This document shows positions 1-64,000 of a DNA stretch of 64,000 nucleotides, piece after piece. Location: positions 1-64,000 of the forward strand of contig CATOIK010000004.1 in assembly GCA_951800645.1 (NCBI GenBank). Direction: 5' to 3'. A model generated the notes under the pieces. It saw only the letters and a list, made by a program, of their open reading frames with translations, searched no databases and was not told the origin of the DNA. The position numbers and the translations under genes were made by a program. The first letter of the stretch is position 1. The number at the start of each line of letters is the position of its first letter. This stretch comes from an uncultured Eubacteriales bacterium (GTDB lineage: Bacteria > Bacillota > Clostridia > Lachnospirales > Lachnospiraceae).

Positions 1-178
1 TCCCCATGCCTGCAAGCAGTCATGTGTCTGTCTTGAATCGCGAATGTTCTGAATTTTCTCATTCAAAGCCGTCCAACCAGGACGCTTTTTGTTAGAATTT
101 TCAGGGTTTTAAACACTGTTCAATCTTCCATTTTCAAGGTTCATCTCGTTGCTTCCGGCTTGCGGCGACAACTTCTAT

Positions 179-207
179 ATGTTACCACGCGGACAAGCTT
201 TTGTCAA
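179..207 (-). promoter_or_regulatory. Proximal tandem promoter (P2), probable rRNA operon promoter
   Basis: On the minus strand: TTGACA (207-202), exactly 17 bp, TAACAT (184-179), preceded by A-tracts that look like an UP element (about 208-240) and followed by a GC-rich discriminator. The leader that follows contains ACCTTGAAAATGG at 140-128, similar to the boxA-type antitermination motif of Gram-positive rRNA leaders and spacers. Positions 1-178 show no open frame and read as an untranslated leader. The start of 16S rRNA is not in the window. Confidence 0.65.
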
Positions 208-306
208 CAACTTTTTTAACTTTTTTTATTTTTTGAAGTCCTTACTTTGGAAGCTTTTTGTTCCGTTTCTGGATACTCTCCGCCGCCGTTTTCAGCGGCG
301 AAATTT

Positions 307-335
307 ATAATACCAAAGCCCATGACAAAAGTCAA
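307..335 (-). promoter_or_regulatory. Distal tandem promoter (P1) of a leftward stable-RNA operon
   Basis: Read on the minus strand, this is TTGACT (335-330), a 17-bp spacer, then TATTAT (312-307). An A/T-rich stretch lies upstream and a small GC hairpin (281-300, CGCCGC/GCGGCG arms) follows in the leader. No minus-strand protein gene follows before the window edge. With the second promoter 128 bp downstream this resembles the tandem promoters of rRNA operons. The transcribed genes lie outside the window, so the rRNA assignment is inferred. Confidence 0.6.
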
Positions 336-375
336 CACCATTTTTCACTTTTTTTCATTTTTCATTTTCTCCCCA

Positions 376-404
376 TTGTACAACCCTCAGAACCATGCTA
401 TGAT
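376..404 (+). promoter_or_regulatory. Sigma-A promoter of the DUF1576 gene
   Basis: TTGTAC (376-381), 17-bp spacer, TATGAT (399-404). It lies 38 bp upstream of the ATG at 442, which has a G-rich ribosome binding site (426-431). It is divergent from the stable-RNA promoters. This promoter shows that an upstream in-frame extension of the gene is not translated. Confidence 0.75.
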
Positions 405-441
405 GAAGCCAAGCATACATTTTGTGGGGGGATTTCTACAT

Positions 442-1932
442 ATGAAAACATGGCAGGCTGACAACAGCCGGATTATCAACGGTATCGCCCTGGGATTTTC
501 CCTGGCATTTTTCATTGCTGCTCCCATCGGCGCCGTTTATACAGGAGAATGGGGCTCTGTATTTTCCAACTGGTATCGAATTCTGATTACGCCGTCACCG
601 CTGGTAACAGACTACTTTGCTGTAGGCGGCCTGGGCAGTACCTTATTTAATGCAGGCGTCTGCGGAATATTCTGCTTCCTGTTTATGATTCTTTTAAAAG
701 GAGAATCCCGCTCTAACACCCTGGCCGGATATTTTTTGGTGGTGGCTCACTGCTTCTACGGACTGAATCTGCTGAATATGATTCCCTGCTTTCTGGCGCC
801 CTTCCTTTATCTGCGCTATGCAAAACTGGATTTTAAGCGCAATCTTCATATTTGTATGTTTGCCACTTCCTTCGGTCCCTTTGTCAGTGAATTTTTATTC
901 CGATATACCACCCGCGACGCTTTCATCTTTGGAACAGCCTGTTTTTCTGCAAGCGGCGTGCTGCTGTCCATCGTCTTCTGCCTGATGATGGGCTTTATCA
1001 TTCCCGCCATCCTTCCCGGCGCCAGCGCCTGGCACAAGGGCTACAATTTATACAACGGCGGTCTGGCCTTCGGAATCTTTGGATTTTTTGTTTACAACTT
1101 TATGTACCGGACCATGGGAATCACCCCTCCCGGAAAGATTGTCATCAGCAATGAAATCTACGCCAGCTTTCATCAGAACTACAAGCTGTTTGCCAACTGC
1201 CTGTTTCTGACTATATTTCTGTCCTGTTTTCTGATTGGATTCTGGCTGAACGGCAAAAAGCTCCATGGACTTTCCCATCTGGTGACAGACACCGGGTTTC
1301 AAAGTGATTTTGCAGAAAAATATGGGATGCCGGTGTGCCTGATGAACATTGGGCTATACGGCACTGTCTTTCTTCTATATCTGAATCTGGTAATCCGGTA
1401 CACCTCTGGGGCAGGCTTTACCGGCCCCACCTTCGGGGTAATTCTGGCAGCGCTGACCTTTACCGCCATGGGACAGCATCCCCGAAATGTACTGCCAATC
1501 ATCTTCGGATACCAGTGCCTGTACCTGGTAACTCTGTTCCTCTGCCATGCCAATGGGCGGGAGGTTACCTGGTCTCTCTCCACCCAGTCCTACATCAACG
1601 GCGTGGCCTTTGCTACCGGCTTAAGTCCGCTGGTGGGACACTACGGCATCCGGGCCGGAATCGCTGCCGGATTTTTATGCGCTTCCATGTGTTCCTCCAC
1701 CAGCGCCCTGCACGGCGGCCTGGTTCTTTACAACGGCGGATTTACGGCAGGCATTACAGCCCTCATCCTGGTGCCGATTCTGCAGCACTACTGTTCCGGC
1801 ACCCGTGAAAAAATGAAGGATGAAAAACTATATATGCAGGATCTGATTGCTCTGGTGCAGAATGCTCCAACAGCAGACGGCCAAGGCTGGAAAAAGAAAT
1901 ATATAGGCAAAAGAAAAAAAGGCGGAAATTAA
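442..1932 (+). CDS. DUF1576 family polytopic membrane protein
   Basis: A 496-residue integral membrane protein with about ten to twelve hydrophobic segments spread over the whole length. It resembles the DUF1576 family found in Firmicutes, whose function is unknown. Glycine-rich repeated blocks (YNGGLAFGI near residues 200-210 and LYNGGFTAGI near 435-445) suggest two related halves, as in many transporters. The ATG at 442 is chosen over an in-frame upstream extension because it sits behind a promoter and a G-rich SD. The C-terminal tail is short, basic and cytoplasmic. The stop codon lies inside the loop of a bidirectional terminator. It is monocistronic. A transport role is only inferred from topology. 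Confidence 0.75.
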   Translation: MKTWQADNSRIINGIALGFSLAFFIAAPIGAVYTGEWGSVFSNWYRILITPSPLVTDYFAVGGLGSTLFNAGVCGIFCFLFMILLKGESRSNTLAGYFLVVAHCFYGLNLLNMIPCFLAPFLYLRYAKLDFKRNLHICMFATSFGPFVSEFLFRYTTRDAFIFGTACFSASGVLLSIVFCLMMGFIIPAILPGASAWHKGYNLYNGGLAFGIFGFFVYNFMYRTMGITPPGKIVISNEIYASFHQNYKLFANCLFLTIFLSCFLIGFWLNGKKLHGLSHLVTDTGFQSDFAEKYGMPVCLMNIGLYGTVFLLYLNLVIRYTSGAGFTGPTFGVILAALTFTAMGQHPRNVLPIIFGYQCLYLVTLFLCHANGREVTWSLSTQSYINGVAFATGLSPLVGHYGIRAGIAAGFLCASMCSSTSALHGGLVLYNGGFTAGITALILVPILQHYCSGTREKMKDEKLYMQDLIALVQNAPTADGQGWKKKYIGKRKKGGN

Positions 1933-1942
1933 CCGCCTTTTT
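1914..1942. terminator. Bidirectional terminator between DUF1576 and the kinase gene
   Basis: An A7 run, GGCGG, a short loop containing the TAA stop of the forward gene, then CCGCC and T5. The symmetry gives a U-tract on both strands, so it can end the forward gene and the convergent kinase transcript. Confidence 0.85.
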
Positions 1943-1947
1943 CTAAT

Positions 1948-3612
1948 TTATACCTCCTCTGCAAACTCCAAAGCCAACTGCAGAGTAAACCAGAATTCTA
2001 CGCCGCCGTCTCTGTTTGCCACGCCGCAGCTCTGATGATGGGCGTCCATAATCGCCTTTACAATGGACAATCCGATACCGCTTCCGCCGTAAGCTCTTGT
2101 GCGGGCCTTATCTACTTTATAAAACTTAGTCCACAGGTTGGGAATATCTTCTTCTGGAATGGGGTTTCCGGTGTTAAACACCCGGATGATCACGGTTTCC
2201 CCAGTCGAATCCTCCTCTGCACGAATACAGATTTTCCGCTCTCCGTCCAGATGATGGATGGCATTCGTCAGATAGTTAGTCAAAACCTCCTCAATCTTAA
2301 ATTCATCCCCCAGAACCGGCAGTTTCTGAGGTCCTTCCACTTCTGCATGGGCGCCGCTCTGTTGAAGCAGGATCTGGGAAGAATTTACCAGGTCCCGAAT
2401 CAGAGCCATGATGTCAAAGGGTTCCAGCACCGGCATATCCCGGCCAAATTCCAGAGCAGTCAGAGTCAGTAGCTGGCGCACCATCTTATTCATCTTGGCC
2501 GCCTCATCGGTGATAACCCCGCAGTAATAATTCCGGCTTTCCTCGTCTTCGCACATGCCTTCTGTCAGACCTTCCGCATAGCCTTGAATCAGTGCAATAG
2601 GAGTCTTCAGCTCATGGGAGACATTGGCAATAAATTCCTTCCGCATCTCATCAATCTGAATTTTCTCCTCGATGTCTTGCTGTAGCTGTACATTGGCGTC
2701 TTTCAGCGCCTGAATGGTTTCCTTCAGCGTTCCCGACAAGGTATTCATGCTGCGGCCCAGCACTCCGATCTCATCCTCCGCATTCTCCTCGTAATGAACA
2801 TCAAAATTCAGATTTGACATTTCCTCAGAAAGATCTGCCAGCTTCAAAATCGGGTTGGTTACCCGGTTGGTTACAAAGTACATGAGAATACCCCCTGCTG
2901 CCAGCACCACCAGTCCTACAAAGGTGATGAAGCGGGTAGACAGCATTACGCTTTCCTGAATGCTGGCAAAAGGCATGGACATGATAAACATTGTGGCATT
3001 ATCGGAAAAATATCCCCAGCTTTCCACATAAGCAGAGTCTGTGCGGTAATCGTAATTCATCTCAATCACATAGTTCTCTCCCTGCTTCAGCAGCTCGGAA
3101 CGGCCATCATCCATGCCCAGTACATAGCGCTGCACCTTTCTGACCAGAAAATCCGTTTCCCAGCCGGAGCTGAGCAGAATCTTTCCTGAATAGCTGTCGA
3201 TAAGCACTGTAGTGATATTGTTTTCTTCTCTGTAGGTGCGAATGGTTCCCAGAAGGGTGGGCTGAGGACGCTCCGATGTCTGGTTTTTTTCCGATAACCC
3301 AGAGGTTGCTTTCCCTTCCTGCTCCCCCCACAGCTCCCACTCGTGAGCCAGTTCTGACCGGAGAATATCACTGACCCGCTCTCCTGCTGCCGTATGCTCC
3401 ACCATCACCTGATTGACGGCGTTGTAGGCCTCCTCCATCATCTGCTGCTTCTGATTAACATAATATCCTTCCAGCCACAGGTTGTTGATAGCCCAGATGG
3501 ACAAAAGCATTACCGCCATAATCCCGATAAAAATAGCCATAATCCGGCGGCGAATGGAGTGGCGCATAGGCATATGGCACCTGCACCAGGTTCTTACTTT
3601 GCCAATACTCAT
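1948..3612 (-). CDS. Sensor histidine kinase, HAMP-HisKA-HATPase type
   Basis: A 554-residue membrane sensor kinase. TM1 spans about residues 24-46, an extracytoplasmic sensor region about 47-226, TM2 about 227-248, HAMP about 249-300, and the DHp helix carries the H-box with phospho-acceptor His333 (VSHELKTP). The HATPase domain follows with the N box near 450, G1 (NTGNP), an F box (TKFYKVD) and G2 (GGSGIGLSI). The extracellular domain is not a recognisable PAS/Cache from inspection, so the ligand is unknown. The start codon overlaps the stop of the upstream response regulator gene (TAATG), with SD GAGG 7 nt upstream inside that gene. The two are translationally coupled and form one two-component system. 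Confidence 0.93.
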   Translation of the reverse strand: MSIGKVRTWCRCHMPMRHSIRRRIMAIFIGIMAVMLLSIWAINNLWLEGYYVNQKQQMMEEAYNAVNQVMVEHTAAGERVSDILRSELAHEWELWGEQEGKATSGLSEKNQTSERPQPTLLGTIRTYREENNITTVLIDSYSGKILLSSGWETDFLVRKVQRYVLGMDDGRSELLKQGENYVIEMNYDYRTDSAYVESWGYFSDNATMFIMSMPFASIQESVMLSTRFITFVGLVVLAAGGILMYFVTNRVTNPILKLADLSEEMSNLNFDVHYEENAEDEIGVLGRSMNTLSGTLKETIQALKDANVQLQQDIEEKIQIDEMRKEFIANVSHELKTPIALIQGYAEGLTEGMCEDEESRNYYCGVITDEAAKMNKMVRQLLTLTALEFGRDMPVLEPFDIMALIRDLVNSSQILLQQSGAHAEVEGPQKLPVLGDEFKIEEVLTNYLTNAIHHLDGERKICIRAEEDSTGETVIIRVFNTGNPIPEEDIPNLWTKFYKVDKARTRAYGGSGIGLSIVKAIMDAHHQSCGVANRDGGVEFWFTLQLALEFAEEV

Positions 3613-4286
3613 TAGTCTACCTCGAATTTATAGCCCATGCCCCAGATGGTCTTAATGTAATTTCCCTTTTCTCCCATTTTGCTGCGCAGCTTCTTTACAT
3701 GGGTGTCAATGGTTCTGGCGTCCCCAAAATAATCGTAATTCCACACATTATTCAGAATCTTTTCCCTGGAAAGGGCCAGCCCCTGATTCTCTACAAAGTA
3801 AGTCAAAAGCTCAAATTCCTTATAGCTTAAATCTACAGGCTGCCCATCGATACTAACCTGATGACCTGCCTTGTCGATGCAGATTCCCCCCACCTCCGAT
3901 ACTTCCGCAGCGGCTACATTGCTGCGCCGCAGGATTGCCTCCACGCGGGCCACTAAAATCTTGGGACTAAAGGGCTTGGAAATGTATTCATCTACCCCCA
4001 GCTTAAAGCCCTGAAGCTCGTCCCGCTCCTCTCCTCTGGCAGTCAGCATGATGATAGGCACCTGGGAATACTGGCGGATGGTCCTGCATACATCCCAGCC
4101 GTTCATCTTGGGCATCATCACATCCAAAATGATTAAAGCGATGTCTTTCTGCTGAAAAAACAAATCCACGGCCTGCTCTCCGTCTTCCGCCTCCATCACC
4201 TGAAAGCCTTTCACGGTCAGGAAATCCTTTACCAGCTTGCGCATTCTGGCCTCGTCATCTACTACCAGGATTTTTAATGATTCCAT
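3612..4286 (-). CDS. OmpR-family DNA-binding response regulator
   Basis: A 224-residue regulator. The receiver domain (1-120) has the acidic pocket (VVDDE), phospho-acceptor Asp55 (ILDVMMP), a conserved Thr (MLTARGE) and Lys (ISKPF). The C-terminal winged helix (about 128-222) ends with the typical WGMGYKFEV motif. It is the cognate regulator of the kinase overlapping its 3' end. It belongs to the PhoP/ResD/KdpE-like group, but targets cannot be read from sequence. SD GAGGAG lies 9 nt before the ATG. A candidate promoter and a 14-bp palindrome lie upstream. Confidence 0.93.
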   Translation of the reverse strand: MESLKILVVDDEARMRKLVKDFLTVKGFQVMEAEDGEQAVDLFFQQKDIALIILDVMMPKMNGWDVCRTIRQYSQVPIIMLTARGEERDELQGFKLGVDEYISKPFSPKILVARVEAILRRSNVAAAEVSEVGGICIDKAGHQVSIDGQPVDLSYKEFELLTYFVENQGLALSREKILNNVWNYDYFGDARTIDTHVKKLRSKMGEKGNYIKTIWGMGYKFEVD

Positions 4287-4362
4287 AGACTTCTGCTCCT
4301 CTCTGCCTGATTATCTGTCATTTATCCTCTGCTTATTTACTGTCTTTGTTTTCATTATCCTC

Positions 4363-4391
4363 ATTGTAACAGGTTTTTTATCTGTTTTCCA
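4363..4391 (-). promoter_or_regulatory. Candidate promoter of the two-component operon
   Basis: On the minus strand: TGGAAA (4391-4386), 17 bp, TACAAT (4368-4363), about 77 nt upstream of the regulator ATG. The -35 is only a 4/6 match, as expected for an activated promoter. Confidence 0.45.
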
Positions 4392-4438
4392 TGTTTTCAC
4401 AGAGATTTCACAGTTCAGGAATTCCATGGAATCCGAAC

Positions 4439-4452
4439 AACGGAATTCCGTT
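4439..4452. promoter_or_regulatory. 14-bp perfect palindrome upstream of the two-component operon
   Basis: AACGGAATTCCGTT is a perfect palindrome about 50 bp upstream of the candidate -35. A second GGAATTCC core lies about 30 bp closer to the promoter (near 4418-4425). This spacing could suit an autoregulatory operator, but nothing proves binding. Confidence 0.35.
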
Positions 4453-4461
4453 TCATAACAA

Positions 4462-4507
4462 AAGACCAATGTCTGGCAGCATTTCATCTCCGCCAGACAT
4501 CGGTCTT
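4462..4507 (-). terminator. Terminator of aspS
   Basis: On the minus strand, AAGACC and ATGTCTGGC arms pair with GCCAGACAT and GGTCTT across a 14-nt loop, followed by TTTTGTT. The stem is about 15 bp with a single internal mismatch. It starts 17 bp after the aspS stop codon. Confidence 0.85.
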
Positions 4508-4523
4508 ATATGATTCTGATTTC

Positions 4524-6323
4524 TTAGTTTTCCTCAACCGGAGTCTCAGACACTTCGATTCCCAGCTCGTCCAACTGCTTTGGGTCTACCGGAGTTGGAG
4601 CCTCAGTCATCAGACAAGAGGCGTCTTTTACCTTCGGGAATGCAATCACCTCACGGATGCTGTCGCAGCCGCCCATCAGCATAGCCACACGGTCTAAACC
4701 GTAAGCCAGACCTGCGTGAGGCGGAACGCCGTACTTGAAAGCCTCTAACAGGAATCCAAACTGCTCCTCGGCTTTCTCCGGAGTGAAGCCCAGCACTTCA
4801 AACATCTTAGACTGAATATCGCTTTGATGAATCCGGACAGAACCGCCTCCCAGCTCCGTACCGTTTAATACGATGTCGTAAGCCTTTGCACGAACTGCGC
4901 CTGGATCGCTGTCGATTAAGTGCCAGTCCTCGTCCATAGGCATGGTAAAAGGATGGTGCATAGCCACGAAACGATCCTGCTCCTCGGAATACTCTAAAAG
5001 CGGGAACTCAGTTACCCACAAAAACTTAAAGTCGTCCTTCTTAAGCAGATCCTGCTGACGGGCCAGCTCCAGACGCAGAGCGCCAAGCACTGCCCAAACC
5101 ACCTGGTTCTTATCTGCAGCAAACAAAAGCAGGTCTCCCGGCTTTCCGTCCATGGCAGCTGCCAGGGCAGCCATCTCCTCGTCCGTCATAAATTTAGCAA
5201 AGGAAGACTTGTAAGAGCCGTCCTCCTGGATTGCCACATAAGCCAGACCTTTTGCGCCGTAATCCTTTGCAAAGGCCACCAGTGCGTCAATTTTCTTTCT
5301 GGGCATATTTCCCTGGCCCTCGGCGTTGATGCCGCGGACAGAGCCGCCGTTTTCCAAAGCGCCTTTAAATACAGCAAACTCACAACCCTTTACTACATCC
5401 GATACATCCTTAAGCTCCATGCCAAACCGAGTGTCCGGCTTATCGGAACCGTACCGGTCCATAGCCTCTTTCCAGGTCATCCTGGGAATGGGCATGGGAA
5501 TCTCCACATTCAGCAGCTCCTTAAACAGCTTGTGAAGCAGACGCTCGTTTACATCGATAACATCGTCCACATCCACAAAGGACATCTCCATATCGATCTG
5601 GGTAAACTCCGGCTGACGGTCTGCCCGCAAGTCCTCGTCCCGGTAGCAGCGGGCAAGCTGGAAGTAACGGTCGTAGCCAGAACACATCAGAAGCTGCTTA
5701 AACAACTGGGGAGACTGAGGCAGTGCATAGAAAGAACCGGGGTGGACGCGGCTGGGTACCAGATAGTCTCTTGCTCCCTCCGGCGTACTCTTAATGAGGG
5801 TGGGAGTTTCAATCTCTAAAAATCCCTCCTCAGCCAGGAACTGTCTGGTAAGCACCGCAATTTTGCTGCGGAGAATCAGGTTCCGCTGAATGTCCGGCCT
5901 TCTTAAATCCAGGAAACGATATTTTAAGCGCAGTTCTTCCTTGGTCTTGGAGTTCTCCTCGATGGGGAACGGAGGAGTCTCGGACTCAGAAAGGATCCGC
6001 AGACTTTCTGCCCGCACCTCAATGGCGCCGGTAATCAGGTTTTCATTGACTGCTCCGGAGCGGGCCTCTACCCGGCCGGTCACGGCAATGACAAACTCAC
6101 TTCTCAGTTTTTCTGCCTTTGCAAAGCTTTCTGCGCCGCAGTCGTTCTCCTCAAAGATAATCTGCAGAAGGCCGGAGCGGTCACGCAAATCCACAAATAT
6201 AATTCCGCCTTTATTTCTGCTTTTCTGTACCCAGCCCATTACGGTTACCTGCTCGCCGATGTTGGCGGCGCCCAGTTCGGTACATCTATGAGACCGTTTC
6301 AGTCCCAGCATTGATTCTGCCAT
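4524..6323 (-). CDS. aspS: Aspartyl-tRNA synthetase
   Basis: A 599-residue class IIb aminoacyl-tRNA synthetase that charges tRNA-Asp with aspartate in the cytoplasm. The N-terminal OB-fold anticodon-binding domain (about 15-110, VMGWVQKSRNKGG) is followed by class II motif 1, motif 2 (FQLARCYRDED) and motif 3 (GLAYGLDRVAMLM near 535-550). The bacterial GAD insertion lies between motifs 2 and 3, about 290-420. Length is normal for the bacterial type. SD AGGAG lies 10 nt before the ATG. It follows hisS by 82 bp, the usual hisS-aspS arrangement, and shares the promoter at 7737-7765. I cannot tell whether it is discriminating or also charges tRNA-Asn. Confidence 0.97.
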   Translation of the reverse strand: MAESMLGLKRSHRCTELGAANIGEQVTVMGWVQKSRNKGGIIFVDLRDRSGLLQIIFEENDCGAESFAKAEKLRSEFVIAVTGRVEARSGAVNENLITGAIEVRAESLRILSESETPPFPIEENSKTKEELRLKYRFLDLRRPDIQRNLILRSKIAVLTRQFLAEEGFLEIETPTLIKSTPEGARDYLVPSRVHPGSFYALPQSPQLFKQLLMCSGYDRYFQLARCYRDEDLRADRQPEFTQIDMEMSFVDVDDVIDVNERLLHKLFKELLNVEIPMPIPRMTWKEAMDRYGSDKPDTRFGMELKDVSDVVKGCEFAVFKGALENGGSVRGINAEGQGNMPRKKIDALVAFAKDYGAKGLAYVAIQEDGSYKSSFAKFMTDEEMAALAAAMDGKPGDLLLFAADKNQVVWAVLGALRLELARQQDLLKKDDFKFLWVTEFPLLEYSEEQDRFVAMHHPFTMPMDEDWHLIDSDPGAVRAKAYDIVLNGTELGGGSVRIHQSDIQSKMFEVLGFTPEKAEEQFGFLLEAFKYGVPPHAGLAYGLDRVAMLMGGCDSIREVIAFPKVKDASCLMTEAPTPVDPKQLDELGIEVSETPVEEN

Positions 6324-6405
6324 AGTATTTTATCTCCTGTTCTCTGCGGTCTGTAAAGACCGGCAGTTTGTTATCTCACTTCTGGAAATGCGCTGAACTC
6401 CATTA

Positions 6406-7668
6406 TTATTTCAGCGCCTCTTTGTAAAACTCCACAAATTCCATATAGCCCTCTTTGTTCAACTGCTCCTTCTGGAATTTCTTATTCTTGTTCATCATGG
6501 AAACCAGTACCTGCACGCCAGCCTTCCGCTCTGTCATAGCCTGCTTCATAATCTGGCTTAAGCGGGCTGGCTCCATTCCCTTTTCAATTAAATAAGCCTT
6601 CCGGGAAACCGTATTTTCCAGTTCTCCCCCCTGATCCATCAGGATGGTAACGATGCGCTCGAAGCCGATGGAAAATCCGCAGGCCGGAGTATCCTGGCCG
6701 GTAAACTTTCCAATCATCTTATCGTAACGGCCGCCGCCAGCTACAGAACCGCCGAAGCCTTCCATAGATACTTCAAAAATGGTTCCGGTGTAGTAAGACA
6801 TGCCCCGCACCAGGGTGGGGTCAAAAGCCAGCTTAAACTCGGTCTCTGCCACATCGGTTACAGTGTCCATAATGACCGCCAGGTTTTCGCTTACCTCCAA
6901 CGGAAGCACAGATTCCAGAATCTTTCCAAGGCTGCGGACTGCCGTCGCATCATCCCCCAGACGGTCTAACAGACTGGTGTATTTTTCTACGCTCTCTGCC
7001 TGATAGCCCAGCTCTAAAAGCTCTGCCTTTACGCCGTCTAAACCAATCTTGTCCATCTTATCCAGGGTGATGAATACCTGATCCAGCCCTTCCTCCGGGA
7101 AGCCGCTGTAAAGAGCCATGCCCTTTAAAATACCGCGGTCGTTAATGCGTACGGTGAATGCGTTTTTGGGGCAGATACGGCCCAGCGCCGTGGTAGTAGC
7201 TAAAATCAGCTCAATCTCTGCCATATTGGAAGCGTCTCCCAGAATATCGATGTCGCACTGGGTAAACTGGCGGAAGCGCCCCCGCTGAGGTCTGTCTGCC
7301 CGCCATACGCTGCCCATCTGCAGCGCCTTAAAAGGAACAGGCAGTTGAGCGCCATTGTTGGAATAGTAGCGGGATAAGGGCAGGGTCAAATCGTAGCGAA
7401 GGCCGCTGTCGGTTAAATCATTTTCTGTCTCTGCAGTCTCTAAATTCAGCTTCTCGCCCCGCTTTAAAATCTTGAAAATCAGCTTTTCGTTGTCTCCCCC
7501 CTGCTTGCTGGTCAGGTTTTCGATGTGTTCCACACAGGGAGTTTCCATCTGGGTAAAGCCAAAACTTTTGTAGGTCTCCTTAATCTGGTTCATCACATAT
7601 TCCCGCACCTGCATCTCAGCTGGCAGAATATCTCTCATGCCGGTAACCGGCTTCTTTTTCAGTGCCAT
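6406..7668 (-). CDS. hisS: Histidyl-tRNA synthetase
   Basis: A 420-residue class II synthetase that attaches histidine to tRNA-His. The N-terminus (TGMRDILP) is typical of HisRS, motif 2 appears as MGSVWRADRPQRGRFRQF, and the HisRS signature includes VRGMSYYTGTIFEV. Motif 3 is CGFSIGFERI near residue 335, followed by the C-terminal anticodon-binding domain. SD GGAG lies 8 nt upstream of the ATG. It is the first gene of hisS-aspS. The leader is only about 60 nt and holds no T-box features, so tRNA-sensing control is not apparent. Confidence 0.96.
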   Translation of the reverse strand: MALKKKPVTGMRDILPAEMQVREYVMNQIKETYKSFGFTQMETPCVEHIENLTSKQGGDNEKLIFKILKRGEKLNLETAETENDLTDSGLRYDLTLPLSRYYSNNGAQLPVPFKALQMGSVWRADRPQRGRFRQFTQCDIDILGDASNMAEIELILATTTALGRICPKNAFTVRINDRGILKGMALYSGFPEEGLDQVFITLDKMDKIGLDGVKAELLELGYQAESVEKYTSLLDRLGDDATAVRSLGKILESVLPLEVSENLAVIMDTVTDVAETEFKLAFDPTLVRGMSYYTGTIFEVSMEGFGGSVAGGGRYDKMIGKFTGQDTPACGFSIGFERIVTILMDQGGELENTVSRKAYLIEKGMEPARLSQIMKQAMTERKAGVQVLVSMMNKNKKFQKEQLNKEGYMEFVEFYKEALK

Positions 7669-7736
7669 GGTTTATTCTCCGTTTTCTTTATGATGTAACT
7701 GTATATTTGGACAGCTTATCATCTTGACTGTTTTCG

Positions 7737-7765
7737 ATTATACACTTCTCCAGGATAAATTGCAA
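7737..7765 (-). promoter_or_regulatory. Sigma-A promoter of hisS-aspS
   Basis: On the minus strand: TTGCAA (7765-7760), exactly 17 bp, TATAAT (7742-7737). The leader to the hisS ATG is about 60 nt. Confidence 0.85.
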
Positions 7766-7819
7766 TGCTTTCCTAATGCAGGAACACTGTCTGGCAGCCG
7801 GGTCCTGGCAGCCATCTGC

Positions 7820-9322
7820 TTACGACAGCAGCCGTTCCTTCCGCTCTATCATTTCCTCAATCCTGGAAATATACTGCTCTACATCTTTTACATTTTCTGC
7901 CCGCTCAATCCGGTTCTCCTGGGCAAACAGCCGCTTGGTTGTGGTGCCGGCGCCGCAGCCGATGATAGTCTGCTGTTCCTCCATAATGAGCACATTGTAG
8001 ATACAGGCCTTTCCAGGAGCCGCATAGCCTACATTCTCAAAATTTCCGGCCATGTTTTTCTGGCGGTACAGATAGTAAGGCTCCAGCCCCATCTCTCTGG
8101 CATACCGGGCAGTCAGATCAATCATTTCCTGAGTGTTTACAATCTTTAAATCCTTGTAGACTTCCTTCATAGTGTTCAGCCTTGCAGCCCGCTTAATTGC
8201 CAGAGAATGAACCGTCACGCTGTCAGGAGCCAGCTCCTTCACTGCTTCCATCGTGGCCTGCACATCTTCCAGTTCTTCCTCCGGAAGTCCGATAATCAAA
8301 TCCATGTTGATGTTGTCAAATCCTGCCTCTCTGGCCATGAAAAACTTTTCCTGCACATCAGCCACTGTATGGCGGCGGCCAATCAGCTTTAAGGTTTCAT
8401 CCTTCATAGTCTGGGGATTGATGGAAATCCGGGTAACGCCATGGCGCTTTAATACATCCAGCTTTTCTCTGGTAATGCTGTCCGGGCGTCCTGCCTCCAC
8501 CGTAAATTCCTGAACCGTTGAAAAATCAAAGGTCTCCTTCAGCCGGGTAATCAAGGCGTCTAAATCTTCGGGAGACAGGGAGGTAGGAGTTCCGCCGCCG
8601 AAATACACGGTGTCCAGAGTGCAGCCCCGCTTCTTCTCTGCCACATAGTCCAGTTCCTTGTAAACCGCTTCCAGATATTCCCCGGTCCGATTCGCCCACT
8701 TTCCGATTGGGTAGGAGGTGAAGGAACAGTACAGACAGGTGGTAGGACAGAAAGGAACGCCCACATACAGGCTGTAGCCGTTTTTATAGTCAATGGCAGA
8801 GAGAAGACGCTGTTCCCGTTTTGCAATCTCAATGCTTAAGCGGATTTTTTCCTGGCTGGTAAAGTAGGTTTCCTCCATATGGCGGAAGATGTCTTCCTCA
8901 CGCTCTCCCTCTGCCAGCTTTGTCATGGCAATCTTGGTAGGGCGGATGCCGGTTAAGGTTCCCCAGGGAAGTTCCTTTCCTGTCTGCGCAAGGAGAAGGA
9001 CATACAGGCGGCGCTTGATCTGGTTTTTCGTTGCAAACCGATTTTCATAATCTACGGAAAGCACTGAGCTTTCACCGGCTGCTCTCCACTCGGCCTTAAG
9101 AGCCGGCTCCAAAACATCTTCTCGGATTGCATGAAAAGCAGAACTTCCATAATGTACGGTGATCAGTTTAAAGTGACGGCGGTCTTCGCTCAAGGTTCCT
9201 TCCACTGAAAAAAGCAGTCCGTCCTGCTTCTCATGGGCAAAGGTCTCTCCCGGATAAAAGGCCATCAAAAGTTCCCGGATGTCCTGCTCATATGCATTGT
9301 CATTTAACAGAATTCCAATCAT
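7820..9322 (-). CDS. hemZ: Oxygen-independent coproporphyrinogen dehydrogenase-like radical SAM protein HemZ
   Basis: A 500-residue radical SAM protein of the HemZ family, linked to anaerobic coproporphyrinogen III conversion. The 4Fe-4S-binding CxxxCxxC motif is PFCPTTCLYCSF near residue 175, followed by YFGGGTPTSL (SAM-binding glycines) and NMDLIIGLPEE. The roughly 160-residue N-terminal extension distinguishes HemZ from HemN/HemW. The ATG at 9322 is chosen over an in-frame start 36 nt upstream: it has SD GGAGG and overlaps the stop of the upstream MBL hydrolase as ATGA, so translation is coupled. It is last in relA-MBL-hemZ. No other haem genes are in the window, so its substrate is assigned by family only. 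Confidence 0.88.
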   Translation of the reverse strand: MIGILLNDNAYEQDIRELLMAFYPGETFAHEKQDGLLFSVEGTLSEDRRHFKLITVHYGSSAFHAIREDVLEPALKAEWRAAGESSVLSVDYENRFATKNQIKRRLYVLLLAQTGKELPWGTLTGIRPTKIAMTKLAEGEREEDIFRHMEETYFTSQEKIRLSIEIAKREQRLLSAIDYKNGYSLYVGVPFCPTTCLYCSFTSYPIGKWANRTGEYLEAVYKELDYVAEKKRGCTLDTVYFGGGTPTSLSPEDLDALITRLKETFDFSTVQEFTVEAGRPDSITREKLDVLKRHGVTRISINPQTMKDETLKLIGRRHTVADVQEKFFMAREAGFDNINMDLIIGLPEEELEDVQATMEAVKELAPDSVTVHSLAIKRAARLNTMKEVYKDLKIVNTQEMIDLTARYAREMGLEPYYLYRQKNMAGNFENVGYAAPGKACIYNVLIMEEQQTIIGCGAGTTTKRLFAQENRIERAENVKDVEQYISRIEEMIERKERLLS

Positions 9323-9972
9323 CCCTGTTTCCTCCAGTAAGGTACCACCGGATTGCACTGTTTTTCGTGGCCTATGGTAGTCGGATCTCCATGTCCCGGA
9401 TAAACGATGGTATCATCCGGCAGGGAAAACAGCTTCTCACAGATAGAGGAAACAATCTGTCCGGAGTTTCCCGTAGGAAGGTCGGTGCGGCCTAAAGACT
9501 CGTAAAACAAGGTGTCGCCGCTAATCAGCACATCTTCATCTTTTAAGTAATAGCAGACGGAACCTGCCGTATGGCCCGGAGTGGCAATTACTTTCCAGTT
9601 CCAGTCCAGAAGGGTAAGCATCTGTCCGTCTTTTACCTCCTCATCTGCAATCAGGGAAACCTTCTGCCTTCCCATCTTACAGGAAAGGTTCATCTCCGGT
9701 TCTTTCAAAAGCCGGGCCTCTGCCTCTGCCCCATACACCCGGCAGCCAGTCTCACTGCGCAGGTTTTGGGCTGCAGTGATATGATCAAAATGGCCATGGG
9801 TTAATAAGACAGCCGACACATTCAGCCCCAGCTTTCTGCACTCCTCTAAAATGCGGTCTGGCCGGTCTGCCGGGTCCACGATAATGGCCTGGCTGCCTCC
9901 TTCCCGGTAAATGATATAGCAATTCGTGCTGACTATGCCCAGCACACAGGTTTTTATCCGAAAACCACTCAT
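9319..9972 (-). CDS. MBL-fold metallo-hydrolase (glyoxalase II-like)
   Basis: A 217-residue cytoplasmic metallo-beta-lactamase-fold hydrolase. Metal ligands are visible: THGHFDH for the dinuclear site, ATPGHTAGS for the third His, ISGDTLF for the bridging Asp and YPGHGDPT near the C-terminus. Compact single-domain members like this are usually labelled hydroxyacylglutathione hydrolase-like, but the true substrate is unknown. The start at 9972 (MSGFRIK) is preferred because AAAGGA lies 6 nt upstream; an in-frame ATG 24 nt earlier has no good SD. It lies between relA and hemZ, the same neighbourhood seen in other clostridia. Confidence 0.88.
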   Translation of the reverse strand: MSGFRIKTCVLGIVSTNCYIIYREGGSQAIIVDPADRPDRILEECRKLGLNVSAVLLTHGHFDHITAAQNLRSETGCRVYGAEAEARLLKEPEMNLSCKMGRQKVSLIADEEVKDGQMLTLLDWNWKVIATPGHTAGSVCYYLKDEDVLISGDTLFYESLGRTDLPTGNSGQIVSSICEKLFSLPDDTIVYPGHGDPTTIGHEKQCNPVVPYWRKQG

Positions 9973-10006
9973 ATCTCGTTCCTTTCTTTCTGGCATAATG
10001 CAGAGA

Positions 10007-10030
10007 AGAACTGCGATTTAACCCGCAGTT
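10007..10030 (-). other. Inverted repeat spanning the relA stop codon
   Basis: GAACTGCG (10007-10014) pairs with CGCAGTTC (10023-10030) around the relA stop. There is no U-tract, so it is probably a 3'-end or mRNA-processing structure rather than a terminator. The MBL gene begins 45 bp beyond the relA end. Confidence 0.4.
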
Positions 10031-12294
10031 CTCTCAATATCCAGCACTCCCTCAATCTGTCTTAATTTGTCTGTCAGACGATTTAATTCCTCAATGCCGT
10101 GAATGTCGAAGGTCATAATAATGGTGGCCTTGCCCTGCTTGCTGGTTCGGACATTCATGGAAGTAATGTCAATCTGGCGCTCAGTAAACACTTTGGAAAT
10201 ATCCACAAACATGCCGATTCGGTTGTTGGCATAAATCTGGATTTCCGTGCTGTAGCGCTCCTTACTTTCCTCCTCCGTAGCCTGCCACTCTGCGTCAATC
10301 AGCCGCACCCGCTCGTCCTCCGGCAGATTGATGACATTGATGCAGTCCGTCCGGTGAATGGAAACGCCGCGGCCTCTGGTGACAAAGCCAACGATTTCAT
10401 CTCCGGGAACCGGGCTGCAGCACCGGGAAAACCGGACTGCCACATCGTGAATCCCTTTTACGGTGATGCCGCTCTTGGATTTTTTCATCTCCGGAGCCTT
10501 GCTGGACATCTCCTCGATGCCGTCTAAAATGTTCTTGTCTGTGACTTCCTTCTTTTCCTTCTTCTTCCGCTCCTCCAGCATCTTATTGATGACCTGGCCC
10601 TCTTTCAGGCCGCCGTGTCCGATGGACGCCAGAACCGAATCCCAGTCCTTGAAGGCGTATCGGTTCATTACCTTTTCCTGGAATTCCGGCTTGTGGATTT
10701 CACTGTAGTTGATGCCCCTCGTCTTACAGTACCGGTCAATCAGATCCCGGCCCTTTTGGATATTGTCCTCTTTTAACTCGGTTTTAAACCACTGGTTGAT
10801 CTTGTTGCGGGCCTGGGTGCTCTTTACCAGATTCAGCCAGTCCCGGCTGGGGCCTTTGGAGTTCTGGGAGGTGATAATCTCAATCCGGTCCCCGGTCTGG
10901 ATTACATAATCAATGGGCACCAGCTTGCCGTTGACGCGGGCGCCTACCATTTTATTGCCCACTGCCGAATGAATGGAATAGGCAAAATCTATGGGAGTGG
11001 AGCCGCTGGGTAGATTCTTAACATCTCCTGTAGGCGTGAAGCAATACACACTGTCTGAGAACAGATCCAAATCTCCCTTTACCATACTAAGGAACTCTTT
11101 GGAATCATCTGCATCCCGCTGCCACTCTAAAATCTGGCGCAGCCAGGACAGCTTGGCAGCCTCGTCTCCTGCCGCCACCTTGCCGCTGCCGCTCTCTTTA
11201 TATTTCCAGTGAGCAGCAATACCGTACTCTGCAGTACGATGCATCTCATAGGTACGAATCTGAATTTCAAAAGGCTGTCCTGTATTTCCAATTAAGGTAG
11301 TATGAAGGGACTGATACATGTTGGGCTTGGGCATGGCGATGTAATCTTTAAACCGGCCCGGTATGGGCTTATAAAATTCATGGATAACACCCAGCGCCGC
11401 ATAGCAGTCCTTTACTGTCTCCACAATAATCCGGACAGCGAATAAATCATAAATCTGATCCAGGGTTTTGTTCTGGTTCCGCATTTTCTTGTAAATGCTG
11501 AAGAAATGCTTTACCCGGCCGTCTACACGGGCAGAAATTCCCGCGTCCCGCACATGGGTGGAAACCTCGTCTACGATGCCTTTTACAAAAGCCTCTCTGG
11601 CCTCTTTTCTCAGGGTAATTTTTTCCGATAAGTCGTAGTAAACTTCCGGCTCTAAATATTTTAAGGAAAGGTCATCCAGCTCCACCTTAATCTTGGAAAT
11701 ACCAAGACGGTGGGCGATAGGCGCATAAATATCCATGGTCTCTCTGGCTTTTTCCTTCTGCTTCTCCGGCCTCATGTACTGAAGGGTCCGCATGTTGTGA
11801 AGGCGGTCTGCCAGTTTGATCAGGATAACCCGAATGTCCTTTGCCATAGCCAGAAACATCTTCCGCAGGTTTTCTGCCTGGATTTCCACCTTGTCCATAG
11901 ACCAGGAAATCTGGGTCAGCTTGGTAACGCCGTCTACCAAAAGGGCCACCTCTGCCCCAAACTCCTTCTCCACTTCCTCTAAAGTCATGGAGGTGTCCTC
12001 CACCACATCGTGAAGGATTCCGGCCACAATGGTTTCCTTATCCAGCTCTAAATCTGCCAGAATGATGGCAACACAAAGGGGGTGAATGATATAAGGTTCA
12101 CCGGATTTTCGCTTCTGCTCTTTATGAAAGTCAGCCGCCAGCTTATATGCTTTTTCCACCAAAGAAATATCATCAGAAGGATGATATTTCCGGATGCTCT
12201 GTATCAAATCCTGATAGAGCACCTCTGGGCTGGTAAAATCCGCCGGATTTTCCAGTTCTACATCCAATCTTTTCGCTCTGCTTTCGTCTGCCAT
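10018..12294 (-). CDS. relA: Bifunctional (p)ppGpp synthetase/hydrolase, RelA/SpoT family
   Basis: A 758-residue Rel enzyme that makes and degrades the stringent alarmones (p)ppGpp. The N-terminal HD hydrolase domain carries ILHDVVEDT near residue 95. The synthetase domain (about 230-340) includes the loop YQSLHTTLIG near 330. TGS (about 405-465), a Zn-finger-like region with FSRCCSPVPGDEIVG and a C-terminal ACT domain (about 680-755) follow. An intact HD motif suggests hydrolase activity is retained, so it is probably the single bifunctional Rel of this species. It heads relA-MBL-hemZ and has its own promoter and a roughly 120-nt structured leader. Confidence 0.95.
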   Translation of the reverse strand: MADESRAKRLDVELENPADFTSPEVLYQDLIQSIRKYHPSDDISLVEKAYKLAADFHKEQKRKSGEPYIIHPLCVAIILADLELDKETIVAGILHDVVEDTSMTLEEVEKEFGAEVALLVDGVTKLTQISWSMDKVEIQAENLRKMFLAMAKDIRVILIKLADRLHNMRTLQYMRPEKQKEKARETMDIYAPIAHRLGISKIKVELDDLSLKYLEPEVYYDLSEKITLRKEAREAFVKGIVDEVSTHVRDAGISARVDGRVKHFFSIYKKMRNQNKTLDQIYDLFAVRIIVETVKDCYAALGVIHEFYKPIPGRFKDYIAMPKPNMYQSLHTTLIGNTGQPFEIQIRTYEMHRTAEYGIAAHWKYKESGSGKVAAGDEAAKLSWLRQILEWQRDADDSKEFLSMVKGDLDLFSDSVYCFTPTGDVKNLPSGSTPIDFAYSIHSAVGNKMVGARVNGKLVPIDYVIQTGDRIEIITSQNSKGPSRDWLNLVKSTQARNKINQWFKTELKEDNIQKGRDLIDRYCKTRGINYSEIHKPEFQEKVMNRYAFKDWDSVLASIGHGGLKEGQVINKMLEERKKKEKKEVTDKNILDGIEEMSSKAPEMKKSKSGITVKGIHDVAVRFSRCCSPVPGDEIVGFVTRGRGVSIHRTDCINVINLPEDERVRLIDAEWQATEEESKERYSTEIQIYANNRIGMFVDISKVFTERQIDITSMNVRTSKQGKATIIMTFDIHGIEELNRLTDKLRQIEGVLDIERTAG

Positions 12295-12331
12295 GGAAAG
12301 ACCATCCTTTTATTTCGCTTGAATTCTATAT

Positions 12332-12406
12332 GGAAACGGCTGCCATCTTCACCGCTTTATCGGTCAAGATGCATCGGATGTTTTTCCCTGTCTTCCCGCC
12401 GTTTCC
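12332..12406 (-). other. Long-range stem in the relA leader
   Basis: GGAAACGGC (12332-12340) and GCCGTTTCC (12398-12406) are perfect complements enclosing 57 nt of the relA 5' leader, just downstream of its promoter. The enclosed RNA has no recognised riboswitch motif. It may be a structured leader. Confidence 0.35.
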
Positions 12407-12420
12407 GACTGTTACAGTAC

Positions 12421-12449
12421 ATTATAGATACTTTTTTCACAAAACGCAA
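12421..12449 (-). promoter_or_regulatory. Sigma-A promoter of relA
   Basis: On the minus strand: TTGCGT (12449-12444), 17 bp, TATAAT (12426-12421). It sits right after the corrinoid operon and gives a leader of about 120 nt. Confidence 0.82.
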
Positions 12450-12477
12450 GGTTTTCGTTAAAAACCAGGCTCCAACC

Positions 12478-13125
12478 TTACTTTTCCTGCCCTCGTATCA
12501 GACGGTACATCAACGCATTTACAATGGCTGCCGCAATGCTGCTGCCGCCTTTCCGCCCTCGCGCCACGATGCAGGGAACGGTTCCTGCTGCAATCAATTC
12601 CTTGGATTCCACCACATTCACAAAGCCTACTGGCACTGCAATGATAAACGCCGGATGAAGGCGTCCTTTCTCTGTCAATTCATGAATGCGGAGAAGGGCT
12701 GTGGGAGCATTTCCAATGGCAAAAATCACCGGCCCCTTCAGTAAGGCCGCCTGCTCCATGCTGACTGCCGCGCGGGTAACGCCGCGCTTTTTTGCTTCTT
12801 CAGCCACCGCCTCCTCTGCCATAAAGCAGCGCACCCGGCCTCCCAGCTTTTCAAGGGCTGCCTTGTTGATGCCGGAGGCAGCCATATTGGTGTCTGTAAC
12901 GATGGTAAATCCGCCCTGTTTTAAAATTTCCTCTGCTTTTTCCACAGCGCCGTTGGAAAAATGAAGATTCTCTGCATAGTCAAAATCTGCGGAGGTGTGG
13001 ATACACCGCTTCACTACAGCCAGCTCTCCCACCGTCCAGTCTCCAGACGGCATCTCCGCCTCTATGATCTCCATACTGCGGGCTTCAATCTGCTCCGGAC
13101 AAATCCATTTGGTCTGTTCCATCAT
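12478..13125 (-). CDS. cbiC: Precorrin-8X/cobalt-precorrin-8 methylmutase
   Basis: A 215-residue CbiC/CobH enzyme that moves a methyl group from C11 to C12 to give (cobalt-)hydrogenobyrinate. Family features visible are TDTNMAASGINK, FAIGNAPTALLRI near residue 135 and VPVGFVNVVESK. The start overlaps the cobQ stop as ATGA, with AAGGAGG 7 nt upstream. It is the last gene of the corrinoid operon. Whether the substrate carries cobalt depends on the route, which is likely anaerobic here, but the chelatase is not in the window. Confidence 0.93.
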   Translation of the reverse strand: MMEQTKWICPEQIEARSMEIIEAEMPSGDWTVGELAVVKRCIHTSADFDYAENLHFSNGAVEKAEEILKQGGFTIVTDTNMAASGINKAALEKLGGRVRCFMAEEAVAEEAKKRGVTRAAVSMEQAALLKGPVIFAIGNAPTALLRIHELTEKGRLHPAFIIAVPVGFVNVVESKELIAAGTVPCIVARGRKGGSSIAAAIVNALMYRLIRGQEK

Positions 13126-14741
13126 GGCTGGCCCTCCTTCTGTCCTGTGACTTTTGCGATATTTTCCCTATGGCATTTCTGCCTGATTACTTCCGTTTCT
13201 TTCTCTGAAAATCCCATAATCCGCCGTACTGCGTCCATATCCAGGCTTTTTTGCACCAATTCTGCCAGCTTGTCGTACTGCTCCTGCCGGTAAGCGTCCC
13301 GGCTCTGGCCGGTGGGCTCCAGAGTTAGACCTTTCCTTTCTGCCAGATTGGAAAGCAGCCTTTCTGTCCAGGCTTCATTGTCAAAAATGCCGTGCAGATA
13401 GGTGCCGAATACCAGTCCGTCTTCCCGGATCCGGCCATCCATCCGTCCGTCTGCAAGGCAAACAGCCGGGCAGCTTTTCTGGCTTTTGGCCTCCGGCGCT
13501 GTTTCCCAGGTCACTCCCATGTGAATCTCATAGCCTTCTACCTGGCTTCCGGTTCCGTCAGAAAAGGGTCCAAAGCCCTGCTCCATCCTTCCGGTAATCC
13601 GGGTTCTGGTTTTCTGGGCAGAAAACACTGTTTCCAAATCCAGAAGTCCCATGCCCCGCATCCTGCCGCCCGCTTCTCCTTCCACTCCTTCCGGGTCAGA
13701 AAGCTGCTGTCCCAGCATCTGAAAACCGCCGCAGATTCCGATCAAAGGAATCTGCTTTTCCTCCACCAACCGGACAATGGCCGGCTCCAGCCCGCTTTCC
13801 CGCAGCCAGGTCAAATCTTCCATGGTATTTTTTGTACCCGGAAGAATTACCAGATCCGGCGTACCCAGATAAGCAGTCCGGTTCACATAGCGGACTGCTG
13901 CGCCAGGCATCTGCTCCAATGCATTAAAATCCGTAAAGTTAGACAGATGAGGCAGACGGATCACTGCAATATCCAGAGCCGGCTGACCTCTCTCATCTCC
14001 CGGCATACGGCCCGGCTCTAACCGTTCTGACAGACTGTCCTCGTCATCTAAATCAATCTGCTCCATGGGAATCACACCCACAACCGGAATCCCAAGCCGT
14101 TCCTCAATCATCTGAAGCCCTGGCTTCAGTATTTCCACATCTCCCCGGAATTTATTGATTACCAGTCCCTTGATCCGCGCCCGCTCCTCCGGCTCCAGCA
14201 AATTGACGGTTCCGTAAAGAGAAGCAAACACGCCGCCCCGGTCAATGTCTCCCACTAAAAGCACCGGCGCGTCCGCCATCCGGGCCATTCCCATATTGAC
14301 AATGTCGTGCTCCCGCAGATTAATCTCCGCCGGGCTTCCGGCCCCCTCCAGAACGATAACATCGTACTCATCCTCCAGCTTCTGAAAAGCCTTCTGAACA
14401 ACCGGAATAAAGGCCGGCTTTTTCCGGTAGTAATCCATGGCCCGCAGATTGCCGTAAACCTCTCCCATCACAATAACCTGACTGCCCATCTGGCTGGTAG
14501 GCTTTAAAAGGATTGGGTTCATTTCTGCCGTAGGGGCTATGCCTGCCGCCTCCGCCTGCATCGCCTGCGCCCGGCCAATCTCCAGACCATCCTCTGTAAT
14601 ATAAGAATTGAGGGCCATATTCTGAGATTTAAAAGGCGCTGTTTTATAGCCGTCCTGAGAAAAAATCCGGCACAAGGCTGCAGCCAGAAAGCTTTTTCCA
14701 GAGTTGGACATGGTACCCTGAATCATAATTTTTTTTGCCAT
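13122..14741 (-). CDS. cobQ: Adenosylcobyric acid synthase (glutamine-hydrolysing)
   Basis: A 539-residue CobQ/CbiP amidotransferase that amidates four side chains of adenosylcobyrinate a,c-diamide. The N-terminal dethiobiotin-synthetase-like ATPase has a P-loop variant (GTMSNSGKSF), followed by VLEGAGSPAEIN and DRGGVFAS. The C-terminal class I glutaminase-like domain has the nucleophile Cys in GICGGFQMLG near residue 345 and the His in YLHGIFDN near 455. Length is slightly above the usual 480-510 because of a longer C-terminal tail (about 40 residues, Lys/Glu-rich). SD AAGGAAGG precedes the ATG by 6 nt. It is translationally coupled to cbiC. Confidence 0.95.
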   Translation of the reverse strand: MAKKIMIQGTMSNSGKSFLAAALCRIFSQDGYKTAPFKSQNMALNSYITEDGLEIGRAQAMQAEAAGIAPTAEMNPILLKPTSQMGSQVIVMGEVYGNLRAMDYYRKKPAFIPVVQKAFQKLEDEYDVIVLEGAGSPAEINLREHDIVNMGMARMADAPVLLVGDIDRGGVFASLYGTVNLLEPEERARIKGLVINKFRGDVEILKPGLQMIEERLGIPVVGVIPMEQIDLDDEDSLSERLEPGRMPGDERGQPALDIAVIRLPHLSNFTDFNALEQMPGAAVRYVNRTAYLGTPDLVILPGTKNTMEDLTWLRESGLEPAIVRLVEEKQIPLIGICGGFQMLGQQLSDPEGVEGEAGGRMRGMGLLDLETVFSAQKTRTRITGRMEQGFGPFSDGTGSQVEGYEIHMGVTWETAPEAKSQKSCPAVCLADGRMDGRIREDGLVFGTYLHGIFDNEAWTERLLSNLAERKGLTLEPTGQSRDAYRQEQYDKLAELVQKSLDMDAVRRIMGFSEKETEVIRQKCHRENIAKVTGQKEGQP

Positions 14742-14753
14742 GTTTTTCCTTCC

Positions 14754-15515
14754 TTATGCTTCCGGCTTAGCCTGCCGATAGCCGTGGCTGAACTGGGCGT
14801 CGTACAGCTTGGACAATTCAAATGCGTCTCCCAGAAAACGTCCGACTGTCACCAAAGCTGTCTTTTTAATGCCTGCCTGATCCACCTTTTCCCCAATAGT
14901 TTCCAGAGTTCCGGTTACGATCTTTTCATCCTCCCAGGAGGCCTTGTAAACAACCGCCACAGGAGTGTCAGAAGGATAACCGCCGGCTTTCAACCTGCTG
15001 CACAAGGTTTCCATCTCGCCTACACTTAAAAAAATTACCATGGTGGCCTGGTGCGCCGCCAACTCCTCAATCTGCTCCCGCTCCGGCATAGGAGTACGCC
15101 CCGCCATCCGGGTAAGGATGACAGTCTGACTGACTCCCGGCAAAGTGTATTCCCTTTTTAAGCTGGCTGCTGCTGCCTGAAAAGAGCTGACACCGGGAAC
15201 TACCTCATAGGAAATGCCCAGCTTATCCAACCGCACCATCTGCTCCCGGTGTGCGCCGTACACAGACGGGTCTCCAGTGTGAACCCGCGCTGTCATAAGT
15301 CCCTTTTCTTCTGCCTTCTGCATCACTGCAATTACCTCATCCAGGGTCATGCCTGCGCTGTCATAAATCTCCGCCTCCGGCTTTGCCCCGGAAAGCACCT
15401 GGGGATTTACCAGGGAACCGGCGTAAATAATCACATCCGCCGTCTCAATCAGCCGTTTTCCCTTTACAGTCAAAAGTTCCGGGTCTCCCGGCCCGGCTCC
15501 GATAAAATATACCAT
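14754..15515 (-). CDS. cbiF: (Cobalt-)precorrin-4 C11-methyltransferase
   Basis: A 253-residue SAM-dependent tetrapyrrole methylase of the CbiF/CobM type that methylates C11 of the contracted ring. The N-terminal glycine loop GAGPGDPELLTVKG binds SAM, VHTGDPSVYGA is the second conserved loop, and PGVSSFQAAAA is the third. The SD lies within the last codons of cobT (GAGGA), with a 3-bp gap between genes, so expression is coupled. The C-terminal tail (SKLYDAQFSHGYR) is typical of CbiF. Confidence 0.93.
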   Translation of the reverse strand: MVYFIGAGPGDPELLTVKGKRLIETADVIIYAGSLVNPQVLSGAKPEAEIYDSAGMTLDEVIAVMQKAEEKGLMTARVHTGDPSVYGAHREQMVRLDKLGISYEVVPGVSSFQAAAASLKREYTLPGVSQTVILTRMAGRTPMPEREQIEELAAHQATMVIFLSVGEMETLCSRLKAGGYPSDTPVAVVYKASWEDEKIVTGTLETIGEKVDQAGIKKTALVTVGRFLGDAFELSKLYDAQFSHGYRQAKPEA

Positions 15516-15518
15516 GTT

Positions 15519-16601
15519 CTAGTCCTCATCAAATTTTTTATAAGGAGCGATGCAAATATCTCCGAAGGTGCGGTTCTCCCGGTACACTTCTGCAGCCATG
15601 TCAAGCAGAGGAAACAGCATCACTGCGCCGGTTCCCTCTCCCAGGGCCATCTGCCCATGGATTACCGGGGCCAACCCCAGTTTTTCCATAGCCAACGCGC
15701 AGACCGGTTCCTTTCCCAGATGGGACGGAAGTAAAAAATCCGCTGCCACAGGACACATAGCCTGAGCCAAAAGGGCTGCCACAGCAGAAATCATACCATC
15801 CAGCACCACTGGAATCCGGTAAATGGCAGCTCCCAGTAAAAAACCAGTCATTCCTGCAATATCAAATCCGCCCAGTGCCGCCAGTGCTTCCAGCGGTTTT
15901 GATGGGTCTGGCTTATGAAGGGCAATCCCCTCTTTAATCACCTGAATTTTCCGTTCCAGCCCTTCCGAAGAAAGCCCGGCGCCTCTGCCAGTTACTTTTT
16001 CCGCCGGCAAATCCAGGAGCAGGCTTGCCAGGGCGCTGCTGGTAGTGGTGTTCCCAATTCCCATCTCCCCGACTGCCAGAATATGATAACCGCAGGACTT
16101 CATCTCCCCGGCCAGTCCAATTCCCCTATGCAATGCCTCCAATGCCTGTTCCATAGTCATGGCCGGCTCTTTTAAAAAGTTCCGGGTTCCTGCTCCAATC
16201 CGGCAGTTCCGGATTCCCGGCACGAAAACCTCTGTCAGCATCCCCATATCCACAGTCAGCACATCCGCTCCTGCAGTCCTGGCCATACGGCTTACGCTGG
16301 CGCTGCCGTCTGCAATATTCCCGGCCACAACTGCGGTTACACTGCTGTCCGTCTGGGTCACCCCTTCTGCCACTACGCCATTGTCAGCGCAGAACACTGC
16401 CACTGCTTTCCGGCTCAGCTTCACATCTTCCGTGCCCTGGATTCCCGCCAGCTTAACAATCAGATGTTCAAACTCCCCCAGCCCCTCTAAGGGCTTGGCA
16501 ATTTGGTCCCAGCGGTTTTTTGCCTGCTTCATCATGTCCCGGTCTGCCGGGCGGACGCGGTTCAGCAGCGTCCATATCTGCTCTCTGTAATAGGCTTCCA
16601 T
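15519..16601 (-). CDS. cobT: Nicotinate-nucleotide-dimethylbenzimidazole phosphoribosyltransferase
   Basis: A 360-residue CobT that activates the lower-ligand base to its alpha-ribotide. Family motifs are AVFCADNGVVAEGV near residue 70, GEMGIGNTTTSSA near 175, GRGAGL near 205 and a C-terminal catalytic Glu region (GEGTGA). It is embedded between methyltransferase genes rather than with cobU/cobS, which are absent here. Many gut clostridia use other lower-ligand bases, so the natural base is unknown. SD AGGAG lies 10 nt upstream of the ATG. Confidence 0.94.
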   Translation of the reverse strand: MEAYYREQIWTLLNRVRPADRDMMKQAKNRWDQIAKPLEGLGEFEHLIVKLAGIQGTEDVKLSRKAVAVFCADNGVVAEGVTQTDSSVTAVVAGNIADGSASVSRMARTAGADVLTVDMGMLTEVFVPGIRNCRIGAGTRNFLKEPAMTMEQALEALHRGIGLAGEMKSCGYHILAVGEMGIGNTTTSSALASLLLDLPAEKVTGRGAGLSSEGLERKIQVIKEGIALHKPDPSKPLEALAALGGFDIAGMTGFLLGAAIYRIPVVLDGMISAVAALLAQAMCPVAADFLLPSHLGKEPVCALAMEKLGLAPVIHGQMALGEGTGAVMLFPLLDMAAEVYRENRTFGDICIAPYKKFDED

Positions 16602-16630
16602 TCTCTGTCTGCTCCTTTATTTCCAGTTTC

Positions 16631-17362
16631 TTACAGCCGGTAGCCTCTGGGGGTTACCATCCGTCCACCAATTATCCTAGTTTCTGAATTTCCGATAAAC
16701 ACAGTGGTGAACATATCTGCCTGATATTCCCGAAGCTCTGAAAGAGTCATAATCTGAACTTCTTCGCCTTCACGGCCAATCTGGCGCACTACGCCGCAGA
16801 TTCGTTCTCCCCCGGTTTCTGCCATGATGATATTGCAGGCCCGCTGCAAATAATCCGCCCGCTTCTTACTGGACGGATTGTAAATGCAGATGGCAAAATC
16901 TCCGGCGGCAGCGCACTGAAGCCGCCGCTCAATCTTCTCCCAGGGCGTCAATAAATCGCTTAAACTGATAACTGCAAAATCGTGAGTCAGAGGCGCCCCT
17001 AAAAGTGCGCCGCCGGACAAGGCAGCCGTCACGCCGCTGATGATCGTCACCTGACAATCCGGGTAGTCTTCTCCCACCTCCAGCATCAGGCCCGACATGC
17101 CGTAAACTCCTGCGTCTCCGCTGCAGACCATAGACACAGTCCGCCCCTTTTTTGCTTCCTCAAAGGCCATCCGGCACCGCTCCGTTTCCTGCCGCATAGG
17201 AGTCGTCAGAAATTCCTTTTCCGGCAGGATCTTCCGAATCAGATCTGCATACACCGTATATCCTACAATTACATCGCTGTTCTCCAGCGCCTGTCTGGCC
17301 TCGGCTGTCATCTGGAACTGGCTGCCAGGCCCCATGCCTACCACAAAAATCTGCCCCCTCAT
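16631..17362 (-). CDS. cbiH: (Cobalt-)precorrin-3B C17-methyltransferase
   Basis: A 243-residue SAM-dependent methylase of the CbiH/CobJ type that methylates C17 and, in the anaerobic branch, drives ring contraction. It shows the SAM loop VGMGPGSQFQMT, CSGDAGVYGMSG, SGVTAALSGGALLGAP and the CbiH signature YNPSSKKRADYL. The start is the ATG at 17362 (MRGQIFVVG), which overlaps the cbiL stop as ATGA. A longer in-frame extension merely reads through cbiL out of frame and is rejected. Confidence 0.93.
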   Translation of the reverse strand: MRGQIFVVGMGPGSQFQMTAEARQALENSDVIVGYTVYADLIRKILPEKEFLTTPMRQETERCRMAFEEAKKGRTVSMVCSGDAGVYGMSGLMLEVGEDYPDCQVTIISGVTAALSGGALLGAPLTHDFAVISLSDLLTPWEKIERRLQCAAAGDFAICIYNPSSKKRADYLQRACNIIMAETGGERICGVVRQIGREGEEVQIMTLSELREYQADMFTTVFIGNSETRIIGGRMVTPRGYRL

Positions 17363-18102
17363 GCTTCTGCCTCCTTCTCCTGGTCTTTTACAATCAGCAG
17401 CGCATAGTAGCTTTCCTCTCCAGTGATGGACTGAGCCCCCATGCCCAGCCGCTGTCCCGGCATGGTGCAGTTTTCCGCCAGAAATACCTGCTTTCCGCTT
17501 TGTTCCAGACAAGACTTCAGTTTGCCTACCTGCTTTCCGCCTTTCATAATCACCTTGGTGCCTGGCAGATGAATGCCTGCCTCTACCTGGTTGGGCTTTG
17601 CCAGTATATGGAACTGCTCATGGCCTTCTGTCAGCCCGATTTGAAAAGCCGCTGCAGCTGCGCAGAAAGAGGGGATTCCATTGATCAGCACCGCCTGGTG
17701 TCCCATAGCCAGAACCCGCCGGTGAATATGGATGTAAGTAGCGTACAGGGTAACATCCCCCAGGTTTAAAAATCCTACACTTTTCCCCTGCTTCAGGTAC
17801 TCTGCAATCTCGTTCGCAGTCTTATCGTATACCTGCTTTGCCAGAGTCCGGTCATGAAGCATGGGAACTGGGGCGCCGCAGCAGATTTTACTTTCCAGTT
17901 CCGGCACGGCCTGCACTGCGATCTTATATGCCACGCTTTCCCGCACATCTGCCTCCGGAGCAAAGATCACATCACACTCCCGGATGATGCGCACCGCCTT
18001 TAAGGTCAAAAGTTCCGGGTCTCCCGGCCCTACGCCGATGCCGTACAGAATGCCCTCGTTTTTATTTTCAATATGTTCCGCTGAACTTGCCTTGTTTTCC
18101 AT
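17359..18102 (-). CDS. cbiL: (Cobalt-)precorrin-2 C20-methyltransferase
   Basis: A 247-residue SAM-dependent methylase of the CbiL/CobI type, the first committed corrin-branch methylation. SAM loop GVGPGDPELLTLKA, then FLNLGDVTLYATY and GIPSFCAAAAAF. The ATG at 18102 has AGGAG 6 nt upstream, so it is preferred over an in-frame ATG 33 nt earlier. It is the first gene of cbiL-cbiH-cobT-cbiF-cobQ-cbiC. A TATACT at 18151-18146 could be the -10, but its -35 (TGGTGT) is poor and overlaps the apt terminator. No cobalamin riboswitch fits in the 124-bp gap. Confidence 0.93.
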   Translation of the reverse strand: MENKASSAEHIENKNEGILYGIGVGPGDPELLTLKAVRIIRECDVIFAPEADVRESVAYKIAVQAVPELESKICCGAPVPMLHDRTLAKQVYDKTANEIAEYLKQGKSVGFLNLGDVTLYATYIHIHRRVLAMGHQAVLINGIPSFCAAAAAFQIGLTEGHEQFHILAKPNQVEAGIHLPGTKVIMKGGKQVGKLKSCLEQSGKQVFLAENCTMPGQRLGMGAQSITGEESYYALLIVKDQEKEAEA

Positions 18103-18162
18103 TTTGTACTCCTGTTCTGACGCTTTCGCAAACACGTTCCCGGAAAGTATATCATAAACAGG

Positions 18163-18203
18163 AAAAAAACACCAGAAGCTTGTTTCTCAGCAAGCTTCCG
18201 GTG
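18163..18203 (-). terminator. Terminator of apt
   Basis: On the minus strand, CACCGGAAGCTTG and CAAGCTTCTGGTG form a 13-bp stem with one wobble and an 8-nt loop, followed by T7. It separates apt from the corrinoid operon. Confidence 0.92.
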
Positions 18204-18226
18204 CAGCAGGATTTCTCTTTATCATT

Positions 18227-18751
18227 TTATTTGCCTTCATAGATAATGGCAGATTCTACCTGATAGCCTTCCAGGTGTTTCCGTCCCTCTAATCCGGCCA
18301 GCTCCATAACGAAGCAGATTTTTACCACTTCACCGCCTAACTGCTCAATCAGGCCGATGATAGCCTGGGTGGTTCCGCCGGTAGCGATAAGATCGTCAAC
18401 AATGACTACCTTCTGGCCTGGCCGGATGGCGTCTTTGTGAATCTCAATGGTTTCAGAACCGTATTCTAAATCATAGCTGGCAGAAATGGTTTCTCTGGGC
18501 AGCTTGCCTTTCTTTCTCACCGGGACAAAGCTTTTATGCTCTGCGTAGGCCACCGGCACGCCGAAAATAAAACCACGGGACTCCGGCCCTACCACCACAT
18601 CATAATCTAAATCCTTTACCATGTCCCGCAGCCGGTCCACAGCCAGGCACAGTCCGTCTGCATCCTGCAGGATGCTGGTTACATCCCGGAAAATAATTCC
18701 CGGCTCCGGAAAATCCGGAATACTGTACACATATTCTTCTAATTTCTTCAT
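18227..18751 (-). CDS. apt: Adenine phosphoribosyltransferase
   Basis: A 174-residue purine salvage enzyme converting adenine and PRPP to AMP. The PRPP-binding loop is VVIVDDLIATGGTT near residue 118, and the N-terminal FPEPGIIFRDVT is typical of Apt. Length matches the family. SD GGAG lies 8 nt before the ATG. It follows the GHL10 gene by 35 bp on the same strand and probably shares its transcript, ending at the strong terminator at 18163-18203. In many Firmicutes apt neighbours relA; here the corrinoid operon separates them. Confidence 0.96.
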   Translation of the reverse strand: MKKLEEYVYSIPDFPEPGIIFRDVTSILQDADGLCLAVDRLRDMVKDLDYDVVVGPESRGFIFGVPVAYAEHKSFVPVRKKGKLPRETISASYDLEYGSETIEIHKDAIRPGQKVVIVDDLIATGGTTQAIIGLIEQLGGEVVKICFVMELAGLEGRKHLEGYQVESAIIYEGK

Positions 18752-18786
18752 CTCTTTCTCTCCGTTTCTTTTTCTATCTGATATTC

Positions 18787-20094
18787 CTACCGGAACACCT
18801 TAAGCAGATTTGCCACTTCCTTCTGGCAGGCCTCCTCCTGGAAGGAGGAATAGGAATAGAAGCAATAACCGGAAATCTGACCGGTCCGCCGTCCCATCTC
18901 CACCTGGCGCTTCATAATGTTGCTGTGCCGCAGCCATTCCGGCACCTGGTTATTATCTGCTGTATCGGAACCGGTTTTATACATAGCCAGTCCCAGATAC
19001 AGTCTGACATTTCCTTTTTTCTTCATATCCAGCCAGGTTTTAAGATTGTTTTCAAAAGCAAAGGGGGCAGGGCTTCCGTCTGACAGCTTATGCTCAAATC
19101 CCCAGTAAATCTGAGGCATGATATAATCAATGTAACCGTCTGTTGACATCCAGGCGTCCACATCGGTGAAAAGCCGGCTATCACTTCTAAGATGGTCGAT
19201 GTAGCCTTCCGGGCTGATGCCGAACTGCGCAGCAGGCCGTTGTTCTTTAACTGCCGCATACACGCCACGAATCAGGGTATTGATGTTCTCCCGCCGCCAG
19301 TCTGCAATGCTTAAAGAACTGCCGGAAGCATCGTACTCCGGCTTGTCAAACCACCGGGCCGGGTTATCATCGTCCACCTCCGGATAGAAATAATCGTCAA
19401 AGTGAACGCCGTCCACCGTGTATTTCTGCACGATTTCTCTGACGCCGCCGATAATCATTTCCCGCACCTGAGGTACTGCCGGATTCAGATAATAAGCTCC
19501 GTTTTGCTTCAGTACCCACCGGTCATTATCCGGATTATCGTCTTTCAGCCACTGCTTTACCTGGCTATCCTCCGACACCTGATCCCAGGTGTTGTGATAA
19601 CCGGTTACCCGAAACGGGTTAATCCAGGCGTGGAACTGCAGCCCCCGGCTATGAGCCGCCCGGACAAAATATCCCAGCGGGTCATATCCTGGATTCTTCC
19701 CCTGGACGCCTGTAATAAACCTGGACCAGGGAAAATACTTGGACGGATACATGGCGTCTGCGTCTGGCCGCACATGGACAAACACCGCATTCATCTTAAG
19801 CTCTACGCAGCGCTCCAGAATCTGGTTTACGGTTGTCTCAAAACCGGCCTTATCCGACGGCATCCGTTCCCAGTCCAGATAGGAAATCCATACGCCCCGC
19901 AGCTCGTCAGAGCGCATCAGCTCAGCCGTCTCCGGCTCCGGCTCGCCGGGGGTGGGCGCTGCAAATGCCTGCAGCGATACCGTTCCTGCAAGAAGCCCGC
20001 AGGCCGTCAGCAGACTGCACGCCCGCCGTATCCGCCCGGCCCTTCGGCCAGTTAAAAAAAGTTTTACTTTATCTCTCAATCGTCTCTCAGTCAT
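18787..20094 (-). CDS. Secreted GHL10-type (DUF187) glycoside hydrolase-like protein
   Basis: A 435-residue exported protein. A basic N-terminus (first 25 residues) leads to a hydrophobic signal core with probable cleavage after AFA near residue 46. The mature part is a GHL10/DUF187 TIM-barrel related to B. subtilis YngK: LRGVWISYLDW, FVHVRPDADAMY, FHAWINPFRV, GVHFDDYFYP and IMPQIYWGFE line the barrel. Members are thought to act on cell-surface or peptidoglycan-linked glycans, but specificity is unproven. SD GGAGG lies 4 nt upstream of the start. It is first in a two-gene unit with apt. Confidence 0.88.
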   Translation of the reverse strand: MTERRLRDKVKLFLTGRRAGRIRRACSLLTACGLLAGTVSLQAFAAPTPGEPEPETAELMRSDELRGVWISYLDWERMPSDKAGFETTVNQILERCVELKMNAVFVHVRPDADAMYPSKYFPWSRFITGVQGKNPGYDPLGYFVRAAHSRGLQFHAWINPFRVTGYHNTWDQVSEDSQVKQWLKDDNPDNDRWVLKQNGAYYLNPAVPQVREMIIGGVREIVQKYTVDGVHFDDYFYPEVDDDNPARWFDKPEYDASGSSLSIADWRRENINTLIRGVYAAVKEQRPAAQFGISPEGYIDHLRSDSRLFTDVDAWMSTDGYIDYIMPQIYWGFEHKLSDGSPAPFAFENNLKTWLDMKKKGNVRLYLGLAMYKTGSDTADNNQVPEWLRHSNIMKRQVEMGRRTGQISGYCFYSYSSFQEEACQKEVANLLKVFR

Positions 20095-20136
20095 AGTTCC
20101 TCCGGATCCGATAAATTCTTATTCCAATATATGGAT

Positions 20137-20165
20137 AGTATAGCAAAATACGGTGGGAAGAACAA
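20137..20165 (-). promoter_or_regulatory. Sigma-A promoter of the GHL10 gene-apt unit
   Basis: On the minus strand: TTGTTC (20165-20160), 17 bp, TATACT (20142-20137), about 43 nt before the start codon. Confidence 0.65.
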
Positions 20166-20221
20166 CTTAAAGGTTTCTTAACATTCGCTCTTTCCCTGCC
20201 GTTTTCCTTCCTCATGCTCCA

Positions 20222-20250
20222 TTGACCGCAGGAAAAATTTGGTGTATTCT
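20222..20250 (+). promoter_or_regulatory. Sigma-A promoter of the secreted MBL-fold gene
   Basis: TTGACC (20222-20227), 17 bp, TATTCT (20245-20250). The ATG at 20294 follows with SD AAGGAGAGG. It is divergent from the GHL10 promoter. Confidence 0.7.
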
Positions 20251-20293
20251 TTACTTTAGGAAAATATGATTCAGTAAGGAGAGGTAACAACCT

Positions 20294-21412
20294 ATGAGAC
20301 ACAAACGATTTTTAAAATATATGCTTGCCCTGGCCCTGCTTTCTGTCGGCCCTGCCCTTCCGGCCTGCGCCCAGACCGATGTGCACATTCTGGATGTGGG
20401 TCAGGGGCTTTCTGTTTTGATTGAATCCCAGGGGTATACTATGCTCTATGACGGAGGGGATTCCTCCCACTCCAGCTATGTGGTATCCTATTTAAAGCAG
20501 CAGGGCGTCTCTAAATTAGATTATGTTGTGGCAAGCCACTACGATGCAGATCATTTAAACGGCATAGTGGGCGCTCTGAATGTATTCCCGGCTGAAACAC
20601 TGTGGGGGCCTGATTATACGGCAGACTCCAGAGTGTTTGATTCTTTTCTGAAAATAAGCGCTGCCAAAGGGCTGAACAAAATCCAGCCGGCGCCAGGAAC
20701 AGAATATTCTGTGGGGGACGCTGCAATCCAGGTTCTGGCTCCCTCCGGTTCCGGTTACAGCGATGTCAATAACTATTCTATCGCCATTCGGGTTCAGGAC
20801 GGCGATACCAGTTTTCTCATCACCGGAGATGCAGAAACAGACAGCGAACAGGAAATGCTTTCCTCTGGCCTTACGCTGAACAGCGATGTCTACATTATGG
20901 GACATCACGGCTCCGGCACCTCGAACAACCCGGAATTTGTTCAGGCGGTCAGCCCGGAATATGCGGTGGTCTCCTGCGCTATGGGAAATGCCTACGGCCA
21001 TCCTCACCAGGAAGCCATGACCGCAGTACAGTCAGTTGGGGCCAGGCTTTTCCGCACCGATATGCAGGGAAACTTAGTCGCCTCCACCGATGGACAGACC
21101 ATTACCTGGAATACAGCCCCCTGCAACAACTATACCCCAGGCAGTTTCATGGAAGTTCCCGCTGACCTTCCGGACCAGCCGCCCATATCGGAAACGGTTT
21201 CTGCCGATCGGAACCAAAAGGCTTCTGCTCCCGCAGGGATTTCCAGCCAGCCCTATGACGGATATACCATCATTGTCAATAAAAACAGCAAAAAATATCA
21301 CATCCCAAGCTGTAGATCCGTCCGGGATATGAAAGAATCCAACAAGGGCTACTGCAGTGACGCTGCTTATCTGAATGCAAATGGGTATCAGCCCTGCAAA
21401 AATTGTCATTGA
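20294..21412 (+). CDS. Secreted ComEC/Rec2-like MBL-fold protein with C-terminal Cys/His domain
   Basis: A 372-residue exported protein. A signal peptide (1-27) ends at PACA-Q. The MBL domain resembles the extracellular nuclease-like C-domain of ComEC: HILDVGQGLSVLIES, ASHYDADHLNGI (metal-binding motif), FLITGDAE, MGHHGSGTSN and VSCAMGNAYGHPH. There are no ComEC channel helices, so it is a free-standing secreted version. A linker (about 270-320) leads to a 45-residue C-terminal module with YHIPSCRSV and QPCKNCH, a Cys/His arrangement suggesting a zinc-stabilised knuckle. Substrates could be nucleic acid or phosphoesters; that is inference. MATE follows 70 bp downstream. Confidence 0.85.
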   Translation: MRHKRFLKYMLALALLSVGPALPACAQTDVHILDVGQGLSVLIESQGYTMLYDGGDSSHSSYVVSYLKQQGVSKLDYVVASHYDADHLNGIVGALNVFPAETLWGPDYTADSRVFDSFLKISAAKGLNKIQPAPGTEYSVGDAAIQVLAPSGSGYSDVNNYSIAIRVQDGDTSFLITGDAETDSEQEMLSSGLTLNSDVYIMGHHGSGTSNNPEFVQAVSPEYAVVSCAMGNAYGHPHQEAMTAVQSVGARLFRTDMQGNLVASTDGQTITWNTAPCNNYTPGSFMEVPADLPDQPPISETVSADRNQKASAPAGISSQPYDGYTIIVNKNSKKYHIPSCRSVRDMKESNKGYCSDAAYLNANGYQPCKNCH

Positions 21413-21482
21413 TACCAAAGATTTAAACACAAAACATGACCGGAACCACATCAGCAACCATGAACTGAAAAAGGACTATTCT

Positions 21483-22865
21483 ATGAACACAAAACACAAC
21501 CGCCAAAACCAGAAACCATCCCGCACCTACATGTTTGAGGAAATGCCGGTAGCGCGGGCGGTTATGACACTGACGATCCCCACGGTCATCAGCTCTCTGG
21601 TTATGGTTATTTACAACTTATCCGACACCTATTTCGTGGGACTTTTAAACGACCCGATACAGACTGCAGCAGTTACTCTGATTGCGCCGGTGATGATGGG
21701 CTTTAACGCAGTCAACAACCTGTTTGGCGTTGGCTGCTCCAGCATGATGAGCCGGGCATTGGGAGCAAAGCAGCACAGCATGGTTCAGAAAATCTCCTCC
21801 TTCGGATTCTACGGTTCTCTGACGGCTGCCCTGACCTTCTCTTTGCTGTGTCTGGTATTCCGCACACCTCTTTTAAACATTTTAGGAGCAGACCCCATCA
21901 CTCTGGCAGCCACAGACCGGTACTTATTCTGGACTGTCATCTGCGGAGCAGCGCCGGCTATCTTAAATGTAGTCTTTGCCTATATGGTGCGGGCCGAAGG
22001 GGCGTCCCTTCACGCCAGCATCGGCACCATGAGCGGATGTATCCTGAATATGATCTTAGACCCCATTTTTATCCTGCCCTGGGGCTTTAACATGGGGGCT
22101 GCAGGAGCCGGACTTGCCACCTTCCTGTCCAACTGTGCAGCCTGCCTGTACTTCCTGTCCCTTCTGTTTATCCGCAAAGGCCGTACCTTCGTTTCCATTT
22201 CTCCCCGCCACTTCCGGCTGGAGAAAAATCTGGTAACCGGCGTCTGCGCCGTAGGCATCCCCTCGGCTATCCAGAACCTGCTAAATGTTACCAGTATGAC
22301 CGTGCTCAACAACTTTACTGCCGGTTACGGCGCGGATGCCGTGGCTGCCATGGGCATCGCCCAAAAAATCAATATGATGCCGATGCAGGTAGCGGTAGGC
22401 TTCACCCAGGGCTGCATGCCGATTATCAGCTACAACTACTCCGGCAGAAACTACAAGCGTATGAAGGAAGCCATCGACTTTGCCTTCCGGGCGCTGATTC
22501 CCATTATGGTAGGCATTACCGCCGCATACTTTATTTTTTCCGGCTCCTTGATCAGCCTGTTTATGAAGAACGATACCATCATCCAGTATGGAACCTGGTT
22601 CCTGCGGGGCATGTGCCTGATGCTGCCGTTTCTGCGGATGGATTTCCTTACGGTCAGCATCTACCAGTCCATGGGCGACGGACGCATCCCCTTCTTCTTC
22701 GCCATTCTGCGGAAGCTGGTGCTGGAAATTCCCATGCTGTTTATCCTGGACCGCATCGTACCCATGTATGGTCTGGCTTTTGCTCCCTTTACCGCAGAGT
22801 TGGTATTAAGTATTGCTGCTGTGGTGATGCTGCAGCAGCTGTACAAAAGGCTGGGACTGAAATAA
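21483..22865 (+). CDS. MATE family multidrug/cation exporter
   Basis: A 460-residue membrane protein with 12 predicted helices and two related MATE halves (TLTIPTVISSLVMVIYNLSDTYFVG at the start of the first half; GVCAVGIPSAIQNLLNV at the start of the second). It is expected to export organic cations or drugs with Na+ or H+. The ATG at 21483 has AAAGGA 6 nt upstream; an in-frame extension overlapping the MBL gene lacks an SD. It probably shares the MBL transcript and ends at the bidirectional terminator just after the stop. Confidence 0.93.
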   Translation: MNTKHNRQNQKPSRTYMFEEMPVARAVMTLTIPTVISSLVMVIYNLSDTYFVGLLNDPIQTAAVTLIAPVMMGFNAVNNLFGVGCSSMMSRALGAKQHSMVQKISSFGFYGSLTAALTFSLLCLVFRTPLLNILGADPITLAATDRYLFWTVICGAAPAILNVVFAYMVRAEGASLHASIGTMSGCILNMILDPIFILPWGFNMGAAGAGLATFLSNCAACLYFLSLLFIRKGRTFVSISPRHFRLEKNLVTGVCAVGIPSAIQNLLNVTSMTVLNNFTAGYGADAVAAMGIAQKINMMPMQVAVGFTQGCMPIISYNYSGRNYKRMKEAIDFAFRALIPIMVGITAAYFIFSGSLISLFMKNDTIIQYGTWFLRGMCLMLPFLRMDFLTVSIYQSMGDGRIPFFFAILRKLVLEIPMLFILDRIVPMYGLAFAPFTAELVLSIAAVVMLQQLYKRLGLK

Positions 22866-22881
22866 GGCCGCAATTTCCTAT

Positions 22882-22914
22882 AAAAAAAGAGTCCGCCTCG
22901 GCGAACTCTTTTTT
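22882..22914. terminator. Bidirectional terminator between MATE and hemW
   Basis: A7, GAGTCCGCC and GGCGAACTC arms with one mismatch, then T6. It serves the two convergent transcripts. Confidence 0.85.
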
Positions 22915-22917
22915 ATG

Positions 22918-24165
22918 TCAAATTCCTTCATCCAACAAAAACTCACTCAACACCACATTGCTCACATCAATCCCCAGCTCTGTCAGCTGCACCTTCGGCA
23001 GCTCCACCTTAAGAAGCCCCCGGCTTTCCAGACGCCGGATGACATCGCCGTAGACATTCCACATGTTCTGGCCGAAGCGCTCTAAAAACAGGCTTCCGTC
23101 TACCCCATCCATCAGCCGCAGGCCCAGAAACATAAATTCCTCCATCCGCTCCTCTAAGGTCAGCTCCTGAATATCCTGGGCGGCAGCCCCTGCCTGGGAA
23201 AGATCCAAAGAAAGATACTCAGCCAGATCCTCCGTATTGTGGTAACGATGATTAAATGTATAGGACGATGCTCCCAGCCCCAGCCCCAGATACTCCACGC
23301 CGGTCCAGTAGCCCTTGTTGTGGCGGCACTCATAGCCGGCTCTGGCATAGTTGGAAATCTCGTACCGGCTGTATCCGTGGGCTGCCATCAGCTCTCTGGT
23401 TAAATGATACATGGCCCGGTCTGTCTCCTCGTCCGGCAAATCCGGCAGGGCGTCCAGATTCATATCTGTTCCCTTTATGTCCCGGCCTGTCTGAATCCTC
23501 TGGTCTCCTTCATCCCTGCTGCTGCAGCCTGCACAGCCATCTTCCCCGAACCGGGCATAAAAGGGCGTTCCCTCCTCAATCATCAGGCTGTAGGCAGAAA
23601 TATGCTCCGGCTTCAACATCATCACTTTCCGCAGGGTAGTTTTCCAGGAGTGGAGATCCTGCCCCGGCAGCGCAGACATCAGGTCTACATTGATGTTGGT
23701 AAAACCGGCCTGTCTGGCCCGCTGATAGCTTTTTAAAAATTCATCGTAGGAGTGAATCCGCCCCAGGTATTTCAGTTCCTGGTCATCTGCAGACTGAAGG
23801 CCGATGCTTAAGCGGTTCACCCCGCTCTGCCGGTACACCTCCAGCTTTTCCATAGTCAGGGTACCTGGATTAGCCTCCACTGTAATTTCCGCATCCTCTG
23901 CTACATCAAAGCACTCATAAAGGACAGCAAACAGCTCCTCCATCAGCTCTCCCGGCAGAATAGAGGGAGTACCGCCCCCCACAAAGATGGTGGTTACCCG
24001 GTACTGCTGAAAATTTTTCCATTGTCCGTAAATTTCTTCAATCAGCTTGTCCACATACTGCTTATACAGCCGCTCCGGCGCCGGAAACGACAGAAAGTCG
24101 CAGTAGGCGCACTTGCGGATGCAAAAGGGGATGTGGAGGTAAAGCTCCAGTTCTCTTTTATTCAT
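22918..24165 (-). CDS. hemW: Radical SAM haem chaperone HemW
   Basis: A 415-residue radical SAM protein. The CxxxCxxC motif at the N-terminus ([12 protein letters not shown]) binds a 4Fe-4S cluster, and [12 protein letters not shown] and [11 protein letters not shown] follow. HemW proteins bind haem and deliver it to respiratory enzymes; older annotations call them coproporphyrinogen oxidase-like. The start overlaps the lepA stop by 8 bp, the classical lepA-hemW coupling. Unusual: an insertion of about 35 residues (about 215-250) containing CAGC between [11 protein letters not shown] and [11 protein letters not shown], longer than the usual short linker. Confidence 0.93.
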
Positions 24166-25972
24166 CGTCCAGCTTCAGCACACTCATAAATGCTTTCTGT
24201 GGGATTTCTACGCTGCCCACCTGACGCATTCGTTTCTTTCCTTCTTTTTGCTTCTCCAACAGTTTCTTCTTTCGGGAAATATCGCCGCCGTAGCACTTGG
24301 CAAGCACATCCTTGCGCATAGCCTTTACCGTCTCCCTGGCGATGATTTTTCCGCCTACGGCTGCCTGAATGGGAATCTCAAACAGGTGGCGGGGAATTTC
24401 CTCCTTTAATTTCTCGCACATTCTACGGCCCCGCTCGTAGGCAGAGTCTGCATGGACGATAAAGGATAAGGCGTCTACCTCCTCCCGGTTAATCAGAATA
24501 TCTAATTTCACCAGGGTAGACTGCTCATAGCCCTTCATGTCGTAATCAAAGGAGGCATAGCCTCGTGACCGGGATTTTAAGGCGTCGAAAAAGTCATAAA
24601 TGATTTCATTCAGAGGCAGGTCATACTTTAAGAGCGCTCTGGTTTCTTCCATGTATTCCATACCCAGATAGGTTCCCCGGCGCTCCTGGCAAAGAGTCAT
24701 AATCGCTCCCACAAACTCGGTGGTTACCATAATCTCTGCCCGCACAATCGGCTCCTCCATGTACTCAATTTCCGTAGGATCCGGCAGGTTGGTAGGGTTA
24801 GTCAGCTCAATCATCTCTCCGTTTTTCTTGTGTACCCGGTACACAACGCTGGGAGCCGTAGTAACCAGATCCAGGTTATACTCCCGCTCTAACCGCTCCT
24901 GAATAATCTCCAGATGCAAAAGTCCAAGGAAGCCGCATCGGAAACCAAAGCCTAAGGCAATGGAGGTCTCCGGCTCGAAGAACAGGGACGCGTCGTTTAA
25001 CTGCAGCTTTTCTAAAGCCTCCCGCAGGTCGTTATACTTGGCGCCGTCTGCCGGGTAAAGGCCGCAGTACACCATAGGCGTTACCTTTTTGTATCCGGGA
25101 AGCGGCTCCTGGCAGGGACGCTTTGCATCAGTGATGGTATCGCCTACCCGTGTGTCCTTTACATTCTTGATGCTGGCCGTTACATAGCCTACCATTCCGG
25201 CGCTTAACTCATCGCAGGGGAAGAACTGGCCGGCTCCGAAATAGCCAACCTCCACCACTTCTTCCTCTGCTCCGGTTGCCATCATCCGGATGCGGGTGCC
25301 TTTCTTTACAGTGCCCTCCTTAATCCGGCAGAAGACGATGACGCCCTTATAGGAATCATACAGAGAGTCAAAAATCAGAGCCTGCAGCGGCGCCTCCGGG
25401 TCTCCTGCAGGAGCCGGGATTTTTTCCACGATAGCCTCTAACACATCCTCCACATTCAGTCCAGTCTTTGCAGAAATCCTGGGGGCGTCATGGGCCTCAA
25501 TACCGATGACATCCTCAATCTCATTTTCCACCCAGTCCGGTCTGGCGCTGGGCAGGTCAATCTTGTTGATAACCGGAAATACATCCAGATCGTGGTCCAG
25601 AGCCAGGTACACATTGGCCAGAGTCTGCGCCTCAATGCCCTGGGCTGCGTCCACCACTAAAATGGCGCCGTCACAGGCCGCCAGGCTTCGGGATACCTCG
25701 TAGTTAAAGTCTACATGGCCGGGCGTATCAATCAGGTTGAAGATATATTCCTCTCCGTCCTTAGCCCGGTACACCGTCCGCACTGCCTGGGACTTGATGG
25801 TTATGCCCCGCTCCCGCTCCAGATCCATATTATCCAGCACCTGGGACTGCATTTCCCGGCTGGTGAGCAAGCCGGTCATCTCAATGATGCGGTCCGCCAA
25901 AGTGGATTTTCCATGGTCGATATGCGCAATAATACAAAAATTCCGAATCTTTTTCTGATCCACCAATGCCAT
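24158..25972 (-). CDS. lepA: Elongation factor 4 (LepA)
   Basis: A 604-residue translational GTPase. G1 is AHIDHGKST near residue 18, G2 ERGIT, G3 DTPGH, G4 NKID. The LepA-specific C-terminal domain (about 490-600) ends with the conserved GKKRMRQVG and FMSVLKLD. It back-translocates or rescues stalled ribosomes. Its own promoter lies in the 3' end of spoIIP, so it is expressed in vegetative cells independently of the sporulation genes upstream. SD AGAGG is 12 nt from the ATG, somewhat far. Confidence 0.97.
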
Positions 25973-26044
25973 AAATCAACATTTCCTCTCTTTGTGCAAA
26001 CATTCTGCTTCATTACAGGCTTTTTCCGCCTGCAAACTGAACTT

Positions 26045-26073
26045 ATAATATCATTTTTTTATTTTCCTTGCAA
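26045..26073 (-). promoter_or_regulatory. Sigma-A promoter of lepA-hemW
   Basis: On the minus strand: TTGCAA (26073-26068), exactly 17 bp, TATTAT (26050-26045). The -35 lies in the last codons of spoIIP and the spacer covers its stop codon. Confidence 0.8.
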
Positions 26074-27117
26074 CACCCTATCCAAAACTTCCGCCAGCAC
26101 TTCCATAGCATTTTTCGCCTCCTCCGAGGTATTGTTCTGGGCTCCCACCTCCACCAGAGAGGAGCGGCCCCGCAGATGCAGATTGTACCGGAGACCCTTT
26201 AAATAAATTTTCCTGGTTACGCCGGGAAACTGCTCTGCCTCCACCTGCATCTGAAATCCGAAAGCCAGATTCTCTTTTAAATATGGATTGGGCAGATAAG
26301 AAATTTCTTCGTCCGGCGTCCGGCTCATGCCCTGGAAAAACATCAGCTTTGCCGTTGGCTTTCCATTTACCTCCGTTACCAGCCTGGTATTTTCCGGAAC
26401 GCCGTCCCGGTGAAGGTCCAGCACCACCTCTATGGTAGGATGTTCCTCAAGAATCTTTGTAATCCCCTCTAAGGCGTAATTATAGGCCTTGTTCCGGTCC
26501 AGCTCCCCGCCCTGTATGTCGTATTCCGTGACATCGTGGATTACATTCCACCCCCGGCTCCTTAAAAGCTCTGCCAGATACCGGCCGTTTTCCACCACTG
26601 TGGCGTCCGGATTATCCGGCCCATAATCTGCATAGGTTTCCTGAGAGTGGGTGTGGTAAATCAGAATCTGAGGCTCCTCCGGATTTTGTTCCAGCCTAAT
26701 ATCTGTACCCAGAAGCTGGTCGGCCTGCATCAGCTCTCTGGGCGCTGTAGTGGAGGCGTGGACGCTGTAATATCGGTTCATAAGAAAGTCATAGTCCTGT
26801 AATTGGGCTAACTGCACTGGGATGGCGTCCCCATCTGTCCCGGCCTGAAAGCCTGCCCCTGGGCCGGATTCCACCCACAAACTTCCAAACTCCGCTCCCG
26901 CTCCTTCTGCCGCCTCTGGCTCACCGCCTGTGTTTTCAGACAAAAACAGGTATCCGTATGTATCATACGCATACCTGTATCTCTCATATATAGCATAAGC
27001 CGGATCCCGTCCCCAGTCCGGCTCCGCCCCTTTTTCCCCAGGGACAGACGCCGGATACCGCAGCTGTAAAAGAGCCAGAAATAAGGTCTGAAGCATCCAC
27101 CCTAATCCGCTACTCAA
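26059..27117 (-). CDS. spoIIP: Stage II sporulation protein P
   Basis: A 352-residue SpoIIP, the amidase/endopeptidase of the DMP engulfment complex in the mother cell. A short hydrophobic N-terminus ([13 protein letters not shown]) is the membrane anchor. The catalytic amidase core shows [10 protein letters not shown] near residue 165 and LDLHRDG near 245, matching SpoIIP active-site His residues. The start is uncertain: TTG at 27117 has AAGGAG 10 nt upstream; TTG at 27126 is too close to that SD; ATG at 27096 would trim the anchor. It overlaps the sigE 3' end by a few bases. Its position behind sigE, rather than behind gpr, is unusual. Confidence 0.88.
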
Positions 27118-27850
27118 ACCGTACAATCTCCTTCCGAAGCCGCTTCATGATCTTCTTTTCCAGGCGGGATATGTAAGACTGGGAAATTCCCATCAAATCT
27201 GCCACTTCCTTCTGGGTCATTTCCTCTCCATCCTCATTTAACAGGCCATAGCGCAGCTCCACAATTTTCCGTTCCCTGGGTTCTAACCGGCTGATAGCCA
27301 TTTTCAGAAGATTCTTCTCCGTCTCGTCCTCCAGACCCCGGTAGATGATGTCCTCATCCGTTCCTAAAATATCCGACAAAAGCAGCTCATTTCCATCCCA
27401 GTCCACATTGAGAGGCTCATCAATGGACACCTCCATCCGGGTTTTGTTGTTGCGGCGCAGATACATCAAAATCTCATTTTCAATACACCGGGAAGCGTAA
27501 GTGGCCAGCTTAATCTTCTTGTCTGCCTTAAAGGTGTTGATGGCCTTAATCAGTCCGATGGTGCCGATGGAAATCAAATCCTCCACTCCTACGCAGGTAT
27601 TGTCAAACTTCTTTGCAATGTAAACCACCAGCCGCAGATTGTGCTCAATCAGCAGAGACCTGGCTTCCTTCCCCTGCTCTGTTCCCAGCCGGGCAATCAT
27701 CTCCGCCTCCCGCTTGCTTTCTAACGGCGGCGGCAGAATATCCGCCCCTCCGATGTAATGAACCTCTCCCTGCTTTTGCCACAGCATCGTCTTAAAAGAC
27801 GGCGCCGCCTTAAACTGAAACCGATTGGGTACTGAAACCTTTACTACCAT
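27110..27850 (-). CDS. sigE: RNA polymerase sigma-E factor (mother cell, early)
   Basis: A 246-residue sporulation sigma factor. Residues 1-27 form the pro-sequence removed by SpoIIGA, ending near [15 protein letters not shown], which aligns with the start of mature sigma-E. Region 2 carries [17 protein letters not shown] and [14 protein letters not shown], and region 4 has the DNA-binding helix [18 protein letters not shown]. The [17 protein letters not shown] motif is typical of SigE rather than SigK or SigG. ATG at 27850 is preferred over an ATG 15 nt upstream because GAGGAG lies 6 nt before it. It is cotranscribed with spoIIGA, 47 bp upstream. Confidence 0.96.
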
Positions 27851-27897
27851 ATCCTTCTCCTCCATGTCTCTTTCTCTTTTTCCATCTTCATAATCAC

Positions 27898-28698
27898 CTA
27901 ACTGTGAAGCAGCATTTCATACTGATGCTCCGGCGACACCGGTTCTCTGCTGATACCAATCCAGGGCCGGTTCCATACCTTAACCAACTGTCCATTTTGA
28001 TACACCTTCATCTCATCCATCCGAATCCCCGGCATCATCCCATAGGATTTCCCCACAGACCGATAAGGAATGTAGATTACCTGGGTCAGATGTTCGCAAA
28101 ATCCGGTGCAGGCACAGGCGCTTAACACATGAACCGGCTGATGGCTGTAAGGCTCATAAAGCCGGTTTCCAGTGTCCAAAAAGGCCTCCAGTGTCCGCTC
28201 CTTTCCCTGATAGGAAAGGGTTACCTGGTAACACTGTCTCTGAAGTTCTGCCCGTTCCTGCATAAATCCCAGAACTGCCCTGCCGCCAAACCAGATTCCT
28301 GCTGCAGCCAGAAGAAGGGAAGCAAACCGCCGCTGTCCCGGCGTCCGCTCCAAAACTGAAAACGCGCCGCCTGCTGTCATACTTACCACAAGTACGGCCA
28401 AAAACCTTCTTAAGAATTCTCTCCCACACCTGGAAAAGTCAGAACGCAGCTCCGAAACCGGCCAGCCGCCAAAGGCTGCAAGCACCATAAAAGCGCCGCC
28501 GGTTCCCCAGAACAGGACAGAGCGAAACGCCGGAACCACCGCCATCAGACATGCCCACAGACTGCCTGCCAGGGCTCCGGCTGCCAGCCGTTTCACTCCC
28601 GGCCACAGCTTCAGAATCCGGCTTGCCAGACACAGCACCAGCAAATCCATCACAAAATTAACCAGAAAATACACATCCAGATAAAGTGTCACAGTCAA
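27898..28698 (-). CDS. spoIIGA: Sigma-E processing peptidase SpoIIGA
   Basis: A 266-residue membrane aspartic protease that activates pro-sigma-E in response to forespore signalling. Five hydrophobic segments fill the N-terminal half, and the C-terminal protease domain has the DTG-type motif [13 protein letters not shown] near residue 165. The start is TTG at 28698, giving [14 protein letters not shown], the usual SpoIIGA opening; AAGGTGAGG lies 8 nt upstream (28707-28715). Upstream in-frame ATGs at 28740 and 28761 lie within the promoter and are rejected, as is a TTG within the ftsZ terminator. Confidence 0.92.
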
Positions 28699-28738
28699 CG
28701 CCGGCGCCTCACCTTCTGCTAAAAATCTTACGCTGTCC

Positions 28739-28772
28739 ATTATAATGTTTCTGAAGTGCATAGTCTGTCGAA
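28739..28772 (-). promoter_or_regulatory. Spo0A-box promoter of spoIIGA-sigE-spoIIP (spoIIG-type)
   Basis: A perfect Spo0A box TGTCGAA lies on the plus strand at 28766-28772 (TTCGACA in the direction of transcription). It is followed at 21-22 bp by TATAAT (28744-28739). The long spacing and overlap of the 0A box with the -35 position match the known architecture of the B. subtilis spoIIG promoter, which uses sigma-A plus Spo0A. A weaker 0A-like TTTGTCGTT is about 30 bp further upstream. The predicted leader of about 34 nt ends at the TTG start. Confidence 0.75.
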
Positions 28773-28803
28773 GGATGGCGGCTATCCGCCTGTTTTTAAC
28801 GAC

Positions 28804-28840
28804 AAAAAAAGACAAAATACCATGCAGGTATTTTGTCTTT
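28804..28840 (-). terminator. Terminator of ftsZ
   Basis: On the minus strand, AAAGACAAAATACC and GGTATTTTGTCTTT form a 14-bp perfect stem with a 5-nt loop, ending in a T7 run. It insulates spoIIGA from ftsZ transcription. Confidence 0.92.
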
Positions 28841-28887
28841 CTAGTCTTTGTCCGTAATATTCGTTTCTTAAGTTTGTCCGTAAGCTC

Positions 28888-30108
28888 TTACCGTTTATTC
28901 TTTAAGAAATCCGGAATGTTAATCTGAGTCTGGTTGTTCAGAGGACGGAAAGTGGGCTGAACAGAGGGAGTGGGCTGAGCTGCCGCTCTGGGCGCTGCTG
29001 CCGGAGCTTCCTGCTTAGGCGCAGTAGCACTGGTCTCTGCAGTTGCAGCCACACGGGAAGCTGCGGTCTGAGTGGTATTTAAGTTCATCCCGGCAGGCAT
29101 TTTCGGTTTAAAGCTGCCAAAGCCGGCCATAGCCTTGTTTACCGGAGAATTTGCACCGTGAGCGTCCAGTCCGGTAGCAATAACCGTGATGGAAGCCTCA
29201 TCCTGTACATTCTCATCAAACATAGCGCCGAAGATGATGTTTGCGTCATCTCCTGCCAGCTCCTGAACATAGCTTGCAGCCTCGTTGGCCTCGATCAGGC
29301 TGATGTCGCCGGAGATATTGATGATCACATGGCTTGCACCCTCGATGGTGGTCTCTAACAGAGGAGATGCCACTGCCTGTTTTACAGCCTCAATCGCCTT
29401 GTCGTCGCCCTTAGCATGTCCGATACCGATGTGAGCAATGCCCTTGTCAGTCATAACAGTCTGTACATCAGCAAAGTCCAGGTTAATAAGACCGGGAACA
29501 TTGATCAAATCTGTAATGCCCTGTACTGCCTGCTGCAGCACTTCGTCTGCCTTCTTTAAAGCATCCGGCATGCTGATGCGGCGGTCAACAATCTCTAACA
29601 GTTTATCATTGGGGATCACAATTAAGGTGTCCACGCTCTCTTTTAAATTTTCAATGCCGTTTAAAGCGTTTGTCATACGGGTCTTGCCCTCAAAGCGGAA
29701 CGGCTTGGTTACTACGCCGACGGTCAGAATGCCCATATCCTTGGCAATCTTTGCAATGATGGGGGCTGCGCCAGTACCGGTACCGCCGCCCATACCGCAG
29801 GTTACGAATACCATGTCTGCGCCCTTTACTGCCTGAGCCAGCTCCTCAGAGCTTTCCTCAGCAGCCTTCTCGCCTACCTCCGGCTTAGCGCCTGCGCCAA
29901 GACCCTTGGTCAGCTTCTCACCAATCTGCATGGCAGTGGGAGCCTTGCAGAACTGCAGCGCCTGTTTATCTGTGTTGATGCCGATAAACTCTACTCCCGC
30001 AATATTTTCCTCAATCATGCGGTTTACTGCATTATTTCCTGCGCCGCCTACGCCGATCACCACGATTTTAGCTGAATTCTCTGCCTCATTTATCTTAATC
30101 TCCAACAA
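28888..30108 (-). CDS. ftsZ: Cell division GTPase FtsZ
   Basis: A 406-residue tubulin homologue that forms the division ring. The GTP-binding loop [16 protein letters not shown] is at 16-31, the tubulin signature GGGTGTG at 107-113, and the T7 loop [11 protein letters not shown] near 208. A variable Ala/Pro/Thr-rich linker (about 325-390) leads to the C-terminal peptide [10 protein letters not shown] that binds FtsA/SepF-type partners. The start is TTG at 30108, with AAGGAGG 8 nt upstream, a rare start that may limit expression. It has its own promoter and terminator. Confidence 0.98.
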
Positions 30109-30189
30109 GACCTTGTCCTCCTTAACCTCTCTATGAAATCCACTCCGTAATACTTCTGTAATATATCCATTAAAACTAGCCTATCTAAT

Positions 30190-30218
30190 ACTATATGTGA
30201 TTTCTACAAAAATATCAA
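30190..30218 (-). promoter_or_regulatory. Sigma-A promoter of ftsZ
   Basis: On the minus strand: TTGATA (30218-30213), 17 bp, TATAGT (30195-30190), in the 195-bp ftsQ-ftsZ gap. The leader is about 75 nt. Confidence 0.7.
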
Positions 30219-30303
30219 CTGTTATTTTGCAGAAATTCCATGTATTTTCCGCCAGGTCTATGTACTTTCTTGCACACAAACCGATAAGGTTCCAAACGCC
30301 TGC

Positions 30304-31038
30304 CTATTGCTGAGCCTTGGGCTTAAAAGCGTACATGGCGCTGGCATTGTTCTCATCGTAGTTGTCCAGGATAAGAGTACCGGAAAGGCCGGAAAGCTTC
30401 GGCAGCATGTCGCTTAATTCTGCGATTTTGCCGTTTAAACCCTCATTATTTCCCAGTATCACCTCAATGTCTCCCATATGCAGGGTGGCCTCTCCAAAGC
30501 TGTTGTACTGAATCTTGTCCACTGTCAGCTCATAAATGGAAAGAATCTGAGTCAGATTTAAAATCTCCTGAAAAATCTCCTCATTCTCCACCGGCAGTTT
30601 CTGATATAAAACGATGTGGCCGAACTGCAGGCCGGTAATCCAGGGAATGCCAGGCAGTTTCTGGTTGGCGCTTTCCACAACAATGCCGTCCTTATCAAAG
30701 TACATATAACTGCTCATGTAAGACACATAGCCTACCACGCTTTTTTCATAAACGATGACTTCCACCTTTGTGGGACTTTGAAACACAATCTCATAATCCT
30801 CCACAAAGGGAATCTTCTCATGCTCCTTCAGCCTGTCTCTGGCATAACAGAAAACCGTGTTCCGTCTGGCCTTATCCGGAAACAGCATCTGGATCAGCTG
30901 CTCGTCAGTGTAGCGTTCATTTCCAGTAACAGTCACTTCTGTGATGCGCAAAGAAACCATTACAATCATCAGAACCAGCGCCGCAATCACGGCGATGAGA
31001 AGTCCTGTTTTCTTTTTATCCGGTGTTGCCTGCTGCAT
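30304..31038 (-). CDS. ftsQ: Cell division protein FtsQ/DivIB
   Basis: A 244-residue single-pass membrane protein of the divisome. A cytoplasmic tail of about 10 residues, a TM helix (LLIAVIAALVLMIVMVSL), then a POTRA domain (EVTVTGNERYTDEQLIQML) and a beta domain. DivIB works with FtsL and DivIC to control septal PG synthesis. The ATG at 31038 is preferred, with AAGG 6 nt upstream; an in-frame TTG lies 18 nt earlier just after a hairpin. It follows murA in the dcw operon. Confidence 0.88.
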   Translation of the reverse strand: MQQATPDKKKTGLLIAVIAALVLMIVMVSLRITEVTVTGNERYTDEQLIQMLFPDKARRNTVFCYARDRLKEHEKIPFVEDYEIVFQSPTKVEVIVYEKSVVGYVSYMSSYMYFDKDGIVVESANQKLPGIPWITGLQFGHIVLYQKLPVENEEIFQEILNLTQILSIYELTVDKIQYNSFGEATLHMGDIEVILGNNEGLNGKIAELSDMLPKLSGLSGTLILDNYDENNASAMYAFKPKAQQ

Positions 31039-31060
31039 TTCTCGCCTTATCTCCAATCTG

Positions 31061-31083
31061 CCGGGCAGAACTCTCCTGCCCGG
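31061..31083 (-). other. Hairpin between murA and ftsQ
   Basis: CCGGGCAG (31061-31068) and CTGCCCGG (31076-31083) form a perfect GC-rich 8-bp stem with a 7-nt loop just upstream of the ftsQ ribosome binding site. There is no U-tract. It may stabilise or segment the operon mRNA. Confidence 0.5.
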
Positions 31084-31095
31084 CCCTGACGCTTG

Positions 31096-32358
31096 TTATA
31101 CTAATTCAATCTCTGCTCCAACTGCCTGTAAATCCCGGCAGATGTCCTCGTAACCCCGGCTGATGTGGCGATACCCCTCCACCAGAGTTATTCCCTCTGC
31201 CGCCAGTCCGGCAGCCACTAAAGCTGCGCCGCCCCGCAGATCCCTGGCTGTCACATGGGCGCCCTTAAGGAACGGTGTTCCCTCCACGATGGCGGTCTCT
31301 CCATTTATTATAATATGCGCTCCCAGTTTCTGCAATTCCTTTGCAGTAGAAAATCTGTTTTCAAAAATCCGCTCCTGAATCCGGGAGGTGCCCTCTGCAG
31401 CCGCTGCAGCCGCCATCATCACAGACTGTAAATCTGTGGAAAAACCCGGATAGGGACCGGTGGCAAAGTCCGCTGCCTTAGGCCGCCCCTTGGACGCTGC
31501 AGAAAATCCGCCGTCTCTGACAGAAATCTCCGCTCCCATCTTTGCAGCTATCTGAATAGAAGCCGTCATATGCTCTGACGGCGCGCCGGAAAGAAAAACC
31601 TGGCCTCCGGCACATAACACTGCCCCAAGGTATGTGCCTGCCACAATCCGGTCTCCGGGAATGAAAAATTTCGTATCATTTAAAGTCCTGCCCCCGCAGA
31701 TCCGAATCCGGGAGGTGCCTTCTCCTTCTATCTCTGCTCCGGCTGCTCTTAAGAACTGGCACAGGATTTCAATCTCCGGTTCCCTGGCCGCCCCCAAAAG
31801 GACGGTCTCCCCCTGGGCAAGGGCCGCTGCCATAATGATGTTTTCTGTAGCTCCCACACTGGGGTAAGTCAAATGAATCTGCGTTCCTGTCAGGCCGGCG
31901 CTGCCGGACGCCTCCGCCTGAATAACGCCGCCTTCCTCCCAGATCTTTGCTCCCAGCTTTTTCAGCCCCTTAAGATGCAGGTCAATGGGGCGGCTTCCAA
32001 TCAGACAGCCGCCGGGATGGCTGGTCTGGCCGGTTCCGAAACGCCCCAGCATAGGGCCTAAAAGCATAATAGACGAGCGCATCTGCCTGGCCAGATCTTC
32101 CGGCACAGGCCCAGGATGGGCTTGGGCGGCGTCAATCACCAGGCAGTGGTCAGCCAGGGTGCAGATACACCCCAGAGAATTCAATATCCCCATCATGCAG
32201 AATACATCCTGTATGACCGGGACATTGGTAAGTACGGTAGTACCTTTATGAAGCAAAGATGCCGCCATCACTGGCAGCACCCCATTTTTAGAACCTTGTA
32301 TCACAATGGTTCCGTGAAGGCGTTTCATGCCCTGGATCTGAATTACCGGCAAGCCCAT
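31096..32358 (-). CDS. murA: UDP-N-acetylglucosamine 1-carboxyvinyltransferase
   Basis: A 420-residue EPSP-synthase-fold enzyme that transfers enolpyruvate from PEP to UDP-GlcNAc, the first committed step of peptidoglycan synthesis. The N-terminal SKN of IQGSKNGVLPVMAA is the PEP-binding Lys-Asn pair. The active-site Cys is in TSHPGGCLIGSRPIDLH near residue 117, so fosfomycin sensitivity is expected. The motif YPGFSTDLQ near 305 is conserved. ATG at 32358 is only 2 nt from GGAGG; TTG at 32352 has ideal 8-nt spacing and may be the true start. It occupies the position between ftsW and ftsQ where murG often lies. Confidence 0.95.
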   Translation of the reverse strand: MGLPVIQIQGMKRLHGTIVIQGSKNGVLPVMAASLLHKGTTVLTNVPVIQDVFCMMGILNSLGCICTLADHCLVIDAAQAHPGPVPEDLARQMRSSIMLLGPMLGRFGTGQTSHPGGCLIGSRPIDLHLKGLKKLGAKIWEEGGVIQAEASGSAGLTGTQIHLTYPSVGATENIIMAAALAQGETVLLGAAREPEIEILCQFLRAAGAEIEGEGTSRIRICGGRTLNDTKFFIPGDRIVAGTYLGAVLCAGGQVFLSGAPSEHMTASIQIAAKMGAEISVRDGGFSAASKGRPKAADFATGPYPGFSTDLQSVMMAAAAAAEGTSRIQERIFENRFSTAKELQKLGAHIIINGETAIVEGTPFLKGAHVTARDLRGGAALVAAGLAAEGITLVEGYRHISRGYEDICRDLQAVGAEIELV

Positions 32359-32464
32359 ATCCTCCCGCTCTATCCGTTCTATTCTATCCTATGTAAAACG
32401 CCTGAAATATGTTCCAAAGCAATTTCCGGACGGTTCTTTTCTTACCCGGCTTTCCCCGGACTCT

Positions 32465-32590
32465 CGCGCCGGAGCGCGTCTGCGTCAGCAGACATTTTCC
32501 TTAAGCGCAAAGTGCGCATCCCGCAGAGCGTTTTTGTTTCATAGGGCGAACTTTCCTATGAAACAAGAAGCATCGGATAAATATCCGATG
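32465..32590. repeat. Cluster of five perfect hairpins between ftsW and murA
   Basis: Five consecutive perfect inverted repeats occur in 126 bp. They are CGCGC/GCGCG with a CGGA loop (32465-32478); GTCTGC/GCAGAC (32478-32493); GCGCA/TGCGC (32505-32517); a 12-bp stem TTGTTTCATAGG/CCTATGAAACAA (32534-32566); and CATCGGATA/TATCCGATG (32571-32590). No reading frame is evident. Part of it recurs at 43861. It looks like a mosaic, REP/MITE-like intergenic element or a structured operon RNA. No single hairpin is followed by a clean U-tract on the minus strand. Confidence 0.75.
32527..32563. repeat. 37-bp dispersed repeat, copy 1
   Basis: This is identical over 37 bp to 43861-43897. It begins AGCGTTTTTG and contains TTTCATAGG, a GCGAACTTT loop and CCTATGAAA. 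It is part of the hairpin cluster upstream of murA. Confidence 0.85.
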
Positions 32591-32618
32591 GGAAACCAGA
32601 TGCCCGAAACCGTTCGTT

Positions 32619-33755
32619 CTACTTCTCCAGTTTTATCTGATTTGATACGCTTAGGACCATCCCCATCTCCAGCATAAGAAACAGCACCGATGTGCCTCCG
32701 TAGCTGATAAACGGCAGGGTAATCCCTGTATTGGGAATGGTGTTGGTTACCACAGCAATGTTTAAAATAACCTGAATGGCGATGTGCCCCATTACGCCTA
32801 CCACCAGCATAGTGCCGAATAAATCCGGCGCATTCTGTGCAATCAGCATAAACCGATAAATCATAAACAGGAAAATCAGAATGACCGACACAGCGCCGAA
32901 CAGTCCCAATTCCTCACAGATGATGGAAAAAATCATATCGTTCTGGGCCTCCGGCACAAAGCCCATCTTCTGGATGCTTTCTCCCAGGCCTTTCCCGAAC
33001 AATCCGCCGGAGCCGATGGCGTACAGGCCCTGGAGCACCTGATACCCTCCCTCTCTTGCATAAGCTTCCGGATTCTGCCAAACATGGATTCTGGACAACT
33101 GGTAAGGCTGCAGCAGATTGATTTTCTCCAGAAATGTGGCCAGCGGTCCGGCTGTGATGATCGCCACCACTGCAGCTGCCCCGCAGCCATAGAAGAACAT
33201 ATGCTTTTTACAGGCCACATACAGCATTACAAAAGCAATCCCTAAAATAATGATGCCGGAGCTTAAGTTGTTTGCCCCTACAATCACGCCGATGGGAAAG
33301 GCCAGCCCAAATACAAAGAGCATCCCTTTCCAGGTGTTTACCTTGTTGCCCATCTGGACAATCACCGCCGCTAACAGTACAATCAACGCAATCTTTACAA
33401 ACTCCGTAGGCTGGAAGCTTAAAGCGCCGATTCCCAGCCACCGCTTCTTTCCGTTTACCTCGCGGCCAAACAGGGATACGGCAATCATCAGCACATAAGA
33501 AAGCACATAGGCAAAGACAGCAAACCTGGCATACCAGTGATAGTCCATTTTCGATATAATAAGTGCAAACACAAGTCCTGCAGAAGCAATTACAAGCTGC
33601 CGCATCATAAAATACCCTGCGTTGCCGTCATACTTTAACTGGGCCATGTAGGAGCTGGCGCTGTAAATCATCAGCAGCCCAAAAGCCGTCAAAAATATGA
33701 TGCAGAACAGAAGGCTGTAGTCATAAAACCGCTTCGGTTTCTTTTTCTTTGCCAT
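32619..33755 (-). CDS. ftsW: SEDS-family septal peptidoglycan glycosyltransferase FtsW
   Basis: A 378-residue SEDS protein with ten membrane helices. Hallmarks are FLTAFGLLMIYSASSY at the N-terminus, GREVNGKKRWLGIGALSFQPTEFVKIALI near 90-120 (catalytic loop region), and NIAVVTNTIPNTGITLPFISYGGTS near the C-terminus. It polymerises lipid II with the adjacent class B PBP. Its place after murD is typical of FtsW rather than RodA. The hairpin cluster follows its stop codon. Confidence 0.94.
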   Translation of the reverse strand: MAKKKKPKRFYDYSLLFCIIFLTAFGLLMIYSASSYMAQLKYDGNAGYFMMRQLVIASAGLVFALIISKMDYHWYARFAVFAYVLSYVLMIAVSLFGREVNGKKRWLGIGALSFQPTEFVKIALIVLLAAVIVQMGNKVNTWKGMLFVFGLAFPIGVIVGANNLSSGIIILGIAFVMLYVACKKHMFFYGCGAAAVVAIITAGPLATFLEKINLLQPYQLSRIHVWQNPEAYAREGGYQVLQGLYAIGSGGLFGKGLGESIQKMGFVPEAQNDMIFSIICEELGLFGAVSVILIFLFMIYRFMLIAQNAPDLFGTMLVVGVMGHIAIQVILNIAVVTNTIPNTGITLPFISYGGTSVLFLMLEMGMVLSVSNQIKLEK

Positions 33756-33765
33756 AGGCTTCCTC

Positions 33766-35121
33766 CTACAGATTTCTTACACACTCTTTAAACACATTGC
33801 CCCGCTGTTCGTAGTTGTCAAACATCCCCCAACTGGCGCAGGCAGGAGATAACAGCACGCTGTCTCCGCTGTTGGCGTAGGCTGCACATACCCGCACTGC
33901 CTCCGACATATCCTCTGCATACATAATCTCCGTAAACCCGTGGTTTCTGGCACACTCTGCAATCTTATCGCGGGTCTGCCCAATCAGCACCAGATATTTT
34001 ACCTTGTCCCCAAAGGATTCAATCCACTCATCGTAAGCGCTCTGCTTGTCATAGCCGCCGGCAATTAAAACCGTAGGACCCGGCATGGCCCGAATGGCCT
34101 GAATGGCTGCGTCCGGGTTGGTTCCCTTGGAATCGTTGTAATACTTTACGCCAGAACGCTCCAGCACAAACTCAATCCGATGCTCTACTGCCTTAAATTC
34201 CTTCACTGCCTTCCGGATAAGATCCATAGGCACACCCATACGGACGCTGATGGCTGCAGCAGCCATCACATTTTCATAGTTGTGTCTTCCCAGAATCTGC
34301 AGGTCGTGAACATTCGCCACCACTTCCTTTTTTCCCTTGTCGGCATAGACGATGTCATCGCCCTCTAAATACATCCCTTCCTTCAAGGTCTGGGTGCTGG
34401 AGAAGAAAAATACCTTCGGTTTTAAATCCTCCTGCTCTCCAAACTCCTTCAATACCGGGTCATCATAGTTTAAGATAACCCAGTCTTCCTCTGTCTGGTT
34501 TGCAGTAATCCGCTTCTTAATCTCAATGTAGTTTTCCATGGTGCCGTGACGGTTCAAATGGTCCGGCGTAATGTTTAAGACAGCGCTGACATTAGGACGA
34601 AAATCCATAATCGTCTCAAGCTGGAAGCTGGAAACCTCCGCCACGGTCACAGACTCGTCTGTGGTTTCCAGGGCAGTCTGCGTGTAGGGAATTCCAATAT
34701 TTCCCACCACAAATACTTCCTCATAAAAGGTCTTCATAATCTCCCCGGTAAGCGCCGTTGTCGTGGTTTTTCCGTTCGTACCGGTAATCGCTGCCAGCTT
34801 TCCTTTTGCCACATGGTAAGCCAGCTGAATCTCACTCCAGATAGGGATTTTCGCCTCGTCCAGCACTGCCACAAAGGGGGCGTCCAGGGGGATTCCCGGA
34901 CTAATGACCGAAAGCTCTACGCCTAATAAGTCTGTCCTGTTCAGTTCCCCTAACACCACTGTCAGATGGCTTTTTTCTTCAAATTTATCCTTAATGGCTT
35001 CTGCGTCCAGGTCTTTATTGCTGTCATAAAGCACCACATCCCCGCCCATCTGAAGCATCAGATTTGCCGCTGCAATGCCGCTTTTTCCGGAACCTGCTAC
35101 TAACACTTTCTGACTGCTCAT
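33766..35121 (-). CDS. murD: UDP-N-acetylmuramoylalanine-D-glutamate ligase
   Basis: A 451-residue cytoplasmic Mur ligase that adds D-Glu to UDP-MurNAc-L-Ala. The N-terminal UDP-binding Rossmann domain starts with VLVAGSGKSGIAAA, the P-loop is ITGTNGKTTTTA near residue 115, and LNITPDHLNRHG and YNDSKGTNPDA carry conserved metal and substrate residues. SD TAGGAGG lies upstream of the ATG. Part of mraY-murD-ftsW. Confidence 0.97.
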   Translation of the reverse strand: MSSQKVLVAGSGKSGIAAANLMLQMGGDVVLYDSNKDLDAEAIKDKFEEKSHLTVVLGELNRTDLLGVELSVISPGIPLDAPFVAVLDEAKIPIWSEIQLAYHVAKGKLAAITGTNGKTTTTALTGEIMKTFYEEVFVVGNIGIPYTQTALETTDESVTVAEVSSFQLETIMDFRPNVSAVLNITPDHLNRHGTMENYIEIKKRITANQTEEDWVILNYDDPVLKEFGEQEDLKPKVFFFSSTQTLKEGMYLEGDDIVYADKGKKEVVANVHDLQILGRHNYENVMAAAAISVRMGVPMDLIRKAVKEFKAVEHRIEFVLERSGVKYYNDSKGTNPDAAIQAIRAMPGPTVLIAGGYDKQSAYDEWIESFGDKVKYLVLIGQTRDKIAECARNHGFTEIMYAEDMSEAVRVCAAYANSGDSVLLSPACASWGMFDNYEQRGNVFKECVRNL

Positions 35122-35142
35122 GTATTTTTCCTCCTAATTTCA

Positions 35143-36111
35143 TCATAAGCCCAGATATGCTACCAGGCAAAGAATAGCCGTGGTGATGGAGAACACAGCC
35201 ACAACCCTTGTTTCAGACCATCCGCACAGTTCAAAATGATGGTGAATCGGCGCCATCTTGAAAATCCGTTTTCCATGGGTAGCCTTAAAATAGGTTACCT
35301 GCATAATAACGGAAAGCACCTCCACCAGATAAATCAGTCCCACAACAGGGATAAAAAACGGCATCTGCATCATAAAGGCACTGGCTGCCACAAAACCGCC
35401 CAGCGCCAGAGACCCGGTGTCTCCCATAAATACCTTGGCCGGGTACACATTAAACAGCAGAAAGCCCAGCAGGCTTCCCACCACAGCTCCGGTGATAGGG
35501 CTGATGCCGGCGTCCTCGCCGATAGCTACAATAGTCATAAAGGTTGCCACCAGAATGGTAACGCTGGTGCACAATCCATCCAGTCCGTCTGTAAAATTAA
35601 CCCCATTGTCAGTACCCAGCACTACAAAGAATAAGAAGGGCACAAACAGAATGCCTGCATTTAAGAACAGGCCGTTTTCAAATCCGCCGGTAAAGGGAAT
35701 CAGCATTTCTGTGCTTACTTCCCCGGAGTTCCACAGGTAGTAGGCAAACACACCGGTAATCACAATCTGTCCTGCCAGCTTCTGCTTGGGATTTAAGCCC
35801 TCGGAACGCTTCATGACAATCTTGATGTAGTCGTCCAGAAATCCTACAATGCCGAAGCCTACGGTCATAAACAGAACCGGAATAATCTTCGGGTAGTCCT
35901 TAATGTAGAACAGGGAAGTAATGACAATACTGGAAAGAATTACCAGACCGCCCATAGTAGGGGTTCCCTGCTTCTTTAAGTGGGCCTGGGGACCATCGTC
36001 CCGAACCTGCTGGCCGAATTTCAATTTGTGCAAAAACGGAATTACGATGGGGCAAAGCAATGCGCTGATGGCAAATGCTATAATAATCGCTAGTATCGTT
36101 TCATTGATCAT
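35143..36111 (-). CDS. mraY: Phospho-N-acetylmuramoyl-pentapeptide transferase
   Basis: A 322-residue polytopic enzyme making lipid I from UDP-MurNAc-pentapeptide and undecaprenyl phosphate. Key motifs are GTPTMGG, FLDDYIK (Asp pair), DNGVNFTDGLDGL and PIHHHFELCGW, with ten helices. The start is ATG at 36111 with AGGAG 7 nt upstream; a 15-codon in-frame extension without SD is rejected. Confidence 0.97.
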   Translation of the reverse strand: MINETILAIIIAFAISALLCPIVIPFLHKLKFGQQVRDDGPQAHLKKQGTPTMGGLVILSSIVITSLFYIKDYPKIIPVLFMTVGFGIVGFLDDYIKIVMKRSEGLNPKQKLAGQIVITGVFAYYLWNSGEVSTEMLIPFTGGFENGLFLNAGILFVPFLFFVVLGTDNGVNFTDGLDGLCTSVTILVATFMTIVAIGEDAGISPITGAVVGSLLGFLLFNVYPAKVFMGDTGSLALGGFVAASAFMMQMPFFIPVVGLIYLVEVLSVIMQVTYFKATHGKRIFKMAPIHHHFELCGWSETRVVAVFSITTAILCLVAYLGL

Positions 36112-36231
36112 GGTGCAGCTCCTATCAGATATGTAATCTTCTGTGTTGTCAGGCATGAAAAGACGATTGCTCCGTGCACCGTCGCTTGACGGCTTTTCAT
36201 CTTCATAGTATACGCCTTTTTAACTGAATAA

Positions 36232-37992
36232 TCAACTACCGTTTCCAGGCTCCGATGTACTTTCTTCCTCCGTTTCCTCTATTCCCAGATAAGGCAGGAT
36301 ATTCTTAAAAATATCAGCAATAACCGGGGCGGCGATGGTTCCGCCGTAGTAAACTCCCTGCGGCTCGTCAATGGTGATCAGGGCAATCACCTGAGGATCG
36401 TCTGCCGGAGCAAAGCCGATAAAAGAAGAAATATACTTTTTCAGACTTCGCGGCAGTTTTTCCGAAGTAGCGGTTTTTCCGCCAATCCTGTAACCGGAAA
36501 GTTTCGCCTTGTTCCCGCTTCCCTCCGCCACCACCTGTTCCAGCACAAAACGCATCTGAGCACTAGTCTCCTCCGATAAAATCTCATCTCCCTCCGGATA
36601 GGAAAACCGGTGCACCACTGTCTTATCTCCATTCGTCACCTTCACACCAAAATGAGGGGTTACCCGGCGGCCGCCGTTAATAATGGAAGACGCAGTGGTA
36701 ATAAGTTGAATCGGCGTGATCTGAAAGGACTGGCCGAAAGAAACCGTAGCCAGCTCCACCAGACCCATATTTTCCTTCCGATGCATAATGGTAGCCGCTT
36801 CTCCCGGCAGGTCGATGCCGGTCTTTTTTCTTAAGCCGAACTGCTCAAAATACCGGTAATAATTGTCTATTCCAAGCCGCTGTCCCACATCGATAAACAC
36901 CGGATTGCAGGAGTTCATGGCTCCCTGGAGAAAGGTCTCGCCACCGTGTCCGCCTACCTTGTGACAGCGAATCTTCCGATCCTCCACCACCCGGAAACCG
37001 GGACATGAAAAGGTGTCTTCCAGTTTCACCACACCCGCCTCCAAACCGGCGGCAGCCGTAATAATCTTAAAGGTAGAGCCTGGCTCATAGGTATCGTTGA
37101 TGGCGGGATTCCGCCACATCTGGTTTAACAGCTCCTGCTTCTCCTTAGAAGAAATCCCGGCGGGAGCTTCCGTATTTAAAGTAAAGGGCTCGTTTAGGTT
37201 AAATTCCGGCACATTGGCCATAGCCATGATTTCTCCATTTTTTGGATTCATCACAATGACGGAAACCTGCCTGGCCCCTTTCCGCTCCATGGTTTCATAA
37301 GCGGCCTGCTCTGCGTACTGCTGAATATTTACGTCCAGGCTGATGTGAAGGTCGTTTCCCGAAACCGGCTCAATCCGGTCCTCAAAGGCATTGTCAATCT
37401 CCACTCCTGCTGCATCGGTCATAGTAAGAATCGTGCCGTTAATTCCTTTTAAATAAGGCTCATACTCCACCTCCAGTCCGATGATTCCCTGGTTGTCTCC
37501 GCCGGTAAAGCCAAGCACCTTAGAAGCCAGGCTGTCGTAAGGATAGTATCGTTTATAGTCCTCGTCCACCTTCACCCCGGCCAGCTTCCGGTTCCGGATC
37601 CGGTCTCCTGTTTCCTTATCTACATTGGTGCGGATAATCTCACGGGAACTGCGCTTCTCCACCTTTTTCCGCACATCTGCCTCGGCCATATCCAGTTCTT
37701 CACACAGGATGCGGATCACTTCCTCCCGGTCCTTTACCTGGTTATAGATTACCGAAATGGTGCAGACCGTCCGGTTGGTGGCAATCACCTTTCCCTTGGC
37801 GTCTACAATATTTCCCCTGGCCGCCTTGATGGTCCGCTCCCGCTGGTGAAGATCCTCCGCCATCTGACTGTAATATTCAGCCCGGTGCAGCATCAAATAG
37901 GCAAGCCGTCCTATCAGTCCCACTGCGCATAAGCTCAGCAGAAGAAACAGAACGGCTGTTTTTTCCCTGTGACGGGTATGGCTGGATCTCAT
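36232..37992 (-). CDS. Class B penicillin-binding protein, SpoVD/PBP2-like
   Basis: A 586-residue bitopic transpeptidase. The N-terminal TM (VLFLLLSLCAVGLIGRLAYLML) is followed by a PBP dimerisation domain, then a transpeptidase domain with SxxK as STFK near residue 303, SxN as SCN near 360 and KTA (GGKTATSEKL) near 500 instead of the usual KTG. No PASTA domains are present. It is the second of two tandem class B PBPs; the first is next to ftsL and is the better FtsI. This one is likely the spore cortex enzyme SpoVD. A CATATAGT at 38027-38020, resembling a sigma-E -10, lies in the 60-bp gap, but no -35 is clear. Confidence 0.85.
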   Translation of the reverse strand: MRSSHTRHREKTAVLFLLLSLCAVGLIGRLAYLMLHRAEYYSQMAEDLHQRERTIKAARGNIVDAKGKVIATNRTVCTISVIYNQVKDREEVIRILCEELDMAEADVRKKVEKRSSREIIRTNVDKETGDRIRNRKLAGVKVDEDYKRYYPYDSLASKVLGFTGGDNQGIIGLEVEYEPYLKGINGTILTMTDAAGVEIDNAFEDRIEPVSGNDLHISLDVNIQQYAEQAAYETMERKGARQVSVIVMNPKNGEIMAMANVPEFNLNEPFTLNTEAPAGISSKEKQELLNQMWRNPAINDTYEPGSTFKIITAAAGLEAGVVKLEDTFSCPGFRVVEDRKIRCHKVGGHGGETFLQGAMNSCNPVFIDVGQRLGIDNYYRYFEQFGLRKKTGIDLPGEAATIMHRKENMGLVELATVSFGQSFQITPIQLITTASSIINGGRRVTPHFGVKVTNGDKTVVHRFSYPEGDEILSEETSAQMRFVLEQVVAEGSGNKAKLSGYRIGGKTATSEKLPRSLKKYISSFIGFAPADDPQVIALITIDEPQGVYYGGTIAAPVIADIFKNILPYLGIEETEEESTSEPGNGS

Positions 37993-38052
37993 GGCCGGCT
38001 CCTGAAGATTTATTGCTATACTATATGAGCCAGGCCGGATTTTAGAACGATA

Positions 38053-40509
38053 TTACTGTACCAAAGGCGCAATGGTCTCTGGCCGTCCCGGCTGATCTCC
38101 TATGGGGCCGCCTGGCTGGGGAGGCACATAAGACGGGCCGGTTTCGTCTGCCGGCGCCGTTCCCCTGGTGGGGGCATTCTCATCTGCCTCCGTTTCCCTG
38201 GCTTTTGTAGTTTCCTTTGCTCTTGCAGTCTCAGCCGCTTTCGTGGTTTCTCTTTCCCTGGCGGTTTCCGGCTCTGTCTCCCGAACTGCCGGGGCCGTAG
38301 TCTCCGGCTCTTCATTTTCCGGAGCCGCCACCGTTTCTTCTGGATAGCTGTCCTCAGAGCCGTCCGGCAAAACGCCTGGAATGCCGGAATCCTCGCTGTA
38401 ATCTATGTACTCCTCAGTCTCATATACCTTGGTCTCCAGCTCCTGAGCAGGCTGCAGGCTGGAGTTATCGGTAATGCCCTCCTCCTGGGGAAGCTGCCCT
38501 GTCACCGCAGAATCCTCTGCTTTTGTTTCCACTGCCGGAAAAATATTCAAGTAAGGCAGAATATCCTGCATGATCTTCTGGAATACCTGGCTGGCGTAGG
38601 TGGAGTGGGCCTGTTCCTCTACAAACGGCTCGTCTACTACTACATACAGCAGAATCTGGGGATCATTGGCAGGAGCAAATCCGCAGAAGGAAAGCAAGTA
38701 CCTTCCCTGCTTACGAGGCAGCTTCTCTGCCGTACCGGTCTTTCCGCCAATCTCATAGCCTGCCACAGCAGCAGCCTTACCGGTTCCCTCTGACACCGTG
38801 CGGAACAGGGCGTTTCGGATAATACTGCTGGTAGACTCAGATACCGTCTCCCGCACCAGCTTAGGCTCTACCTTTTTCACAACAGATCCCTGCTCATTTA
38901 AGATCTGCCGCACCACATGAGGCTCATAGTAGGAACCTCCGTTGATGACAGAGCTGAAAGCCGCCGCCATCTGAACCATGCTGACATTAAATGTCTGACC
39001 AAAGGAACTGGTAGCCAGATCCACCGGCTTCATGGTCTCCTCATCATAAACCAGATTGGAGGTATCTGCCTCGCCAGGCAAATCAATGCCGGTTTTGGTT
39101 CCGAAACCAAACAGCCGCTGATACCGGGTAAAGGTAGATACGCCGGTTTTTGCTGCAATCTGCATCATGGCGTCGTTGCAGGATACCATCAAAGTCTCCG
39201 CCAGACTCTGGTTCTGATGGCCGCCCTTGGAGAAAGCAGTACACTTGATAAAATGGCCGCCTACCTCCTGATAACCATCGCAGTAGAATGTATCGTTGGG
39301 ACTGATAATGCCTTCTTCCAGGGCTGCCGCCACAGTGAAAACCTTGGCAGGAGAACCTGGCTCATAGCTGTCGCTGATGCAGTAATTTCTCCACTCCTGG
39401 TTCCATGCCACCTGAAGTCCCAGGGAATGCACCTCGTCCTCCGTATAATACTGAGGCACCTGATCTTCCTCAATGGTGGATTTATCCGTATTCCGATGCT
39501 TTCTCTTGTAATCGTCTACTGCCTCTTTTGTACCCAGGGCCCGGATTTCATCTTCTGTATAGCGGTCCGACACCTGCCGGGGATTGTTTAAATCAAAGGT
39601 ATGGTTGCTGGCCATAGCCAGAATTTCGCCATTATTGGGATTCATGGCTACCACCCCTACATTTTTAGAGCCTGGCTCGTTCATCCACTCTGCAATCCGC
39701 TTCTCCACCACATTCTGAATATTTACATCAATGGTGGACACCACTGTGTCGCCATTGACTGCAGATTTGATCACCCGTTCTAAGTTGGAATCATCGTTTA
39801 AGTAGCCGTACTCCCGTCCATTGGTTCCGATAAGAGCATCGTTGTAGGACTGTTCAATACCGCCGTTTCCGCTTCCGCCATCGCTGGTGGCAAAGCCGAT
39901 TACATTGCAGGCCAAAGAATTATAAGGGTAAACCCGCTTATATTCATCCTCAAACCAGACGCCGTACACCCGGGCTTTGGAATCCTTCTTGGCGTTGGCC
40001 TGGTTGGTCTCTGTCTTTAAGGTCTCAAAGGCCTCTTTCTGGTCGTAGCTTAGCTGTCTGGCATACCGCAGATACCGTTTTTCCGGATTGGCAGTAATCT
40101 TGGTTCGGATGTCGTTTCCGTCAAAGCCAAACACACTCACCAGGGCGGTGATCGTCGGCTCTAAGTAATTCTCTGCATCCGACATAATCTGCCGCGGGTC
40201 GATGATTAAGTTATACACTTTTTCCGTAGTAGCCAGATAGGTTCCGTTCCGGTCCACAATATCCCCCCGCCGGTAAGGCAGCACCCGGCTGTCATACTCC
40301 TGCTGGGACAAAACAATCTGATTATAGCTGTCCTGGTTGGTCTCCACAATATCGTAAAGCACATAAATTAAAGCAAACAAAGCCAGCGTAATCACGATAA
40401 CCGTGATGGCCAGCTTTTCCTGCATATATTTGGTTATAACACGCCGTTTGCCGGACTCCCGGCTCGGCTTCCGCTTTCTGTCACTGTTGGCGTTTTGGGA
40501 TGTCCTCAT
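38053..40509 (-). CDS. Class B penicillin-binding protein FtsI/PBP2B-like with long acidic tail
   Basis: An 818-residue division transpeptidase. The cytoplasmic basic N-terminus and TM (about 33-52) are followed by a PBP dimer domain. The transpeptidase domain has SxxK as SPAK near residue 385, SxN as SCN near 445 and KTG (GGKTGTAEKL) near 590. Two extra insertions rich in charged residues lie before SPAK. The last 150 residues form a Glu/Thr/Pro/Ala-rich, low-complexity extracellular tail with repeated ETTKA/ETA units in place of PASTA domains. It overlaps ftsL by 29 bp; the SD is weak, so coupling is likely. Confidence 0.9.
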   Translation of the reverse strand: MRTSQNANSDRKRKPSRESGKRRVITKYMQEKLAITVIVITLALFALIYVLYDIVETNQDSYNQIVLSQQEYDSRVLPYRRGDIVDRNGTYLATTEKVYNLIIDPRQIMSDAENYLEPTITALVSVFGFDGNDIRTKITANPEKRYLRYARQLSYDQKEAFETLKTETNQANAKKDSKARVYGVWFEDEYKRVYPYNSLACNVIGFATSDGGSGNGGIEQSYNDALIGTNGREYGYLNDDSNLERVIKSAVNGDTVVSTIDVNIQNVVEKRIAEWMNEPGSKNVGVVAMNPNNGEILAMASNHTFDLNNPRQVSDRYTEDEIRALGTKEAVDDYKRKHRNTDKSTIEEDQVPQYYTEDEVHSLGLQVAWNQEWRNYCISDSYEPGSPAKVFTVAAALEEGIISPNDTFYCDGYQEVGGHFIKCTAFSKGGHQNQSLAETLMVSCNDAMMQIAAKTGVSTFTRYQRLFGFGTKTGIDLPGEADTSNLVYDEETMKPVDLATSSFGQTFNVSMVQMAAAFSSVINGGSYYEPHVVRQILNEQGSVVKKVEPKLVRETVSESTSSIIRNALFRTVSEGTGKAAAVAGYEIGGKTGTAEKLPRKQGRYLLSFCGFAPANDPQILLYVVVDEPFVEEQAHSTYASQVFQKIMQDILPYLNIFPAVETKAEDSAVTGQLPQEEGITDNSSLQPAQELETKVYETEEYIDYSEDSGIPGVLPDGSEDSYPEETVAAPENEEPETTAPAVRETEPETARERETTKAAETARAKETTKARETEADENAPTRGTAPADETGPSYVPPQPGGPIGDQPGRPETIAPLVQ

Positions 40510-40987
40510 ACTGTCTTACATACTCGCTTTCCGTTTTGTCGTAGAGAATCACCTGGTCTTTGTTGGCATATAACATTCCCAGCTCCTCCGTAGCCACCTG
40601 ATAAATGTGATCCAGATCAATATCCGTATTGATTCTGGTCTGCAGTGCGTCGTTCTCCGATTTTAACTTTTCCAACTGCTGTTCCAGCACCTCAATGTTG
40701 TGGATTCTTCCGGTGATGGAAGACTGCACCTGCAGATAGCTTACACAGATATACAAAGCGAACGCTGCCGCAACCGTCAGCATCAACACATAGGGAAGAT
40801 CCATCTGAAGCGCTTTTTCCTGATTGCGTCTTACTCGCCGCTGCATTCTTTGATACTGCTGAGTCTGCCGTTCCAGACGAACCGCTTTCCGCTGCCGCTC
40901 CTGGGCTGCAGTTCTTTCAGGCACTGCCGCCTGGGCTGCACTTCCGTATACATATGCCTGTCCGCTTATTCTGCGTCCTGCCGCCAT
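40481..40987 (-). CDS. ftsL: Cell division protein FtsL-like
   Basis: A 168-residue bitopic protein. A long Arg/Gln-rich cytoplasmic region (1-62), one TM helix (VLMLTVAAAFALYICVSYL, about 68-86), then a leucine-zipper-like coiled coil (about 95-125). It lies between rsmH and the class B PBP, the canonical FtsL slot. FtsL links FtsQ and DivIC to FtsW/FtsI. SD GGGAGG lies 8 nt before the ATG. Sequence alone does not separate FtsL from DivIC; position decides. Confidence 0.82.
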   Translation of the reverse strand: MAAGRRISGQAYVYGSAAQAAVPERTAAQERQRKAVRLERQTQQYQRMQRRVRRNQEKALQMDLPYVLMLTVAAAFALYICVSYLQVQSSITGRIHNIEVLEQQLEKLKSENDALQTRINTDIDLDHIYQVATEELGMLYANKDQVILYDKTESEYVRQYEDIPKRQQ

Positions 40988-41047
40988 ATTCTCGACCTCC
41001 CTTTCCCATTTCTCCGGCCTGAAAGCCGGGATACTTTTGTATATTTT

Positions 41048-41989
41048 TTAATCCTGATTCCGCTCAAACACACGGAGCTTAGAGCTTTTAGACCGTTTGT
41101 TTGCTGCGATTTCCTCCTCTGACGGCACAATCGGCTTTCTTGTAATGACCGTGCCTTTGCTTTTCTTTCCGCACATGCACACCGGAAATGTTTTGGGGCA
41201 GATGCAGGGATTTTCGTTTCTGCGAAACGCATTTTTTACCATCCGGTCCTCTAAGGAGTGGAAGGTAATGATGCTTAAACGGCCTCCCGGATTTAACCGG
41301 TCAACCATCCGGTCAATGGAGTTGTTTAAAACATCCAGTTCGTGATTCAGTTCGATACGGATAGCCTGAAAGGTCTTCTTGGAGGGATGTCCTCCCACTG
41401 CCCGCACCTTGGCCGGAATTGCCGCCTTGATAATATCGTTTAACTCTCCGGTAGTCTCAATAGGCTTTTCCTGTCTGCGCATCACAATGTGCTTTGCAAT
41501 ATTTTTTGCAAACTTGTCCTCGCCGTAATCCCGGATTATCCGGTACAGCTCCGACTCGCTGTAGGTATTTACAATATCTGCAGCAGTCTGAGGATTCCGC
41601 TGGTCCATCCGCATATCCAGAGGAGCGTCTTCCCGGTAGGTAAAGCCCCGCTCCACAGTATCCAACTGATAGGAGGATACGCCTAAATCCAGATAGATGC
41701 CGTCCACCTTTCCAATGGAGAGCTCATCCAGCACTGCATCGATATTCTCATAGTTGCTTCTTACAATCGTTACTCTGGAACCGTACTCTTTAAGCCGCTC
41801 CCCGGCTGCCCGGATTGCGTCTGCATCCTGGTCAATTCCAATCAGACGCCCTGTATCTCCCAGACGGCTGCACACCTCCCAGGCATGTCCGCCTCCTCCC
41901 AGAGTGCCGTCCACATAGATGCCGTCCGGCCGGATAGCCAGACTGTCTACGGTCTCCTCCAATAAAACGGATTTATGTTCAAATGCCAT
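41048..41989 (-). CDS. rsmH: 16S rRNA m4C1402 methyltransferase
   Basis: A 313-residue RsmH/MraW that N4-methylates C1402 in the ribosomal P-site. The start [12 protein letters not shown] is typical; SAM motif I is [12 protein letters not shown], then [11 protein letters not shown] and [13 protein letters not shown] near the C-terminus. The ATG at 41989 is 1 nt after the mraZ stop; an in-frame upstream extension overlapping mraZ is rejected. Confidence 0.96.
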
Positions 41990-41990
41990 G

Positions 41991-42416
41991 CTAAATACCA
42001 AGACCTTCCATGTTTTCTGCGATTTCGTCCATATCGTCATAGGTGTTGGAAGCGTTCCAAACCTCCCGGCTCCAGATTTCAATCCGGCTGCCTACGCCTA
42101 CCAAAACCGCATCCTTGTCAATCTTTGCAAACTCTCTCAGCACTGCCGGCAAAAGAATCCGTCCCTGCTTGTCTACTTCGCAGGTAGTGGCGCCTGCAAG
42201 GAAAAAACGGGAGAACTTTCTGGCGTTGGCATTGGTAAGAGGCAGGGTATGAAGCTTTTCTTCCAGGGCTTTCCACTCTGTATTTTCATACACAAACAGA
42301 CAGCCATCCAGTCCCTTCGTCACAACGAACTCCTCACCCAGTTGTTCTCTGAATTTGGAGGGGACAATCAGTCTGCCTTTTGCATCTACCGTATGATTGT
42401 ATTCACCCATGAACAT
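41991..42416 (-). CDS. mraZ: Transcriptional regulator MraZ
   Basis: A 141-residue double AbrB-like-fold repressor of the dcw operon. Each half carries the DxK/R-GRxxxP signature: [14 protein letters not shown] near residue 12 and [14 protein letters not shown] near 88. ATG at 42416 is preferred, with AGGTGA 5 nt upstream; a GTG 9 nt earlier and an ATG 6 nt later are alternatives. Its likely operator repeats lie immediately upstream. Confidence 0.95.
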
Positions 42417-42462
42417 AACAATCACCTGCCACCCTAATGTACCACATTTGTACCATTACCTA

Positions 42463-42489
42463 CCACTTTGCTCCACTTTTCACCACTTG
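42463..42489 (-). promoter_or_regulatory. MraZ operator: three direct repeats of AAAGTGG type
   Basis: On the minus strand, (A)AAGTGG occurs three times with an exact 10-bp period (CCACTT on the plus strand at 42463, 42473 and 42483). Looser GTGG/ATGG-like cores continue the phase at 42453 and 42442. MraZ is known to bind several short G-rich direct repeats at about 10-bp spacing upstream of its own gene, and an AAAGTG-type unit is described in mycoplasmas. A TATACT (42507-42502) just upstream may be the -10, but its -35 is weak. Confidence 0.75.
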
Positions 42490-42537
42490 TATGTTTATTT
42501 TAGTATAAGAGCAGGAAAATAGCAAGGAAAATTTAAG

Positions 42538-42575
42538 AAAAAAAGAAGGCGTCTGCAAGTTTTGCAAACGCCTTC
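42538..42575 (-). terminator. Terminator of lgt
   Basis: On the minus strand, GAAGGCG and CGCCTTC plus inner TTGCA/TGCAA pairing give a long stem (42545-42575), followed by a T7 run. It separates lgt from the mraZ promoter. Confidence 0.88.
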
Positions 42576-42583
42576 TAAATATG

Positions 42584-43468
42584 CTACTGTTCTGTTTTTT
42601 CTGTACAAGATATAGTTTTCCGTTTCCGGTAGTGATACAGTAAAACTGCCGCAGCAGCCAGAGACAGCACCAGAGACAGGGCCTGAGACACCGGAATTCC
42701 AGTTCCAAACAAAATCAACTGGTCGGTCCGCAGTCCTTCAATCCAGAATCTGCCCAAACCATAGCCGAAAAGATAGATAGCAAGCATCTCTCCGTCAAAC
42801 TTCTTCCGTTTCCGATACCACAGCATGAAGCAGAGAAGTCCCAGATTCCAGAGAGATTCATAGAGGAAGGTGGGATGAACCTGAATGTACTCCACTCCGT
42901 TCTCTACAATTTTGTGGCTTAACACATCCTCATTCAGCATGTTGGGATTCACCAGGGAAAGCTTAATCCGCATGGCAAGGAGGCTGTCTGTGTAGCCGCC
43001 GAATGCCTCTGTATTAAAGAAGTTTCCCCACCGTCCGATAATCTGGCCGGTTACCAGTCCCAGCACGCCGCTGTCCGCCATGGAGAAAAAGGACTGCTTC
43101 CTGATTCTGGTAAACACGGTCAAAGTCAGCACTGCGCCAATAACGCCGCCGTAAATAGCCAGCCCTCCTGCCCGCAGATTAAAAATCTGCAGCAGATTAT
43201 CCTTATAATAATCCCACTCAAACATCACATAGTAAAGCCTGGCTCCGATTATGGAAAAAATAATTCCGTACAGTGCAAAATCCAGGTACAGCTCCGGATC
43301 CTGCCCCCTCCGTCTGGCGTCCCGCTGAGCCACCCAGATTCCCGCCAGCATCCCCAGGCCAATGATAATGCCGTAATAGGCAATGTCAAACCCAAACACG
43401 GTAATGTGATTCTTCAAATGCTCGATTTCCATGCCAAGATGGACAAAGCTGATGTCTGTTCCTTCCAT
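42584..43468 (-). CDS. lgt: Prolipoprotein diacylglyceryl transferase
   Basis: A 294-residue, seven-helix membrane enzyme that adds diacylglycerol to lipobox cysteines. The family signature is GQIIGRWGNFFNTEAFGG near residue 135, and HPTFLYESLWNLGL is the conserved second block. ATG at 43468 (MEGTDISFVHLG) is behind GAGTGG; an in-frame extension of 13 codons runs into a perfect inverted repeat in the leader and is rejected. Confidence 0.94.
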   Translation of the reverse strand: MEGTDISFVHLGMEIEHLKNHITVFGFDIAYYGIIIGLGMLAGIWVAQRDARRRGQDPELYLDFALYGIIFSIIGARLYYVMFEWDYYKDNLLQIFNLRAGGLAIYGGVIGAVLTLTVFTRIRKQSFFSMADSGVLGLVTGQIIGRWGNFFNTEAFGGYTDSLLAMRIKLSLVNPNMLNEDVLSHKIVENGVEYIQVHPTFLYESLWNLGLLCFMLWYRKRKKFDGEMLAIYLFGYGLGRFWIEGLRTDQLILFGTGIPVSQALSLVLSLAAAAVLLYHYRKRKTISCTEKTEQ

Positions 43469-43501
43469 AGTTTCCACTCTTTTCCTTCTTATATTTGCAT
43501 A

Positions 43502-43557
43502 CAGCATAGAATCTTATGATGCAGATTCTATGCTACAATACATCGAAGGGAAAATCA
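43502..43557 (-). promoter_or_regulatory. lgt promoter with overlapping 12-bp inverted repeat
   Basis: On the minus strand: TTGATT (43557-43552), 17 bp, TAGCAT (43534-43529). The -10 overlaps one arm of the perfect inverted repeat AGCATAGAATCT (43502-43513)/AGATTCTATGCT (43522-43533), loop 8 nt. The repeat could be an operator or a leader hairpin; no U-tract follows. Confidence 0.55.
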
Positions 43558-43668
43558 AGTAATTCTTAAAACAGAAACACAACCTGCTCTCCCTCCGGAT
43601 TCTCTGAAAAGATGCTGATATAAGGCGCCTCCGTCCTCACTATGTTTAGGAAAAGTAAGAAAAGGTAG

Positions 43669-43697
43669 TTTACAATTCCCCTATTACTGTGTATAAT
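43669..43697 (+). promoter_or_regulatory. Promoter of tRNA-Ser
   Basis: TTTACA (43669-43674), 17 bp, TATAAT (43692-43697), 19 bp before the mature tRNA 5' end. Confidence 0.85.
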
Positions 43698-43716
43698 AGG
43701 GAAGTTATAAAGCCTT

Positions 43717-43806
43717 GGAGATGTAGCGAAGCGGCCGTAACGCGGCGCACTCGAAATGCGTTTGTCGGTTCATCCCGGCACGAGGGTTCGAATCCCTCCG
43801 TCTCCG
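43717..43806 (+). tRNA. tRNA-Ser (anticodon CGA)
   Basis: A 90-nt class II tRNA. The acceptor stem GGAGATG/CGTCTCC, anticodon loop CTCGAAA (CGA reads UCG), a long variable arm typical of tRNA-Ser, and the T arm GGTTCGAATCC are all visible. Discriminator G at 43806 fits Ser. CCA is not encoded. It is a single-gene unit with its own promoter and terminator, on the opposite strand to its neighbours. Confidence 0.96.
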
Positions 43807-43810
43807 CTAT

Positions 43811-43836
43811 AAAACCCTTGAGAAATCAAGGGTTTT
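43811..43836 (+). terminator. Terminator of tRNA-Ser
   Basis: AAAACCCTTGA and TCAAGGGTTTT form an 11-bp perfect stem around a GAAA loop, 4 bp after the tRNA, ending TTTTCTC. Confidence 0.88.
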
Positions 43837-43860
43837 CTCATTGTATTCTCTTTATACTCT

Positions 43861-43897
43861 AGCGTTTTTGTTTCATAGGGCGAACTTTCCTATGAAA
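43861..43897. repeat. 37-bp dispersed repeat, copy 2, overlapping the end of the amidase gene
   Basis: This is identical to 32527-32563. Read on the minus strand, it supplies the last codons (part of FFS) and the TAG stop of the lipoprotein amidase gene at 43890. Confidence 0.85.
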
Positions 43898-45104
43898 AAA
43901 ACTGCTCTACGCCGTCAGCCAGGCCGTTGCCCAGATTATCCAGGGCGGCGGCGGAGTGGCCGGAGGCCTTGTCTCCCAGCTCGATGTCGATGGACGGCAC
44001 CGTAGAGAAGGAAGTCTGGGTCAAATCCATCTCCATCTTTCCGTTGGAAAACACCTTGGCGCCCACACCTTTCAAGCCTGCCAGCAGGCTGTCGCCCAGG
44101 GCGTGATGCTCCTGCCAGTGAGATGCCACCGGCTCCATGGCACGGTAAGATTCCACACCTGGCACACTCATGTAGAACACCCCTTTGTCGCTGGAGGTAG
44201 AATCCCAGTGAAGGGCAATATGGCAATCTGCCATGTTATTGGCGATTACGGTTCTGGCTATGTTGTCCAACTGAACATCGTCCGTCTCCCGGATCATCAG
44301 CACATCAAATCCGCGGGCCAGCAGCTTATCCTTCAGCACCTTAGCCATAGCCAAAGTCACCTCTGCCTCTGGAGTGCCGTCTGCAAAGGTCATGCCGCTG
44401 GACACTGCCACTGCACTGGTGGCTCCTGCTCCTGTAGTGCCTCCGGTCACCTTCGGAGTTCCGTCCGGATGGCACTGAGTCTTTACGCTGCTGCCGCCTT
44501 TGGTGCCATGGCCAGCATTGACGCACACTACCTTGCCTTTCCGGTTCTCCCCTTCTGCCCGGTACATTACTGCCTTGCCGGAATTGATCTTGGAAAAATC
44601 AGCGTACTTCCAGTCTCCGTTTAATCCCACCTGGCTGGAAGAAGCGGCTGCAGAAGCTGTCACTGTTTCAGAAACCTCCGGTTTTTCTGTAGTCAGATAC
44701 CGGGATGCCATATAACAGGTCTGTCCCTGATATTCCACCTTGCTCCAGAAGTCGCTGTAGCCGGTACGATGCAGCTCAGCCCCGGAATTTAACCGGGTCA
44801 CAATTTCAGCTCCCGGCTGTGGCTCCTTCCGCACATTTACATTTGCGGCATTGACATAGACCTTCTCATCCCGGTTTTCCATAACCGGAGCAGTCTCTCT
44901 TGTAGTCTCCACCTCTTTTACACTGATGCCTGCCGTGGATGTTTCAGCCTGGCTCTCTCCAGACGCCTCATCAGCCGGATTTTTCTGCATCGCCTCTGCA
45001 GCCTCCAATCCTGCCGGCACCTCCACCTTCTCATACTTTTGACAACCAACCGCAGCCACAGAAACAGCCGTCAGAACAGCCGCCATCCATATTTTCTTTC
45101 TCAT
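43890..45104 (-). CDS. Lipoprotein N-acetylmuramoyl-L-alanine amidase with SH3 domain
   Basis: A 404-residue exported protein. The lipobox AVGC is at residue 21, followed by a Glu/Thr-rich linker. A bacterial SH3-like domain (YVNAANVNVRKEP, about 85-150) is followed by an Amidase_3 domain (about 190-402): VVCVNAGHGTKGG with the first Zn ligand, HIALHWDSTSSD with the second, and SIDIELGD with the catalytic Glu. It cleaves the MurNAc-L-Ala bond. The start overlaps the mnmA stop as ATGA. The C-terminus ends inside a 37-bp dispersed repeat, so the natural end may have been altered. Lgt, which would modify it, is encoded nearby. Confidence 0.9.
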   Translation of the reverse strand: MRKKIWMAAVLTAVSVAAVGCQKYEKVEVPAGLEAAEAMQKNPADEASGESQAETSTAGISVKEVETTRETAPVMENRDEKVYVNAANVNVRKEPQPGAEIVTRLNSGAELHRTGYSDFWSKVEYQGQTCYMASRYLTTEKPEVSETVTASAAASSSQVGLNGDWKYADFSKINSGKAVMYRAEGENRKGKVVCVNAGHGTKGGSSVKTQCHPDGTPKVTGGTTGAGATSAVAVSSGMTFADGTPEAEVTLAMAKVLKDKLLARGFDVLMIRETDDVQLDNIARTVIANNMADCHIALHWDSTSSDKGVFYMSVPGVESYRAMEPVASHWQEHHALGDSLLAGLKGVGAKVFSNGKMEMDLTQTSFSTVPSIDIELGDKASGHSAAALDNLGNGLADGVEQFFS

Positions 45105-46213
45105 TTCAGAATCGTACCTCCGCCTACCACATAATCTCCGTCATAAAACACCACGGCCTGGCCTGGAGTCACCGCCCGGACCGGCTCTAAAAACCGGCAT
45201 TCCACCCGGTCATCACTCATCTTCCGAATCTCACAGGGCGCTCCCTTGTGGGCATAACGAATCTTGGCAGTTACCGTCACAGGTTCTTCGCCCAGGCCCT
45301 CTATTGCCATCCAGTTCAGTTTATCACATACCAAATAATCCGTAAACACATCCTGGCCTTTTCCAATAACCACTTCATTGGTCTCCGGCCGGATTTCCAC
45401 CACAAAAGCCCGCTCTCCCATAGGAAGTCCCAGACCTCTCCTCTGTCCGATGGTATAGTGGGTAATGCCTTCATGCTGTCCAATCACCTTCCCCTGCAAG
45501 TCCACAAAATTTCCGGGGCCTGGCAACCGGGAGGTCTGATTCTCAGCCGCCATCTGTTCCTCAATAAAACGGGCGTAATCGTGGTCTGGAATAAAACAGA
45601 TTTCCTGGCTGTCCGCCTTGTGGGCCACATTCAGTCCCAGATCCTGTGCCATCTTCCGTATCTCATCCTTCGTGTAAGCCCCTACCGGCATCAGGGTACG
45701 AGAAAGCTGCTCCTGGGTAAGATTGTAGAGGGCATAAGTCTGATCCTTTGCATCTGCAGCAGACTTTCGCAGGGTATAGCGGCCATTTGGCAGCCGCTCC
45801 ACCCTGGCGTAATGTCCAGTGGCAATGTAATCTGCTCCAATGGCCATACTGCGGGTCAAAAGGGACTCCCATTTCACATACCGGTTGCAGGCAATACAGG
45901 GATTTGGGGTACGCCCCTGAAGATACTCCTCCACAAAATAATCCATCACATGCTGCCTGAATTCCCGCTTAAAATTCATCACATAATAAGGGATCTCCAG
46001 TTGATACGCCACCCGGCGGGCGTCCTCCACTGCGGAAAGGCCGCAGCATCCGCCGTTTTCCTCCAGGACTATTTCTTCCTCGTCCTGCCAGATCTGCATG
46101 GTGACGCCGATGACATCGTACCCCTGCTGCGACAGCAACCAGGCGGCCACCGAGGAATCGACGCCGCCTGACATGCCTACTACTACTCTTTTTTTATTTC
46201 CTGACTGATTCAA
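45101..46213 (-). CDS. mnmA: tRNA 2-thiouridylase MnmA
   Basis: A 370-residue enzyme that thiolates U34 of tRNA-Lys/Glu/Gln. The PP-loop VGMSGGVDSSVAAWLL is near residue 12, catalytic cysteines are in NPCIACN near 108 and QEICFIPD near 205. It takes sulfur from a cysteine desulfurase, here probably the upstream NifS. The start is TTG at 46213, overlapping the nifU stop as TTGA. Confidence 0.95.
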   Translation of the reverse strand: MNQSGNKKRVVVGMSGGVDSSVAAWLLSQQGYDVIGVTMQIWQDEEEIVLEENGGCCGLSAVEDARRVAYQLEIPYYVMNFKREFRQHVMDYFVEEYLQGRTPNPCIACNRYVKWESLLTRSMAIGADYIATGHYARVERLPNGRYTLRKSAADAKDQTYALYNLTQEQLSRTLMPVGAYTKDEIRKMAQDLGLNVAHKADSQEICFIPDHDYARFIEEQMAAENQTSRLPGPGNFVDLQGKVIGQHEGITHYTIGQRRGLGLPMGERAFVVEIRPETNEVVIGKGQDVFTDYLVCDKLNWMAIEGLGEEPVTVTAKIRYAHKGAPCEIRKMSDDRVECRFLEPVRAVTPGQAVVFYDGDYVVGGGTILK

Positions 46214-46647
46214 TATTCTTCTTCCTCTTCGTGCTCGCTGATGTCGCTCTTTGGCTGCACCAGCCCTTCAATCTCAATGCCGTTTTTCTGGGCATAATCC
46301 CAAAGTGCGGCATGGATGGCTTCCTCTGCTAACAAAGAACAGTGTACCTTAACCGGAGGCAGTCCGTCAAGAGCTTCCATCACGGCTTTGTTGGTAACTT
46401 TCATGGCCTCCTGAACAGATTTTCCCTTTACCAGCTCTGTAGCCATACTGCTGGTAGCCACAGCCGCTCCGCAGCCGAAGGTTTTAAACTTTACATCCCG
46501 GATGATCTGGTTCTCATCGATGTCCAAATAAATGCGCATAATGTCGCCGCACTTTGCATTTCCCACCGTACCCATACCGCTGGGATTATCTATCTCTCCT
46601 ACATTTCTGGGATGCTCAAAATGATCCATTACTTTTTCTGTATACAT
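46210..46647 (-). CDS. nifU: Fe-S cluster scaffold protein, NifU N-domain/IscU-like
   Basis: A 145-residue IscU-like scaffold on which Fe-S clusters are built. Ligand cysteines are in GNAKCGD near residue 35, FGCGAA near 62 and VHCSLLAEEA near 104. A very acidic C-terminal tail of about 15 residues (ending EHEEEEEY) follows. It is located 27 bp after nifS; SD AGGAG lies 9 nt before the ATG. The arrangement nifS-nifU-mnmA is common in clostridia lacking SufBCD-style operons. Confidence 0.95.
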   Translation of the reverse strand: MYTEKVMDHFEHPRNVGEIDNPSGMGTVGNAKCGDIMRIYLDIDENQIIRDVKFKTFGCGAAVATSSMATELVKGKSVQEAMKVTNKAVMEALDGLPPVKVHCSLLAEEAIHAALWDYAQKNGIEIEGLVQPKSDISEHEEEEEY

Positions 46648-46673
46648 AATTATTTTCTCCTGGCAAAATATTT

Positions 46674-47852
46674 TTATTTATTCTTCATAAAGTCTTCGTA
46701 AAGAGGCGACATATTCCGCAGCCGTTCCACCACCGTCTTGATGGTATCCACCACATAATCCATTTCCTCTTTTGTGTTTTCCTCACTTAAGGTAAGCCGC
46801 AGAGAGCCGTGGGCAATCTCATGGGGCAGGCCGATGGCTAACAGCACATGGGACGGATCCAACGAGCCGGAGGTACAGGCCGAACCGCTGGAGCCGCAGA
46901 TTCCCTTACTGTCCAGCAGAATCAAAAGAGACTCTCCCTCAATAAACTGGAACGCCAGATTCACATTGTTTGGAAGCCGTCTTGTCCGGTGGCCGTTGAC
47001 CCGCACATAAGGGATCTCCGCCATCACCCGGCTGATTAAATAATCCCGCAGCCTGGCCTCCTTAATCGCCCGCTCCTCCATGGATCCTGCAGCCATTTCT
47101 GCAGCCTTTCCAAAGCCTATAATGGCAGGAACATTTTCCGTACCTGCCCGGCGTTTCCGCTCCTGAGCGCCGCCGTGAACAAAGGAACGAATCTTTACTC
47201 CCTTGCGGATATACAAAAAGCCAATGCCCTTCGGCCCATTGATCTTATGGCCGCTGGCGCTTAACATACCGATGTTTAAGTCGTCTACATGGATAGGCAG
47301 ATGGCCGTAGGCCTGGACTGCGTCAGTGTGGAACAGGATTCCGTGCTCCTTTGCAATTTCACCGATTTCTTTCACCGGCTCAATGGTGCCGATCTCATTG
47401 TTGGCAAACATGATCGTGATTAAGATGGTGGTTGGCCGGATGGCCTTTTTCAGCTCCTCCAGCTTTACCGTTCCGGTCTCATCCACATCCAGGTAAGTCA
47501 CCTCAAACCCATGCTTTTCCAGGTACTGGCAGGTGTGCAGCACTGCATGATGCTCCACCTTACTGGTAATGATGTGATTGCCCTTGTCCCGGTATGCCTC
47601 AGCCGCAGCCTTGATGGCCCAGTTGTCCGCCTCCGTGCCGCCTGCCGTAAAATAAATTTCCTCTGTTCTGGCCCCAATGGTAGAGGCAATCGTCTCTCTT
47701 GCCTTTTGCACCGCTTCCTTCACCGGCGCAGAAAAATCATAAACGGAAGAAGGATTTCCGTAATATTCTGTAAAATAGGGCAGCATGGCCTCCACCACCT
47801 CTGGACGAGTTCTGGTGGTCGCCGCATTGTCCAGATAAATCTGCTGTTTCAT
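46674..47852 (-). CDS. nifS: Cysteine desulfurase NifS
   Basis: A 392-residue PLP enzyme that releases sulfur from L-cysteine. The PLP Lys is in SASGHKINGPKG near residue 200, and the active-site Cys is in GSSGSACTSGSLDPSHVL near 325. The extended, Cys-containing loop marks a class I (IscS/NifS-type) desulfurase. It heads nifS-nifU-mnmA-amidase and has a strong promoter. No IscR repressor gene is adjacent. Confidence 0.96.
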   Translation of the reverse strand: MKQQIYLDNAATTRTRPEVVEAMLPYFTEYYGNPSSVYDFSAPVKEAVQKARETIASTIGARTEEIYFTAGGTEADNWAIKAAAEAYRDKGNHIITSKVEHHAVLHTCQYLEKHGFEVTYLDVDETGTVKLEELKKAIRPTTILITIMFANNEIGTIEPVKEIGEIAKEHGILFHTDAVQAYGHLPIHVDDLNIGMLSASGHKINGPKGIGFLYIRKGVKIRSFVHGGAQERKRRAGTENVPAIIGFGKAAEMAAGSMEERAIKEARLRDYLISRVMAEIPYVRVNGHRTRRLPNNVNLAFQFIEGESLLILLDSKGICGSSGSACTSGSLDPSHVLLAIGLPHEIAHGSLRLTLSEENTKEEMDYVVDTIKTVVERLRNMSPLYEDFMKNK

Positions 47853-47895
47853 CTATCATCAATCCCCTTTCTGGAATCAGTTTTCTTGCATCTGT

Positions 47896-47924
47896 ATTAT
47901 AACTCTTATTTCCTAGTATTTCAA
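47896..47924 (-). promoter_or_regulatory. Sigma-A promoter of nifS-nifU-mnmA
   Basis: On the minus strand: TTGAAA (47924-47919), exactly 17 bp, TATAAT (47901-47896), about 44 nt before the start codon. Confidence 0.85.
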
Positions 47925-48050
47925 TATGAATTAGGAATTATTCCTGTTTTTTTCCAGAAACATCCAGGTTCCTGTCATAAGATAGTTTATGCAAATCCAG
48001 GAGGAGAGGCATCCCCTTAAGAGCAAAGAGTAGTGTGCATCCGCCAGAAG

Positions 48051-48086
48051 TCTTTTATTTTATAGAGCGCAACTTCCTAAAAATAG
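48051..48086. repeat. Degenerate relative of the 37-bp repeat
   Basis: A stretch with TATAGAGCGCAACTTCCTA resembles the TAGGGCGAACTTTCCTA core of the repeats at 32527 and 43861. The flanking arms are degraded. It lies directly beside the dctM terminator. Relationship is by eye and weak. Confidence 0.35.
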
Positions 48087-48124
48087 AAAAACAGGGCCTT
48101 CCCTCAATTCGGGGAAAGCCCTGT
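48086..48124 (-). terminator. Terminator of the TRAP operon
   Basis: On the minus strand, ACAGGGCTTTCCCC and GGGAAGGCCCTGT form a 13-bp stem with a wobble and an 8-nt loop, followed by TTTTC. It starts 22 bp after the dctM stop. Confidence 0.88.
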
Positions 48125-48145
48125 CCTTCATGCTGCCACGGAGTA

Positions 48146-49438
48146 TTATGCCAGTACCTGCGGTAACCACAAACTGAACGCCGGCACGAATGTAATCAGA
48201 AGCAGAGTCACAATCATGCACAGATAGAAAGGAAAGGTTGCCTTTACAACCTTCTCCATAGGCAGCTTTGCCACTGCCGAACCAATAAACAGCACTGCGC
48301 CAACCGGCGGAGTTAAGAGGCCGATACCACAGTTTAATACTACGATGATACCGAACTGTATCGGATCGATACCGATGGAAGTTGCAATCGGCAGCAAAAT
48401 CGGCGTCGCAATCAGAATAATGGGAGCCATATCCATGATGCAGCCCAGCACCAGCAGGATCAGGTTCAGCATCAGCGCCAGAATAATCGGGTTGCTGGTC
48501 AGTCCGGTAATGGCGCTTGCAGCCAGTTCCGGCACATGGAGTCTGGTTAAGCAGTAACCAAAAATGGAAGAGGTTGCAATCAGAATCAGTACAATGGACA
48601 GGGTTTCCACACTCTCCCCCAGCACTCTCCAAACACCTTTCCAGTCAAGGCCTTTATAGATATACAGACTGACGATCAGGCTATAGATAACAGCGATTGC
48701 TGCAGACTCGGTTGCAGTAAACACACCGCAAACAACGCCTACTACTACAATCAGTACGGCAGCCAGCGCCCAGAAGGATACGCTTAACTGCTTCAGCAGA
48801 TTCTTCATGCTGAATGGCTCACCCTTGGGATAATTGTGCTTTACAGACAAAATATAGGAGCCTATCATCAGAGAGCCTGCCAGCAGCGCGCCCGGTATGT
48901 AACCAGCCAGGAACAGGCTTCCTACAGAGATACCGCCTGCAGTGGTAGCGTAGATAACCATATTATGGCTGGGAGGAACCAGCAGACCCTCACAGGAAGA
49001 AGTGATGGTTACCGCAGTCGAAAAGTCCGCATCGTAACCCTGGTCTACCATCATCGGAATCAGGATAGAACCCAGGGAAGCAGTATCTGCAGACGCAGAA
49101 CCGGAAATGCCGCCGAAGAAATAGGACGCTACGATGTTTACCATCGCCATACCGCCCCGCATCCAGCCTACGCAGGCGTTTGCCAGAGCAATCAGCTTCT
49201 CAGAAATACCGCCGGTGCCCATCAGCGCGCCCATTACGATAAAGAACGGCACTGCCATCAGACTGAAGGAACTGATGCCCTTTACCATCTGCTGGCAGAC
49301 AGTAGTCAGTGGAAGTCCCTGGCTAAACAAACAAAGCACAGAAGACAGCGCCACCGCATAGGCGATGGGAAACCGCAGAAAGATCATAATAAAAAAGCTG
49401 GCAAGAAGAACCACGATTGCCATAGTATTTACATCCAT
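48146..49438 (-). CDS. TRAP transporter large permease (DctM-like)
   Basis: A 430-residue, roughly 12-helix membrane subunit of a tripartite ATP-independent periplasmic transporter. Family features include SSFSLMAVPFFIVMGALMGTGG, GGISGSASADTASLGS and the C-terminal GIGLLTPPVGAVLFIG block. It uses an ion gradient to import an organic acid (C4-dicarboxylate, sugar acid or similar). It follows dctQ by 3 bp, with GGAGG 8 nt before the ATG. No substrate-binding protein gene is adjacent, which leaves specificity unknown. Confidence 0.94.
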   Translation of the reverse strand: MDVNTMAIVVLLASFFIMIFLRFPIAYAVALSSVLCLFSQGLPLTTVCQQMVKGISSFSLMAVPFFIVMGALMGTGGISEKLIALANACVGWMRGGMAMVNIVASYFFGGISGSASADTASLGSILIPMMVDQGYDADFSTAVTITSSCEGLLVPPSHNMVIYATTAGGISVGSLFLAGYIPGALLAGSLMIGSYILSVKHNYPKGEPFSMKNLLKQLSVSFWALAAVLIVVVGVVCGVFTATESAAIAVIYSLIVSLYIYKGLDWKGVWRVLGESVETLSIVLILIATSSIFGYCLTRLHVPELAASAITGLTSNPIILALMLNLILLVLGCIMDMAPIILIATPILLPIATSIGIDPIQFGIIVVLNCGIGLLTPPVGAVLFIGSAVAKLPMEKVVKATFPFYLCMIVTLLLITFVPAFSLWLPQVLA

Positions 49439-49441
49439 TTT

Positions 49442-49963
49442 TTACGCCTCCTCTCCGAGAGCCAGATTCTTCACATGATTGTAAAGGGCTTCCAGCTCAA
49501 AAATCACCATTGCAATTCCGGCCAAGGGAACCGGGAAATACATCCAGAACCGGGACACAGACGGCATGCTGACATAGGTGCCTCTGGAACCAATCTGTAC
49601 TGCGTACTGCCATCCTACCACAATCATAATTACAGCCAGGATCATCACGCACAGGTCAGAGAAAATGTCCAGGCTCTTTACCAGCTTTTCCGGCATGTAC
49701 TTATCCAGTGCCGTCATGCGGATGTGAGCGCCTCTGCGGATAGCCAGCGCTGCAGAAAGTACCGCCATATAAGACATACAGGTAAGCACCACTTCCTCGG
49801 ACCAGGCCGGGTCGGGAATGAAAGAAACATAGCGTCCTGCTACGGACATACAGGTAATAAGAATGTCTGCCACTAAGAGCAGTTTGCAGAGAAACATAAC
49901 AAACTGATAAACATGGTCGTAAACCGGCTTCAGCTTGTCAACAGATGCAAAAAATCCACTCAT
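49442..49963 (-). CDS. TRAP transporter small permease (DctQ-like)
   Basis: A 173-residue, four-helix membrane subunit. The conserved WSEEVVLTCMSYMAVLSAALAIRRGAHIRM region (about 58-87) is typical of DctQ. It pairs with the large permease downstream. SD AAAGGGG lies 7 nt before the ATG. It is first in the operon; the usual dctP binding-protein gene is missing upstream. Confidence 0.92.
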   Translation of the reverse strand: MSGFFASVDKLKPVYDHVYQFVMFLCKLLLVADILITCMSVAGRYVSFIPDPAWSEEVVLTCMSYMAVLSAALAIRRGAHIRMTALDKYMPEKLVKSLDIFSDLCVMILAVIMIVVGWQYAVQIGSRGTYVSMPSVSRFWMYFPVPLAGIAMVIFELEALYNHVKNLALGEEA

Positions 49964-50026
49964 AATGTAACCCCTTTCTTTTCTTTAATTTTTGCAGATG
50001 ACACACATGGGCAGCTGTGTACTTTC

Positions 50027-50055
50027 ATATTATATAGAATATGGTTAAAAAACAA
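50027..50055 (-). promoter_or_regulatory. Candidate promoter of the TRAP operon
   Basis: On the minus strand: TTGTTT (50055-50050), 17 bp, TAATAT (50032-50027); an overlapping TATAAT sits at 15-bp spacing. The leader is about 57 nt. Confidence 0.55.
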
Positions 50056-50111
50056 TTAAGGGAATATAAAGAAAGCCGCCAAAAATGTTTATAATTTCTT
50101 TATACAGTTTT

Positions 50112-50150
50112 CAGCCTTTCACATCAAGAGCAATTCGCCCTCAAAGGCTG
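50112..50150. other. Inverted repeat upstream of spoVB
   Basis: CAGCCTTT (50112-50119) and AAAGGCTG (50143-50150) are perfect complements separated by 23 nt, between the divergent TRAP promoter and the spoVB promoter. Role unknown. Confidence 0.3.
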
Positions 50151-50162
50151 TGTATCCGATTC

Positions 50163-50189
50163 ATAAGGCCATATCCTCCCCCATACACT
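50163..50189 (+). promoter_or_regulatory. Sigma-E-type promoter of spoVB
   Basis: ATA (50163-50165), 16-bp spacer, CATACACT (50182-50189). This matches the sigma-E consensus (ATA, 16-18 bp, CATACAnT) and lies 29 bp before the ATG, with SD GGAG between. A sigma-E site fits a mother-cell spoVB gene, and sigE is in this window. Confidence 0.65.
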
Positions 50190-50218
50190 GTAGCAATATC
50201 TTCTTTTCTGGAGAAACG

Positions 50219-51742
50219 ATGAATCCCCTGCAAAAACTTTCCCCGAAAAAACAGGCGTTTCTCGCCAGCACTTTGCTGCTTACAGCCACCGGCTTTCTCT
50301 GCCGGGTGCTGGGCTTTTTTTACCGCATTTTCCTCTCCCGCACCATCGGTGCAGAAGGGCTTGGTATCTACAATATGGTGCATCCGGTGTTCGGCATCTG
50401 TTTCGCCTTATGCGCCGGTTCCATCCAGACCGCCCTCTCCCAGTACATCGCCGCCCACGCCGCCCAGGGACGGAAAATCTTTTATACAGGCCTTTCTCTC
50501 TCCCTGTCCATGTCCTTTTTCCTGGCGGCCCTGATCTGCCAGAATTCAGAGTTTCTGGCATCCCGGTTTTTGATGACGCCCCAGTGCGCCTCTTATCTGC
50601 CGGTTATGGGCATCTCCGTACCTTTTGCCGCCCTCCATGCCTGCATCAACGGCTACTACTACGGAATGCAGAAATCCAGGGTTCCCGCCTTCTCCCAGGT
50701 GGCAGAACAGGTGGTACGGATGACGCTGGTCTTTCTGCTGACCGGTTTTTTAAGCGCAAATGGCCGCCCTGTTACAGTTCACCTGGCCGTTACCGGACAC
50801 CTCATCGGAGAAGTGGCTGCCGCCGGATTTACCCTGTTCTGCATGGCGATATTTCCGCCCCAGAAACGGCACGATGGGGGGAACAGCTCTGCTGCCCTCC
50901 TCCCCCTTTTGTCCCTGGCCCTGCCCCTTATGGGAAACCGGCTGGTTTTAAACCTCTTAGCCAGCGCAGAAGCCATCTGGATTCCCAACCGGCTGCAGAT
51001 GTCGGGACTTACCGGTTCCGACGCCTTTGCCGTCTACGGCGTCCTGACCGGAATGGCCCTGCCCTTTATCCTCTTTCCCTCCGCCATCACCAACTCCATG
51101 GCGGTACTTCTGCTGCCCAGCGTAGCCCAGGCCCAGGCAGAAGGAAACCAAAAAAGCATCGCCGCCTGCATCGCCCTCTCCCTTCGCTATAGCCTTTACA
51201 TGGGAATCCTGTGTATCGGAATTTTTCTTCTGTTCGGCAACGCCCTCGGCACCAGCGTTTTTCACGATGCCCAGGCAGGCCGGTTTATCCGGATTTTAGC
51301 ATGGCTTTGCCCCTTCCTTTACCTGGCAACTACCACAGGCAGCATTTTAAACGGCCTCGGCCGCACCCGCACCACCTTTCTGCAGAACACTGCCGCCCTG
51401 CTTCTGCGGATTGGCTTTGTCCTTATCGGCATCCCCAGGTTCGGAATTCTGGCTTACTTATGGGGCATGTTAGCCAGCGAGCTGTTTCTGGCCCTGCTGC
51501 ACCTGTATTCCCTGCGCCGTTTGGTGATATTCGCCTGGAATGCCTGGGAGATGATTGTGAAACCAGCTGCGCTGCTTCTCATTTCCATCGGCATCCATCT
51601 TTTCTTAAAGAGCTTTTTCTCCTTTTCCGGAATACTGCCGGTTTTTCTGGATTCTGCCCTGCAAATCTGCTTTATCAGCATCTGGTATGGCGGCCTGCTG
51701 CTGATGTTTCACGAGGCCAAAAAAAGAACCGGAGACATTTAA
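50219..51742 (+). CDS. spoVB: Stage V sporulation protein B-like lipid-linked oligosaccharide flippase
   Basis: A 507-residue, 14-helix MOP-superfamily flippase. The start LSPKKQAFLASTLLLTATGFLCRVLGFFYRIFLSRTIGAEGLGIYNMV is the SpoVB/PST-type opening, although the whole-family match is longer than can be checked by eye. B. subtilis SpoVB is needed for spore cortex synthesis, likely flipping lipid-linked precursors. ATG at 50219 is chosen because of SD GGAG and the promoter; a 23-codon in-frame extension is rejected. The terminator overlaps its stop. Confidence 0.82.
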   Translation: MNPLQKLSPKKQAFLASTLLLTATGFLCRVLGFFYRIFLSRTIGAEGLGIYNMVHPVFGICFALCAGSIQTALSQYIAAHAAQGRKIFYTGLSLSLSMSFFLAALICQNSEFLASRFLMTPQCASYLPVMGISVPFAALHACINGYYYGMQKSRVPAFSQVAEQVVRMTLVFLLTGFLSANGRPVTVHLAVTGHLIGEVAAAGFTLFCMAIFPPQKRHDGGNSSAALLPLLSLALPLMGNRLVLNLLASAEAIWIPNRLQMSGLTGSDAFAVYGVLTGMALPFILFPSAITNSMAVLLLPSVAQAQAEGNQKSIAACIALSLRYSLYMGILCIGIFLLFGNALGTSVFHDAQAGRFIRILAWLCPFLYLATTTGSILNGLGRTRTTFLQNTAALLLRIGFVLIGIPRFGILAYLWGMLASELFLALLHLYSLRRLVIFAWNAWEMIVKPAALLLISIGIHLFLKSFFSFSGILPVFLDSALQICFISIWYGGLLLMFHEAKKRTGDI

Positions 51743-51756
51743 AATCTCCGGTTCTT
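51724..51756. terminator. Bidirectional terminator between spoVB and cfa
   Basis: AAGAACCGGAGA and TCTCCGGTTCTT form a perfect 12-bp stem whose loop holds the spoVB stop codon. It is flanked by A5 on one side and T-rich sequence on the other, serving convergent spoVB and cfa. Confidence 0.85.
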
Positions 51757-51760
51757 CCTG

Positions 51761-52924
51761 TTATACCACACGGGTCATAGGCAGTTCATTATTGATTCCT
51801 TTTGACACCAGAATCTGATGCAGATCGATGATTCCGTTGTGGAAGGTAGCAGCGCAGGACGCCAGATAAAGCTCCCACATCCGGGTAAATTCTTCCCCAT
51901 ACATCGTCTGAATCCGGTTCCGGTTCTTCTGAAAATTCTCCCGCCAGCAAAGCAGGGTTTTGGTGTAATGCCGCCGCAGGCTTTCTACATCCAGAGTATA
52001 AAAATCATAATCCGGAAGCAGCTCCACAATCTCCCGGAAGCTGGGAATGACCCCGCCGGGGAAAATGTATTTCCTGATCCACGGGTCTCCGCCATGCTCC
52101 TTCTGGGCGCTGATATAGTGGAGAAGAAACAGGCCGCCCGGTGTCAGCACATCTCTTACCTGTTCCAGAAAAGTGTTGTAATTGCCTCGGCCCACATGCT
52201 CCAGCATGCCTACGCTTACCACCCGGTCAAAAGTCATGCTGCTTTTCTTTAACTCCCGATAATCCATCAGCTTCACTTCCATCCGGCCTTCCAGTTTCTT
52301 CTCTCGGATGTCTTCCTGGATCTTTTTATACTGCTCCTCACTTAAGGTAATGCCTACCCCATGAACGCCGTAATGCAGCACTGCCCGCTCTAAAAGGAAC
52401 CCCCATCCGCATCCAATATCCAGCAAAGTCATGCCCGGTTTTAAATGCAGCTTCTTTAAAATATGGTCTACCTTTCCCACCTGCGCTTCAAACAGGGTAG
52501 CGTCCTCTCTGGCAAAGTAGCCGCAGGAATAACTCATTGTCTCATCCAGCCACAGCTTATAAAAATCGTTGCCTAAATCGTAGTGGGAGGCTACCTGCTG
52601 CCGCTGATTTTTCGGGTTCAGGGAAGTATGGAGAATATGGGAAAGAGCCAGGTCGTTCCGCTTAAAATGGGCCATTTCTCCCAGAAACAAATCCAGCACC
52701 TCATAAAGGTCTTTATCTACCTCCAGATCTCCCCGCATATAAGCCTCGCCCAGAGCCAGGGAAGTGCTGCGCATCAGCTCCCGCCTGGGCAGATCCCGCT
52801 TCAGCGTCACCTTAAACCGGGCCGGACCGGTTCCCAACACATGAATTTCCTCCGCCGTCTCCAGCTCAAAGGCCACCGGTATCATGTCCTCCAAATACTG
52901 ACGGATATAATTGTTACGGTTCAT
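51761..52924 (-). CDS. cfa: Cyclopropane-fatty-acyl-phospholipid synthase family methyltransferase
   Basis: A 387-residue SAM-dependent enzyme that adds a methylene group across double bonds of membrane lipids. The SAM motif is TLLDIGCGWGFLLERA near residue 175, preceded by SHYDLGNDFYKLWLDETMSYSCGYF, a Cfa signature with the conserved Tyr/Cys. FPGGVIPSF and a conserved C-terminal region (RMWELYLASCAATF) follow. Length is normal. SD AAAGAGAG precedes the ATG. It appears monocistronic. Confidence 0.92.
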   Translation of the reverse strand: MNRNNYIRQYLEDMIPVAFELETAEEIHVLGTGPARFKVTLKRDLPRRELMRSTSLALGEAYMRGDLEVDKDLYEVLDLFLGEMAHFKRNDLALSHILHTSLNPKNQRQQVASHYDLGNDFYKLWLDETMSYSCGYFAREDATLFEAQVGKVDHILKKLHLKPGMTLLDIGCGWGFLLERAVLHYGVHGVGITLSEEQYKKIQEDIREKKLEGRMEVKLMDYRELKKSSMTFDRVVSVGMLEHVGRGNYNTFLEQVRDVLTPGGLFLLHYISAQKEHGGDPWIRKYIFPGGVIPSFREIVELLPDYDFYTLDVESLRRHYTKTLLCWRENFQKNRNRIQTMYGEEFTRMWELYLASCAATFHNGIIDLHQILVSKGINNELPMTRVV

Positions 52925-53026
52925 ACTGTTTTTCTCTCTTTCCTGACCGGTTAAACGGTCATCTTTCCTTACAGTATTCCCCTGTTCTTTCAGATGTAAT
53001 CACGATTGGGAAGATTCGGTTCTTCG

Positions 53027-53530
53027 TCAGCATTCCAAAATACCGCACATGATCTCCAGGTATTTTCTGGCCTTATCCCGATTATAATTGGCGCTGCTCC
53101 ATTCTCCTTTCGTAAAGTACCGATAATCCTGCCAGTTTCTGATTTTCTCAGCCGTTTCCTCAAGCTGCCCTTTTAATTCTGTATCTTCCGTTTCCTGCCA
53201 CATCTCATACATAGCAGGAACGCTGGCCAGTCCTCCCGCCTGCAAGGTCAGACCTGGAAACTCATCCAAAGTCCCTTCTGCATACCTGTTCAGATTATAG
53301 GATGCAATCTGCCCGTCCATACCGCACATCGTCAGCACGGAAAATCCGGCAGCAAACAGCAGCACACTGATCCGCATCACTGGAATCGGCTTAAACTGGG
53401 AAATCCCGATCAGCACAAATATCACTGCCAGAAACATCATAAACAGGCTGGGAATTACCCGCAGAGGCGTCAGACCATAGGAACGAATGTAAAGATACAT
53501 TTTAGCCATGGCCGTTAAGATCAAAAGCAA
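53027..53530 (-). pseudogene. C-terminal remnant of a DUF4173-type membrane protein gene
   Basis: A 167-residue open frame (TTG at 53530 or ATG at 53509). It shows the DUF4173 hallmark YIRSYGLTPLRV, three hydrophobic segments and a long soluble C-terminus (GMDGQIASYNLNRYAEG onward) typical of that family, whose members are usually several hundred residues long. The large N-terminal membrane part is missing. It overlaps the end of the DUF2975-like fragment in another frame, as expected if a deletion fused two tandem genes. Expression from the fragment start is possible but a functional product is doubtful. Confidence 0.6.
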
Positions 53531-53723
53531 TGGCAGACGGCACTAACAAACTGTAAAAGCTGAACATCATACACAGCCGCCCCATTGCCGGGTCCAACCC
53601 TCGCCGGACAGCAAAATCTCCCGCCGCATAGGGAAACAAAACCGCAAATACTGCAGCGGCCGCTGCAAAAACACCTACGCAGATCTTGGAAAGCTGAATG
53701 CTGTTGTCCTTACTCCACTTCAT
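53502..53723 (-). pseudogene. N-terminal remnant of a DUF2975-like membrane protein gene
   Basis: A 73-residue frame starting MKWSKDNSIQLSKICVG with two hydrophobic segments and the motif FYSLLVPSAIAFDL. This resembles the first half of DUF2975 membrane proteins (usually about 150-170 residues), which normally continue into a further helix pair. Here it stops after NGHG, exactly where the DUF4173 frame begins. SD AGGAGG-like sequence lies just before the ATG. It may still be translated as a short peptide. Confidence 0.5.
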
Positions 53724-53832
53724 CCTTCACACCTCCTGTTGAAACAATCCTTTATGTAAGCAGGCGGTTTTGCCGCACCATCCTTCACTTCCGTTTCAGC
53801 ATAGCATGAGGAACCCTAAACTGCAACTATTT

Positions 53833-55308
53833 TTACTCAGCCGGACTTTCTGCCGGAATCTCCTCCGAAGTTCCCTTTGGAGCATCCGCCGAATCCTCTA
53901 ATGAATCCTCCTCTGGATCGTCTGCGGAAAGCCCCATCAGCCACCCTTTCCATGTTTTCACCAGATAATCCCAGTACCGGGCTTTTCTCACCTCGCCGGC
54001 AGTCTTAATCTCCACTTCTCCCAGCACCTTTCCCGCCAGTTCATACCGCAGTACGCCGATTACCTGCTCCGGCTCCACCGGCGCTTCTAAAAACTCCGGA
54101 ATCATCAGTTTCTTTTCAATGGCGCCAAAATCCTCTCCCTGAAGGCTTAAATAAGAAAAACCGCCGCTGTAACTTAAGGGTACCCAGTCCTCCACACCGT
54201 CTGACACTGCCAGCCGCGGCAGTTTGGGCATATCCGTATCCTCGTACACCCGACAGTTGGCATAGCCATAGTTTAACAGAGTCTGGGCGTCTGCAAACCG
54301 GGCTTTGTAATCCGGCGCCGCCATAATAGATGCAATCAGCCGCACCCCGTCCTTCTCCGCCGTGGCAGACAGACAGTATTTTGCCAGGGAAGTAGAACCG
54401 GTTTTCAAACCGGTAACCCGGAAATTGGTAGCCATTTTCAACAGCTTATTGGTGTTGGACAGGCCAAACTCCTTTGTGCCCTGCTTCGTCACATGGGTAA
54501 TATTTTCCATCCAGATGGTGGAATAATTATGAATCTGAGGATAGCGGGTAATCAGTTCTCTGGACATAACGGCAATGTCTCTGGCAGTGGTTATATGGGC
54601 CGGGTCCTCCGTCAGTCCGCAGCAGTCCACAAAGTGCGTTCCGGTCATGCCAAGACCGGCAGCCCGCTCATTCATCTGCCGCACAAACTCCTCCTCCGTA
54701 CCGGCGATGTACTCCGCCATGGCCACAGAAGCGTCGTTTCCCGACGCAATGACAATGCACTTAATCAGGGTCTCCACCGTCTGAATCTCGCCTTCTTCCA
54801 GAAACACCTGGGAGCCCCCCATAGACTTGGCATAAGCGCTGGTTACCACCTCATCCGTCATCTTAATCTTTCCTGCATCAATGGCATCAAAAATCAGAAT
54901 CAGTGTCATAATCTTGGTGATACTGGCCGGGCTCCGCTGTTCGTCCGCATTTTTCTCGTAAAGCACCTGGCCGGTGGACGCCTCCATTAAAAGAGCGCTG
55001 GCAGCAGAAACCTCCGGCCCGGCGGGAACTTCCGCCGCTGCCGGAACTTCCGCTCCCGCCGGGACTTCCCCTGCCGCCTGGACTTCCGCTCCCGCAGGGA
55101 CTTCCGCTCCTTCCTGGACTTCCGTTCCTTCCTGGACTTCCGCCGCTGCCGGGACTTCCCCTGCCGCCTGGACTTCCCCCTGCTCCTCCGCTCCAGCCCC
55201 GGCCTTTGCTCCCAACGCCTCTACTCCGGCTGTCACCACCGGCGGCACTGTGGGAAACGCCGTCTGAGCCGCCATCCCAAAACACAATGCAAACAGAACT
55301 GCTTTCAT
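53833..55308 (-). CDS. D-alanyl-D-alanine carboxypeptidase (DacF-like) with hexapeptide-repeat N-terminus
   Basis: A 491-residue exported low-molecular-weight PBP. A signal peptide (1-about 20) is followed by ten degenerate hexapeptides of type (A/G)EVPA(G/A), about residues 44-103. The peptidase S11 domain has SxxK as SITK in SPASITKIMTL, SGN in ASGNDASVAM and KTG in GLKTGSTSLAKY. A C-terminal PBP5-type beta domain and an amphipathic end segment (KTWKGWLMGL) follow, then an acidic tail. It trims pentapeptides. ATG at 55308 has GAGGG 5 nt upstream; an in-frame TTG 12 nt earlier is rejected. The symbol is not assigned because sporulation specificity is unproven. Confidence 0.88.
   Translation of the reverse strand: MKAVLFALCFGMAAQTAFPTVPPVVTAGVEALGAKAGAGAEEQGEVQAAGEVPAAAEVQEGTEVQEGAEVPAGAEVQAAGEVPAGAEVPAAAEVPAGPEVSAASALLMEASTGQVLYEKNADEQRSPASITKIMTLILIFDAIDAGKIKMTDEVVTSAYAKSMGGSQVFLEEGEIQTVETLIKCIVIASGNDASVAMAEYIAGTEEEFVRQMNERAAGLGMTGTHFVDCCGLTEDPAHITTARDIAVMSRELITRYPQIHNYSTIWMENITHVTKQGTKEFGLSNTNKLLKMATNFRVTGLKTGSTSLAKYCLSATAEKDGVRLIASIMAAPDYKARFADAQTLLNYGYANCRVYEDTDMPKLPRLAVSDGVEDWVPLSYSGGFSYLSLQGEDFGAIEKKLMIPEFLEAPVEPEQVIGVLRYELAGKVLGEVEIKTAGEVRKARYWDYLVKTWKGWLMGLSADDPEEDSLEDSADAPKGTSEEIPAESPAE
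55000..55179 (-). repeat. 18-bp coding minisatellite inside the DacF-like gene
   Basis: Ten tandem in-frame 18-bp units encode (A/G/T/P)EV(P/Q/S)(A/E)(A/G). The units differ from each other by a few bases. The repeat gives an Ala/Val/Glu/Pro-rich spacer between the signal peptide and catalytic domain. Such tracts can expand or contract between strains. Confidence 0.9.
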
Positions 55309-55461
55309 AGAATCCCTCAATTTTTCATTCTCTATAATTTCAGTGTATAGCTATTTTTGAAAATCTATGCTATGATATAACAATATAACTGTTTTTGTGT
55401 ATCTCTGTTTATCCAGATTTCCAGACACAAATCTACATAAAAATTGAAAGAGGTTATCACT

Positions 55462-56892
55462 ATGAATCCATACAGCGCTCTGGACCGTTCCGAGCGAAGA
55501 CGGCGCCACCGCAGAAACCGGCGGATTATTGTTGCTGCCGAGTTGACTGCCATTGCGGCAGTTCTGGCTGCGGGCGGTATTTTTGTAGGGAAAAAGCTGA
55601 CTGGAGGCAGTCCGGAACAAACTGCCACTGCTACAGTTCCCCCTACCCCAGAAAGCAGTTCCATCATCACCGCAGATACTACTGCCCCCGCTGAGACAGA
55701 AACCACTGCCCCTTCTCCTGCAGCAGACCTGCTGGCTCAGGCAAACCGGCTGGCTCTCGGTTACGACTACGACGCCGCCATCGCCCTTTTACAAAATGAT
55801 GCTGAAGCCGCAGCCCTTCCGGAGATACAGGAAGCCATCACAGGCTACGAAGCAGTAAAAGCTTCCCTGGTGCGGACTCCCATCTCCCAGATTACCCATG
55901 TATTCTTCCACTCCCTGGTGGTGGACAACAGCCTGGCCTTTGACGGAGACGAGGACGAGGCCGGCTACAATCAGGTCATGACTACCATCAGCGAATTTGA
56001 AAAAATCCTTCAGGCTCTGTACGACAAAGGCTTTGTGCTGGTGCGTCTCCACGACATGGCCTACGAGACCACGGACGAAAACGGCAACCCCGTTATGAAG
56101 GCAGGGGACATTATGCTTCCGGAAGGAAAAACTCCCTTTGTCATGTCTCAGGATGACCTTTGCTATTACCCCTACATGACCGGAGACGGCTTCGCCACCC
56201 GGATGATCATCGGCGAGGACGGCAAGCCTGCCTGTGAAATGAAAATGCCCGACGGCAGCGTTTCCACAGGCGCCTACGACCTGGTGCCAATTCTGGAAAA
56301 CTTTATCCAGGAGCACCCGGATTTCTCCTACAAAGGCGCCCGGGCTGTGCTGGCCTTTACCGGCTACGAAGGCATTTTAGGCTACCGCACCGCTGCTTCC
56401 TACGCAGACTCCGAAACTTATGAACAGGATCGGGCAGAGGCCGCCAAAGTGGCACAGTGCCTGCGGGACAACGGCTGGGAACTGGCTTCCCACAGCTGGG
56501 GCCACTTAAATCTGGGTACTGTAGAATGGGAGCGCTTTAAAACCGACACAGATAAGTGGGAGGCAGAGGTAGAAAGCCTGATCGGCCCTACCGACATCAT
56601 CCTTTACCCCTTCGGCGCAGACATCGGAGACTGGCGCCCCTACACCACGGAAAACCAGCGGTTCTCTTATCTCTACAACATGGGATTCCGCTACTACTGC
56701 AATGTAGACTCCAACCCCTACTGGGTTCAGTTAGGGGATACCTTCATCCGTCAGGGCCGCCGCAACTTAGACGGCTACCGCATGTGGAAGGACATCTCCG
56801 CAGAGGATCCCTCCAGCAGGAAGCTGGACGACCTTTTCCGCTCCGAAGACATCTTTGATTCCGACCGGCCTACTCCGGTTCCGGAAATGTAA
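55462..56892 (+). CDS. Membrane-anchored polysaccharide deacetylase-like protein
   Basis: A 476-residue exported protein. A very basic N-terminus (RRRRHRRNRR) precedes one TM helix (about 25-45) and a Thr/Ala/Pro-rich linker. The NodB-like domain (about 150-420) shows ITHVFFHSLV, VMSQDDLCYY with a candidate catalytic Asp pair, ASHSWGHLNLG with the metal His pair and IILYPFGADIGDW. This fits carbohydrate esterase family 4, probably acting on peptidoglycan or capsule. ATG at 55462 has AAAGAGG 8 nt upstream; TTG 18 nt earlier coincides with the SD. It is monocistronic with a strong terminator. Confidence 0.85.
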   Translation: MNPYSALDRSERRRRHRRNRRIIVAAELTAIAAVLAAGGIFVGKKLTGGSPEQTATATVPPTPESSSIITADTTAPAETETTAPSPAADLLAQANRLALGYDYDAAIALLQNDAEAAALPEIQEAITGYEAVKASLVRTPISQITHVFFHSLVVDNSLAFDGDEDEAGYNQVMTTISEFEKILQALYDKGFVLVRLHDMAYETTDENGNPVMKAGDIMLPEGKTPFVMSQDDLCYYPYMTGDGFATRMIIGEDGKPACEMKMPDGSVSTGAYDLVPILENFIQEHPDFSYKGARAVLAFTGYEGILGYRTAASYADSETYEQDRAEAAKVAQCLRDNGWELASHSWGHLNLGTVEWERFKTDTDKWEAEVESLIGPTDIILYPFGADIGDWRPYTTENQRFSYLYNMGFRYYCNVDSNPYWVQLGDTFIRQGRRNLDGYRMWKDISAEDPSSRKLDDLFRSEDIFDSDRPTPVPEM

Positions 56893-56922
56893 ATTCCATC
56901 TACGCCGTGCAATAACACACCA

Positions 56923-56956
56923 AAGCCGCAGGATGCGATCACACATCCTGCGGCTT
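56923..56956 (+). terminator. Terminator of the polysaccharide deacetylase gene
   Basis: AAGCCGCAGGATG (56923-56935) pairs perfectly over 13 bp with CATCCTGCGGCTT (56944-56956), followed by ATTT. Confidence 0.85.
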
Positions 56957-57053
56957 ATTTAACAGGTTATAAACTGTAAATGAATAATATCCCCTTAGAA
57001 ACCGGATTGAAATAGCGCCATACGCCGTCTGCCTGTATATCCTCTTTAAAAAC

Positions 57054-57082
57054 AAAAAAGCCGGGAATTACCCGACTTTTTT
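57054..57082 (-). terminator. Terminator of the SGNH esterase gene
   Basis: On the minus strand, GTCGGG/CCCGGC with a 5-nt loop and a T6 run on the 3' side. It lies 12 bp after the stop codon. The flanking A-run makes it partly bidirectional. Confidence 0.85.
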
Positions 57083-57093
57083 ACTTTTCTGTA

Positions 57094-57879
57094 TCATAGA
57101 GTCCCCTGCAAAATTAGATTACTAAAATTTCCAGCTTCTATCCCCGCAGTGGTTCCCACCTCATTGTATGCTTTCTGGTAATAGTGAAATTCATCTTTCA
57201 TCAATCCTCTGGCCCGCATAGTATGAAACGCATCACAGGCCAAAGTAACATCCGGCAGCTCTTTCGTCAGTTCCAGCTGAGCCTGTCGAATACCAGAATA
57301 ATCAAAGCCTCTGTCACCGTTATATTCTCCAATGGTAATCAGAAAGCAATGCTCCACTCCCTGTTGTTTCATCTGAGAAAACATCTTTTTAAAATATGAT
57401 TTATATTCCTCTTTGCTGGTTCCCAGGTCTCCGTCCGTCTCACCCTGACACCAAAGCATATAGCGATGCCGGACAGAAATATTCTGCGCCTTCAGATAAT
57501 CCTCTGTTCGATGAAAGCGCAGAATCGCATCTGATAAAAAGTCCTGCTCCCCCTGCCATTGCCTGATAGCGGAACCGCCTTTACTGGCAGAAACTCCAAT
57601 TACCGGCGTTTGGGTCTTTTCATAATATGCATTTGCAAAAGAAGTTACCATAGAACCAGTCTTCATACCTGGCTCATAAATACCCTTTGGATTATTTTCG
57701 TAAACCCCAAAAGGTTCCCGGATTTCATGCAGACATCCGGGATCAGAAATGGCGCGGTATTCATATCCGGCGCCGTTTGTCAGCGCCGGAGCCGTTTCCG
57801 TCCACTTATCGGATATAATCCCTCGCCCAGCCATGTTAGACTGACCCATAAAGAAAAACAAATCGTAAGCTCTGCTCAT
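57094..57879 (-). CDS. Sialate O-acetylesterase-like SGNH hydrolase
   Basis: A 261-residue cytoplasmic SGNH/GDSL esterase of the sialic acid acetylesterase (DUF303) type. Block I is FFFMGQSNMAGRG with the nucleophile Ser, the third block is MLWCQGETDGD, and the C-terminal KDEFHYYQ supplies the Asp-His pair. There is no signal peptide. It likely removes acetyl groups from a carbohydrate, substrate unknown. ATG at 57879 has GGAGG 5 nt upstream; the earlier ATG overlaps that SD and is rejected. It follows the Cmk-like gene on the same strand by 60 bp. Confidence 0.87.
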   Translation of the reverse strand: MSRAYDLFFFMGQSNMAGRGIISDKWTETAPALTNGAGYEYRAISDPGCLHEIREPFGVYENNPKGIYEPGMKTGSMVTSFANAYYEKTQTPVIGVSASKGGSAIRQWQGEQDFLSDAILRFHRTEDYLKAQNISVRHRYMLWCQGETDGDLGTSKEEYKSYFKKMFSQMKQQGVEHCFLITIGEYNGDRGFDYSGIRQAQLELTKELPDVTLACDAFHTMRARGLMKDEFHYYQKAYNEVGTTAGIEAGNFSNLILQGTL

Positions 57880-57939
57880 AGATGCCTCCATATGTCTAAA
57901 AATTTCTTAAACATTAGTATACATCCCAGAGCTGTAAAG

Positions 57940-58575
57940 TCAATCTGTATTTAGATTACCAGTGGCCTTGAGATAATCCAGAATCATATCCACCGTCCCC
58001 TCAACTCCCAGCGGCGCCGTGTTAATCATCAAATCATAATTCTCCACATCTTCCCAGCTTCGGCCGGTATAGTACCTGTGATAATCCCGCCGCTCCTTGT
58101 CAATGCGGCAGATGTGTTTGGATTCCTCTCCCTCCGGATAATACTTCTTCTCCCGGATTCTTAATATCCGAGATTCCAGGTCTGCATACAGGAAAATCCG
58201 CACCACATCATCCCGCTCACCCAACACATAGTCGGCGCAGCGGCCAATAAACACACAAGACTCTGCCTCTGCCAGCTTCCGGATCACCTCCGACTGAAAC
58301 CGGAATAAGTTGTCCGCAGACACCAGATCCGCTCCGTAAGACGGCGCACCCTGTTCCGGCACCAGAGTATCCACAATCTTGTAGAGAAGTCTGCTTCCGG
58401 CCCGCTCATCTGCCATATGGAAATAGCTTTCCTTGATGCCGCTGGCATCGGAGTTCATCCGCAGGATCTCCTTGTCGTAGCAGGGCACTTTAAGCCGTTC
58501 TGCCAGCTTCCGCCCAATCTCTGCACCGCCGCTTCCGTACTGCCTTCCGATGGTTACAATCAGCTTCCTCTCCAT
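57940..58575 (-). CDS. Cytidylate kinase-like family protein
   Basis: A 211-residue P-loop kinase of the Cmk-like (Cytidylate_kin2) family. The N-terminal IVTIGRQYGSGGAEIGRKLAERL holds the nucleotide-binding loop, and FIGRCADYVLGERDDVVRIFLYA is typical. True CMP kinases have a longer NMP-binding region, so the substrate could differ. Start ATG at 58575 has AAGGAGG 6 nt upstream; the ATG at 58581 is directly adjacent to the SD. Confidence 0.85.
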   Translation of the reverse strand: MERKLIVTIGRQYGSGGAEIGRKLAERLKVPCYDKEILRMNSDASGIKESYFHMADERAGSRLLYKIVDTLVPEQGAPSYGADLVSADNLFRFQSEVIRKLAEAESCVFIGRCADYVLGERDDVVRIFLYADLESRILRIREKKYYPEGEESKHICRIDKERRDYHRYYTGRSWEDVENYDLMINTAPLGVEGTVDMILDYLKATGNLNTD

Positions 58576-58710
58576 ATCCATCCTCCTTCCTCAAGCCTTC
58601 AACATTTTAACAATACTTCTTCTTTCAGTATACCATACGGCCCTGAAAATAAAAACCAAAAGCAGCTATATATTCCAACATTTCAGCAAAAAACAGAAGC
58701 ATTTTATCAC

Positions 58711-58727
58711 ATAATGTGCTACATTAT
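58711..58727. promoter_or_regulatory. Short inverted repeat upstream of the DUF5107 gene
   Basis: ATAATGT and ACATTAT, 7-bp arms with a 3-nt spacer, lie 28 bp before the ATG of the DUF5107 gene, near a TATAGT. It could be a repressor site; no clear -35 is seen. Confidence 0.35.
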
Positions 58728-58754
58728 AGTTACCAAACTTTTAAGGAGCCTGCT

Positions 58755-60692
58755 ATGTTGCGAAAAAACGGAACCACTGAACTTAGAATGGAAACTCTAT
58801 CCCTTCCATCCGCAGACCTGGGGCCAGAATCCAGTCTTCCAGATTTGCTGGGGGAAAATATTCTCCAGAACCAACTGATTTTCTGCCTGGACGAAGACGA
58901 TGAAATTTTTGAAGGCTACGGACGCCAGGAAAATGTCTATCCCTACCGCCAGTATAACACCTACGGAAAAGACTTAAAACATCGTCAGGTAAAAACCTTC
59001 GTACTGGAAAACAATTATTTAAAAGCCGTTTTTCTTCCGGAATACGGAGGACGGCTCTGGTCCCTTTTTGACAAACAGGCCGGAAAAGATTTACTTTACA
59101 AAAACGATGTCCTTCAGTTCCGCAATCTGGCAGTTAGAAACGCCTGGTTCAGCGGCGGCGTAGAGTGGAACATCGGCGTCATCGGCCACTCACCCTTTAC
59201 TACTGCTCCCCTTTATGCGGCAGCTCTGCAGGACAAGAACGGAACCCCCATTCTACGCATGTACGAGTACGAACGAATCCGGAGCGTCTATTATCAGATG
59301 GATTTCTGGCTGGAGGAAAATGACCGGGCTTTAAACTGCCGCATGCGGATTGTAAATGAACAGGAGCAGGTGGTTCCTATGTACTGGTGGAGCAACATCG
59401 CTGTGCCGGAGCACGAGGACGGACGGATTCTGGTTCCTGCAGAAAAAGCCTATACCTTCGCCGATGGAAAAGTTTTTAAAGTAAACATTCCCATAGTAGA
59501 CGGCGTAGACATTACCCGCTATCACGATATTCCCCTGTCAGTGGACTACTTCTTTGACATTGAAGATTCCAGTCCCAAATACATTGCCCATGTAGACCAG
59601 GACGGCTACGGCCTGCTTCAGCTTTCTACCAGCCGGCTGCGAAGCCGCAAACTGTTCTCCTGGGGCCACAACCGGGCGTCCAGACACTGGCAGGAATTCC
59701 TTACAAAGGACGGCGGAAATTACCTGGAAATCCAGGCTGGTCTTGCCAAAACCCAGTATGGCTGCATCCCCATGGCTCCCCACACTGCCTGGGAGTGGAT
59801 GGAGCAGTACGGCCCTATTCAGTTATCCGATGAGCAGATGGCCAGTCCTCACAAAACAGCCAGCTGCCTTCTCACCCAGCAGCTAATCCAGGAAAAGCGG
59901 ATTTCCAATCTGGAACAGAAGTTAAAAGACACCAAAGAATTAGCAAAAACAAAAGGGGAACTGCTGCAGTCCGGCAGCGGCTACGGCGCTTTCACCCCGC
60001 CCAAAAGCAGCGCAAAGCACCTGGCTTTCCGGCTGGAAGACAGCGGCTTAAAACAGTGGCATCACTTCCTTCAGACCGGTCTGCTTCACGAACCGTCCCC
60101 CTTAACGCCTCCGGACGCATTCTGGAACAGCGACGAAATATTTACCCGGCTGCAGGAAACCATAGAAAGCAAAAACAGTCACAACTGGTATGCCCATTAT
60201 CAGTTGGGCGTCTGTCTCTTTAATCGCAAAAGCCATAAAAAGGCCCGGAAAGAGTGGAAGGCGTCCTACGCCCTGCAGCCCAATCCCTGGACCTGCCACG
60301 GTCTGGGCTGCAGCTACTATGCAGACGGCAAAAAAGACAAAGCTGTTTCCTGGATTTTAAAAGGAATCAAACAGCGGAGCCAGGATGCTTCTTATCTGAA
60401 AGAATGCTTCAAGCTGCTGCATTTGTGTCAGGCGTACCCGGAAATCATCCAGTGCTACGAGACCCTTCCCGGCTCCCCGGCAAACCGGCTGACCTTCTAC
60501 TACATTTACGCCAATGCCAAGCTGGGACAGACCAGAAAAGCCTTATCCCTGCTGGAAAAAGACGGCGGCCTGGTTATGGAAGACATCCGGGAAGGGGAAG
60601 ATTCCCTGGAGCAGTTATGGACTGACCTCCACAAAGCCGTTGCCGGAACCGAGGATGAAGTTCCCTTCCCATTTGTATTTAAAGCGTTCTAG
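58755..60692 (+). CDS. DUF5107 and TPR domain protein
   Basis: A 645-residue cytoplasmic protein. Residues about 25-330 are DUF5107 (FLPEYGGRLWSLFDKQAGKDLLYKNDVLQFRN, then WFSGGVEWNIGVIGHSPFTT), a beta-sandwich resembling aldose epimerase/galactose mutarotase-like glycan-binding folds. Residues about 420-640 are TPR-type helical repeats (NWYAHYQLGVCLFNRKSHKKARKEW, then WTCHGLGCSYYADGKKDKAV). Family members are common in gut Firmicutes and Bacteroides; the substrate is unknown. ATG at 58755 has AAGGAG 6 nt upstream. The stop shares a CTAG with the stop of the convergent amidase gene. Confidence 0.85.
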   Translation: MLRKNGTTELRMETLSLPSADLGPESSLPDLLGENILQNQLIFCLDEDDEIFEGYGRQENVYPYRQYNTYGKDLKHRQVKTFVLENNYLKAVFLPEYGGRLWSLFDKQAGKDLLYKNDVLQFRNLAVRNAWFSGGVEWNIGVIGHSPFTTAPLYAAALQDKNGTPILRMYEYERIRSVYYQMDFWLEENDRALNCRMRIVNEQEQVVPMYWWSNIAVPEHEDGRILVPAEKAYTFADGKVFKVNIPIVDGVDITRYHDIPLSVDYFFDIEDSSPKYIAHVDQDGYGLLQLSTSRLRSRKLFSWGHNRASRHWQEFLTKDGGNYLEIQAGLAKTQYGCIPMAPHTAWEWMEQYGPIQLSDEQMASPHKTASCLLTQQLIQEKRISNLEQKLKDTKELAKTKGELLQSGSGYGAFTPPKSSAKHLAFRLEDSGLKQWHHFLQTGLLHEPSPLTPPDAFWNSDEIFTRLQETIESKNSHNWYAHYQLGVCLFNRKSHKKARKEWKASYALQPNPWTCHGLGCSYYADGKKDKAVSWILKGIKQRSQDASYLKECFKLLHLCQAYPEIIQCYETLPGSPANRLTFYYIYANAKLGQTRKALSLLEKDGGLVMEDIREGEDSLEQLWTDLHKAVAGTEDEVPFPFVFKAF

Positions 60693-61468
60693 TAACGGCC
60701 TGCTTCTTTTACCATTACCGTAGGATAACCGGCGGCCCGCAGCGTTTTCTCCATCCAGGCTGCATTGTCTACATCCAGGTAGGCTCCTACCCGCACCTTA
60801 TAAAGGCCGTCGTCCGCCACCATAAATGCCGGATACCCTTCCTGGGTAAGCCGCTCTACCATCCTGCTTGCAGCATCCCGGTCCCGGAATACCCCTACCT
60901 GAATCTGGTAGTATTCCGGGCCTTCTTCTTCCTGTCTGAGGGTTTCTAAAACACCGTCTGCCACTGCCTGGGCAGTCTGATAAAAGTGCTGCTCAAAAAA
61001 CTGATTATCTGCCGGATTGTCAATAAATCCTGCCTCTAAAAGCACTGCAGGCATATCCGTTTTCCGCAGCACAACAAGCCCCGGCCGTTCTACAATTCCC
61101 AAATCCTTCCATCCCATGTTCACCAGTTGCCGGTTAATATTCTCTGCCATCCGCTCCGCTTCTCCTCCGGCCTCATAAATCAGGCTCTGGATTCCAGAAG
61201 CGCTTCCCGGCACCGGCATTGCATTCCGATGAATAGACAAAAACAGATCTCCGTCCCACCGGTTTGCCATTTCCGCCTTCTCCGTAGGAGACTGGTAGAT
61301 GTCCGTTACCCTGGTGTAGGACACATCCACACCGTTATCGCTTAATATCTGCCCTACCGCCAGGGCCAGCCGCAGGGTATCGTCCTTTTCTAACCGCCCA
61401 TTATAAATGGCTCCCGGTTCCCGGCCGCCATGCCCTGCATCAATCACCACTCGTCTCATATCTGCCAT
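60689..61468 (-). CDS. CwlC-like N-acetylmuramoyl-L-alanine amidase with SPOR domain
   Basis: A 259-residue protein. An Amidase_3 domain (about 4-170) has VVIDAGHGGREPGA with the first Zn ligand, LFLSIHRNAMP with the second and VLLEAGFIDN with the catalytic Glu. A C-terminal SPOR domain (about 180-257, YYQIQVGVFRDRDAASRM) binds denuded glycan. There is no signal peptide, as in B. subtilis CwlC, the mother-cell lysis amidase. The ATG at 61468 has AGGAG 7 nt upstream, but that SD is buried in an 18-bp hairpin. A sigma-K-like promoter lies in the hairpin. This supports late sporulation expression. Confidence 0.9.
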   Translation of the reverse strand: MADMRRVVIDAGHGGREPGAIYNGRLEKDDTLRLALAVGQILSDNGVDVSYTRVTDIYQSPTEKAEMANRWDGDLFLSIHRNAMPVPGSASGIQSLIYEAGGEAERMAENINRQLVNMGWKDLGIVERPGLVVLRKTDMPAVLLEAGFIDNPADNQFFEQHFYQTAQAVADGVLETLRQEEEGPEYYQIQVGVFRDRDAASRMVERLTQEGYPAFMVADDGLYKVRVGAYLDVDNAAWMEKTLRAAGYPTVMVKEAGRY

Positions 61469-61474
61469 AAAAAA

Positions 61475-61529
61475 GCTCCTTTTCCATACTGTCTCTACTA
61501 CCTACAGTATGGAAAAAGAGCGGTAAGGT
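61475..61529 (-). promoter_or_regulatory. Terminator hairpin that hides the amidase SD, with internal sigma-K-like promoter
   Basis: Right arm 61504-61521 and left arm 61475-61492 pair over 18 bp with one G-U, loop 11 nt, followed on the minus strand by T6 and the ATG. It can end the cadA transcript and covers the AGGAG of the amidase gene (61480-61476). In the same arm, CATACTGTA (61511-61503) matches the sigma-K -10 (CATAnnnTA), with AC at 61529-61528 and a 16-bp spacer. A transcript starting near 61496 would lack the 5' arm, leaving the SD free. Confidence 0.65.
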
Positions 61530-61546
61530 TGCCTGGCCTCATTTTA

Positions 61547-63454
61547 TCAGCAGCTTCGCCGATAGCTCAGTGCCCGGATGGCGTTTAAAATCGCCAGCAC
61601 CGACACGCCTACATCTCCGAACACAGCCGCCCACATGGAAGCGTATCCCAAAGCCACCAAAATCAGCACCAGCACCTTTACACCAATAGCCAGGATGATG
61701 TTCTGGCGCACAATGCCAACCGTCTTTCTGGCAATCCGGATGGCGTCTACAATCTTGGACGGCTCATCGTCCATAATCACTACATCCGCTGCCTCTACTG
61801 CCGCGTCAGACCCAATTCCGCCCATGGCGATGCCTACATCTGCACGGGCCAGCACAGGAGCATCGTTGATGCCGTCGCCCACAAATGCCAATGTTCTGTC
61901 CGACGCTTTCTCAGCCAGAAGATGTTCCACCTGCTCCACCTTATCTGCAGGAAGCAGGTTTCCATAAACCTGGGTGATGCCGATTTTCTCGGCCACTGCT
62001 TTGCCTACTTCTTCCTTGTCTCCGGTCAGCATAACCAGGTTTCTTACTCCCTGAGCCTTTAATCCGGCCAGGGCCGACTGCACATCCTGGCGTACCGTAT
62101 CTGCAATGACGATAGCGCCCAGATAGCCGCTTTCATCCGCCAGATACAGAGTGGTTCCTGCATTCTTTATATTCTCCTCTACGGTTACATTCCGGCTTGC
62201 CATCAGCTTCTGATTGCCGATGTAAAGATCCCGCCAGGTTCCGTCAAACAGCACCTTAGCATGGACGCCGTGACCGGAGATTTCCTCTGTGTCCTGAATC
62301 CGGGCCGAATCAATTTCTTTCCCAAATGCCTCTTTCACAGACAGCGCAATGGGATGATTAGAATGATATTCTCCCAAAGCAGCCAGCTCCAGAAGGGCTT
62401 GCCGTTCTCCGTGAACCGGAAGCACCTCCGTCACCTGGAATTTTCCGGTAGTCAGGGTTCCAGTCTTGTCAAATACTACTGTTTCAAGCTGCCCCATCGC
62501 CTCCAGATAGTTGCTGCCCTTCATTAAAATGCCATACTTGGATGCCGCTCCCAGACCTCCAAAGAAGCTTAAAGGAACAGAGATAACCAGCGCACAGGGG
62601 CAGGATACCACCAGAAAGCTGCAGGCCCGGTAGACCCAGGTGCTCCAGGACGCATCCGGTAAAAAGGCCGCAGCCTCTGCAGGAATTATCATGCCAAGCA
62701 CAGGCGGCACAATGGCTAAAACCAGAGCCAGAACCACCACAATAGGCGTATAAACTCTTGCAAACCGGGTAATAAAATTCTCTGCCTTCGCCTTTCTGGA
62801 GCTGGCATTCTCCACCAGTTCCAGAATCTTTGCCACTGTAGAATCGTCAAACAGCCGGGTGGTTTCCACCTCTAAAACACCGCTTAAATTGATGGAACCG
62901 CTGACAATAGAATCCCCTTCTCCTATTTCCACCGGCATGGACTCACCGGTCAAAGCCTTGGTATCCAGACTGGATTTTCCCTTCCGAACGATACCGTCAA
63001 GAGGCACCTTTTCGCCAGGGCGGATTACAATGGTATCGCCCATATTTACCTCATAGGGATCCACCTGCCGCTCTACGCCGTCCTCCAAAAGATTGGCATA
63101 TTCCGGATTTATATCCATCAAATGGGTGATGGACCGGCGGGATTTATTGACTGCGTAGTTGTTGAACAGTTCTCCCACCTGATAAAACAGCATGACTGCA
63201 ACAGCCTCCTCTAAAGAGCCTACAATAATTGCCCCTAAAGTTGCCACCGTCATCAGGAAATTCTCATCAAACACCTGGCCGTTTTTGATGTTGCGGACTG
63301 CCTTTAAAGGAATATCATATCCTGCTGTCAGATAGGCAACCATAAAGGGAATACAGGCCAGACCGCTTCGCTTTTCCAGCGCCATTGCCGTCACAAAAAA
63401 CACTGCGCTGACAATCAGCCGTACCGTCATCCGTTTTTGTTTTTTCGTCATCAT
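61547..63454 (-). CDS. cadA: P1B-type heavy-metal (Zn/Cd/Pb) translocating ATPase
   Basis: A 635-residue P1B ATPase exporting divalent soft metals. Hallmarks are CPC in SCPCALVIS (285-287), phosphorylation Asp329 in DKTGTLTTG, HP motif in YHSNHPIALS near 365, and GDGINDAPVLARADVGIAMGG near 540. The N-terminal HMA domain is missing; instead a separate small HMA protein is encoded just upstream. The C-terminal SC ends in RRSC. SD GGAG is upstream of ATG at 63454. It is third in arsR-hma-cadA. Confidence 0.93.
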   Translation of the reverse strand: MMTKKQKRMTVRLIVSAVFFVTAMALEKRSGLACIPFMVAYLTAGYDIPLKAVRNIKNGQVFDENFLMTVATLGAIIVGSLEEAVAVMLFYQVGELFNNYAVNKSRRSITHLMDINPEYANLLEDGVERQVDPYEVNMGDTIVIRPGEKVPLDGIVRKGKSSLDTKALTGESMPVEIGEGDSIVSGSINLSGVLEVETTRLFDDSTVAKILELVENASSRKAKAENFITRFARVYTPIVVVLALVLAIVPPVLGMIIPAEAAAFLPDASWSTWVYRACSFLVVSCPCALVISVPLSFFGGLGAASKYGILMKGSNYLEAMGQLETVVFDKTGTLTTGKFQVTEVLPVHGERQALLELAALGEYHSNHPIALSVKEAFGKEIDSARIQDTEEISGHGVHAKVLFDGTWRDLYIGNQKLMASRNVTVEENIKNAGTTLYLADESGYLGAIVIADTVRQDVQSALAGLKAQGVRNLVMLTGDKEEVGKAVAEKIGITQVYGNLLPADKVEQVEHLLAEKASDRTLAFVGDGINDAPVLARADVGIAMGGIGSDAAVEAADVVIMDDEPSKIVDAIRIARKTVGIVRQNIILAIGVKVLVLILVALGYASMWAAVFGDVGVSVLAILNAIRALSYRRSC

Positions 63455-63479
63455 ATCATCTCACTCCCGGTTCATGGAC

Positions 63480-63704
63480 TTACCGCAAAACCTTAAACTC
63501 TGCCTCCGGCTCTACCTTTTCCGCAATTTTTCTGGCTTCCTCTACCAGCTCATCTGCTCGGCCGTCTTCCACTTCCATAGTCATCCGCTGAGTCATAAAG
63601 CTTAAGGAAACCTCTTTTACACCATCTAATTTTCTTACTCCCTCCTCAATTTTGGCAGCACAGTTTGCACAGCAAAGTCCTTCTAATTTGATAATCTTCT
63701 TCAT
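63480..63704 (-). CDS. Small heavy-metal-associated (HMA) protein
   Basis: A 74-residue HMA domain: GLCCANCAAKIEEGV holds the CxxC metal site, with the usual beta-alpha-beta fold (KEVSLSFMTQRMTMEVE). It probably delivers metal to or senses for the adjacent ATPase, which lacks its own N-terminal HMA domain. GGAG lies upstream of the ATG. Confidence 0.92.
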   Translation of the reverse strand: MKKIIKLEGLCCANCAAKIEEGVRKLDGVKEVSLSFMTQRMTMEVEDGRADELVEEARKIAEKVEPEAEFKVLR

Positions 63705-63732
63705 GGTTTTATCCTCTCCCTTTCTATTATTT

Positions 63733-64000
63733 TTACTCCCCTATGTGTTCCATTCCCTGATTTAAAATGGTCTGAATATGGCCATCTGCCAGGCTGTAAA
63801 ATACGGTTTTCCCTTCCCGCCGGAAGTTTACCAGCCGCATCTGCTTTAAAATCCGAAGCTGATGGGAAATAGCCGACTGTCCCATCTGCAAAAGCGTGGC
63901 AATGTCGCACACGCACATTTCAGACTGACTTAATACATACAGAATCTTGATACGGGTCGAGTCCCCAAACACCTTAAAAAACTCCGACAGATCCAGAAGC
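63733..64000 (-). CDS. ArsR/SmtB family metal-sensing repressor, 5' end outside window
   Basis: A partial gene with its start beyond the right edge. The visible part reads through KVFGDSTRIKILYVLSQSE, the metal-site motif MCVCDIATLL, and a helix-turn-helix (GQSAISHQLRILKQMRLV), then VFYSLADGHIQTIL. The two Cys of the CVCD motif match the Cd/Pb/Zn site of CadC. It likely represses the operon until metal binds; the operator is outside the window. Confidence 0.92.
   Translation of the reverse strand, partial: LLDLSEFFKVFGDSTRIKILYVLSQSEMCVCDIATLLQMGQSAISHQLRILKQMRLVNFRREGKTVFYSLADGHIQTILNQGMEHIGE

Follow-up and report, generated by a model that had tools for sequence, protein, structure and literature searches.

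A 55-bp sequence ahead of a gene for a CwlC-like amidase, at 61475-61529 of the window (the whole 64,000-nt stretch of Lachnospiraceae DNA analysed here), appears to be an insulating element in which the terminator of the upstream gene, a sigma-K-type promoter and the ribosome-binding site (RBS) of the amidase are merged in one sequence; we put the probability of this reading at about two in three. RNA initiated upstream would carry both arms of a hairpin, and most polymerases would stop at the T-run that follows it; RNA reading past the T-run would carry a masked Shine-Dalgarno (SD) sequence. RNA made from the sigma-K promoter in the late mother cell would start in the loop, lack the 5' arm and form no hairpin, and would be neither terminated nor masked. 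Termination is probably the first lock and SD masking the second, and the purpose of the arrangement would be to have no lytic amidase in growing cells. The features of the region, all on the minus strand, are the following.

61475-61521, minus: 18-bp hairpin with an 11-nt loop (sequence reading, fold and covariation)
61521-61504, minus: 5' arm of the hairpin (sequence reading)
61503-61493, minus: loop of the hairpin, 11 nt (sequence reading)
61492-61475, minus: 3' arm of the hairpin (sequence reading)
61481-61476, minus: SD sequence AAGGAG, within the 3' arm (sequence reading)
61474-61469, minus: T6, both a terminator-like tail and the spacer from SD to start (sequence reading)
61468-61466, minus: amidase start codon ATG (sequence reading)
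61511-61503, minus: sigma-K-type -10, CATACTGTA (sequence reading)
61529-61528, minus: sigma-K-type -35, AC, with a spacer of 16 to the -10 (sequence reading)
60689-61468, minus: Amidase_3 + SPOR protein, 259 aa, CwlC-like, no signal peptide (ORF, Pfam, PDB relatives)
61547-63454, minus: cadA-like P-type ATPase, co-directional, upstream of the amidase (ORF, Pfam)
63480-63704, minus: heavy-metal-associated (HMA) domain protein upstream of cadA (ORF, Pfam)
63733-63999, minus: ArsR-family regulator, running past the window edge (ORF, Pfam)

Folding of 71 nt gives a single 18-bp stem of -27.4 kcal/mol, and none of 200 shuffled sequences folds as well (z = -4.57). A stable stem followed by a T-run is the anatomy of an intrinsic terminator, suggesting that transcription may terminate here in the cell; a terminator scan confined to loops of 3-8 nt did not contain this hairpin, whose loop is 11 nt, in its output. 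The T6 run also occupies most of the distance between the SD and the ATG. The -10 element of sigma-K promoters takes the form CATAnnnTA, and the sequence conforms to the pattern AC, 16-17 nt, CATAnnnTA, with 8 of the 9 bases of CATACTGTA falling in the 5' arm of the hairpin. Given the position of the -10, sigma-K RNA would be expected to start in the loop, at about 61495.

The downstream protein carries an Amidase_3 domain at residues 7-174 (Pfam, E 9.4e-45) and a SPOR domain at residues 184-250 (E 1.4e-12) of 259; since the domains span residues 7-250, a signal peptide could not be accommodated. Its PDB relatives include CwlV (1jwq) and the C-terminal domain of a sporulation-specific amidase (1x60). 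This is a CwlC-type make-up, with Amidase_3, a C-terminal SPOR domain and no signal peptide, which we take to be the architecture of CwlC itself. The genome that contains the window has an unbroken SigK match of 297.8 bits, slightly below the family cut-off of 298.65, and a SigE match above its cut-off that lies inside the window. CwlC and CwlH of B. subtilis and CD1898 and CD2184 of C. difficile are sigma-K-controlled N-acetylmuramoyl-L-alanine amidases that take part, or may take part, in lysis of the mother cell (PMC3789822); the part of that paper concerned with them does not mention a hairpin of this kind. The window amidase may act likewise.

The amidase is present in all 24 genomes of the genus, and a search of the family found a match in 208/397 genomes; among the matches listed, 28 new loci and 118 further places were taken. 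There were 176 orthologous loci with a usable BLAST hit, 168 of them with a start codon picked by rule (some wrongly, e.g. at L017 and L046), and 140 passed the filters for -10, SD and room. Within 75 nt upstream of the start, CATAnnnTA is matched at 6 of 6 positions in 115/168 orthologues and at 5 of 6 in a further 46/168, compared with about 6 and 58, respectively, in the base-shuffled control. The AC dinucleotide, which at -35 distinguishes sigma-K promoters from the ATA of sigma-E (PMC3789822), stands at spacer 16 in 50/140 and at spacer 17 in 47/140 orthologues (97/140 together). A promoter of the form AC-16/17-CATAnnnTA at this gene is thus well supported as general in the family, and its sequence pattern suggests use by sigma-K. 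An earlier note on this DNA, made from the sequence alone, had described a signal-less Amidase_3 + SPOR protein of CwlC type with a sigma-K-like promoter in the 5' arm of a hairpin; the Pfam domains and the family-wide spacing agree with this, and the coordinates, arms, SD site, -10-like motif and spacing it gave proved correct when the sequence was read again.

We asked of each scored orthologue what it would cost to open the SD. In all 140 taken together, the mean cost is 6.7 kcal/mol in RNA with the 5' arm, 1.7 kcal/mol in sigma-K RNA and 3.4 kcal/mol in shuffles that keep the -10 and the SD; 48/140 orthologues beat all 60 of their shuffles. Hairpins were called strong at a cost of ≥9 kcal/mol, a shuffle score of at most 3/60, and at least 3 SD and at least 4 -10 bases paired. 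These cut-offs were chosen after the family scores had been seen, and a looser rule makes 68/140 orthologues gate-like. A strong hairpin joining the -10 and the SD occurs in 42/140 scored Lachnospiraceae orthologues (20 in the genus and 22 outside it), in all of which, by definition of the class, the two elements lie in opposite arms; at L006 a hairpin is present below the cut-off. The hairpin is not required for the amidase gene, as 98/140 orthologues are without a strong one. With 200 nt of upstream and 60 nt of coding sequence included, the 42 strong hairpins have a median SD-opening cost of 10.6 kcal/mol in the long transcript and 1.8 kcal/mol in sigma-K RNA; the corresponding medians for the other 98 are 3.1 and 1.8 kcal/mol. 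Once ≥40 nt of coding sequence is included, the figure for the window's RNA is 5.0 kcal/mol (5.0-8.6 over contexts) compared with 3.1 kcal/mol in sigma-K RNA, since a portion of the 5' arm is able to base-pair with downstream codons, and the masking predicted for this RNA is therefore modest. The best fold in the long context still contains the complete hairpin, which cotranscriptional folding may favour.

The amidase start was scored as one of 195 gene starts picked by rule from the window, further sequence of the same contig and 120 kb of a second genome, G018. Only 4/195 starts have an SD-opening cost of ≥9 kcal/mol, the amidase ranking second, and 7/195 have a sigma-K-like -10; three of these seven are among the four costly ones, namely the amidase, a spoVD-like gene (window 37992) and the gene starting at window 20094. 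The spoVD-like gene (36232-38060) lies in a cell-wall gene cluster, matches TIGR02214 below the cut-off and carries a CATA-type -10, with its SD covered by a hairpin; its relatives mostly keep the -10 and do not keep the strong hairpin. In 24 loci of this gene, 20 of them scorable, costs range from 0.0 to 9.2 kcal/mol, with only the window's own at ≥9, the next at 8.5 and two relatives above 8; in 21 loci of the 20094 gene, 18 of them scorable, costs range from 0.0 to 10.5 kcal/mol, again with only the window's own at ≥9. As neither hairpin is conserved, we dropped the idea that such a gate is a general habit of mother-cell promoters in the genus, and since the relatives of both genes stay below 9, conservation of the hairpin is specific to the amidase. 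In G018, the SD of a gene for a 3160-aa protein lies in a very strong hairpin (L228:786-858) with an opening cost of 20.1 kcal/mol.

Strong hairpins at the amidase go together with the second half of a terminator. A T-run of ≥4 between SD and start is found in 39/42 strong cases compared with 18/98 others (Fisher p = 3e-17, uncorrected for kinship), and on phylogenetically independent pairs the association of hairpin and T-run persists, mostly at 7-8 to 0 (median p = 0.008). A separate terminator upstream of the -10 is seen in 4/42 strong cases versus 27/62 co-directional others, where terminators were called by pattern, several being weak at -7 to -9 kcal/mol, and the weak class is as called by rule. 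This trade-off suggests that genomes insulate the amidase either by an ordinary terminator or by a merged one; some seem to use neither. The upstream gene is co-directional by rule in 39/42 strong cases and 62/96 others, and in 42/42 and 67/96, respectively, after 37 divergent calls, and these only, were re-read. The rule, which takes the longest ORF, was wrong in 8 of the 37 as judged by Pfam and by eye (3 strong, 5 weak); the correction at L055 is backed by a Pfam hit that falls short of the gathering score, and L172 was left unchanged. This tie between hairpin and neighbour direction is significant by simple count and was given up when it was lost on phylogenetically independent pairs (not significant, median p = 1, at low power, with by-rule calls for weak hairpins and all 42 strong ones entered as co-directional).

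The same data could be explained by termination alone, where a short gap has forced the terminator onto the promoter and the RBS, readthrough is rare and masking is an inconsequential by-product. The T-runs and the trade-off with separate terminators are what this explanation predicts, and merged hairpins do sit in shorter gaps (median 77 nt versus 114.5 nt), so that shortage of space may account for the overlap without selection for masking; the modest masking of the window's RNA in its long context points the same way. However, other genomes place a terminator upstream of the promoter, an option that is readily at hand, and a quick protein tree calls for 21 or more changes of the hairpin state (the best tree, many branches of which are unsupported, cut-off effects included). 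On balance we regard termination alone as unlikely, though the most serious of the competing explanations.

The opposite simplification, in which readthrough RNA arrives with its SD hidden and termination is unimportant, seems improbable. It draws on the large difference in opening cost between long and sigma-K RNA in the strong cases, and on the 3/42 strong hairpins without a T-run of 4. Against it, the enrichment of T-runs and the scarcity of separate terminators point to termination, and because strong hairpins are nearly always accompanied by a T-run and seldom by a separate terminator, we favour termination together with masking over masking alone. The hairpin gate proposed in the earlier note is accordingly kept in part: the hairpin is conserved and covarying and its promoter is supported, but the comparative data favour a gate that adds termination to masking. 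Its stronger wording, by which the amidase would be translatable only from its own promoter, goes beyond what is predicted for the window's RNA (5.0 versus 3.1 kcal/mol), though the median difference over the strong cases is larger.

The hairpin and the -10 are well conserved among close relatives; their absence there was among the outcomes that the earlier note would have taken as refuting its proposal, and the proposal survived this check. A hairpin with the -10 and the SD in opposite arms is kept in 22/24 genomes of the genus (21/23 scored, and G017 by eye). The two exceptions are G015, which lacks the hairpin and a separate terminator alike, and G014, which has no hairpin and has a separate terminator (-22.5) whose T-run abuts the -10. 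Covariation in this gap, suggested earlier as a check, was assessed in a plain sequence alignment of 23 rows, from which G015 (L007) was excluded beforehand as having no such site and in which G017 is row L022 with its sequence taken from L212. In the helix, 94.4% of cells are paired and 9/17 pairs have changed on both sides in a compensatory manner, with G-U pairs present; both-side changes amount to 37 cells compared with 11.1 in shuffles, and 0/500 shuffles reach as many. When the helix is slid out of register, pairing drops to 41.5-57.8%. The kinship of the rows inflates these scores, and the helix was taken from one of the aligned rows, so the nine doubly changed pairs and the frequent G-U pairs remain the stronger evidence for the helix. 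The CATA positions are near-invariant, and the pairs just outside them vary freely along with their partners, a pattern that a promoter constraint on one arm combined with a pairing constraint on both would give. A chance fold can be set aside on the grounds of the shuffles, the conservation in the genus, the rank among gene starts and the covariation.

The covariation also bears on whether the inverted repeat, which overlaps the promoter, could be a DNA dyad bound by a mother-cell regulator instead of an RNA structure. A regulator should conserve the sequence of its site, but the arm sequences diverge between lineages while pairing is kept; the frequency of G-U pairs favours RNA, and we consider a DNA dyad very improbable. 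A riboswitch or attenuator answering a ligand of the cad operon, prompted by a terminator-like hairpin downstream of a metal operon, has next to no likelihood, as no Rfam model matches 60600-63500 at E values up to 1 and the hairpin persists behind a gene other than cadA (Lrp/AsnC in L002).

The stop codon of the cadA-like gene lies 78 nt ahead of the amidase start in the window, and elsewhere the upstream gene varies, as shown by the Lrp/AsnC gene in L002 and by the differing ORF lengths across loci. As the upstream genes are not all alike, the element belongs with the amidase rather than with cadA. The suggestion that the hairpin also terminates cadA agrees with the stem and T-run; the element has no particular tie to cadA.

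Unrelated sequence takes the place of the codons preceding HGG in 10/176 orthologues and probably in one more. Such interruptions occur in several genera (L212:1323-3990 in G017, L214-L222 and L163). Interrupting elements whose two ends could be located span about 1.4 to 11 kb, and several contain little beyond a single large serine recombinase. Of the 11 interrupted loci examined, 7 have a large serine recombinase of the L212 type; that of L212 was identified by Pfam, and the six others are 34-58% identical to it, one on the opposite strand. An N-terminal piece behind a CATA -10 was found in 5/11 (the pieces in L216 and L222 by eye); the remaining loci among the 11 gave contig ends or nothing. 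Gene-intervening elements excised in sporulation are described for sigK, spsM and gerE (PMC5595907). By analogy, the interruption at HGG may represent an insertion akin to the skin element in what is presumably a gene of the mother cell, and the elements may be excised from the amidase genes. Interruption by recombinase elements in other genomes lends indirect support to sigma-K-dependent expression and, with the SigK and SigE matches, to use in the mother cell. The sigK match itself falls in G008 into two parts of a single contig separated by about 4 kb (C20:10074-14344), as with the skin element; in G011 and G021 there are two pieces on different contigs, and in G013 and G005 only the first piece is among the matches listed.

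These observations can be drawn together, tentatively and at somewhat less than even odds, in a broader proposal: at one gene of the Lachnospiraceae, under unusual pressure against expression during growth, a merged terminator, sigma-K promoter and RBS would have been gained or lost repeatedly, readthrough would be blocked by termination plus masking, and some lineages would add a recombinase element at the catalytic HGG codons that needs excision in the mother cell. In the titles and abstract openings covered by our literature search, we found no description of the merged element or of its repeated change at a lysis amidase, and none of an amidase interrupted at HGG by such elements.

The mechanism itself is of a known kind. 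Early long RNAs of the phage T4 lysozyme gene e hide the RBS in a hairpin, and late RNAs, which are without its 5' portion, are well translated; in T4 relatives a late promoter lies in the region encoding the 5' strand of the hairpin, and the masking was measured, at 100-fold according to the review (PMC3014915). The arrangement described there matches the logic that the earlier note had ascribed to both genes: a lysis enzyme whose RBS is hidden in long transcripts, while late transcripts are free of the 5' arm. The two differ in that a phage late promoter takes the place of the sigma-K-type promoter and in that masking is measured in T4, whereas it is predicted here; the portion of the review on gene e mentions no merged terminator whose T-run doubles as the SD spacer. 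A second parallel is sigG (spoIIIG) of B. subtilis, where a hairpin of 20+ bp is proposed to block translation of spoIIG readthrough RNA and cannot fold in transcripts that start at the promoter of sigG itself (PMC5942855). Like the window amidase, sigG is a sporulation gene with a hairpin in readthrough RNA only; unlike it, sigG encodes a late forespore sigma factor, and the part of PMC5942855 describing its hairpin mentions no role in termination. The amidase is set apart from sigG by its sigma-K-type promoter and by a covarying element found in many genomes. As in gene e and sigG, the amidase's own promoter overlaps the 5' arm by its sequence, so that RNA from it would lack that arm, and the predicted fold pairs the SD in upstream-initiated RNA, though more weakly for the window's RNA in long context.

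A single 55-bp sequence could keep a self-destructive sporulation enzyme silent beside an active gene, and the element offers a counterpart, in bacterial development, of the T4 lysozyme hairpin that can be put to the test. As merged and ordinary terminators trade off against each other, comparing genomes offers a way to ask why a promoter and a terminator should come to share sequence.
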